33,653 nt of DNA, taken from positions 1 to 33,653 of the forward strand of contig JANYBS010000137.1 in assembly GCA_025360715.1 (NCBI GenBank). The letters are read 5' to 3'. Origin of the DNA: Candidatus Eiseniibacteriota bacterium (GTDB lineage Bacteria; Eisenbacteria; RBG-16-71-46). The notes under the pieces are model-generated. The model searched no databases and had not been told where the DNA came from. It was given only the letters and a program-made list of their open reading frames with translations. Below, piece after piece: positions 1 through 33,653 of the stretch. Within the stretch, counting starts at the first letter, position 1, and each line of letters begins with the position of its first letter. Both the position numbers and the translations under genes were made by a program.

Positions 1-1
1 G

Positions 2-166
2 CGCATCGTCTACGGCGTGCTGCTCTGGCGCGACGGCCGCTTCCGCTTCGTGCCCGGAGAAGCGTCGATCGGCGAGGACATCCAGCTCGACCTGGACCTG
101 GACCGCCTGATCCTTGAAGGCCTGCGCTTGGCCGATCAGGAACGCGCGGCGCGCAGCGCCACGTAG
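2..166 (+). CDS. DUF4388 (PATAN-like) domain protein, 3' end only
   Basis: The window opens inside this gene; 54 residues are visible before the TAG stop. The visible part reads GVLLWRDGRFRFVPGE followed by an acidic/leucine-rich helix ending LILEGLRLADQ. That matches the C-terminal half of DUF4388 domains, where a 'W.eGrF.F.pg' strand is followed by a helix ending in LLLEG-type residues. Such domains often sit on response regulators or gliding/motility-associated proteins, but the N-terminal part that would show this lies outside the window. The gene converges on the FG-GAP protein gene and ends 18 bp before a strong hairpin terminator. The domain name is recalled from the family pattern; role unknown. 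Confidence 0.6.
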   Translation, partial: RIVYGVLLWRDGRFRFVPGEASIGEDIQLDLDLDRLILEGLRLADQERAARSAT

Positions 167-184
167 GCGTCGTTCGCACGGATA

Positions 185-225
185 CACCTGCGGCCCGGCT
201 CCGATCACGAGCCGGGCCGCAGGTG
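185..225. terminator. bidirectional hairpin terminator between convergent genes
   Basis: A perfect 17-bp inverted repeat: arms CACCTGCGGCCCGGCTC (185-201) and its exact complement (209-225) around a 7-nt loop. It lies between the stop at 166 (+ strand) and the stop at 246 (- strand). The + strand copy is followed by a short T run (TTT, 227-229). The position and symmetry fit a terminator shared by both genes. Confidence 0.75.
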
Positions 226-245
226 GTTTCAAGACGCTACGCGGG

Positions 246-2672
246 TCAGCGCACGATGACGATGCGTCCGGTCACCGACGCTTGTCGCTGGCTCACGCGC
301 ACCAGATAGACACCTGCCGGCAGACGGAACTCGCGCAGCGCCACTCGATGCGTACCGGCACCCAACGCGCTCAGGTCGCGCGATCCCACCCGGCGGCCCG
401 CCATGTCGTATAGCGCGAGCGACGCGCTGCCCTGCGTGGGCAACGTGAACGAGAGCCCGGCATCGAGCCCGCTCGACGGATTCGGCTGCGCGCCATGGAA
501 CGCCAATGTGAGCGCCGGCACGACGATCGACGTCTCGCCGCCCGTGCGGGTACCGTTGCTCGCCGACCACGCCAGACGGTAGGTGTACGCACTACCCGGC
601 TGCACATTCGCATCGTCGAACGTGATGTGGCCTGTGCCGTCCGGCAGCGCGCTGCCGAGCGTGACCCACGTACTACCGTCCAAGCGCTGCACGTCGGCGC
701 TGGGGACCACGTTGTGGTCCACATACCACTCCACGTGCACGCCGGTCTCGCTCAGCGCCGCCGCCGCGAACGCGATCTCGGCAGCGGTCGGGGAATCCGG
801 CGAGACGAGCACGGCGGCGCTGCGGTTACCATGCACGTCGATGGCGAAGAGCTTATAGCTGGACAGCGTGTTCGACGCGTCGGTGTACGACGTATCGTTC
901 GCAGCGTGGATCAGGTGCGCGGGATCCACGGGGAACGACGGCGACGAGCCGCGGTAGAGCTCATAGCCCGCCAAGTCGCCCTCGTGATTCGCGGGCCAGT
1001 GCAACTGCACCTGGCTCGGCAGGTACCTGGCCGCGAAGGCTGCTGGCGGCGCGGGCGCCAGATTGTCGACCGAATAGCCGCTGTCGACCGGAGAATCGTA
1101 GAATGTGTCGATGTTGCTCGTGGCCGCGGTGACGAAGAACGCGGTGTAGGGATTGCTGCCCGGCAGCGAGTCCTGCGCTGTCGCGGCGGTGTAGCCGTAA
1201 GCCTGCAGTCGCTGGGCCGGCAGCACGGCAGCGGCTTCCCAATAAACGGTGGCCGTCGTGCCGTCGGGGCAGATCTCCTGCGTGGTTCGGTATGAGCCGG
1301 CATCACGCGTCATGCGCGCGGCCATGGCTTGCGGCGAAAGTAGGATGCGGCGCCACACGCGGTAGGCGTTGACCGCGCCGCCGGTCACGTCGAGTGCGCT
1401 GCGCGTCCAGGTCAGGAACAGCTTGCCACCCTGGTCGTTCGGAACGTCCTGCACATGCGTGATGCGCGGCAGGTTCGGATCGCTCGGGGTCGTGAAGCAG
1501 CCGCCCTTGAAGTAGCTCACAACGCCTGACGTGTACAACATGGTGGCGGCATCCGCCTTGCCGTCGTTGTCGAAGTCCGCGAGAGCGAAGTAGACGCTGA
1601 AGCCGCCGGAGCTCACCGTCGAAGCCGGCGTGAAGGCGCCGCTGCCATTGTTGGTAAGGACCCCCATCACCGGCGAGATCGAGGTGCTGTAGACAAGGTC
1701 GGGCTTGCCGTCGCCATTCATGTCAGCCGCATGTGCGGCACCGGTGTTGCCGGTGGGATAGATCACGGAGGAAAGCACGCCGCCGGTGCCGTTGTTGAGC
1801 AGCACGGCGATGCCGCCGCTGTTCGAGTTCGAGACGATCAGGTCGGGGAAGCCATCGGCATTCAGGTCTGCGATGTCGACACCGTACGGCTCGATGCCCG
1901 CATTCAAGTGCACCGCCGGGAAGAACGTGCCGTCGCCCTTGCCCTTGAGGAATGCCACGGTGCCGCTGGTCGACTCTGTGGCGATGATGTCGGCCTTACC
2001 ATCCATGTCCCAATCGCGAGCGATGATGCCCAAGGTCTGGGCGCTAAGCGAATAGTCGACATTCGTATTGAACTGGCCATTGCCGGCGCCGCCCGTTCCC
2101 TTGCCGATGAGCACCGAGACGCTCTTGGCGAAGCTGCCGTTGTTCGCAGTCGCCAGATCCAGGATGCCGTCGCCGTTGAAGTCGGCGGTGGCGATCTGGT
2201 GCGGTGAGGCGCCGCACGAGTAGAGCGTGGGCGGGCCGAACGTGCCGTCGCCGAAGCCGCCGCTGCCGTTGCCCAGTAGCACGCTCACGTTCGAGGTGCC
2301 GTAGTTGGTCACGGCGAGATCGGCGATGCCATCGTGGTTGTAATCGCCCACCGCGATGCCGAGCGGGCACACGCCGGCGGGCGCGAGCTGGCCCTGCGTG
2401 AACGTGCCGTCGCCATTGCCGAGCATCACGCGGATCTGGCCGTTCTGGACGCCGGAGTTCAGGTGGCTGATCGCCACCACGTAGTCGAGCTTGCCGTCGT
2501 GGTTGAAATCACCGGCGACGACGGCAACCGGATCGGCGCCGACATTCGAGGGCACGCCGCTCGCGAGCAGTGACGCACCCGGCGGGCAGACCGCAGCGGA
2601 GGCGAAACCCGCGCTGAAAGTGATAGCAAGACATAGCGCGAATGGCAGCGAAGTGGTGCGGATGCGCATCAT
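246..2672 (-). CDS. secreted FG-GAP repeat protein with fibronectin-like region and C-terminal FlgD-Ig/sorting-like domain
   Basis: An 808-residue secreted protein. The signal peptide runs to about residue 26 (MMRIRTTSLPFALCLA, then an Ala-rich cleavage region). Residues ~45-395 hold seven FG-GAP/VCBS blades with Ca-binding cores of the type DFNHDGKLD, DYNHDGIAD, DFNGDGILD, DWDMDGKAD, DLNADGFPD, DMNGDGKPD and DFDNDGKAD, which together could close a beta-propeller. Residues ~400-700 are fibronectin-type-III-like. The last ~85 residues contain QPNPSSG, LYDMAGRRV and LPAGVYLVRV, the hallmarks of FlgD-Ig/type IX-like C-terminal sorting modules. The start has a GGAGGGA ribosome site 4 nt upstream; TACAAT (minus strand, 2729-2734) is a possible -10 element. 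It is probably exported and surface-attached. The ligand cannot be told from sequence. Confidence 0.85.
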   Translation of the reverse strand: MMRIRTTSLPFALCLAITFSAGFASAAVCPPGASLLASGVPSNVGADPVAVVAGDFNHDGKLDYVVAISHLNSGVQNGQIRVMLGNGDGTFTQGQLAPAGVCPLGIAVGDYNHDGIADLAVTNYGTSNVSVLLGNGSGGFGDGTFGPPTLYSCGASPHQIATADFNGDGILDLATANNGSFAKSVSVLIGKGTGGAGNGQFNTNVDYSLSAQTLGIIARDWDMDGKADIIATESTSGTVAFLKGKGDGTFFPAVHLNAGIEPYGVDIADLNADGFPDLIVSNSNSGGIAVLLNNGTGGVLSSVIYPTGNTGAAHAADMNGDGKPDLVYSTSISPVMGVLTNNGSGAFTPASTVSSGGFSVYFALADFDNDGKADAATMLYTSGVVSYFKGGCFTTPSDPNLPRITHVQDVPNDQGGKLFLTWTRSALDVTGGAVNAYRVWRRILLSPQAMAARMTRDAGSYRTTQEICPDGTTATVYWEAAAVLPAQRLQAYGYTAATAQDSLPGSNPYTAFFVTAATSNIDTFYDSPVDSGYSVDNLAPAPPAAFAARYLPSQVQLHWPANHEGDLAGYELYRGSSPSFPVDPAHLIHAANDTSYTDASNTLSSYKLFAIDVHGNRSAAVLVSPDSPTAAEIAFAAAALSETGVHVEWYVDHNVVPSADVQRLDGSTWVTLGSALPDGTGHITFDDANVQPGSAYTYRLAWSASNGTRTGGETSIVVPALTLAFHGAQPNPSSGLDAGLSFTLPTQGSASLALYDMAGRRVGSRDLSALGAGTHRVALREFRLPAGVYLVRVSQRQASVTGRIVIVR

Positions 2673-2791
2673 GCGGTCCCTCCGGAAGTAGGCGGGCGGT
2701 CGTGCGGGGGAGTGCCCGGAATCTAACGATTGTATGTCAATTCGCCCCGCCGGCGCTCGCCCTATTCGCGGCCTTCGGTCGCAGATGGGCT

Positions 2792-2820
2792 TTGTGAGCC
2801 TCTTACGAACTCTCTATGCT
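2792..2820 (+). promoter_or_regulatory. sigma70-like promoter for the VWA-protein gene
   Basis: TTGTGA (2792-2797), a 17-bp spacer, then TATGCT (2815-2820). The predicted transcription start, about 2827, lies only ~6 nt before the ATG at 2833. This favours that start codon and a leaderless or near-leaderless mRNA. The same -10 hexamer recurs upstream of ssb. Confidence 0.5.
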
Positions 2821-2832
2821 CCCTCCCCGACC

Positions 2833-4998
2833 ATGCCCGATCTCTCCCTGCACCTCGCCCCTCACGCACCCTGGCTCGCGCTTGCAGCCATCTCCCTGGC
2901 GCTGGCTGCATTGGGTATCTGGGCCTACCGCTTTGGCTTCCCGCCGCTCACGGCGCTGGCGCGCCGGGTGCTCCCGGCCCTACGCGTGCTCGCCCTGCTG
3001 GCCATCGTGTGGCTGCTCGCCCAGCCCGTGCTCGAGCAGGCGCTGCCAGCCAGCGGCCGGCACGTCTACATTTTAGAAGACGTCTCCAGCAGCATGGCGC
3101 TCGCCGCGACGCCAACGGGCGGCAGTCGCGCCAAGTTGGCCGCTGACGCGGCAGCGCAAGTCGCCAGTGCGCTGCGCGGCCGCGCGCGTGTGGATGTGCG
3201 CGGCTTCGCCGCCACGCTCGTGGGCGGCAGTGTGGGTGACACCGCGCGCGCGGGCGACCGCGAGGCGACCGCGCTCGGCGAGGCGCTGGCATCGCTCGCG
3301 GCGCTGCCGGCCGATCAGCAGCCCGATGGCGTGGTCGTGATCTCGGACGGCATCACCGATGCGGGTCGCGATCCCGTGGCGGCGGCGCGCACGCTGGGAG
3401 TGCCCGTGCACACGCTGGTGACGGGCGATGCGCTCGGCGCCGACCGCGCGATCGCCGAGATCGAGGCAAGCAGCCAGGCGCGCGTGGGCGAAGCAACGCC
3501 AGTGCGCGTGCACGTGCGATCGAGCGAGCCGCGCGGCGCGGCGATCGACGTCACGTTGCGCGAGGACGCGCGCGTGCTCGCCACCGCCAAGGTCGCCGCG
3601 CCGGGCCCAGGCCTGGAGGCCGTGGCCGAGATGCACGTCACGCCCGCGCGCGCAGGCCTTGGCGTGTGGACCGCGAGCGTGGCGCCCCTGCGCGGCGATG
3701 CGGTGCCGCGCAACGACGCGCGCCAGGTGGCGGTGCCGGTGGCGCCGGGCAAGACCGGCGTGCTCATCATCGCGCCGGGACTCGACTGGGACCTGACGTT
3801 CCTGCGCCGCGCGCTCCAGGGCGATTCGGGCGTTGCGCTGGACACTCGCGTGCGCCAGCGCGGTGGTGCATGGCGCGCGCTCGAAAGTGGCCGCGAGGGC
3901 GCACTCGAGGTGAGCGCGCTGCACGGCGTGTCGGTGGTGGTGCTCGATGGCATCGCCGCGCCCGATGTGGGCGCTGCGTTCGATGCGGCGCTCGCGAACT
4001 TCGTGCGCGAGGGTGGCGGATTGATGTTGCTGGGTGCCGATGCTCCCGGCCTGACGCGCTATGCGCGCGGCGCGCTGGGCCGGGAGTTGGTGATCGAACG
4101 CGCGGGCGCCGATCCCGCGGCCGCCGGTGCGCTCTCGCCGCAGGTCGAGCCTGCCGCGGCCGACCTGGTGCTGGCGTGGGACGATGATCCCGCGCGCGGC
4201 GCGCAGGCTTGGCGCGCCGCCGCGCCGCTGCAGGACGTGCTCGCCATGCGCGCTTCCGGCGCCGATCGCGTTCTGGTGCGCGGCGCGAGCTCGCAGACGC
4301 CGCTCTTGTTCTCGCGCCACGTGGGCCGCGGTCCGGTGCTGATGGTGAACGGCAGCGGCCTGTGGCGTTGGTCGCTCTCGGGCAACGATGAGTTGGCCGC
4401 CGAGCGCGGCAAGCGCCTGTGGCGCCACCTCGCACGCTGGCTGGCCGAGCCCGTTCAGGGCGAGCCGCTGCGCGTGCAACCCGAGCACTGGCTGGTGTCG
4501 GGCGGCGAGGACGTGAAGTTGCTCGCCACCCTGCAAGACGACGCCTTCCGTCCGATCGCCGGTGCGCGCGTGGAAGGTAGCGCGAACGACGGCCATGGTC
4601 ATGACCTGCCGCTCACGTTCACCGCGCGCGGCAGCGGCGGCTACGAGGCCGTGCTGCCCTCGCCGCCGCCGGGTCGCTGGCAGGTGCAGGTGCGAGCGAG
4701 CGACAAGGGCCGTGATGCCGGCCATGCGCGCAGCGAGTTCGCGGTCGACACGTGGAGCCTGGAGTCGCTGCGCTCGGAGCCCGACAGTGCGGCGCTCGCG
4801 CTGGTCGCCGAAGCCAGCGGCGGCCGTCACGCGCATGCGCGCGATGCCGCCGGTTGGGCGCGCGCGCTTGAGACGCGCGAACTCACGCGCTCGCGCACGA
4901 GCAGCACGCGGCTCTGGGAGTCGCCGTGGGTGTTCGCGGTGGTGATCGCGATGCTGGCCGCCGAGTGGATCTGGCGGCGCCGGCGCGGGCTGCCCTGA
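2833..4998 (+). CDS. membrane-anchored VWA-domain protein (BatA-like architecture)
   Basis: About 721 residues. Two N-terminal membrane helices (roughly residues 12-32 and 40-65) are followed by a von Willebrand A domain. It begins HVYILEDVSSSM, which supplies the DxSxS metal-ion (MIDAS) motif. A later stretch, GVVVISDGITDAG, fits the second conserved VWA block. The middle region (GVLIIAPGLDWDLTFLRRAL and VREGGGLMLLGAD) resembles the glutamine-amidotransferase-like fold found in long BatA-type proteins. A final membrane helix (WVFAVVIAMLAAEWIW) precedes a basic tail, so most of the protein faces the periplasm. The frame is open back to 2734, but the promoter at 2792-2820 and the hydrophobic N-terminus favour ATG 2833; no ribosome site is seen. 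It heads a cluster of secreted proteins. Substrate or partner unknown. Confidence 0.75.
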   Translation: MPDLSLHLAPHAPWLALAAISLALAALGIWAYRFGFPPLTALARRVLPALRVLALLAIVWLLAQPVLEQALPASGRHVYILEDVSSSMALAATPTGGSRAKLAADAAAQVASALRGRARVDVRGFAATLVGGSVGDTARAGDREATALGEALASLAALPADQQPDGVVVISDGITDAGRDPVAAARTLGVPVHTLVTGDALGADRAIAEIEASSQARVGEATPVRVHVRSSEPRGAAIDVTLREDARVLATAKVAAPGPGLEAVAEMHVTPARAGLGVWTASVAPLRGDAVPRNDARQVAVPVAPGKTGVLIIAPGLDWDLTFLRRALQGDSGVALDTRVRQRGGAWRALESGREGALEVSALHGVSVVVLDGIAAPDVGAAFDAALANFVREGGGLMLLGADAPGLTRYARGALGRELVIERAGADPAAAGALSPQVEPAAADLVLAWDDDPARGAQAWRAAAPLQDVLAMRASGADRVLVRGASSQTPLLFSRHVGRGPVLMVNGSGLWRWSLSGNDELAAERGKRLWRHLARWLAEPVQGEPLRVQPEHWLVSGGEDVKLLATLQDDAFRPIAGARVEGSANDGHGHDLPLTFTARGSGGYEAVLPSPPPGRWQVQVRASDKGRDAGHARSEFAVDTWSLESLRSEPDSAALALVAEASGGRHAHARDAAGWARALETRELTRSRTSSTRLWESPWVFAVVIAMLAAEWIWRRRRGLP

Positions 4999-5053
4999 GC
5001 CGCTGATCGCGTCAGGCTCCTGCGGCACGGATGCTGCAAGGCGAAGCGTGATG

Positions 5054-5095
5054 CGGGCGCGCGCGCCCGACGTATATGGCCACAGCATGGCCATA
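5054..5095. repeat. two palindromes between the VWA and lamin-tail genes
   Basis: A 16-nt perfect GC palindrome (5054-5069, centre GCGCGCGC) is followed by a hairpin TATGGCC / GGCCATA (5075-5081 and 5089-5095) with a 7-nt loop. No T tract follows either, so they are at best weak terminators. They fill much of the 143-bp spacer. Confidence 0.4.
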
Positions 5096-5141
5096 GCATC
5101 GCCACCTCACCGCCACCTCATCGCCCCCGGCGTGGAGCGCC

Positions 5142-6764
5142 ATGCGAGCGCCGTCTGCTTCCGCCGTGTTGTGGCTGGCCGCCTCGTGCCTGCCGCCGCT
5201 GCATCCGTACGTCAACGAGGTGTACTACGACGCCGCTGGCGATGACACCGGCCAGGAGTTCGTCGAGCTCTACAATCCCGCAGATGCGCCATTCCCACTG
5301 AACGGCCTCAAGCTCGAGGCTGGCGATGGCGCGGCGCCTGGGCGCTGGACGCTGCGCTGGACGGGCGCGGCGCGCGACACCATCGCACCGCACGCGCGCT
5401 TCGTCATCGGCGGCGCCAAGGTCACGCCCTCGCCCGACGCCGTGGTCACGCTCTCGCTGGGCAATGGCCCCGACGCCATGCGCCTGCGCTGGCCCGATGG
5501 TGCCACGCAAGTGGTGGGCTGGGGCGCACTCGAGTACGCCGAGTACTTCTGCGGCGCGCCGGCGAGCGACGTCGCCGCGGGCTTCTCGCTCGCTCGTGTG
5601 CCCGATGGCGCGGATCGGGGTTCCGACTCGCTCGACTTTCGCGCGAGCGAGCCATCGCCGGGCCGCGCGAACGTGGTCGCGCGCGATCTTGCCGTGCTGC
5701 CGGGCACGCTCGCGCTGGCGCCCGATCTTCCGCTGCCCGGCGCTGCGGTCACGGTGAGTGTCACGCTGCTCGCGCGCGGCACATCGGCGTACGCGCCGGG
5801 CGAGGGCGTGCTGCATTGCGGCGGTGATGCGCTGGCCGCGCCGCTCGTGCAGGCGCTGTCCGCGATCACTCCCGGCGAGACGCTGCGCGTGAGCCTGCCG
5901 GGCATCGCCGGCGCGGACGGCGCGCGCGGCCTGGACGTTCGCGTGGAACTGGCAGGCGACCAACGCCCGAGCAATGACCGTGACTCGCTGCGCGTCCGCA
6001 TCGGCCACGGGCCGCTCGAGATCACAGAGATCCAGTTCCATCCGGCGCTGGGCGAGGGCGAGTGGATCGAGGTGCGAGCGAGCGCAAGCGATGTGGACTT
6101 GCGCGGCTTCACGCTCACCGACCGCGGCGGCACGCGCGCGCAGGTCCGCGACGCGGCGGTGCTCGCGCAAGGCGCGTACGCGCTGCTCGCCCAAGACCGC
6201 GCGGCGCTGCTGGCGGCGATCCCCACGCTGGATGCGGCGCGCGTGTTCGCGGCCGCGCCGTGGCCCAACCTGAATGACCGCGATGGTGCCGATGGCAGCG
6301 CCGACGTTCTGGCGCTTCGCGACAGCAGCGAGCTGCTCAGTGACCGCGTGGCCTACGATGCGGCCGGTGTGCCGGCGGGCGTCACGCTCGAGAAGCGCGA
6401 TGGCCGCTGGCAGCCTGCGCCGGGCGCACCGGGCACGCCGCTTGCGGGCCCGAGCGAGAGTCCGCCGGGCGTGGTCGCGTTCGCGGTCACGCCGGCGCGT
6501 ATCGCGGCGCCGGGCGACGCATTGCAGGTATCGTGGACGCTGCCGTGGCCCACGGCGCGTGTGAGCATCGCGCTCTTCGATGTGCAGGGGCATCGCGCGG
6601 CGACGTGGCTCGACGCCGTGCCCGCGGGCCGCGAGGAGCGCCGCGACCTGCGCGCGATCGCGCCCTCACCGGGTGTGTTCATCGCCGTGCTGCGCGCCGA
6701 GCACGCGGGCGCGACGCTCACGCGCACGCAGCCGCTGCGGATCGTGGCGCGAGGGACACCATGA
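5142..6764 (+). CDS. secreted protein with two lamin-tail domains and a C-terminal FlgD-Ig-like domain
   Basis: 540 residues. A short hydrophobic signal sequence (about residues 8-20) leads directly into a lamin-tail domain. Its marks are VNEVYYDAAGDDTGQEFVEL, YNPADAPFPLNGL and the later GARFVIGG-like strand. A second lamin-tail copy starts near residue 290 with LEITEIQFHPALGEGEWIEV and DLRGFTLTD. The C-terminal ~85 residues (LQVSWTLPWP, IALFDVQGHRAATW, PSPGVFIAVLR) form a FlgD-Ig-like module typical of exported FCB proteins. The start has GTGGAG 4 nt upstream. The stop overlaps the next ATG by 4 nt, so the two genes are translationally coupled. Lamin-tail domains occur in secreted nucleases and surface proteins; no nuclease domain is visible here. 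Role unknown. Confidence 0.8.
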   Translation: MRAPSASAVLWLAASCLPPLHPYVNEVYYDAAGDDTGQEFVELYNPADAPFPLNGLKLEAGDGAAPGRWTLRWTGAARDTIAPHARFVIGGAKVTPSPDAVVTLSLGNGPDAMRLRWPDGATQVVGWGALEYAEYFCGAPASDVAAGFSLARVPDGADRGSDSLDFRASEPSPGRANVVARDLAVLPGTLALAPDLPLPGAAVTVSVTLLARGTSAYAPGEGVLHCGGDALAAPLVQALSAITPGETLRVSLPGIAGADGARGLDVRVELAGDQRPSNDRDSLRVRIGHGPLEITEIQFHPALGEGEWIEVRASASDVDLRGFTLTDRGGTRAQVRDAAVLAQGAYALLAQDRAALLAAIPTLDAARVFAAAPWPNLNDRDGADGSADVLALRDSSELLSDRVAYDAAGVPAGVTLEKRDGRWQPAPGAPGTPLAGPSESPPGVVAFAVTPARIAAPGDALQVSWTLPWPTARVSIALFDVQGHRAATWLDAVPAGREERRDLRAIAPSPGVFIAVLRAEHAGATLTRTQPLRIVARGTP

Positions 6765-7612
6765 TGCGGGCGGGCGTTCTCGGGATGGCCGCGCTCGCTC
6801 TGGTGGTCGCGCTGGCGCCGCCGCCGCTCGCCGCGCAGGACTTCGCGCCAGCGGCGGGCGCAGGCCCCGCGCCGGGTGCCTGTGCCATGCTCGAGCGCGC
6901 GCTGCCCAGCGAGGCGCCAGCGCTGGGCGCCACAGCGCTGCAGGCTGAATTGCTGCAGGCTGAGTTTGCGCTCGTGCCCGGACTGCGCACGCGCGCGCTC
7001 GCGGCGCAGGGCGCGTGGCGCTCGCTGCGCTTGGCGGCAGGAGTGTCGCAGACGGGCGAACCCGAGTGGGGCTGGACGTGCGCAGCATTGGCGGCCGGCA
7101 CCGCGACGCGCGCATCGGGCGCGGCATTGCGTGTCGCCGTGACCGGGGACCGCGCGAACGCAGCGGCAGTCTCGGCGCTGGGCAGCGTCGCGAGCGCTTC
7201 GCTCGTCATGGGCGGCGGCGCGTGGATCGCGCCTTGCGCTGGCGTGCGGCTGTGGGCGCAGGCGCCGCAGTGCGCCACGCGCGGCGCCCCGCCGCCGCAG
7301 GTGCGGCCGCTCGAACTGGGCGCGAGCCTTGCGGGGGCGCTCGCGCGCGCGTGGCTGGCGATCGAGGCGCCCGGCCGCGGCGGCGATGGCGAACGCACGC
7401 TTGGCGTGGCGCTCGCGCGCGGAACGTGCGAGCTCTGGGGCGAGGGCCGCGATGGCCCGTGGCGCGCTGCGCTCGGGGTGACTGCGCGCGTGCGCGCGCT
7501 CACCTGCGCGGTGCGGGTGGAGGCGCATCCGTGGCTGGGCACACGCACCACGCTCGAGCTGGGATTGCGCGGGCCTGAGCGCGCGAGCGACAGAAACCAG
7601 GCGCCGCGATGA
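6761..7612 (+). CDS. secreted beta-strand-rich protein of unknown function
   Basis: 283 residues, starting at the ATG inside the ATGA overlap with the preceding gene, with GAGGGA 6 nt upstream. The same frame is open further upstream, but the signal peptide (MMRAGVLGMAALALVVALAPPPLAAQ) fixes this start. After cleavage the protein alternates small/hydrophobic and polar residues in many short strands, for example WRSLRLAAGVS and TLGVALARGTCELWGEG. It ends in a TLELGLRG strand and a charged tail, which looks like an outer-membrane beta-barrel. Six cysteines are spread through the mature part. I recognise no family. The stop overlaps the next start by 4 nt, so it probably works with the genes on either side. 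Confidence 0.65.
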   Translation: MMRAGVLGMAALALVVALAPPPLAAQDFAPAAGAGPAPGACAMLERALPSEAPALGATALQAELLQAEFALVPGLRTRALAAQGAWRSLRLAAGVSQTGEPEWGWTCAALAAGTATRASGAALRVAVTGDRANAAAVSALGSVASASLVMGGGAWIAPCAGVRLWAQAPQCATRGAPPPQVRPLELGASLAGALARAWLAIEAPGRGGDGERTLGVALARGTCELWGEGRDGPWRAALGVTARVRALTCAVRVEAHPWLGTRTTLELGLRGPERASDRNQAPR

Positions 7613-9054
7613 CGCACGCGTGGAGTCTCGCCTTCGCGTGGTGGCTGGTGTGTGCGCTCGCGCTGCCCGCCGCGCCTGCTTGCGCGCAAGAGGCGCCGCA
7701 GGACTCGCTCGCCCAGGATGCCGGCGACGTCTCGCCGCCGCCCGAAGCCGATGACGGCGACTACACACTTGAGCGCGCTGACGAGATCGGCGACCGCAGC
7801 GTCGAGACACGTTTCGGCGCGCACGGCTCGGGCGGCGCGCCCAAGCAGACGCGGGCGGTGCGCTTTCGTGGCGACGGCAGCGAAGGCTCGTTCGTCGAAG
7901 GCGACGACGTGCTCGCCGGCGGCCGCTATCGCGCGCGCCTGGGCGGTGGCGCGCTCGCCTGGGGCCGCCTCTCGCCGCGCTGGGGCTGCGGCCTGCTGCT
8001 GGGCGCCGCCGCCGATCCCTGGCGCAGCGATGCGTCCGACCGCGGCGCGGCGGCGCGCTTTCGCGGCCGCGCCGGCGAGGGGGCGCTTTATGTGAATGAC
8101 GCCGCCGCTGGTGGCGTGTGCTTGATGGACGCACTCGCCGGGCGCTTCGCCAAGCGCGCCATGATCGGCGCGCGTGTCGGCGCGCGTGGATTTGCACTTG
8201 GCGTGCTGCAAGCCGCGCCCATGGTGCCCGCGCGCGGCGCCCCCGCGACTGCGAATGCCGCAGCCAGCGCCGCGTTCGAACAGTCCGACGCCGCCTGCGA
8301 ATGGGCCTGCGATGCGCGCGGGCGCTGGCGCGCCGAAGGCCGCATGCAGGAAGCAGCCGGCGCGGCCATGATCATCCTTCGCGCCCGCGCGGGCCACGCT
8401 GCGTATCGCTCACTCGCCGAGGGCGCGCGCAGTGGCCCGGCCCAACTGCTGGCCGTCGGCGCGGCCCACACCGGAATGGCCACGCGCGTGCGTGCCGACG
8501 CGGCGTTGTGGTCGTTCGGCCAAGGGCTCGACGGCTCGCGCGCCGCGCTTGAAGTGCAAAGGCCGCTGGGCCACCATGCGACGGCTTCGCTTGGCTGCGA
8601 AGAGCAGCATGGCTTGCGTCGTGTTCCCGCTGCGCTCTCTCGTCCCGCTCCTGCCGGCATGCGGCAAGGGGTCTGGGCGGAGTGGTCCACGGCCGGGCGC
8701 GGACAGGTGTTCTCACTGCGGCAGGAACTGTGGGGAGAACGCGCGTTCGCGCGGGTCGAGGTGCGCCGGTTACTCGCCGCAGGTGTGGAGATGCCACTGC
8801 CTGCGGGCGCGCGCTTGAGCGTGCGCCATGCCGTGTGGCGGACCGCGCAAGGCGAACGGCTGTATCTTCCCGAGGACGAAGTGGACCGCGTCACGCTGCG
8901 CTCGTTGTCGGGCACAGGTGCGCGGACGAGACTCCAGGCCGCACTGCCGATACTCGGCGGGCGGGCGAGAGCCTCGCTGGTATGGACCGATCCGTCGCCG
9001 CCGCGCGCGACGCCGGGTTGGTCGGTGGAGTGGACGCGGCGCGTCCGGCGCTAG
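7609..9054 (+). CDS. secreted beta-barrel-like protein of unknown function
   Basis: 481 residues. It has a signal peptide (to about residue 27, ALPAAPACAQ), then an acidic linker (residues ~28-60, rich in D, E and P). A long series of beta-strand-like stretches follows, such as GGRYRARLGGGALAWGRL, WGCGLLLGAA, FSLRQELW and ARASLVWTD. This pattern fits an outer-membrane barrel or a beta-sandwich array. It is loosely reminiscent of the barrel part of the large helix-hairpin-helix proteins found beside lamin-tail genes in Bacteroidetes, but I see no helix-hairpin-helix segment and do not assign it to them. It is coupled to the previous gene by ATGA and ends 64 bp before the aminotransferase. Confidence 0.6.
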   Translation: MTHAWSLAFAWWLVCALALPAAPACAQEAPQDSLAQDAGDVSPPPEADDGDYTLERADEIGDRSVETRFGAHGSGGAPKQTRAVRFRGDGSEGSFVEGDDVLAGGRYRARLGGGALAWGRLSPRWGCGLLLGAAADPWRSDASDRGAAARFRGRAGEGALYVNDAAAGGVCLMDALAGRFAKRAMIGARVGARGFALGVLQAAPMVPARGAPATANAAASAAFEQSDAACEWACDARGRWRAEGRMQEAAGAAMIILRARAGHAAYRSLAEGARSGPAQLLAVGAAHTGMATRVRADAALWSFGQGLDGSRAALEVQRPLGHHATASLGCEEQHGLRRVPAALSRPAPAGMRQGVWAEWSTAGRGQVFSLRQELWGERAFARVEVRRLLAAGVEMPLPAGARLSVRHAVWRTAQGERLYLPEDEVDRVTLRSLSGTGARTRLQAALPILGGRARASLVWTDPSPPRATPGWSVEWTRRVRR

Positions 9055-9118
9055 GCTCGATGCGGCCTGGCGGCGGGACCGCGACGCCGACGCCATGAGC
9101 CTATGTACGGAGACCGCG

Positions 9119-10294
9119 ATGAGACTCGCGCAGCGCATGAGCCGTATGACCACCGCCGCTTCTTTCGACATGCTCGCGCGCGGCAAGGCACTCGAGGCCC
9201 AGGGCCGCAGCATCGTGCACCTGGGCATCGGTGAGCCCGACTTCGACACGCCCGCGTTCATCCGCAAGGCAGCCGACGAAGCGCTCGAAGCCGGCTGGAC
9301 GCACTACGGCCCGGCCACCGGCCTGCCCACGTTGCGCGCGCTCATCGCCAGGACGTGGCGCGATCGCCGCGGCATCCCGTGCGAGGCGGCGAACGTGGTC
9401 GTGACCCCGGGTGCCAAGCCGATCCTGTTCTTCACCATGCTGGCGCTGCTCGAGCCGGGCGACGAGGTGATCATCCCGAGCCCGGCATTCCCCACGTATG
9501 CGTCGATCGCCGGCATGCTCGATGCGCGCGTCGTCCCACTGCCACTGCGCGAGGAGCAGCGCTTCACGCTCGACCTGGACGCGCTGCGCGCGCGCATCAC
9601 GGACCGCACTCGCTTGCTGATCCTTAACTCGCCGCACAATCCAACCGGCGCCGTGCTGCCGCGCGAGCAGTTGGAAGCCGTGCGCGACCTCGCCGTGAAA
9701 CACGACTTCGTCGTGCTCGCCGACGAGATCTATGGCGACATGGTCTACGACGGGGCCTTCACGTCGATGGGCTCGATCGATCGCATGGCCGATCGCTGTG
9801 TGGTGGTCGACGGCTTCTCGAAGACGTACGCGATGACCGGCTGGCGCCTGGGCTTCGGCATCATGCCCGAGGGTCTGGTCAAGCCGATCGCGACGCTCAT
9901 GAATAATTCCAATTCCTGCACCGCGTCGTTCGTGCAGAAGGCCGGCGAGGCGGCGCTCACGGGTCCGCAGGACGACGTGCGCGCCATGATGGCGGAGTTC
10001 GCGCTGCGCCGCCGCCACGTGGTCGACGGGCTCAACGCGATCCCGGGAGTGAGTTGCTTCGATCCGCCGGGAGCTTTCTACGCGTTCCCACGCGTGACCG
10101 GCACGGGCCTCACGTCGGTTCAACTCGCGGACCGCCTGCTCGATGAAGCGGGTGTGGTGACGCTTCCCGGCACCGGCTTCGGCGACGAAGGAGAAGGCTA
10201 CCTGCGGCTCTCGTACGCGAATTCGATCGCGAACCTGGACGAAGGCCTGCGCCGCATCGCGGCGTTTCTGCGAGTGAACCAGCCGGTGGCGTGA
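9119..10294 (+). CDS. PLP-dependent class I aminotransferase (aspartate aminotransferase-like)
   Basis: 391 residues, the normal length for the family. It transfers amino groups between amino acids and 2-oxo acids using pyridoxal phosphate, in the cytoplasm. Visible marks are HLGIGEPDFDTP near the N-terminus, HYGPATGLPTLR, VTPGAKPILFF, NSPHNPTG, ADEIYGDMVYDG, and the PLP-lysine motif FSKTYAMTGWRLGF (Lys about 235). An earlier in-frame ATG at 9095 exists. ATG 9119 is preferred because GGAG lies 6 nt upstream and the family normally begins with a short MRLAQR..R segment. It most resembles subgroup I-gamma (thermophile-type AspC); alanine or aromatic specificity cannot be excluded. Confidence 0.9.
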   Translation: MRLAQRMSRMTTAASFDMLARGKALEAQGRSIVHLGIGEPDFDTPAFIRKAADEALEAGWTHYGPATGLPTLRALIARTWRDRRGIPCEAANVVVTPGAKPILFFTMLALLEPGDEVIIPSPAFPTYASIAGMLDARVVPLPLREEQRFTLDLDALRARITDRTRLLILNSPHNPTGAVLPREQLEAVRDLAVKHDFVVLADEIYGDMVYDGAFTSMGSIDRMADRCVVVDGFSKTYAMTGWRLGFGIMPEGLVKPIATLMNNSNSCTASFVQKAGEAALTGPQDDVRAMMAEFALRRRHVVDGLNAIPGVSCFDPPGAFYAFPRVTGTGLTSVQLADRLLDEAGVVTLPGTGFGDEGEGYLRLSYANSIANLDEGLRRIAAFLRVNQPVA

Positions 10295-10307
10295 ACCGGG
10301 CGGTGGC

Positions 10308-10325
10308 GCGTGCCCGCGGGCACGC
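10308..10325. repeat. 18-nt perfect palindrome after the aminotransferase gene
   Basis: GCGTGCCCGCGGGCACGC is exactly self-complementary and lies 13 nt past the stop. As RNA it could form a 7-bp stem with a 4-nt loop. There is no T tract, so it is only a weak terminator candidate. The rest of 10326-10509 shows nothing I can assign. Confidence 0.35.
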
Positions 10326-10509
10326 TGCCGTCGCCGTTGTCGTCGCCCTATCCACATCGGCGTCAGTGCGCCTGCAGCCCTGTGCCCGATCGACGCGAAA
10401 CGGCGCGGTGCGGCGCCGGTCCCGCAGCGGCACGCGTCGTGCAGTAGGTCTTCGTGCCGGCACGCTGCCGGCGCCACCGCTGCACCCTCGCCCCCGCGTG
10501 GAGAGCGCC

Positions 10510-11148
10510 ATGCGCCTCGCGCGACTCACGTTGTTCCTGTTCCTCGCTTCTCTCATCCACCTGCCCGCGTCCGCGCGGCCGGCTTGTGCCCAAGGCCTGC
10601 TGCGCGTCAACGAGATCCTCGCCGGCCCGGCCCGCGACTGGGACGGCAGCGGCACCTACTCCTCGCGCGACGATGAGTGGGTCGAGCTCAAGAACACGAG
10701 CAGTTCACCACTCACGTTGGATGGCTTCTACATCACCGACGCGGACTCACTGCCGCGCTACGCGCTCTCGGGTGTGCTGGCACCGGGCGCGTTCAAGCTC
10801 GTGACCGGCAAGATGAGCTTCGATTGGGAGAAGCTGGTGGGCAAGAGCGCTGTGGGGCTCTCGCTCAGCAACTCGGGCGACGCCGTGATGCTGTGGCAGG
10901 TGAGCGGCGCCGACACGGTGCTGATCGACCACTACGCGTTCAAGAGCCACGAAGCCGCCGCCGACCGTTCGGTAGGCCGAGACGAGGTCACGGGCGAGTG
11001 GAAGCTCTTCGACGGCCTCGACCCGTACTCCGGCACCCTCACGCCCTCGGGAACCGGGTGTGCGCCCACGCCAGGTGCGGCGAACACCTGCAACACGACG
11101 CCCACGGTGCCGACGACCTGGGGCCGCTTGAAAACGCTCTACCGCTGA
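10510..11148 (+). CDS. secreted single lamin-tail-domain protein
   Basis: 212 residues. The signal peptide (MRLARLTLFLFLASLIHLPA, ending in ARPACAQ) is followed at once by one lamin-tail domain. The domain shows LLRVNEILAGPARDWDG, DDEWVELKNTSSSPLTLDGF, YITDADSLPRY and LAPGAFKLVTG. The protein ends soon after a GCAPTPGAANTC segment that resembles the usual 'S.G..N' close of lamin-tail domains. ATG 10510 is chosen over the longer open frame because GGAG lies 7 nt upstream and the signal peptide begins there. It lacks the FlgD-like C-terminus of the larger lamin-tail protein at 5142. It is probably exported; ligand unknown. Confidence 0.8.
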   Translation: MRLARLTLFLFLASLIHLPASARPACAQGLLRVNEILAGPARDWDGSGTYSSRDDEWVELKNTSSSPLTLDGFYITDADSLPRYALSGVLAPGAFKLVTGKMSFDWEKLVGKSAVGLSLSNSGDAVMLWQVSGADTVLIDHYAFKSHEAAADRSVGRDEVTGEWKLFDGLDPYSGTLTPSGTGCAPTPGAANTCNTTPTVPTTWGRLKTLYR

Positions 11149-11180
11149 GGTCCTCGGGCCGGTGAACCGGCGACCCGCCG

Positions 11181-11223
11181 CGCCCGGGCCGAGCTGCCCC
11201 TTCGGAGGCGCCTCGGCCGGGCG
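11181..11223. repeat. GC-rich inverted repeat after the lamin-tail gene
   Basis: CGCCCGGGCCGAG (11181-11193) faces CTCGGCCGGGCG (11212-11223) with one bulged base. Within the loop, CCCCTTCGGAGG can form a smaller hairpin. It is a possible terminator for the gene ending at 11148, without a T tract. Confidence 0.4.
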
Positions 11224-11373
11224 TGGCCGCCGCCTCTCTCTCCGCCGTGGCCTTGAACCCGCGACATCCGACGCGTGCGATCACGAGGGGGCAGGCGGGG
11301 CTCGTGCTCGCCCGCGCTTGTACTCACGGGTTCAAGCGCTCAGGAAGCCCTCTCGCGCCAGATCGCGCTGGAT

Positions 11374-11402
11374 TTGACGAGAAGTAAGCCGAACCCTAGT
11401 AT
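11374..11402 (+). promoter_or_regulatory. promoter of tRNA-Leu
   Basis: TTGACG (11374-11379), a 17-bp spacer, TAGTAT (11397-11402). Both hexamers are close to the sigma70 consensus. The tRNA begins 17 nt after the -10 box, the expected geometry for a short-leader tRNA transcript. Confidence 0.75.
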
Positions 11403-11419
11403 CCGCGGCCCGACTGTGT

Positions 11420-11506
11420 GCGGAAGTGGCGGAACTGGCAGACGCACTAGATTCAGGTTCTAGCGCCCGCAAGGGTGTGGGGGTTCAAATCCCCCCTTCC
11501 GCACCA
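11420..11506 (+). tRNA. tRNA-Leu (anticodon CAG)
   Basis: Full cloverleaf of 87 nt including an encoded CCA. The acceptor GCGGAAG pairs with CTTCCGC. The anticodon stem CTAGA/TCTAG encloses loop TTCAGGT, giving anticodon CAG at 11454-11456. A long class II variable arm (GCGCCCGCAAGGGTGT region) and T-loop TTCAAAT follow. It reads CUG, a major Leu codon in this GC-rich genome. Confidence 0.95.
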
Positions 11507-11598
11507 TTCGAACTCTTCAGATCCCCCGCTGTTGACGCCCGCCGGAGACGGCGCTGGGCCGCCGCCCGCGTATGTCCACACCGACGGGCTTCTTCGTT

Positions 11599-11622
11599 TC
11601 TCCGCATTCCTCTCCGCATTCC
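11599..11622 (+). repeat. tandem 12-bp repeat in the smpB leader
   Basis: TCTCCGCATTCC occurs twice in direct tandem (11599-11610 and 11611-11622), ending just before the GGGAG ribosome site of smpB. Confidence 0.7.
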
Positions 11623-11636
11623 CTTAGGGAGCGGCC

Positions 11637-12116
11637 ATGGCCGCGAGCGAGTCCACCGCCGACAAGCTGATCGCGCAGAACCGCCGCGCGAGTCATGACT
11701 ACTCGATCCTCGACACCATCGAGGCCGGTCTCGTGCTGGCTGGCACCGAGGTCAAGAGCTTGCGCGGCGGTAAGGCGAGCCTCGCCGAGAGTTTCGCCAC
11801 GATCGACGACGGCGAGGTGTGGGTGCGGCAGATGCATATCCCGCCCTATAGCCAAGGCAACCGCTGGAACCTTGACCCCGTGCGAGCGCGCAAGCTGCTG
11901 CTGCACGCCGCCGAGATCGAGAAGCTGCACAAAGCCGTCGCGCAGAAGGGCCACACGCTCGTGCCGCTCAAGCTCTACTTCAGCAAAGGCCGCGCGAAGC
12001 TTCTGCTCGGCGTCGCCAAGGGCAAGAAGACGCACGACAAGCGCGAGGCCATCGCCGAACGCGATGCCAAGCGCGAGATCGATCGCGCCAAGCGCTCCGC
12101 GGAGCGCGGCCGGTGA
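11637..12116 (+). CDS. smpB: SsrA-binding protein SmpB
   Basis: 159 residues, the usual length. SmpB binds tmRNA and carries it into stalled ribosomes for trans-translation. Diagnostic stretches are NRRASHDYSILDTIEAGLVL, GTEVKSLRGGKASL, the HIPPYSQGNRWNLDP block, and the basic C-terminal tail GKKTHDKREAIAERDAKREI, which becomes helical in the ribosomal mRNA channel. GGGAG lies 6 nt before the ATG. Its RNA partner ssrA is in the same window about 10 kb away (21549-21900). The 3' end overlaps the amidase start by 4 nt (GTGA), so the two genes are translationally coupled. Confidence 0.97.
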   Translation: MAASESTADKLIAQNRRASHDYSILDTIEAGLVLAGTEVKSLRGGKASLAESFATIDDGEVWVRQMHIPPYSQGNRWNLDPVRARKLLLHAAEIEKLHKAVAQKGHTLVPLKLYFSKGRAKLLLGVAKGKKTHDKREAIAERDAKREIDRAKRSAERGR

Positions 12117-13495
12117 AGGCACGGCTGGCCGTGGCCCTGGCCGCCGCCGCCCTGCTCACCTTTGGCGCGGCGCCAGGCGCACTGCGCCCGGCCGCGGCAG
12201 CGGGCGCCTCGGCGAGTGTGCAGCGCGTCAATGGCGTGCCCTGCGTGGCCGCGAACGATCTCTCGCGCCTGCTCGATGCGGCGCAGTTCTGGCGCGCCGA
12301 CGTGCGCAAGCTCGTGCTGCGCGCCGGCCAGCATCGCGTCACGCTCACCGCCGACAACCCGTTCGTGCTCATCGACGATCACACGGTGCGGCTCGAAGCT
12401 GACGTGACCTCGCTCGGCGGCCAGTTCCAGGTGCCGGTGTCACTGCTGCCGCAGTTGCCGCGCGATTCAAGCCTTGCGCGGCTCATCGTCGACCTGCAAG
12501 CAAGCCGCGTGCGCGTGGCGCCGGCAGCGGGCTTTGTGGGCACGCCCGTGATCCGCATCGAGGACGGCGTCGCCCGCCTCACGCTGAGCGCCGAGCGCGC
12601 CGATGGCGCGACCGTGCTCAGCCGCGGGCGCGCGCACCTGCGTGTGCGCGTGCCGGGCGCGTTCGCAGGCGCCGCGGTGGATTCCTTCGCGCCGGGCCCG
12701 CTACTGCGCGCCGTGCAACTGGTGCCGGGCACCGACGCCACGGTGGTCGATCTGGCTGCCGGCCCGGACGCGCAGGGCTTTCGATTGCTCCGCGAGGACG
12801 GCCGCGTGGTGGTGGAGCTCGCGCGCGGCGGCGCGGGTCTGGAGCGCTTCGCGGCCGAAGCCCCTGCCGGCACGCGCGTGGTGGGGGTGATCGTGATCGA
12901 TCCGGGCCATGGCGGTTCCGACACCGGCGTGCATGTGGACCAGGCGATCGAAAAAGACCTCACGCTGGCGCTCGCGCGCGTGCTGGCCGACGAACTCACG
13001 CACCGCACAGGCGCACGCGTGCTGCTCACGCGCACCGATGACCGCGACATGAGCCAGCAGGAGCGCGCCGAGTTCGCCAACCGCGCGCGCGCCGACGTCG
13101 TGCTCTCGCTGCACTTCGACGGCCTGCCCGGCGCGCGTGTGCGCGGTGCCACCGCGTGGTGCGCGCCGGCGCTGTACTCCGAGGGCGGCGCCGGAGCCCA
13201 CGCCGCGGCCACCGGCGCGCTCACGCCCTGGCGCGACGTGGCGATGCATCACGCCGTCGACAGCCGCGCGCTCGCCGATGCGATCGCCGGCTCGCTCGAG
13301 ACGCGCGGCCTGGGGCCGGCGCGCGTACGCGAGCGTCTGCCCGTGGCGCTGCTCGGCGTCAACGCGACCGGCTTGTCGCTCGAATGCGCCACGCTCACCT
13401 CGCCGGAGGACCGCGCCCGCGTGGGCACACCCGAGGGCCTGCGCGAGCTCGCCTCGAGCATCGCCGACGGCGTGGCGGGATACGCGCGCCCATGA
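12113..13495 (+). CDS. N-acetylmuramoyl-L-alanine amidase (Amidase_3) with N-terminal stalk domain
   Basis: 460 residues, starting at GTG 12113 inside the GTGA overlap with smpB. It cleaves the amide bond between muramic acid and the peptide stem of peptidoglycan. A signal peptide (about 30 residues, Ala-rich) is followed by a copper-amine-oxidase-N-like stalk (VNGVPCVAANDLSRLL, DNPFVLIDD, VPVSLLPQLPR). A beta-rich AMIN-like middle comes next. The catalytic domain starts near residue 258: IDPGHGGSDTG supplies Zn-ligand His266, AIEKDLTLAL the Zn-ligand Glu, SLHFDG the second His, and LSLECATLTSPED the catalytic Glu. SLHFDG replaces the more usual SIHAN. It sits with gerM and murI in a cell-envelope operon. 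Confidence 0.9.
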   Translation: MKARLAVALAAAALLTFGAAPGALRPAAAAGASASVQRVNGVPCVAANDLSRLLDAAQFWRADVRKLVLRAGQHRVTLTADNPFVLIDDHTVRLEADVTSLGGQFQVPVSLLPQLPRDSSLARLIVDLQASRVRVAPAAGFVGTPVIRIEDGVARLTLSAERADGATVLSRGRAHLRVRVPGAFAGAAVDSFAPGPLLRAVQLVPGTDATVVDLAAGPDAQGFRLLREDGRVVVELARGGAGLERFAAEAPAGTRVVGVIVIDPGHGGSDTGVHVDQAIEKDLTLALARVLADELTHRTGARVLLTRTDDRDMSQQERAEFANRARADVVLSLHFDGLPGARVRGATAWCAPALYSEGGAGAHAAATGALTPWRDVAMHHAVDSRALADAIAGSLETRGLGPARVRERLPVALLGVNATGLSLECATLTSPEDRARVGTPEGLRELASSIADGVAGYARP

Positions 13496-14049
13496 GGATC
13501 CTGCTGGGTATGCTTCGCTTGGTGGCCGCGACCGTCCTGGCTGGCGCCATCGCATTCGCCGTGTGGCGGTTCGGGCCATGGGGGCGCGCGGCGGCGCCCG
13601 TACCGGCCGCGGCGTCCGACACCACGTTCGCCGGCATGCGCGCGGTGAGCCTGTACTTCGCATCGGCCGGGGGCGACAGCCTGGAAGGCGAGACGCGCGA
13701 GATGCTCGAGCAGCCCACGCTGCACGATCGCGTGACCATGCTCGTGCAGGCGCTCGATCAGGGCTCGCGGCAAGGCCGCTTGGCCGTGCTGCCCGCGGGC
13801 ACGAGTGTGCTGCACGTGTACATGGACGAGCGCGGCACCCTCACGCTGGACCTTTCGCGCGCATTCCAGCAGGGTTTCCGCGGCGGCTCGCACGCAGAAG
13901 AGCTGGCGATCGGCTCGCTGGTGCGCACGCTGGCCACGAACCTGCCCGAACTCAAGAAGCTGCGGCTCACCTGCGGCGGCGCGAGCATCGCGACGCTGGG
14001 TGGGCACCTGCCGCTCGATGAAGCACTCGACCCGCACGACTGGCCCTGA
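13492..14049 (+). CDS. gerM: GerMN-domain lipoprotein-like or membrane-anchored protein
   Basis: 185 residues beginning at ATG 13492, coupled to the amidase by ATGA. One N-terminal membrane helix (LRLVAATVLAGAIAFAVWRF) is followed by a GerMN domain. Its marks are VSLYFASAGGDSLEGETREM, RVTMLVQALDQGSRQGRLAVLPAGTSVLHVYMDERGTLTLDLSRAF (broken here only by reading order), the SHAEELAIGSLVRTL helix, and a final LGGHLPLDEAL strand. GerM was named from Bacillus spore germination, but the domain is widespread in non-sporulating bacteria near amidases. The order amidase-gerM-murI-rph-rdgB matches the Bacillus racE-gerM-rph-rdgB neighbourhood, which supports the call. Probably an envelope protein linked to peptidoglycan remodelling. 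Confidence 0.85.
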   Translation: MRILLGMLRLVAATVLAGAIAFAVWRFGPWGRAAAPVPAAASDTTFAGMRAVSLYFASAGGDSLEGETREMLEQPTLHDRVTMLVQALDQGSRQGRLAVLPAGTSVLHVYMDERGTLTLDLSRAFQQGFRGGSHAEELAIGSLVRTLATNLPELKKLRLTCGGASIATLGGHLPLDEALDPHDWP

Positions 14050-14056
14050 GGGACAC

Positions 14057-14944
14057 ATGCCCGTCACCAGTGATCCGCGCCCGATCGGCGTCTTTGATTC
14101 CGGCATCGGTGGCTTGACCACCGTCCGCGAACTCTTCCGCGTTCTGCCGCACGAGTCGGTGCTGTATTTCGGCGATACCGCTCGCTTGCCGTGGGGCAAC
14201 AAGTCCAAGGAGACGGTGACGCGCTTCAGTCTCGAGATCGCGTCGTTCCTCGAGCGCCAGAACGTCAAGTGCATCGTCGTCGCGTGCAATACGGCGTCGA
14301 GCCACGCGCTCGATACGCTGCGCGCGCGATTCCGTGTGCCGATCATCGACGTGATCGAGCCCGCGGCGCGCGCGGCCGTGGCCGCCAGCCCGCGCGGGCT
14401 CATCGGCGTCGTGGGCACGCTGGCAACGGTGGGCAGCGGCGCGTATCCCAACGCCATCGCCCGGCTCGCCCCGGGCGCCAACGTGATCAGTCGCGCGTGC
14501 CCGCTGCTCGTGCCACTGGTGGAAGAAGGCTGGCTCGATCACGCCGTCACGCGCGCGGTGGCCGAGGAGTACCTGGCCGAGCTGCGTAATGCCGGCCTTG
14601 AGAGCCTGATCCTGGGCTGCACGCATTATCCGTTGCTCGCGCCATTGCTGTCGCGGCTCATGGGCCCGGGCGTCACGCTCATCGACTCGGGCGCCGAGGC
14701 CGCGCGCGCGACCGCGCACCTGCTGGCCGAGCGCGGGCAGTTGGCATCCACCGCTGCGGGCGCGAAGGCGCCCGTGCATCACTTCTTCCTGAGCGACGAG
14801 CCGCGCCGCCGCAGCTTCGCGACGATCGCCCAGGCGTTCCTCGGGCGGCCGCTGCCGCACGTGACCGTCGTGGACCAGACCGACCTGCCGTGGTTCGAAC
14901 GGCCCCACCGCCAGCCCACCCTCTCCGGAGGCGACACCCTGTGA
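14057..14944 (+). CDS. murI: glutamate racemase
   Basis: 295 residues, starting at ATG 14057 with GGGA just upstream; the longer open frame overlaps gerM and is not used. It converts L-glutamate to D-glutamate for peptidoglycan, cofactor-independently, through two cysteines. Visible marks are GVFDSGIGGLTTVREL, YFGDTARLPWG (the usual PYG is PWG), VVACNTASSHAL with the first catalytic Cys at about residue 77, and LILGCTHYPLL with the second. It is the third gene after smpB in the coupled run, and its stop overlaps the GTG of rph by 4 nt. Confidence 0.95.
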   Translation: MPVTSDPRPIGVFDSGIGGLTTVRELFRVLPHESVLYFGDTARLPWGNKSKETVTRFSLEIASFLERQNVKCIVVACNTASSHALDTLRARFRVPIIDVIEPAARAAVAASPRGLIGVVGTLATVGSGAYPNAIARLAPGANVISRACPLLVPLVEEGWLDHAVTRAVAEEYLAELRNAGLESLILGCTHYPLLAPLLSRLMGPGVTLIDSGAEAARATAHLLAERGQLASTAAGAKAPVHHFFLSDEPRRRSFATIAQAFLGRPLPHVTVVDQTDLPWFERPHRQPTLSGGDTL

Positions 14945-15747
14945 CCCGCAAGCCCCAGCCGATCCGCGACCGCGAAGCCCAGGCGCCCGTCGCCGCACCC
15001 GAGACGCGCCACGACGGCCGTGCGCCGCGCGATCCGCGTCCATTCAAGGTCGAGCGCGGGGTGATGAGCCATGCCGAAGGCTCGGCGCTCGTGCGCATGG
15101 GCCGCACGCGCGTGCTGTGCAGCGCCAGCGTGGAGGAGCGCGTGCCAGGCTGGATGCGCAACACGGGACGCGGTTGGGTGACCGCTGAGTACGCCATGCT
15201 GCCGCGTGCGACCAACACGCGCACGCCGCGCACGAGCCAGACGGGCGGGCGCTCCCAGGAGATCCAGCGCCTGATCGGCCGCTCCCTGCGCGCCGTCACC
15301 GACCTCACGGCCTTCGGTGAGCGCACGATCACGCTCGATTGCGACGTACTCGAGGCCGATGGCGGCACGCGCACCGCAGCCATCAACGGCGCGATCATCG
15401 CGCTGCACGATGCGTTCGTCACGCTCAGCAATCAAGGCGCGCTCAAGCACAGCCCGCTCAAGGACCTGGTCACGGCCGTGAGCGTGGGTGTCGTGAATGG
15501 CACTTCGTGCCTGGACCTTGACTACAAAGAGGATTCCGCTGCCGACGTCGACATGAATATCGTCATGACCGGCAGCGGCCGTTTCATCGAGGTGCAGGGC
15601 ACGGGCGAGAACGCCACGTTCAGCGACGCCGAGTTGCGCGCGCTGCTTTCTCTCGCCAAGGGCGGCATCCGCCGCATCGCCCGTATGCAGCACAAGCTGC
15701 TGGCCGGCTCGGGCCTGCTGCCGGAGAGCGCGGCGGCAAAGGCATGA
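14941..15747 (+). CDS. rph: ribonuclease PH
   Basis: 268 residues from GTG 14941, which overlaps the murI stop; GGAGG lies 9 nt upstream. RNase PH is a phosphorolytic 3'-5' exoribonuclease that trims tRNA 3' ends. The core starts at HDGRAPRDPRPFKVERG. It shows GRTRVLCSASVEERVPGW, GRGWVTAEYAMLPRAT, the GGRSQEIQRLIGRSLRA substrate segment, DCDVLEADGGTRTAAI, and VVNGTSCLDLDYKEDSAADV, all close to the family consensus. About 30 extra residues precede the usual start. The next gene, rdgB, is the standard neighbour in many bacteria and overlaps by 4 nt. Confidence 0.96.
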   Translation: MTRKPQPIRDREAQAPVAAPETRHDGRAPRDPRPFKVERGVMSHAEGSALVRMGRTRVLCSASVEERVPGWMRNTGRGWVTAEYAMLPRATNTRTPRTSQTGGRSQEIQRLIGRSLRAVTDLTAFGERTITLDCDVLEADGGTRTAAINGAIIALHDAFVTLSNQGALKHSPLKDLVTAVSVGVVNGTSCLDLDYKEDSAADVDMNIVMTGSGRFIEVQGTGENATFSDAELRALLSLAKGGIRRIARMQHKLLAGSGLLPESAAAKA

Positions 15748-16328
15748 AGTTCGTGCTCGCGACCTTCAATCGCGACAAGGTGCGCGAGCTCGAGGCCCTG
15801 CTCGCATTGCCGGGGCTCACACTCGCGCCGGTCGCGGACTTCGCCGGCGCACTCTCGCCCGCTGAGACGGGGGCGACGCTGCTCGAGAACGCGCGCATCA
15901 AGGCGCGTGCGGCGCTCGCGCTCACCGGCCTGCCGAGCCTGGCCGATGATACCGGCCTCGAGGTCGATGCGCTGGGCGGCGCGCCCGGCGTGCATGCGGC
16001 GCGCTTCGCGGGCCCCAGCGCCACGTACGACGACAACGTGACGCTGCTGCTCGAGCGCCTGGCCGGCGTGCCCGCGGCCCGGCGCACGGCGCGCTTTCGC
16101 ACCGCGATGGTCGCGTTGTTGCCGGATGGCCGCGAGCTGTGCGCCGAGGGCGTACTCGAGGGCGTCATCCTCGACGAGCGCCGCGGCAGCCACGGATTCG
16201 GTTACGACCCCGTGTTCGCGCTGCCCGACGGCCGGACGCTGGCCGAGATCGGCGATGCCGAGAAGAATCGCATCTCGCACCGGGCGACCGCGGCGGAAAG
16301 ACTTTCCAAGCTGCTGTCGAGTCTCTAG
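15744..16328 (+). CDS. rdgB: XTP/dITP diphosphatase (RdgB/HAM1 family)
   Basis: 194 residues from ATG 15744, coupled to rph by ATGA. It hydrolyses non-canonical purine nucleoside triphosphates (ITP, dITP, XTP) to monophosphates, keeping them out of nucleic acids. Family marks are the N-terminal FVLATFNRDKVRELEALL, GATLLENARIKARAAL, LADDTGLEVDALGGAPGVHAARF (the Asp-Asp-Thr-Gly motif binds metal and nucleotide), FRTAMVALLPDG, SHGFGYDPVF and the C-terminal KNRISHRATA. Length and motif order are normal. It closes the run that begins at smpB; the next gene follows after about 66 bp. Confidence 0.96.
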   Translation: MKFVLATFNRDKVRELEALLALPGLTLAPVADFAGALSPAETGATLLENARIKARAALALTGLPSLADDTGLEVDALGGAPGVHAARFAGPSATYDDNVTLLLERLAGVPAARRTARFRTAMVALLPDGRELCAEGVLEGVILDERRGSHGFGYDPVFALPDGRTLAEIGDAEKNRISHRATAAERLSKLLSSL

Positions 16329-16394
16329 AGTCCCCTCTGCGGACCGGCAGTGATCCCCCACTGCGCGATCCGTGACGTCGCTGGAGCCACGCCT

Positions 16395-18722
16395 GTGCCC
16401 TTGAGCCCCGATCGCCGATCGCTTGAGGATTCCTCTCGCAGCGGCCGCGCCGGCCGCCTCGGCCGCCTGTTCGGGGGTCCGGTGGCGGCGTTGCTCGTGG
16501 TCGCGTTCTGCGAGCTTTTCGATGGCACGGCGCTCGGGGTGCCCAACCCCGCATCGCTCATGACCATCTTCATCGCCGCGGGCGCCGCCGCGGGCGGCTG
16601 GATCCCAGGCCTGATCACCGCGTCGATCGCGCTGGCACATGCGGCCTGGTACTTCTCGAATCCTGGCCATCCGTTCGTGTACACCGCCGAGAACCTGCGC
16701 AATGTCCAGGTCCTTGCGTTCTCCATGCCGGCGCTGGCCTTGATCGTGGGCTGGATGCAGGCGCGCACCACGCGCGCAGTGCGCGCCGCGAGCGAAGCCG
16801 CGGCCGCCAAGGAGCTGAGCCTCCTGCTGGACCATGCGCAGGACGCAGTGTTCATGGCCGATGCCTCGAACCATTTCTTTCATGTGAACGAAGCCGCGTG
16901 TGCGCTCACGGGCTACCCGGCCGCCGAGCTCGTGGGCATGGAAGGTCTCGCGTTGCTCGATATGGAATCGCTCCCCCCGGGACTCGTTCCGGGCGAGGCG
17001 CTGCGCCGCGACGGCCGGTCGGTGTCGCAGCTGAAGCTACGCCGCAAGGATGGCAGCAAGGTCTTGGTCGAGATCCGTGCCGCAAGGCTGGCGGATGGCC
17101 GCTCTGTGGGCGTGGCCCGCGACGTGACCGCACAGGTCGGCACGGTCCATGAGCTGCGCGAGGCGCTGGCGCTCGTCAACGCCACGCTGGAATCCACCGC
17201 CGACGGCATCCTGGTCGTTGATGACAACCTGCGGATCGTTCGGCACAACGAGCGCTTGGCGAAGATGTGGGACATCGATCGCGCCCTGCTCGCGAACGGC
17301 GACATGGTGCCCATCATCGCGACCGTCAAGCTCCTGCTCAAGGATCCCGAGGCCTATCACCAGAAGGTGCTCGAGTTGTACTCGCGGCCCGACGCCGAAA
17401 GCTTCGATACGCTCGAGTTCCTCGATGGCCGCGTCTTCGAACGCTATTCGCTGCCGCATCGTGTCGATGGCAAGGTCGTCGGGCGGGTGTGGAGCTTTCG
17501 CGACGTGACTGCCGCCCGCCAGCAGGGGGCGGCGCTGCGCGAGAGCGAGTCGCGCTATCTGCAGGCGCAGAAGCTCGAAGCGATCGGGCGGCTGGCGGGC
17601 GGTGTCGCGCACGACTTCAACAACATGCTCACGGCGATCCTGGGCGAAGCCGAACTGCTGCAGCAGCAGTTGCCGGCGGGCTCGCCGCTGCGCGAGCAGG
17701 TCGAACACATCCGCGCCTCGGCGCAGCGCAGCGCCGGACTCACGCGGCAACTGCTCGCCTTCGGTCGCCGCGAGCCCACACAGCCGCGCGCATTCTCACT
17801 GCCCGACGTGGTGCAGGGCGTCGAGCCGCTGATTCGGCGCGTCGCGGGCCCGAAGATCGTGCTGCGGATCGAGCCCGCGACGGTGGCGCCGTGGGTCTTC
17901 GCCGACCCGGGGCAGATCGAGCAGGCAATCCTCAACCTTGTCATCAACGCGCACGACGCCATGCAAGGCGGCGGGTTGCTCACCGTTCGCATCGGTGCCG
18001 AAGATGTGGCGGACGCCGATCTCGCGCGCCGCGGCGCGCGCCGCGCGGGGCCGCACGGCTGGTTCGAGGTGACCGACACGGGCGAAGGCATCCCCGACCA
18101 CGTGCGCCCGCACCTGTTCGAGCCGTTCTTCACCACCAAGTCGCCGGGCAAGGGCACCGGTCTGGGGCTCGCTTCGGTCTACGGTGTGGTCGAGCAGAGC
18201 GGCGGCTTCATCGAGGTGCTCAGCCGCGTGGGCGAGGGCGCGACGTTCCGTGTGCTCGTGCCGGCGATCGCCCCGCCCACGATGCCATCTCAGGCTCAAG
18301 CGCTCCCACTTGCGGCGGACCGCACGCTCGCGGCCGGCGAGGTCCGCGCCACCGTGCTGCTGGCCGAAGACGAAGGCGCCGTGCGCACGTTCGTGGCCGC
18401 CGTCCTGCGCCAGTTGGGTTATCGCGTGCTCGAGGCCGAGAGCGGCGAAGCAGCGCTCGAGCTCTCGCGCCACCACGAAGGCGCGATCGACCTGTTGCTC
18501 TCCGACGTGGTCATGCCAGGCATCAACGGGACCGAGGTCGCGGTGGAACTCGAACGCGAACGCCCGGGCATGCGCGTCGTGCTCATGAGCGGCTACGCGG
18601 GCGATGCGCTCGCGGGGCTGGGTGTGCAGGCGAACCGGTTCGCGATCTTGCTCAAGCCGTTCGGGTCCGACGCGCTCGCTCGCATCGTGCGCGAGGCGCT
18701 TGCGGAGCCCTCGCGGCGCTGA
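16395..18722 (+). CDS. PAS-domain hybrid histidine kinase with C-terminal receiver
   Basis: About 775 residues. An N-terminal membrane block (roughly residues 25-115, several helices including [15 protein letters not shown] and [17 protein letters not shown]) resembles DUF4118/MASE-type sensors. It is followed by PAS1 ([20 protein letters not shown]) and PAS2 ([19 protein letters not shown]). The HisKA dimerisation helix carries phospho-acceptor His at about 406 in [13 protein letters not shown]. The ATPase domain has N box [11 protein letters not shown]1 DTGEGIPD, and [19 protein letters not shown] receiver follows with phospho-Asp about 704 in [10 protein letters not shown] and conserved Lys in LLKPF. 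GTG 16395 has GGAG 8 nt upstream; GTG 16350 is an alternative. No separate DNA-binding regulator lies nearby, so the output is unknown. Confidence 0.9.
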
Positions 18723-18744
18723 CCGTGGCGGCGGTTCCGCGAGG

Positions 18745-20160
18745 CTACGCGCCGCCGAACTTGTGCACGCGAACCGTGTTCGTGGAACCCGTCGTCCCGG
18801 GCGGCGTGCCGGCGACGACGACCACGAAGTCGCCGGGTTCCGCGCGCTGCAGTTGCAACAGCGAGCGATCGACCTGCGACACCATCTCGTCGGTGTGATT
18901 CACCCGCGGCACCACGAACGTCTCGATGCCCCACTGCAGCGCGAGTTGGCTGCGAACCGCCGGGTGGGAGGTGAACGCCAGGAGCGCGATCGGATGACGA
19001 TGGCTCGACACGCGCCGCGCCGAAGCACCGGACTCCGTGAACGCCACGAGCGCGCGCGCGCGTGTGTCGGCAGCGATGCGCACGGCTGCCGCGGAGATCG
19101 CGTCACCGCGCGACTCGGGCCGCGTGGTCACATCGGGCAGGTGTGAGAGTCCCTGCGCCTCGGCGGCGACGATGATGCGCGCCATGGTCTCGACCGTCTC
19201 GATGGGGTAGGCGCCCACGCTCGTCTCGCCGCTCAGCATGAGCGCATCGGCGCCATCGAGCACGGCGTTGGCCACATCGGAGGCCTCGGCGCGCGTGGGC
19301 CGCGAGTGCGTGATCATGGATTCGAGCATCTGCGTGGCTACGATCACCGGTTTGGCCAGGTCGCGCGCCAGGCGCACGGCGCGCTTCTGCACGAGCGGCA
19401 CCTGCTCGAGCGGGATCTCCACGCCCAGGTCGCCGCGCGCGACCATCGCGCCATCGAACGCGCGCAGGATCGCTTCGAGCCGTTCGACTGCTTCGGGCTT
19501 CTCGATCTTGGCGATCACCGGCAGGCGGCCGCCGCTCTCGTCCATGATCGCGTGCACCTCGCGGATGTCATCGGGCGAGCGCACGAACGAGAGCGCGATG
19601 AAGTCCACGCGCAACTGCAGCGCGTAGCGCAGGTCTTCGCGGTCCTTCTCGCTCATCGACGGCGCGCTCACGCGCACGCCGGGGAGGTTGATGCCCTTGT
19701 GGTTCGAGATCTTCCCACCTTCGAGGACCGTGCACCGGACCTTCACGCCATCGGTGGCCTCCACGCGCAGGCGCACATTGCCATCGTCGATCAGCACGTT
19801 GTCGCCAACGCTCACGTCGGTGGCCAGGGCCGCGTACGTCGTGGACGCGAGGTTCACATCGCCGGGCGCGGGCAGCGTGGTGATCGTGAAGGTCTGGCCA
19901 GCCTGCAGGACCACGGAGCCTTCCGCGAATGTGGCCAGGCGGATCTTGGGACCCTGCAGGTCGACCAGGATCCCCACCGCGCGGCCGGCCTCGTCGGAGG
20001 CTTCGCGCACCAGGCGGTAGACCTCGGCGTGATCCTCGCGCGCGCCGTGCGAGAAGTTGAGCCGCGCCACGTCCATGCCCGCTTTGACCAGCGCGGCGAT
20101 GGCAGGCTTGGTACTGGTGGCCGGTCCCAGCGTGCAGACGATCTTCGCGCGACGGTTCAT
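18745..20160 (-). CDS. pyk: pyruvate kinase
   Basis: 471 residues, normal for the bacterial enzyme. It transfers phosphate from phosphoenolpyruvate to ADP as the last step of glycolysis. Clear blocks are the start RAKIVCTLGPATST, MDVARLNFSHG, LQGPKIRLA, the B-domain region, SEKDREDLRYAL, DFIALSFVRSPDD, IAKIEKPEAVE (catalytic Lys), VARGDLGVEIPLEQVP, PVIVATQMLESM and DGADALMLSGETSVGAYP. The start has GGAG about 12 nt upstream. It converges on the histidine kinase gene with only 22 bp between stops and no terminator in the gap. It lies 52 bp downstream of tRNA-His on the same strand, so it may share the tRNA transcript. Confidence 0.97.
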   Translation of the reverse strand: MNRRAKIVCTLGPATSTKPAIAALVKAGMDVARLNFSHGAREDHAEVYRLVREASDEAGRAVGILVDLQGPKIRLATFAEGSVVLQAGQTFTITTLPAPGDVNLASTTYAALATDVSVGDNVLIDDGNVRLRVEATDGVKVRCTVLEGGKISNHKGINLPGVRVSAPSMSEKDREDLRYALQLRVDFIALSFVRSPDDIREVHAIMDESGGRLPVIAKIEKPEAVERLEAILRAFDGAMVARGDLGVEIPLEQVPLVQKRAVRLARDLAKPVIVATQMLESMITHSRPTRAEASDVANAVLDGADALMLSGETSVGAYPIETVETMARIIVAAEAQGLSHLPDVTTRPESRGDAISAAAVRIAADTRARALVAFTESGASARRVSSHRHPIALLAFTSHPAVRSQLALQWGIETFVVPRVNHTDEMVSQVDRSLLQLQRAEPGDFVVVVAGTPPGTTGSTNTVRVHKFGGA

Positions 20161-20212
20161 GCGTTTCGGGCGCTCCAGTTCGGGACCGCTGCTTGTCTAC
20201 CCGGGGCTAGGA

Positions 20213-20288
20213 TGGGGTGAGTGACGGGGTTCGAACCCGCGACCCTCGGGACCACAACCCGATGCTCTGCCAGCTGAGCTACACCCAC
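20213..20288 (-). tRNA. tRNA-His (anticodon GTG)
   Basis: A 76-nt cloverleaf with encoded CCA (TGG at 20213-20215 on the + strand). The acceptor GTGGGTG pairs with CACTCAC (one G-U). The anticodon loop is TTGTGGT, with GTG at 20255-20253. The base before position 1 is G (complement of C20289) and the discriminator is C, giving the G-1:C73 pair typical of tRNA-His. Confidence 0.95.
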
Positions 20289-20326
20289 CACCAACCTGGA
20301 CCCGGATGACGCCCGAAGCGCCACTC

Positions 20327-20403
20327 TGGTGCGCCTGGGAGGACTCGAACCTCCGGCCGACGGATTAGAAATCCGTTGCTCTGTCCACCTGAGCTACAGG
20401 CGC
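20327..20403 (-). tRNA. tRNA-Arg (anticodon TCT)
   Basis: A 77-nt cloverleaf with encoded CCA. The acceptor GCGCCTG pairs with CAGGCGC. The anticodon stem ACGGA/TCCGT holds loop TTTCTAA, giving anticodon TCT (reads AGA/AGG). The mature 5' end at 20403 is one nucleotide from the base of the long hairpin at 20405-20530. Confidence 0.95.
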
Positions 20404-20404
20404 T

Positions 20405-20530
20405 GTCGGTCGCGAGATTCGCCCGGTGGACTGCGTCATCGGGGTCGCACCGTGCTCAGCGTATCTCTCGATACGCTTCCGCGCGCTGCTCCGCCCGATT
20501 CCTTGCCACCGAACGAATCTCGCGACCGAC
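20405..20530 (-). ncRNA. 126-nt long hairpin abutting the 5' end of tRNA-Arg
   Basis: Arms 20405-20429 and 20506-20530 are complementary over 25 positions: 17 Watson-Crick pairs, two positions that are C/A mismatches as + strand RNA but G-U pairs as - strand RNA, then 6 more Watson-Crick pairs. Inside are ATCGGG/CCCGAT (20438-20443 with 20494-20499) and an apical 8-bp stem AGCGTATC/GATACGCT. On the minus strand the apical loop is GAGA, a GNRA tetraloop. Wobble pairs and tetraloop both indicate a minus-strand RNA, the same strand as the tRNA. I find none of the conserved motifs of SRP RNA or RNase P RNA, and the size does not fit 6S RNA. It may be a tRNA leader element, an independent small RNA, or a small inverted-repeat element. 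Confidence 0.55.
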
Positions 20531-20589
20531 GCGAGCGCGTTCGCGGGTTCCGACGTCTACGGCTAGGCGACTACCTTGGCGTGGGTCTC

Positions 20590-20689
20590 GGTGTCGCTTT
20601 GCGACACCATCGGACGGGCCGGGGTGGCTACCTTTGCCGAGAACGGCAGAATCTGCGGGTACTTCTTTGGTAACGCCCACGGAATGGGC
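20590..20689 (-). repeat. three consecutive small hairpins between tRNA-Pro and tRNA-Arg
   Basis: Within 100 bp there are GGTGTCGC/GCGACACC (20590-20597 with 20601-20608, 3-nt loop), TGCCG/CGGCA (20635-20639 with 20644-20648) and GCCCA/TGGGC (20675-20679 with 20685-20689). The last lies 5 nt after the 3' end of tRNA-Pro and could slow transcription, though no T tract follows. Confidence 0.45.
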
Positions 20690-20693
20690 AAGA

Positions 20694-20770
<77 letters not shown>

Positions 20771-20799
20771 ATGGAACTGGGTGGCGAATCAGGGGCGGG

Positions 20800-20828
20800 A
20801 CAATAAAGAAGGGTCTGAGCGGCGTCAA
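20800..20828 (-). promoter_or_regulatory. promoter of the tRNA-Pro/Arg/His cluster
   Basis: On the minus strand TTGACG (20828-20823), a 17-bp spacer and TATTGT (20805-20800), about 30 nt before the 5' end of tRNA-Pro. Spacing and the -35 hexamer match the tRNA-Leu promoter. Confidence 0.65.
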
Positions 20829-20853
20829 ACGCGAGTCAGGATGGAGTGAAGGC

Positions 20854-20882
20854 TTGGGTTCGGGCGGCTCTGGCCGTATGCT
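20854..20882 (+). promoter_or_regulatory. promoter of ssb
   Basis: TTGGGT (20854-20859), a 17-bp spacer and TATGCT (20877-20882), with the predicted start about 65 nt before the ssb ATG. It is back-to-back with the tRNA promoter; the two -35 boxes are about 25 bp apart. Confidence 0.5.
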
Positions 20883-20955
20883 GCGCTCATCGAATGCGTT
20901 GTGACGGAGTCGGTCCCCATCGGGCCCCCGCGGTTCTTATCAGGAGTATTCCCAA

Positions 20956-21429
20956 ATGAGCGTGAACAAGGTGATGTTGCTGGGCCATCTGGGCCAGGAT
21001 CCGGAGGTTCGCTACACGCAGGGCGGCCTCACGATCGCGAACCTGCGCATCGCGACGAGCGAGCGGCGGCCGGACGGCAATGGTGGCTGGAAGAAGGAGA
21101 CCGAGTGGCACACGGTCGTCGTCTTCGGCAAGCGCGCCGACGTCGTGAAGCAATACATGACCAAGGGCAGCGAGGTGTTCATCGAAGGCTCGTTGCGCAC
21201 CCGCAAGTGGCAGGATAAGCAGGGCCAGACGCGTTACAGCACCGAGATCGTCGCCAACGACTTCAGCTTCGTCGGCGGCCGCGGTGGCAGTGGCGGCGGC
21301 GGTGGTGCGGCGGCCGGTGGCGGCGGTGGTGGCTTCAACCGCGAGGACATGGGCGCGCCGGTGCCGGCAGGTGATGATAACTTCCCGGCCGAGTTCGGCA
21401 ACGGCCCGGACGACGACATCCCGTTTTGA
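20956..21429 (+). CDS. ssb: single-stranded DNA-binding protein
   Basis: 157 residues. It coats single-stranded DNA in replication, recombination and repair and recruits partner enzymes through its C-terminal tip. The OB-fold occupies residues 1-110: VNKVMLLGHLGQDPEVRYTQGG, IATSERRPDGNGGWKKETEWHTVVVFGKRADV, then GSEVFIEGSLRTRKWQDKQGQ. A glycine-rich linker (about residues 110-130) follows, and the acidic tip ends DDDIPF, the canonical partner-binding peptide. AGGAG lies about 10 nt before the ATG. It stands upstream of ssrA on the same strand with no obvious terminator between, so read-through into the tmRNA region is possible. Confidence 0.97.
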   Translation: MSVNKVMLLGHLGQDPEVRYTQGGLTIANLRIATSERRPDGNGGWKKETEWHTVVVFGKRADVVKQYMTKGSEVFIEGSLRTRKWQDKQGQTRYSTEIVANDFSFVGGRGGSGGGGGAAAGGGGGGFNREDMGAPVPAGDDNFPAEFGNGPDDDIPF

Positions 21430-21459
21430 GTTTCAGGTAGTCGCAGCAAGCGCAAACGT

Positions 21460-21547
21460 CTTGCTGTGGATTTCGGTCGAGGACAAGCCCGTGCCCGAGC
21501 GAGGAGCGATCAAGCGGGCGCAGGCATCGACCGAAAGCCGCAGCAAG
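21460..21547 (+). ncRNA. 88-nt long hairpin abutting the 5' end of tmRNA
   Basis: Arms 21460-21480 and 21527-21547 pair at 20 of 21 positions (one G-U, one A-G mismatch). After an asymmetric 6/1 internal loop the helix continues, 21487-21497 with 21515-21525 (10 of 11 pairs, one G-U), to a 17-nt apical loop containing GAGGAG. The whole is one long rod. Its base ends one nucleotide before tmRNA position 1 (21549). A second copy of CGCAGCAAG at 21442-21450 can pair with 21460-21466 instead, giving a competing small hairpin. It has no SRP-RNA tetraloop motif. Unknown leader element or small RNA. Confidence 0.55.
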
Positions 21548-21548
21548 G

Positions 21549-21900
21549 GGGGGCGTAAAGGTCTCGACGAGGGTACTGAATCAAGGAGTGCAAGCCGGGG
21601 GCCCGTTGCCTCGTTAAAAATGCGGGAAACTATCAACTGCCAATGAGCAGTTGGCTCTCGCCGCTTAAATAGCGGCGACGCCCCAGCGAGCCCCGCCTGT
21701 GGGGGTCGTGACGGGCGCCAGATAATCGCAGGCTGGTCTGAAGCTCCGCCCGCGGGCCGACGACGAGAAGCAGTAGGGCTGGTGAGCAGCGACCCTGCCG
21801 ACCGGGGCAACGCTCACGAGATACAAATGATCGGATAAGCTTGTAGTACTCCTCGTGGATGGACTTTCGGACGCGGGTTCGATTCCCGCCGCCTCCACCA
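21549..21900 (+). ncRNA. ssrA: transfer-messenger RNA (tmRNA)
   Basis: 352 nt, complete in one piece. It rescues stalled ribosomes and tags the nascent chain for proteolysis, working with SmpB. The 5' acceptor GGGGGCG pairs with 3' CGCCTCC (one G-U), followed by A and encoded CCA. The 3' T-arm is GCGGG-TTCGATT-CCCGC. The tag frame starts at GCC (21639) and reads ANEQLALAA, then TAA (21666-21668). The stop lies in the loop of an 8-bp hairpin (21658-21665 with 21671-21678), as expected for helix 5. Earlier in-frame codons exist, but starting at GCC gives a canonical-length tag with the ALAA end recognised by ClpXP. Pseudoknot details were not modelled. Confidence 0.95.
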
Positions 21901-21910
21901 ATCTTCATGC

Positions 21911-21940
21911 AAGGCCCTGGCCCGAAAGAGCCGGGGCCTT
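21911..21940 (+). terminator. hairpin terminator of ssrA
   Basis: An 11-bp stem AAGGCCCTGGC / GCCGGGGCCTT (one G-U) with an 8-nt loop begins 10 nt after the tmRNA CCA end and closes in TT followed by CTGC. The T tract is weak but position and stability fit. Confidence 0.65.
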
Positions 21941-21955
21941 CTGCACAGGAGCAGC

Positions 21956-22576
21956 ATGCACGAGATGCGACACGAGCCTCGCCAGGACGAGCCAGCCATG
22001 CACAAGGGCCGCCTCGAAGCATTCACCGACGGCGTGATCGCGATCATCATCACGATCATGGTGCTCGAGATCAAAGTGCCGCATGGCGCTTCGTTCCAAG
22101 AGCTCCTGCCGCTGTGGCCCACGCTGCTGAGCTACGTGCTGAGCTTCATCTACGTGGGTATCTATTGGAATAGCCATCACCACACGTTGCAGGCGACCAA
22201 GTCGGTCAACGGCGCCATTCTCTGGGCGAACCTGCACCTGCTCTTCTGGCTGTCGCTGCTGCCGTTCTCCACGGCGTGGGTGGGGGAGAACTCTTTTGGC
22301 CGCGACCCCATGCTCCTGCTGGGCGCGAACCTGCTCCTGGCCGCCATCGCCTACACCATCTTCACGATCGCGCTGGTGCGGCATCACGGCCCGGGATCGG
22401 CGCTGGCGCAGGCGTTCGGCGCCGACGTCAAGGGCAAGGCCTCGCTCGCGTGCTACGGCGTGGGGCTCGCGCTCACGTTCATCGATCCGCGCCTGGGCTT
22501 CCTCATGTACGCCATCGTCGCGCTGATCTGGTTCGTGCCCGATCCGCGCATGCACAAGGCCATCGCGCGCGACTGA
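21956..22576 (+). CDS. TMEM175-family (DUF1211) membrane protein
   Basis: 206 residues with about six membrane helices. Bacterial TMEM175 proteins are potassium-selective channels lacking the classic selectivity filter. The family signature is the first helix with RxxxF(S/T)D: here GRLEAFTDGVIAIIITIMVLEIKVP. It is followed by LSYVLSFIYVGIYWNSHHHTL and ANLHLLFWLSLLPFSTAWVG, both typical. AGGAG lies 4 nt before ATG 21956. An internal ATG at 21998 matches the usual family start but has a poorer ribosome site. It follows the ssrA terminator closely. Ion selectivity is inferred from the family only. Confidence 0.85.
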   Translation: MHEMRHEPRQDEPAMHKGRLEAFTDGVIAIIITIMVLEIKVPHGASFQELLPLWPTLLSYVLSFIYVGIYWNSHHHTLQATKSVNGAILWANLHLLFWLSLLPFSTAWVGENSFGRDPMLLLGANLLLAAIAYTIFTIALVRHHGPGSALAQAFGADVKGKASLACYGVGLALTFIDPRLGFLMYAIVALIWFVPDPRMHKAIARD

Positions 22577-22733
22577 GCGCTCGTACGGCGCGCGGGTGCG
22601 GCGTCAGCTGCCGACATCGCGTGGGGCTTGGCCGAATGGGCGTGGTGGGTGCGGGCGCGGGGCGTGACTCTGGGCGCATGCGAACGGGCCGCCGCACAGG
22701 GCCCGCGGTCTTGATGCCCTGCCGGAGGCGCCC

Positions 22734-23462
22734 ATGCCACAGCCGCTCGATCTCGTGATTGCCGCACTGCTGCTGATCGTGTATCCGCTCTGGACCCGCC
22801 TGCGCGAGTGGCCCGCCGTGCGCCGCCGCACCGCTTCGGGCGAGGGCGACGTGCGCGTGGCGCTCTATCGCAGCACCATGCTGCAGCAATGGGCTGCCAT
22901 GGCCGCGATCCTGGCGACCGGCGCGATCACGCACCGCCCGCTCTCGGCCTTCGCGGTCACGCTGCCGCGTGGCGCGGGCCTGGTGGTGACGGTGGTCGCC
23001 GCGGTCTTCGCCGCGGTCATGCTCCACCAGCAGTGGAGCTCGGTCGCGCGGCTCTCGCCCAAACGCCTGCTCGCCATGCGCACGCGCATGGTCAAGCTCG
23101 CGGAGCTCTCGCCGCACACGGCGCGGGAGCTGGGCTGGTTCCGCTGGGTCTCGATCACCGCGGGCGTCTGCGAAGAGGTGATCTACCGCGGCTACCTGCC
23201 TTGGGCGTTACAGCCGTGGCTCGGCATGTGGGGCGCCGCCGCGGTGGTCCTGGCCGGCTTCACGGCGGCGCACGCCTACCAGGGTCGCCGCCAGATCCCG
23301 GGCGTGGCCATGGTCGGCGCATTCTTCACCCTGCTCGCCATCTTCTCGGGCTCGGTCGTGCCCTGCATCGTGCTGCACGCGGCGGTGGATATCGCGGGCG
23401 GCAACGTGACCAATCGCATCTTCGGCCCGCCACCCGCGGCCCCCACGCCAGCCGCGTCCTAG
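22734..23462 (+). CDS. CPBP-family intramembrane metalloprotease
   Basis: 242 residues, multi-pass membrane protein. CPBP (Abi/CAAX-like) proteases cleave within or near the membrane, and bacterial members include bacteriocin-immunity proteins. The catalytic motif is present as GVCEEVIYRGYL (EExxxR). It is followed by AGFTAAHAYQG with the second-motif His, and by VLHAAVDIAGG with the third His-containing motif. GGAGG lies 6 nt before the ATG. The 157-bp gap before it holds nothing I can assign. It neighbours a channel-like gene and a toxin-antitoxin pair, a mix common in accessory regions. Substrate unknown. Confidence 0.88.
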   Translation: MPQPLDLVIAALLLIVYPLWTRLREWPAVRRRTASGEGDVRVALYRSTMLQQWAAMAAILATGAITHRPLSAFAVTLPRGAGLVVTVVAAVFAAVMLHQQWSSVARLSPKRLLAMRTRMVKLAELSPHTARELGWFRWVSITAGVCEEVIYRGYLPWALQPWLGMWGAAAVVLAGFTAAHAYQGRRQIPGVAMVGAFFTLLAIFSGSVVPCIVLHAAVDIAGGNVTNRIFGPPPAAPTPAAS

Positions 23463-23542
23463 CCCCGCGGCTTGGAGAAGACGCCCCAAAGCGGCAGCAT
23501 CGCCCACGCCGCAGCCAGCACCATGCCGCAACGACTTAACCC

Positions 23543-23585
23543 TTGTGTCCTGATGAATCATGATGTATATCATCATTTCATGATG
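23543..23585 (+). promoter_or_regulatory. promoter and palindromic operator of the toxin-antitoxin operon
   Basis: TTGTGT (23543-23548), 17 bp, TATATC (23566-23571). The -10 box lies inside the palindrome ATGATGTATATCATCAT (23560-23576; 6-bp arms, 5-bp centre). A third ATGATG (23580-23585) includes the start codons and forms a second inverted repeat with CATCAT (23571-23576). The predicted transcript starts about 2 nt before ATG 23580. The patch is AT-rich in a GC-rich region, as expected for an operator bound by the ribbon-helix-helix antitoxin. Confidence 0.6.
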
Positions 23586-23930
23586 AATCCGGACGCAGGA
23601 TCAGGCACTGGCGGCGAGGGTCAGGCCTCGTCCGGGCGGTCGTCCCAGTCGTCCCACTCATCGAAAACCGAGCGAGCGACCACCCCTGCGGCGGTCCCGA
23701 CCAGCCCACCCACGCTCGCCAAGTTCTCGACCCAGTTGGAGCCCCTCCTGCTGGCCGAGCTCAAGACCATCGCGCGCTCCGAGGGCCGCCTGCTCCAGGC
23801 GGTCCTCGACGAGGCGTTGCGCGACTACGTGGACCGCCGAAGGACCGACGGTCCCAGGCGTCATGTGATGCTCGCCCTGGCCCAGAGCCTGGCCGAGTTC
23901 GACCGCCTCTACCGGGAGCTTTCCAAGTGA
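23580..23930 (+). CDS. ribbon-helix-helix antitoxin of a Doc-like toxin-antitoxin pair
   Basis: 116 residues from ATG 23580 (a second ATG follows at once); the frame is open further upstream, but the promoter/operator lies there. A Ser/Thr/Pro-rich tail (residues ~1-45) precedes a compact segment: AKFSTQLEPLLLAELKTIAR and then LLQAVLDEALRDYVDRRR. This fits the strand-helix-helix DNA-binding fold. The last ~20 residues (LALAQSLAEFDRLYRELSK) form an amphipathic helix suited to binding and neutralising the toxin. The stop overlaps the toxin GTG by 4 nt. Antitoxin identity is inferred from fold, size and position; no ribosome site is visible, consistent with a leaderless mRNA. Confidence 0.7.
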   Translation: MMNPDAGSGTGGEGQASSGRSSQSSHSSKTERATTPAAVPTSPPTLAKFSTQLEPLLLAELKTIARSEGRLLQAVLDEALRDYVDRRRTDGPRRHVMLALAQSLAEFDRLYRELSK

Positions 23931-24316
23931 CCGCGCCCGACCTGCCGACCCCCGCCGACGTCCGCACGATCGCCGCCGCGATGGCTCACCGGTACGGGGG
24001 CTCGGCGGCGCTCCGCGACTCCGAAGCCCTGGCTCAGACGCTCCTGCGTCCCCACCTGCGCCGGCACCCGGATCTGCTCTCGGTGACCGCCTCGCTCATG
24101 GAGGGCTTCGAGCTCCACCGCCCCTTCGCCCAGGGCAACCACCGGGTCATGCTCGCCACCGCCGACGTGTTCCTGCGGCTGCACCGCCACCGGTTCACGG
24201 TCCCGCAGGAGCAACTGGGCGGCGAGATGGTCCGCATGCTCCGGGCGAACGCCTTCGATCACGCCCGGGTCGACACCTGGTTGCGCACGGTCGCCGGCCC
24301 CGAGGGGGTCGCGTGA
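23927..24316 (+). CDS. Doc/Fic-like (death-on-curing family) protein with altered active-site motif
   Basis: 129 residues from GTG 23927, coupled to the antitoxin by GTGA. Doc toxins phosphorylate EF-Tu with a Fic-fold active site, HxFx(D/N)(A/G)NKR. The fold is recognisable: an N-terminal HRYGGSAALRDSEALAQTLLRP segment, a helix, the core ELHRPFAQGNHRVMLATADVFLRLH, and a C-terminal helix. In the core, three key positions differ: the catalytic His is Arg65 (with His64 beside it), the acidic residue is Gln69, and the Lys of GNKR is His72; Gly70-Asn71 and Arg73 remain. It may therefore be inactive or have changed chemistry. Family assignment is fairly firm; activity is not. Confidence 0.72.
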   Translation: MTAPDLPTPADVRTIAAAMAHRYGGSAALRDSEALAQTLLRPHLRRHPDLLSVTASLMEGFELHRPFAQGNHRVMLATADVFLRLHRHRFTVPQEQLGGEMVRMLRANAFDHARVDTWLRTVAGPEGVA

Positions 24317-24365
24317 GGGTGGCATCCGGTCGGGTCTGTCTTTCACCTTGCCTGCAGGGGGAGTG

Positions 24366-25106
24366 GTGACTAGTCTCCCCCGTCCCGTGGAAACCGCCCC
24401 GAGTCCCTTATTCGACCGTCTGGCCGAGGTGCTAGCCGAGGTGCGTCGCCGCATCGCGGACGCCGAACAGCGCTCCGGACGGCCCTCGGGGAGCGTCACG
24501 CTCGTCGGTGTCGTCAAGACGCTGCCGGCCGCGACGATCGCGCAGGCAGTGGCGTTGGGCCTAGCGGACCTCGGCGAGAACCGGGTCCAGGAGGCCGAGG
24601 AACATCAGCAGAGGGTGGCGCGCGACGCGGCGCGCTGGCACATGATCGGCCACCTGCAGCGCAACAAGGCGGGCAAGGCGCTCGCGATGTTCGACATGGT
24701 CCACGGCGTCGACGACGCCGAGCTGGCCGAGACCATCGCCCGGCGCGCGCTCGCGCTGGGCCGGCGCATGCCGGTGCTGATCGAGGTGAATGTGAGCGGG
24801 GAAGCGAGCAAGTTCGGTGTGAGGCCGCAGGCACTGCCGGCCTTGCTCGACAGTCTCTCGAAGCTCGAGGCGCAAGGCGGCCTCGTGCTGCGCGGGCTCA
24901 TGACAGTGGGAGCACCGGTCGAGTCGGCCGAGCAGGCTCGCGCAGGATTCGCGCGGCTGCGCGATCTGCGCGACGATGCGGAGCACAGGATCGGCCACCT
25001 GCTGCCGGAGCTGTCGATGGGCATGAGCGGCGACTATGAGGTCGCCGCTGAAGAAGGCGCGACGCTGGTGCGCGTGGGTTCCGCGCTCTTCGGCGCGCGT
25101 CACTGA
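24366..25106 (+). CDS. YggS/PLPBP-family pyridoxal phosphate homeostasis protein
   Basis: 246 residues, a TIM-barrel-fold protein that binds PLP without known catalysis and balances vitamin B6 and amino acid pools. Marks are VTLVGVVKTLP with PLP-Lys about 51 (commonly AVSKT.P), LGENRVQEAEEH, WHMIGHLQRNKA, DMVHGVDDAELA, IEVNVSGEASKFGV, LRGLMTVG, LSMGMSGDYEVAAEEGATLVRVGSALFG. GTG 24366 is chosen because AGGGG lies 5 nt upstream; TTG 24348 and GTG 24363 are alternatives. The following yggT is its standard neighbour (ylmE-ylmG in Bacillus). It marks the return from accessory to housekeeping genes. Confidence 0.93.
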   Translation: MTSLPRPVETAPSPLFDRLAEVLAEVRRRIADAEQRSGRPSGSVTLVGVVKTLPAATIAQAVALGLADLGENRVQEAEEHQQRVARDAARWHMIGHLQRNKAGKALAMFDMVHGVDDAELAETIARRALALGRRMPVLIEVNVSGEASKFGVRPQALPALLDSLSKLEAQGGLVLRGLMTVGAPVESAEQARAGFARLRDLRDDAEHRIGHLLPELSMGMSGDYEVAAEEGATLVRVGSALFGARH

Positions 25107-25116
25107 AAGGATTCGC

Positions 25117-25419
25117 ATGTTCGTGATCGGGAATCTCATCAACGCGCTGGCGATGCTGCTGGACTACGTGCTGCAGGCGGCGTCGATCATCCTCATCATC
25201 AACGCGTTGCTCTCATGGGTGCGGCCGGATCCCAGCAATCCCATCGTGCGCTTCCTCGACACGGTCTCGGATGCACTCTGTAACCCGGTACGCCGTCTGT
25301 TCCCAACCGTCTTCGGTGGGATCGATATCGCGCCGCTCATCGTGCTGCTCGCGATCCAGTTCATCGGCTCGAACTTCCTGGTGCCGACGCTCAAGGACAT
25401 CGCTTTCAAGATGCGGTGA
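25117..25419 (+). CDS. YggT-family (YlmG-like) membrane protein
   Basis: 100 residues with two membrane segments: VIGNLINALAMLLDYVLQAASIILIINALLSW (in two parts) and IDIAPLIVLLAIQFIGSNFL. Between them lies the diagnostic SWVRPDPSNPIVRFL and PVRRLFPT loop. Members associate with cell division and envelope functions; the exact role is not settled. AAGGA lies 5 nt before ATG 25117. Spacing to yggS is 10 bp, and the pair is conserved in many bacteria. Confidence 0.93.
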   Translation: MFVIGNLINALAMLLDYVLQAASIILIINALLSWVRPDPSNPIVRFLDTVSDALCNPVRRLFPTVFGGIDIAPLIVLLAIQFIGSNFLVPTLKDIAFKMR

Positions 25420-25438
25420 GCATGCGACGAACCGTCTC

Positions 25439-25762
25439 ATGACGGGGAGGCTCGCGGTGCGCGTCCAGCCGGGCGCGCGTCGAAGCCGCCTGCTCGAGCG
25501 CTTGGCGAGCGGGGAATACAAGTTGGCCGTCACGGCGCCGCCCGAAGATGGGCGCGCGAACGAGGCGGTGGTGGAACTGCTGGCCGATCTACTGGCCGTG
25601 AAGCGCCGCCAGGTGAGTGTGGCGCGAGGGCTCTCCTCGCGCATCAAGCAGATCGACATCGAAGGACTCGAGACCGCCGAAGCCGAGCGCCGCTTGCAGG
25701 CGCACCTGGGCCAGGGCGGTTCGATCAGACCCGAGAAGACCACACACCCGGAAGCCGAGTGA
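25439..25762 (+). CDS. DUF167 (YggU-like) protein
   Basis: 107 residues, a small cytoplasmic alpha/beta protein of unknown role. Family marks are LAVRVQPGARRSRLLE, YKLAVTAPPEDGRANEAVVELLADLL and a final VARGLSSRIKQIDIEG, in the expected order. The usual domain is about 75-95 residues; here a short charged tail (about 25 residues) follows. It lies 19 bp after yggT, a frequent neighbour, and 6 bp before the purine nucleoside phosphorylase gene. Confidence 0.9.
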   Translation: MTGRLAVRVQPGARRSRLLERLASGEYKLAVTAPPEDGRANEAVVELLADLLAVKRRQVSVARGLSSRIKQIDIEGLETAEAERRLQAHLGQGGSIRPEKTTHPEAE

Positions 25763-25768
25763 CGCCAC

Positions 25769-26611
25769 ATGGCGAGTGAACTCAAGACCCAGATCGAAGA
25801 GGCCGCGGCCTACATCCGCGCGCGAGCGCCGCTCGTGCCGCAGGTGGGGGTCGTGCTCGGCACGGGTCTGGGCGACTTCGCTTCAGCGCTCGAATCGCCA
25901 GTAGTGATCGCGTACCGCGACATCCCGCACTTCCCGGTGAGCGGGGTCGAGAGTCACGCGGGCGAACTGCATATCGGCACGCTTGCGGGCCGGCCGGTGG
26001 CCATCATGAAGGGCCGCGTGCATTTCTATGAAGGCTATAGCATGCAGCAGGTCGCGTTCCCGATCCGAGTCTTCAAGGCCATCGGGTGCATGACCGTGGT
26101 GCTCACCAATGCCGTGGGCGGCATGAATCCCGACATGCCCGCGGGCACGATCGTGGTGACCACCGACCATATCAATCTCATGGGCGCCAACCCGCTCATC
26201 GGTCCGAACGACGAGGAGCTGGGGCCACGGTTCCCTGACATGTGCGAGCCGTATTCGCGCAAATTGGTGGCGCTCGCAGAGCACGTGGCGCGGGAGCTTC
26301 ACCAGCCGCTTCAGCGCGGCGTGTTCGTGGGTGTCGCGGGGCCCAACCTCGAGACGCCGGCCGAGTACCGCTTTCTTCGCGGGATCGGCGCGGACATCGT
26401 GGGCATGTCGCTGGTGCCCGAGAATCTGGTAGCGGTGCATGGCGGTCAGCGCGTGCTGGCCTTCAATGTGGTGACGGACGCGTGCCTTCCCGATGCCCTG
26501 CATCCGGTCGACATCGCGGCGGTGCTGGCCGTGGCGGGCCGGACCGCGCCGGCACTCACGCGCCTCGTGACCGAGGTCGTGAGACGGCTCGACGAAGCGG
26601 ATCAGAACTGA
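25769..26611 (+). CDS. punA: purine nucleoside phosphorylase (trimeric class)
   Basis: 280 residues, matching the inosine/guanosine-specific trimeric family (not the hexameric DeoD type). It splits purine nucleosides with phosphate to base and ribose-1-phosphate in purine salvage. Marks are VGVVLGTGLGDFA (phosphate loop), ESHAGELHIG with the conserved His, GRVHFYEGYSM, VLTNAVGGMNPDM, TTDHINLMGANPL, AGPNLETPAEYR with the purine-binding Glu, ADIVGMSLVPE, and FNVVTDACLP with the Asn/Asp pair of the base site. It sits in the yggS-to-lspA run. Confidence 0.95.
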   Translation: MASELKTQIEEAAAYIRARAPLVPQVGVVLGTGLGDFASALESPVVIAYRDIPHFPVSGVESHAGELHIGTLAGRPVAIMKGRVHFYEGYSMQQVAFPIRVFKAIGCMTVVLTNAVGGMNPDMPAGTIVVTTDHINLMGANPLIGPNDEELGPRFPDMCEPYSRKLVALAEHVARELHQPLQRGVFVGVAGPNLETPAEYRFLRGIGADIVGMSLVPENLVAVHGGQRVLAFNVVTDACLPDALHPVDIAAVLAVAGRTAPALTRLVTEVVRRLDEADQN

Positions 26612-26658
26612 ACAGCGCGGCGTCGATGACGCCGCGACGATGACGACGGAGGGTGAAG

Positions 26659-27786
26659 ATGGCGACCGCGCGCAAGAAGACCCCAGCCAGCAAGCCGGCC
26701 AAGAAGGCCCCGGCCGCGAAGGCGAAAGCCCCCGCGCCCAAGGCGAGATCGGCTGCGGCGAAGAAGCCGGCAGGTAAGCCGGTCAAAGCGAGCGCCGTGA
26801 GACCGGCTGCCAAAGCTGCGCCCAAGCCTGCCCCCAAGCCCGTGGCGAAGGTGGCCGCCAAAGCTGCGCCCAAGCCTGTGCCGAAGGTGGCCGGCAAAGC
26901 TGCGCCCAAGCCTGTGCCGAAGGTGGCCGGCAAAGCTGCGCCCAAGCCTGCTCCCAAGCCTGCGCCCAAGGCCGCTGTGAAGGCGGCTCCCAAGGTCGTT
27001 GGCAAGCCTGCAGTCAAGGGCACGCCGCCCAAGCCTGCGCCCAAGGTCATCGGTAAGCCTGCGGTCAAGGGTACGCCGGGCAAGGTCGTGCCGCCGCCGC
27101 CGCCCGTGAAGGTGGCGCCCAAGGCTCCGCCGCGCCTCGTGCCGGCGACGGCCGACGCGAAGGCCGCGCACCTGGCGCTCTCCAAGCCGGCCAAGGCCAC
27201 GACGGGCAAGTCCAAGCTGGTCGCCAAGGCCCCGCCCGAGGTGCGCCCGATGGGCGTGCTGCCGCCCGAGTCCATGGCGCGCCCCAGGACCACGCCCGTC
27301 GCGCCGCGCGCGCGGGTGGCTCCCGCGCGCCCGCAGCCGGGCATCAAGCCCGCGGCGCCCAAGAAGGGCGACGAGCGTCTGACGGACGCCGACCTCAAGC
27401 ACTTCGAGCAGCGCTTGCTGCAAGAGCGCGCCAAGATCATGAAGGAGATGGGCCATCTCGAGAACACGCTGCTCAAAGTGAATCCGCGCGACTCGACGGG
27501 TGACCTGAGCGGCTATTCGTTCCAGATGTCCGATGCCGGCACCGATTCCATGGAGCGCGAGAAGGCATTCGACATCGCGTCCAAGGAAGGCCGGCTGCTC
27601 ATGGAGATCGATGACGCCCTGCGGCGGCTGTACAGCGGCTCGTATGGCATCTGCGAGGCGAGCGGCAAGCCGATCGCGCGCGCGCGCCTCGAGGCGCTGC
27701 CGTGGGCGCGGCTGTCGATCGAGGAACAGGCCAAGTGGGAGAAGGAGCAGCGCGCCGGCCGCGCTGCGGCGCCCGGCACCGAGTGA
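26659..27786 (+). CDS. histone H1-like Lys/Ala/Pro-rich domain fused to a DksA/TraR-like domain
   Basis: 375 residues. Residues 1-235 are almost only K, A, P, V and G in histone-H1-like repeats (KKTPASKPAKKAPAAKAKAP; KAAPKPVPKVAG), suited to binding DNA or RNA. Residues ~237-375 are a DksA/TraR-type coiled coil and finger: LKHFEQRLLQERAKIMKEM, a DAGTDSMEREKAF segment, and YGICEASGKPIARARLEALP. The finger keeps only the first of four zinc cysteines (CEAS and later LSIEE replace the rest), as in Bacteroidetes-type DksA relatives. GGAGG at 26648-26652 is 6 nt from ATG 26659; GTG 26653 is too close. Position before lspA-rluD matches Bacillus ylyA. Probable RNA-polymerase or nucleoid factor; function inferred. 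Confidence 0.85.
   Translation: MATARKKTPASKPAKKAPAAKAKAPAPKARSAAAKKPAGKPVKASAVRPAAKAAPKPAPKPVAKVAAKAAPKPVPKVAGKAAPKPVPKVAGKAAPKPAPKPAPKAAVKAAPKVVGKPAVKGTPPKPAPKVIGKPAVKGTPGKVVPPPPPVKVAPKAPPRLVPATADAKAAHLALSKPAKATTGKSKLVAKAPPEVRPMGVLPPESMARPRTTPVAPRARVAPARPQPGIKPAAPKKGDERLTDADLKHFEQRLLQERAKIMKEMGHLENTLLKVNPRDSTGDLSGYSFQMSDAGTDSMEREKAFDIASKEGRLLMEIDDALRRLYSGSYGICEASGKPIARARLEALPWARLSIEEQAKWEKEQRAGRAAAPGTE
26860..26949 (+). repeat. 36-bp in-frame tandem repeat in the H1-like region
   Basis: Two exact 36-bp units (26860-26895 and 26896-26931), each encoding KAAPKPVPKVAG, plus a half copy to 26949. Diverged copies flank them on both sides (from about 26806 to 27075). Identity at the DNA level suggests recent expansion. 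Confidence 0.85.
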
Positions 27787-28385
27787 AGCGCTCGCTGCCC
27801 CTGTTCTTTGGTGCCGCGGCGGCGATCGTCGCGGTCGACCAGTGGAGCAAGCACTGGGCAACGGCGCGGCTCGCTTACCAGGAGCCGATCCACCTGCTGG
27901 GCCAGTTCGTCACGCTCACGTACACGCGCAACCCAGGGATCGCGTTCGGGCTGTTCGCCGGGCACCGCTTCCCGTTCTATGTCTTCAGCATCATCGCTTC
28001 GCTCGCGGTCACCGGGCTGTTCCTGCGTCATGACCGGATGTCGCTCGCGCGGCAACTCTCGCTCACGTTCATCCTCGGCGGCGCCATCGGCAACCTGGTC
28101 GATCGCGTCACCACGGGGCTGGTGGTGGATTTCATCCTGCTCTCGTGGGGCCGCCTCGAATTCTATGTCTTCAATGTCGCCGATGTCTTCGTGACCACGG
28201 GCGTCGCGCTGTTCGCGATCGCGTGGACGCGCGACACCGAGCCGCAGGCGCCCGCAGTCGCGGACGCGGGCGTCGCGACGGAGCCTGCCCATGCCGCGCA
28301 CAGTGGAACTGACGGTCCCGCCTCTGGAAGCGAACCAGCGAGTGGATCGCTGGCTGGCGAAAGCGCGGATCGGCCTCTCGCGTAA
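27783..28385 (+). CDS. lspA: lipoprotein signal peptidase (signal peptidase II)
   Basis: 200 residues from GTG 27783, coupled to the preceding stop by GTGA. LspA is a membrane aspartyl protease that removes lipoprotein signal peptides. Marks are AVDQWSKHWA in the first helix, TRNPGIAFGLFAG, LGGAIGNLVDRVTTGLVVDFI with the first catalytic Asp, and FNVADVFVTTG with the second. Four membrane helices are visible. A 45-residue hydrophilic tail (rich in A, E, S and P) is longer than usual. Its last 95 bp overlap the start of rluD in another frame, so its composition may be shaped by that gene. Confidence 0.95.
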   Translation: MKRSLPLFFGAAAAIVAVDQWSKHWATARLAYQEPIHLLGQFVTLTYTRNPGIAFGLFAGHRFPFYVFSIIASLAVTGLFLRHDRMSLARQLSLTFILGGAIGNLVDRVTTGLVVDFILLSWGRLEFYVFNVADVFVTTGVALFAIAWTRDTEPQAPAVADAGVATEPAHAAHSGTDGPASGSEPASGSLAGESADRPLA

Positions 28386-29271
28386 CCGTCTCCAGGGCCT
28401 GCTGGAACTGGGCTTGGTGTGCGTGAACGGCAAGGTCGCGGGCAAGTCGCTCAAGCTCAAGGAGGGCGACCGCATCACCGTCGAGGTGCCGGCCCGCCGG
28501 CCGTCCAAGCTGGTCGCGGAGCAGATCCCGCTCGCGATCGTGTACGAGGACGACCATCTGCTCGTGCTCGACAAGCCCGCCGGGCTTGTGGTGCATCCGG
28601 GCGCCGGCGTCCACACCGGCACGCTCGTGCATGCGCTGCTGCACCACGCCCCGTCGATCGCGACCGTGGGCGGTGAGGGCCGCCCGGGCATCGTGCACCG
28701 GCTCGACAAGGAGACGAGCGGCCTCATGGTGGTCGCCAAGACCGAGACCGCCTACCTGGCGCTGGTCGAGGCGCTGCGGACCCGCGCGGTCAAGCGCATC
28801 TACAAGGCGATCATCTGGGGCGATCCGGGGCCGGACCAGGGCCTCTTCGACCTGCCGATCGGCCGCGACACCAAGGTCCGCACCCGCATGGCGGTCGTGC
28901 GCTCGGGCGGCAAGACCGCCCGGACCCGCTGGAAGGTGCTGGAGCGTTTCGGGCTCTTGACGCTGGTGGAAGCCCGCCTCGAGACCGGCCGGACCCACCA
29001 GATCCGCGTCCACTTCGCGTCTGTCCGGCATTCCGTGGCGGGCGACCCTTTGTATGGGGGACGTGTCAGAAATTCGTTGAGCCTTCGCCCGAGCCAGCGT
29101 AGCCTCGCGGACGCACTCCTTAACCTGCTGCTTCGGCAGGCCTTACACGCGGCCGAATTGGAACTTGCGCACCCGGTCACGGGCGCGAAGCTCCACTTCG
29201 AGTCACCTCTGCCTTCGGACTTCGCCCGGGCTCTCGAGCTGCTGCGAGAGGCCTCGGCCCCAAAGAACTGA
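28291..29271 (+). CDS. rluD: RluD-family 23S rRNA pseudouridine synthase
   Basis: 326 residues. An S4 RNA-binding domain (residues ~12-70: ANQRVDRWLAKARIGLSRNRLQGLLELGLVCVNGK, in two blocks) precedes the RluA-type catalytic domain. The catalytic Asp lies in GIVHRLDKETSGLMVVAKT. RLETGRTHQIRVHFA and VAGDPLYGG are the other conserved blocks. RluD makes three pseudouridines in helix 69 of 23S rRNA; RluC or RluA specificity is possible, but the lspA neighbour is the usual one for RluD/YlyB. ATG 28291 is inside the lspA tail, and the S4 domain begins so soon after it that the overlap looks real. Confidence 0.93.
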   Translation: MPRTVELTVPPLEANQRVDRWLAKARIGLSRNRLQGLLELGLVCVNGKVAGKSLKLKEGDRITVEVPARRPSKLVAEQIPLAIVYEDDHLLVLDKPAGLVVHPGAGVHTGTLVHALLHHAPSIATVGGEGRPGIVHRLDKETSGLMVVAKTETAYLALVEALRTRAVKRIYKAIIWGDPGPDQGLFDLPIGRDTKVRTRMAVVRSGGKTARTRWKVLERFGLLTLVEARLETGRTHQIRVHFASVRHSVAGDPLYGGRVRNSLSLRPSQRSLADALLNLLLRQALHAAELELAHPVTGAKLHFESPLPSDFARALELLREASAPKN

Positions 29272-29279
29272 TCCTAAGT

Positions 29280-29735
29280 ATGGCCGACGCGCCCATTCCC
29301 GAAGTGATCAGCCTGCGGCTCCCGAGCCGCCTCGAGTTGCTCGCCGTGCTCGACCGCGTGTGTGTCACGGTGTGCGAACGCATGGACTTCGACGAGGATA
29401 CGTCCTCGCAGGTCGGCATGGCCGTCATCGAGGCCGGCACCAACGCCGTGCAGCACGCGCACCAGCGCGACCCGTCCAAGTACTTCGACATGGAGTTCCA
29501 GCTCTTCCCCGATCGCCTCGAGGTGATCGTGAAGGACTCCGGCAAGGGCTTCGACATGTCTCGCATCACGCCCGACGTGACCACGCCCGAGCACCTGTTC
29601 GATATGCGCGGCCGCGGCATCTTCATCATGCGCAGCTGTATGGACACGGTCGATTTCGAGTTCGGCGAGAACGGCACCACGTGCCATCTGGTGAAGCACC
29701 GGCCTTCCACGGCGAGCCGCGCCGCGGACGCCTAG
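29280..29735 (+). CDS. RsbW-like anti-sigma factor kinase domain protein
   Basis: 151 residues, a stand-alone GHKL ATPase of the RsbW/SpoIIAB type. Such proteins bind a sigma factor and phosphorylate an anti-anti-sigma partner at Ser. Marks are VGMAVIEAGTNAVQHAHQRD (N box), EVIVKDSGKGFDMSRI (G1), and MRGRGIFIMRSCMDTVDF (G2), followed by a GTTCHLVK strand. No sigma factor, STAS antagonist or PP2C phosphatase is encoded in the window, so the partner is unknown. It lies 8 bp after rluD and 8 bp before ruvX, and no strong ribosome site is seen. Confidence 0.88.
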   Translation: MADAPIPEVISLRLPSRLELLAVLDRVCVTVCERMDFDEDTSSQVGMAVIEAGTNAVQHAHQRDPSKYFDMEFQLFPDRLEVIVKDSGKGFDMSRITPDVTTPEHLFDMRGRGIFIMRSCMDTVDFEFGENGTTCHLVKHRPSTASRAADA

Positions 29736-29743
29736 GCGAGCCA

Positions 29744-30241
29744 TTGCCGCGGATACTTGCCGTGGACTGGGGCGAGCGCCGGATCGGGCTCGCAGTGAGC
29801 GATCCGACCGGCACGATCGCCAGTGGATTGCCGACGCTGGTGGTCTCCAAGCCCTCCCAGGCGCCGCGGCTGGTGGCGGCCAAGGCGGCCGAGCTCGAAG
29901 CAGACTCGATCCTGATCGGCCTGCCGCTGTTGCTCTCGGGTGCGCGCGGCGAAGCGGCGCACGCCGCCGAAGCCTTCGCCGAGGCCGTGCGCGCGGCCAG
30001 CAGCCTGCCCGTCACATTGCACGACGAGCGCCTGACCAGCGCGCTCTCGCAGCGCCGCATCCACGAATCCGGCACCAAGCGCCGCGACAAGGGCGCCGTC
30101 GACCAAGGCGCTGCGATCGTGTTGCTCGAGTCGTGGCTGCAGAAGCTCGAGGCGCAAGCGCGCTTCGCGCGGGAAGCCGAGGCAAGCGATCCGGGCGCCG
30201 CGGGCGACGGAACCGCCGAGACCGGAGGGCGAGGCCGATGA
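29744..30241 (+). CDS. ruvX: RuvX/YqgF-family Holliday junction resolvase-like nuclease
   Basis: 165 residues. The RNase H-fold protein is implicated in rRNA 5' processing and, by homology, junction resolution. Marks are RILAVDWGERRIGLAVSDP (first catalytic Asp), IASGLPTL, DSILIGLPLLLSGARG, VTLHDERLTSALSQRRI (acidic residue) and GAVDQGAAIVLLESWL (last Asp). TTG 29744 is chosen as start: the homology begins at once and no ATG or GTG is available nearby in frame, apart from one deep inside the previous gene. The stop overlaps the mltG ATG by 4 nt. Confidence 0.9.
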   Translation: MPRILAVDWGERRIGLAVSDPTGTIASGLPTLVVSKPSQAPRLVAAKAAELEADSILIGLPLLLSGARGEAAHAAEAFAEAVRAASSLPVTLHDERLTSALSQRRIHESGTKRRDKGAVDQGAAIVLLESWLQKLEAQARFAREAEASDPGAAGDGTAETGGRGR

Positions 30242-31341
30242 CCAAAACCTTTAGGCCCCGTCGCTGGGCCTGGCTGCTGCTGCTGATCGCGCTGCTCGCG
30301 GTCGCGAACGACCTGCTGCTGCCCGCCGGGCCGAATCCGGGCAACGACCGCCGCACGATCATCATCGAGCGCGGCGAATCCCTGCACGCGATCGCTCGCG
30401 AACTGCAGCGCGTGGGCGTGATCCGCAGCAGCTTCGGCTTTCTCGCGCTCGCGCGGCTCATGCATCTGGACCGCAGCGTCAAAGCCGGCCAGTACGCGTT
30501 CCGCCTGGGCACCACGGTACCGGCGCTGCTGCGCGCGCTCGACCGCGGCATGTACGGCCTGGACCTGATCACCATCCCCGAGGGTCTCACGGTCCGCGAG
30601 GTCGCCGCGATCCTCGCGCCGCGTCTGGGCGTGACGCCCGGCTCCATCGACTCGCTCGCGCGTGAGCCCGCGCTGCTCGATTCGCTGAGCGTGAGCGCGC
30701 CGAGCCTGGAAGGCTACCTCGCGCCCGATTCCTACGAATGGCTGCCCGGCACGAACCCCGAGGTCGCCCTGCGCGCCATGGTCGAGCGCACGCGTGAGCG
30801 CGTGCAGAAGGCCACCGCCGGCTGCGACTCGCTGCCGCTCGGCATGGGCCCGCACGAGCTGCTCACCATGGCGAGCATCGTCGAGTCCGAAGCGCAGGCG
30901 GCGGAAGAGCGCCCGCACATCGCGCGCGCCTATCTGAACCGCCTCGCCATGCACATGCGCCTGCAGGCCGACCCCACGGTGGGCTACGCGCTCGGCCGCA
31001 ATCCGCGCACGCGCCTCACGCTCAGCAACCTGCGCCACGACTCGCCCTACAACACCTATCTGCATGAGGGCCTGCCGCCGGGGCCCATCTGCTCGCCGGG
31101 GCTCGCCAGCATCGAGGCCGTCGTCAACGCCACACCACATTCCAAGGACCTGTACTTCGTGGCGCGCGGCGACGGCCGGCACATGTTCGCGGCCACGTAC
31201 GAGCAGCACCTGACCAACATCACGGCCGCGCGCGCGTTGCAGGCGGCATGGCGCGCGCAGCACGCCGCCAGCGATACGATCGGCGCGCCGATCGATGCGG
31301 CCGACAGCACGGCGGTATCCGCGCGCGCATCGCATCACTGA
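30238..31341 (+). CDS. mltG: endolytic murein transglycosylase MltG
   Basis: 367 residues, coupled to ruvX by ATGA. MltG cuts nascent glycan strands at the inner membrane and so ends peptidoglycan elongation. One N-terminal membrane helix (RWAWLLLLIALLAVANDLLL) is followed by a LysM-like segment (IIIERGESLHAIARELQRVGVI). The catalytic YceG domain shows ITIPEGLTVREVAAIL, LEGYLAPDSYEW, LLTMASIVESEAQ with catalytic Glu about 216, LQADPTVGYALG, and SPYNTYLHEGLPPGPICSPG. All blocks are in order and at normal spacing. ruvX-mltG adjacency is common. Confidence 0.96.
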   Translation: MTKTFRPRRWAWLLLLIALLAVANDLLLPAGPNPGNDRRTIIIERGESLHAIARELQRVGVIRSSFGFLALARLMHLDRSVKAGQYAFRLGTTVPALLRALDRGMYGLDLITIPEGLTVREVAAILAPRLGVTPGSIDSLAREPALLDSLSVSAPSLEGYLAPDSYEWLPGTNPEVALRAMVERTRERVQKATAGCDSLPLGMGPHELLTMASIVESEAQAAEERPHIARAYLNRLAMHMRLQADPTVGYALGRNPRTRLTLSNLRHDSPYNTYLHEGLPPGPICSPGLASIEAVVNATPHSKDLYFVARGDGRHMFAATYEQHLTNITAARALQAAWRAQHAASDTIGAPIDAADSTAVSARASHH

Positions 31342-31427
31342 TGGCGCGGGCTCTGCAGCAGGTTGGCCGCTGCGGCGCCGCGGCCGCGGCCAAGTACTTG
31401 CAGTCGCGTCATCTGAGGCGCGGCCTG

Positions 31428-31436
31428 TGCTACATT
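31428..31436 (+). promoter_or_regulatory. extended -10 promoter of larE
   Basis: TGC directly followed by TACATT (31431-31436) forms an extended -10 element (TGnTAnnnT). No -35 box at 17 bp is seen. It ends 8 nt before the larE ATG, so the mRNA would be leaderless or nearly so. Confidence 0.4.
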
Positions 31437-31444
31437 GCCGCGCT

Positions 31445-32359
31445 ATGAACGCCCAGTCTCTGGTGATCATCAATGCACCGCGCGTGCGTCCGCATGAAGG
31501 CCTCGACTGGCCCGCACGGCTCGAACTCCTGCGCCAGGATATCGCGCGCCACCCGAGCGTGGTCGTCGCGTACTCGGGCGGCGTGGATTCGAGCGTGGTG
31601 CTGCGCGTGGCGCACGAAGTGCTCGGTGAGCGCGCGCACGCGGTGATCGGCCGCAGCGATTCGTACGCCGCGCACGAGTTGGAGCTCGCGCTCGCGCAAG
31701 CGCACAGCTTCGGCGCGCAGGTCGAGATCGTGACCACCGGCGAACTCGCCGACCCCGTGTTCGCGAGCAATCCCAGCAACCGCTGCTACCACTGTAAGTC
31801 GGAGTTATATCGTCAGCTGGATGCTGTGGCCGCGCGCGTGGGCGCCGCCGCGGTGCTCGACGGCACGATCCTCGAGGACCTTGGCGACCATCGTCCGGGC
31901 CGCTTGGCAGCTGCCGAGCACGAGGTGCGATCGCCACTGGCGGATCTGGGATTCACCAAGGCCGACGTGCGCGCGGTCGCGGGATCGTTCGGCCTGGCGA
32001 GCCACGACAAGCCCGCATCTCCTTGTCTGGCATCGCGTATACCCTATGGGATAACCATCACCGAGGCTGTCTTGGGGCAAGTCGAGCGCTCCGAGATGGC
32101 CCTGCGGGCGCTGGGATTCCGCGAGTTCCGCGTGCGCCACCACGGCGATGTGGCGCGGATCGAGTTGGCGATTCCCGAACTGCCACGCATGTTACAGACA
32201 GGTATCCGAGAACTTGTCGTGACTTCTGTCATTGCAACAGGTTATCGTTACGTCTGCGTGGACCTTGAAGGGTTTCGTTCGGGCAGCCTCAATCGCGTGC
32301 TCGATCTTTCTTCTGGCGCTCAAGACAATTCTGGAACCGTTCCTAGCGACGCACGGTAA
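31445..32359 (+). CDS. larE: LarE-like ATP-dependent sulfur transferase
   Basis: 304 residues. LarE uses ATP to activate and donate sulfur to a nicotinic-acid-derived cofactor (the nickel-pincer nucleotide of lactate racemase). The PP-loop is VVVAYSGGVDSSVVLRVA. NPSNRCYHCKSELYRQL holds a CxxC pair, and KPASPCLASRIPYG a third Cys. Single-Cys LarE proteins sacrifice their own sulfur, while three-Cys members are reported to hold an iron-sulfur cluster; this one is of the latter type. DGTILEDLGDHRPGRLAA and RSPLADLGFTKADVR also match. The N-terminal ~30 residues and C-terminal ~30 residues exceed the family core. No larA, larB or larC lies in the window. Confidence 0.88.
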   Translation: MNAQSLVIINAPRVRPHEGLDWPARLELLRQDIARHPSVVVAYSGGVDSSVVLRVAHEVLGERAHAVIGRSDSYAAHELELALAQAHSFGAQVEIVTTGELADPVFASNPSNRCYHCKSELYRQLDAVAARVGAAAVLDGTILEDLGDHRPGRLAAAEHEVRSPLADLGFTKADVRAVAGSFGLASHDKPASPCLASRIPYGITITEAVLGQVERSEMALRALGFREFRVRHHGDVARIELAIPELPRMLQTGIRELVVTSVIATGYRYVCVDLEGFRSGSLNRVLDLSSGAQDNSGTVPSDAR

Positions 32360-32397
32360 TACAACGTGCGCCCCATAGGAGGCGGCGGCACACCCCG

Positions 32398-32415
32398 CGA
32401 TCTTCGCTGAGATCG
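32398..32415 (+). repeat. small hairpin after larE
   Basis: CGATCT / AGATCG (6 bp, 6-nt loop) lies about 40 bp past the larE stop, without a T tract. The rest of 32360-32545 shows no clear promoter. Confidence 0.35.
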
Positions 32416-32545
32416 TCCAGTGCCCCGGGCCTTCACCGGCTTCGGTGTCATTGCTGACGATCTCGATGTCCCCTCGCGGGACCATCGAAGTCTTCGGCTT
32501 TTCGGTCTTTCGCCTCTCAGGGTCGTGATCAGGAGAAACTCCAAG

Positions 32546-32803
32546 ATGAGCACCAAGCCCTCCGTCACTCGTCCGAAGTCGCTCCGGGTCAAGATGCAGG
32601 GACCCGAAGTGGATCTGGGCTTCCAGTGGAGCCCGGCGAACACGATCCTGCTCGTCGCGGGGATCGCAGTTCTGACGGTGGGGTACCTGAATCTGCAGCA
32701 CGGATCCATCACGATGGCGCCTGTGTTGTTGGTCTTCGGGTACTGCGGACTCATCCCGGCGTCGCTCCTGGTTCGGGTGGGTGGAGCGGATCGGGGCGAA
32801 TAG
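32546..32803 (+). CDS. small two-helix membrane protein (possibly DUF3098-like)
   Basis: 85 residues from ATG 32546, with AGGAG 10 nt upstream; a GTG at 32420 would add 42 low-complexity residues and is not favoured. A basic N-terminus (STKPSVTRPKSLRVKMQ) precedes two membrane helices, NTILLVAGIAVLTVGYLNL and TMAPVLLVFGYCGLIPASLLV. The second, with its 'aPvLLv.gYc.liP' pattern, resembles small DUF3098-type proteins of Bacteroidetes, recalled with limited certainty. The TAG stop (32801-32803) lies inside tRNA-Val: the last 10 nt of the gene are the first 10 of the tRNA. Confidence 0.7.
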   Translation: MSTKPSVTRPKSLRVKMQGPEVDLGFQWSPANTILLVAGIAVLTVGYLNLQHGSITMAPVLLVFGYCGLIPASLLVRVGGADRGE

Positions 32804-32869
32804 CTCAGTTGGTAGAGCGCCTGCTTTACAAGCAGGATGTCACAGGTTCGAGCCCTGTTTCGCCCACCA
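32794..32869 (+). tRNA. tRNA-Val (anticodon TAC)
   Basis: A 76-nt cloverleaf with encoded CCA. The acceptor GGGCGAA pairs with TTCGCCC. The anticodon stem CCTGC/GCAGG holds loop TTTACAA, giving TAC. D-arm GCTCAGTTGGTAGAGC and T-loop TTCGAGC are standard. The first 10 nt are also the end of the preceding coding sequence. Confidence 0.96.
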
Positions 32870-33213
32870 GAGTATGCAGCAAACACTAGGCAGAGCATCA
32901 GTTACGCCCGATTCAATGTCCGCGAGACAGGTCTGCGGGACGGATCGGGGCAGCAGGTTGGCGAGCCGCATGGCGGGGGGGATGGTAACCAAAAACTTTC
33001 TTGACACCGTGCGGACGGGCCGCCTAGACTTTACTCACGTCTTGGAAGGCCTTGTTAAAGCGACAGATAACCTCGCCAAGGCACTCGAACTCATCGTTCT
33101 GACGCAAGATAGAGAGTTCGAAAGGAGGTGGCTCGCAGCCAGACCTGATTGCGCGCAACTGAGCCTTGCCTAGAACTCAGCAACAGGTTTTCCACACTTA
33201 GGGAGGTGTTTCA
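32870..33213 (+). other. 344-bp non-coding stretch with the leader of the next gene
   Basis: Lower in GC than the rest of the window. It holds the promoter at 33001-33030 and then a leader of about 177 nt. Within the leader, GAAAGGAGGTG (33119-33129) is an 11-nt match to the complement of the 16S rRNA 3' end but is followed by no usable start codon. TGGCT/AGCCA (33128-33132 with 33136-33140) forms a small hairpin just after it. The true ribosome site GGGAGG (33201-33206) lies partly in a possible hairpin ACACTT/AGGTGT (33194-33199 with 33204-33209). No known riboswitch is recognised. Confidence 0.5.
33001..33030 (+). promoter_or_regulatory. strong sigma70-like promoter for the secreted Ig-like protein
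   Basis: A perfect -35 TTGACA (33001-33006), an 18-bp spacer and TAGACT (33025-33030), preceded by an A/T-rich stretch (AACCAAAAACTTTC) that could act as an UP element. The start is predicted near 33037. Confidence 0.7.
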
Positions 33214-33653
33214 ATGACTGGTTTGGTTCGCAAAGCAACGCTCCTCGTGGCGGGCGGTCTCTTGATCGCTGGTGTCGCTGGCGCTGGTGTTCCCAGCCCG
33301 GCCAACTCGACGGCTCCTGGTGCCATCAACGTTGTCGGCTCGACGCTCGGTCTGGCTGATTCCGTCGCTGGTAAGTTCTCGGTCGTTGTCCGCGATCTCG
33401 CGAACAACCCGCTGAACGGTTCGTCTGTCGTCGCCGACTTCTCGGCGAACGCGGACGTCAAGGTCTGCAACCCGCAGCTCTATCCCACCTACACGCTGAA
33501 CTGCGCTGGCCGCACCGTCCGTGCTTTCACGGATGCGTCGGGCACGGTGTCGTTCACGATCGTCGGCGGTGGTACGGGTACGGCGTCGGTCCTCGTCAAC
33601 AACGGTGGCAAGATCTATGCGGACGGCGTGCTGCTCAAGAACATCACGGTCGG
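33214..33653 (+). CDS. secreted Ig-like (Big_1-type) domain protein, 5' part
   Basis: 146 residues are visible before the window ends. The start has GGGAGG 7 nt upstream. A signal peptide (LVRKATLLVAGGLLIAGVAGAG) leads to VPSPANSTAPGAINVVG. A bacterial Ig-like domain follows, with GKFSVVVRDLANNPLNGSSVV, DFSANADVKVC, FTDASGTVSFTIVGGG and a closing strand near ILLKNITVG-like residues; two cysteines could form a disulfide. The pattern (VRDLANNP, paired Cys, T(D/N)ASG) recalls repeated secreted proteins of Eisenbacteria-like genomes, from memory. Codon use favours GCT and GGT, unlike the GCG/GGC-rich neighbours. With the consensus -35 box, this suggests high expression. C-terminus and sorting signal lie outside the window. 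Confidence 0.8.
   Translation, partial: MTGLVRKATLLVAGGLLIAGVAGAGVPSPANSTAPGAINVVGSTLGLADSVAGKFSVVVRDLANNPLNGSSVVADFSANADVKVCNPQLYPTYTLNCAGRTVRAFTDASGTVSFTIVGGGTGTASVLVNNGGKIYADGVLLKNITV

Follow-up and report, generated by a model that had tools for sequence, protein, structure and literature searches.

The ERIC sequence is an imperfect palindrome of ~127 nt, which is non-autonomous, intergenic and transcribed, and it influences transcript stability (PMC2229807). REP, REPIN and BIME sequences are small interspersed mobile palindromes that contain mismatches (PMC3116915, PMC3733652). In Neisseria transcripts, the hairpins of Correia elements bind RNase III, and some are cut by this enzyme (PMC2649163).

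The hairpin described here is found in a stretch of 33,653 nucleotides of a Candidatus Eiseniibacteriota genome (contig JANYBS010000137.1), termed the window. A single nucleotide (position 20404) separates it from the tRNA-Arg gene. The long hairpin upstream of tRNA-Arg is real. A preliminary description, made from the letters alone, had reported a near-perfect 126-nt hairpin one nucleotide before this gene, and both the sequence and the folds bear this out, as does the fold for the 25-position stem with only two non-Watson-Crick positions. Watson-Crick pairs make up 23 of the 25 outer pairs, and the remaining two read U-G in the minus-strand RNA and C-A in the plus-strand RNA. The minus-strand RNA folds at -99.6 kcal/mol (z = -9.2), and none of 200 shuffles folds as well; the plus-strand RNA folds at -87.3 kcal/mol (z = -7.9), with no shuffle as stable; as single-stranded DNA the hairpin gives z = -8.8. 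The positions of its parts and of the neighbouring genes are shown in Table 1.

Table 1. Parts of the hairpin and neighbouring features in the window.
Feature	Position	Strand	Basis or remark
Whole imperfect hairpin, 126 nt	20405..20530	minus	sequence, folding, window-wide loop scan
Outer stem 5' arm, 25 positions	20506..20530	minus	fold and orthologue covariation
Outer stem 3' arm	20405..20429	minus	fold and orthologue covariation
Distal internal loop 5' side, AAGG, 26-27 nt before apical stem	20501..20504	minus	loop scans
Distal internal loop 3' side, ACGCAG, 21 nt after apical stem	20431..20436	minus	loop scans
50-nt core, source of covariance model R1	20443..20492	minus	
Apical internal loop 5' side, GGA (GNA in relatives)	20478..20480	minus	
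Apical internal loop 3' side, GA	20456..20457	minus	
Apical stem, 8 bp, AGCGTATC/GATACGCT, loop GAGA	20458..20477	minus	fold
tRNA-Arg(UCU)	20327..20403	minus	directly downstream of hairpin
tRNA-His(GUG)	20213..20288	minus	
tRNA-Pro(UGG)	20694..20770	minus	upstream gene of presumed transcript
Promoter-like site, upstream of tRNA-Pro	20800..20828	minus	consensus match only

Along the minus strand, tRNA-Pro is followed by the hairpin, tRNA-Arg, tRNA-His, and then an open reading frame which, as its translation reads, we take to be pyruvate kinase. The promoter-like match upstream of tRNA-Pro is the only one within positions 20150-20960, and neither a terminator-like site nor a U-tract was found in the tRNA-Pro/tRNA-Arg spacer. 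A place for the hairpin inside a tRNA-Pro/Arg/His transcript is thus plausible, in line with the earlier view that it is made as RNA with the tRNA. A role as transcription terminator or attenuator in the tRNA-Pro/tRNA-Arg spacer is very improbable; the element is a strong hairpin in an intergenic position, but it lacks the T run that follows the G+C-rich stem of an intrinsic terminator, and tRNA-Arg begins after one nucleotide. The terminator reading was rejected on the lack of a terminator-like site.

Hairpins with the same core are present at the orthologous place in two other species of the genus (genomes G003 and G004), where they also end one nucleotide before tRNA-Arg. Among these three orthologues 93% of the cells in the outer stem are paired, and 13 of the 25 outer pairs have changed on both sides, which is reached by none of 500 shuffles. 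The compensatory changes that the preliminary description looked for at the orthologous tRNA-Arg are therefore present, and in number. In G003 the hairpin is present as two tandem copies; this duplication (G003:C15:183542-183706; L004/L013) has a 115-nt period, and the right outer arm is lost from the first copy. The remaining two genomes of the genus, G001 and G002, display different, shorter hairpins at this place, so that some hairpin abuts tRNA-Arg in all five. The tRNA-Arg locus was recovered in 15 of the 20 genomes of the family; other genera mostly have short spacers here, and a hairpin of this kind is absent from most of them. The element is dispensable at tRNA-Arg, since two of the five genus members have other hairpins and most other genera have none of this kind.

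The 50-nt core was used as a covariance model (R1). Strong matches were obtained in six genomes of the family, one in each, with two in G003, and the weaker matches are a MITE family. In the window genome this family has six near-identical copies of ~182 bp (181-183 bp) with ends TAGCCCGGACTATTCATGA, and a seventh that is slightly diverged. These relatives have the properties of MITEs, i.e. terminal inverted repeats, a length of less than 200 bp, no gene, and multiple copies in the genome. The window hairpin itself is single-copy by blastn; its arms are complementary, but it is without the TAGCCCGGACTATTCATGA ends. At its flanks (20404/20531) neither TA nor a longer duplication is visible, and the sister genomes carry other hairpins, so there is no clean empty site for comparison. 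Covariation was counted separately for the tRNA type (10 of 26 pairs) and the MITE type (12 of 31 pairs), with 0-1 of 500 shuffles in each case, because mixed MAFFT alignments placed compensating gaps in the stems. The tRNA-Arg hairpin belongs to a class of MITE-like palindromes. This is close to the transposon-derived inverted repeat that the preliminary description had set against its own reading.

Two further copies in the window genome (C96:2249-2332 and C152:3737-3841) are internally deleted to 84 and 105 bp, and both ends are kept. The G004 genome has more than 100 MITE ends of the form TAGCCCGGA..ATTCATGA; those interiors that were read (L159-L162, L168) contain related hairpins with a partly closed distal loop. 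No transposon bearing MITE ends was seen among the end matches listed, where pairs are ~84-220 bp apart.

The feature common to these hairpins is a pair of internal loops. Loop 1 lies beside the apical stem and is formed by GNA (5' side) and GA (3' side). Loop 2 is distal and has [AG]AGG on the 5' side and ACG[CA]NG on the 3' side (AAGG/ACGCAG in the window copy). The distance of loop 2 from the apical stem (5'/3') is 25-27/19-24 nt in a long class and 15-17/11 nt in a short class, and the two classes differ by one helical turn. A scan of the window for this architecture gave the tRNA-Arg hairpin site as the sole match. A pattern that specifies the loops and leaves all stems open recovers the known elements as well as new ones with other apical stems (e.g. 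in G042 and G052). It yielded 106 matches in 19 genomes, against 34 for the reversed control; in the window genome there were 13 matches, of which 7 are true elements, against none for the control. The elements of G042 and G003, which were found by other routes, keep a spacing of 26/22.

The apical loop is not part of this architecture. The minus strand of the window copy has the apex AGCGUAUC-GAGA-GAUACGCU and the plus strand has UCUC, so a GNRA tetraloop is present on the minus strand only, as had been described; the strand argument drawn from it fails, since the relatives have GGAT, GAGT, GTAG, CCAA, TCAA and 3-nt loops. A conserved GNRA tetraloop as a family feature was rejected for this reason. 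The loops and their spacing display selection-like conservation. Fixed loops and spacing on freely changing paired stems suggest that the folded shape is recognised by something in the cell.

A 29-nt core pattern (CGNARNCGTRTCNNNNGAYACGNYGAGSA) was found at 52 loci in 84,980 GTDB genomes, where ~1 would be expected by chance (our estimate). The carriers include Eisenbacteria, one MAG with ~10 copies, Uhrbacteria (~6), Burkholderiaceae/Piscinibacter, Gemmatimonadetes, Planctomycetota and Nitrospira. Piscinibacter, which is cultivable, carries elements of the short class. Most of the loci lie within long hairpins that also have the distal loop, although seven matches (L062, L076, L084, L095, L098, L112 and L113) are without it and some of these are probably due to chance. 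Loop 1 positions form part of the search pattern, and their conservation among the matches is partly by construction; loop 2 and the spacing are not in the pattern. The MITEs that contain the core have terminal repeats of at least six kinds. The element is not isolated: its core is also present in MITEs elsewhere in the window genome and in other phyla. Two pattern matches were found in viral contigs, both without the distal loop, and the phage and plasmid collections gave no match. A scan of Rfam, at the gathering threshold and at E-values up to 1, gave no family (the best was a chance match to a miRNA, E = 0.28), in agreement with the earlier reading, which had recognised none.

Several of these elements are found next to stable-RNA genes. 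In G005 and G014, tRNA-Gln has an element of the class directly at its 3' end, in antisense orientation. In a Planctomycetota MAG a single element (L106:1411-1439), with a loop spacing of 27/21, lies directly at the 5' end of tRNA-Trp (1281-1356). Two Gemmatimonadetes MAGs (L060, L094) have a hairpin with the same loops directly upstream of 23S rRNA, with the core ~50 nt before the start; the 23S rRNA match was run on one of the two loci. A rough estimate of ours is that less than 0.2 stable-RNA neighbours would be expected by chance among ~45 independent sites. Most of the multi-copy elements are away from tRNAs. A strong core match (L018:821-870) was also seen in the S10 ribosomal protein operon of G011, between rpsJ and rplC.

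The reading that we favour, tentatively and with a little less than even confidence, is that of a MITE-derived folded hairpin kept in a tRNA transcript, in which the two loops serve as a scaffold and the whole acts as a processing or insulating element, probably of an RNase III type. The element would be a single-copy descendant of a MITE-like palindrome that became fixed between tRNA-Pro and tRNA-Arg in this Eisenbacteria genus and was kept folded. It would most likely be transcribed with the tRNA operon; an action at the RNA level is suggested by its position in the tRNA transcript and by the stable-RNA neighbours of its relatives. The two internal loops, separated by one or two turns of the helix, would form a recognition scaffold on a variable double helix, and the helix may process or insulate the two pre-tRNAs that it separates. 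The helix would probably be an RNase III-type substrate in which the loops control the cutting register. The register of RNase III can be set by features such as asymmetric internal loops at helical-turn intervals. The enzyme is proposed by analogy, because the loop spacing is of this kind and because the Neisseria MITE hairpins bind RNase III and in some cases are cut by it (PMC2649163). The 25-bp helix extends to position -2 and leaves almost no single-stranded leader; a first cut away from the RNase P site, before RNase P release, would therefore be at least as likely.

An inert MITE remnant, with arms held complementary by quasi-palindrome template switching or gene conversion and loops alike through recent ancestry, is in our estimate unlikely, though it deserves serious weight. 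In its favour, both the genome and the family are rich in MITE copies and in derivatives with internal deletions, and sister species lack the tRNA-Arg element or have another hairpin in its place. The complementary arms are no proof of selection, since template switching or gene conversion can keep palindromes complementary. The invariant mismatched loops are the stronger argument for selection: conversion from arm to arm would erase mismatched loops first, yet it is the loops that are invariant, and both partners are altered in 13 of 25 outer pairs. In addition, the loops and spacing recur across phyla in elements that have different ends and different stems.

The folded single DNA strand may instead be the functional form, as a transposase or recombinase site like REP/REPIN or the integron attC, in which the mismatched loops would specify strand and position. 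The fold exceeds shuffles about equally as DNA, the elements are mobile, and fixed loops with one-turn steps suit protein recognition of DNA as well as of RNA. This is improbable all the same, since the MITEs have at least six different terminal repeats, which makes a single common enzyme unlikely, no attC-type or REP-type core is seen by eye, and no end pair of transposon length is present among the end matches listed. A discrete small RNA, freed by RNase P at tRNA-Arg as first proposed and acting in trans, is quite improbable. The place of the hairpin one nucleotide before tRNA-Arg and its very stable minus-strand fold would suit such an RNA; the apical loop, however, is variable, and RNase P release cannot be the mechanism common to the class, because the related tRNA-Gln elements are 3' of the gene and antisense and most elements are away from tRNAs.

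Palindromes of this sort and palindromic MITEs are already known; what is new is the common architecture and the place beside stable-RNA genes. No loop architecture common to MITEs of different phyla, or including ERIC, was found in the literature searched, which covered few subscription journals and is weak evidence of novelty.

Of the known systems, the leader and spacer hairpins of polycistronic tRNA and rRNA transcripts are similar in that a hairpin abuts tRNA-Arg in all five genomes of the genus, but the core of the window hairpin also occurs as a mobile element. The tRNA and rRNA places would be cases of an element kept as part of a stable-RNA transcript. REP and REPIN units are 20-40 bp long and have GTAG or CGTC tags, whereas the class described here is one hairpin of 80-190 nt with two defined loops. 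The Correia (NEMIS, CREE) element of Neisseria is likewise a MITE with a long hairpin and has CAAGGCG and GCAACGC stretches in its two arms, but its outer ends are 24-26-bp repeats (TATAGTGGATTAAC...), unlike any found here. As a member of the class it was rejected by its spacing, and no place was found in 147 kb of Correia-bearing contigs (prophage-like viral contigs). Correia is the source of the RNase III data, and its failure to show the loop architecture counts against an RNase III-type explanation.

The closest likeness in loops is to ERIC (IRU, RU-1). In the pgk-fbaA copy of E. coli K-12, tandem GA adjoins the apical stem, AAGG precedes this stem by 28 nt and ACGCAG follows it at 21 nt. 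On both strands of 300 kb of K-12 there are 8042 hairpins of at least 6 bp, 76 with loop 1 and 7-9 with loop 2; both loops occur together at one place only, the pgk-fbaA ERIC, and nowhere in shuffled sequence. ERIC thus has the two loops by a definition that is ours and not that of the ERIC literature, and the match is not blind, as the ranges of the scan were set after ERIC had been inspected. The same scan of ~0.6 Mb of other sequence gave nothing outside known elements. ERIC differs from the window class in its 6-bp apical stem, in a GA/GA rather than GNA/GA loop, and in its ends, and by inspection the ERIC consensus and the window hairpin have no common stretch beyond the loops. A cross-phylum class of mobile palindromes that includes ERIC, with GNA/GA and AAGG/ACGCNG loops one or two turns apart that are read by a conserved cellular factor, is possible but somewhat doubtful. 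Such a factor, if present, would explain why unrelated transposon ends have the same hairpin and why the hairpin persists beside tRNA and rRNA genes. ERIC and similar palindromes have been known for more than 30 years and, to our knowledge, no explanation of their shape is agreed on; if the same loops at helical-turn steps are common to unrelated MITEs across phyla, the shape becomes directly testable.
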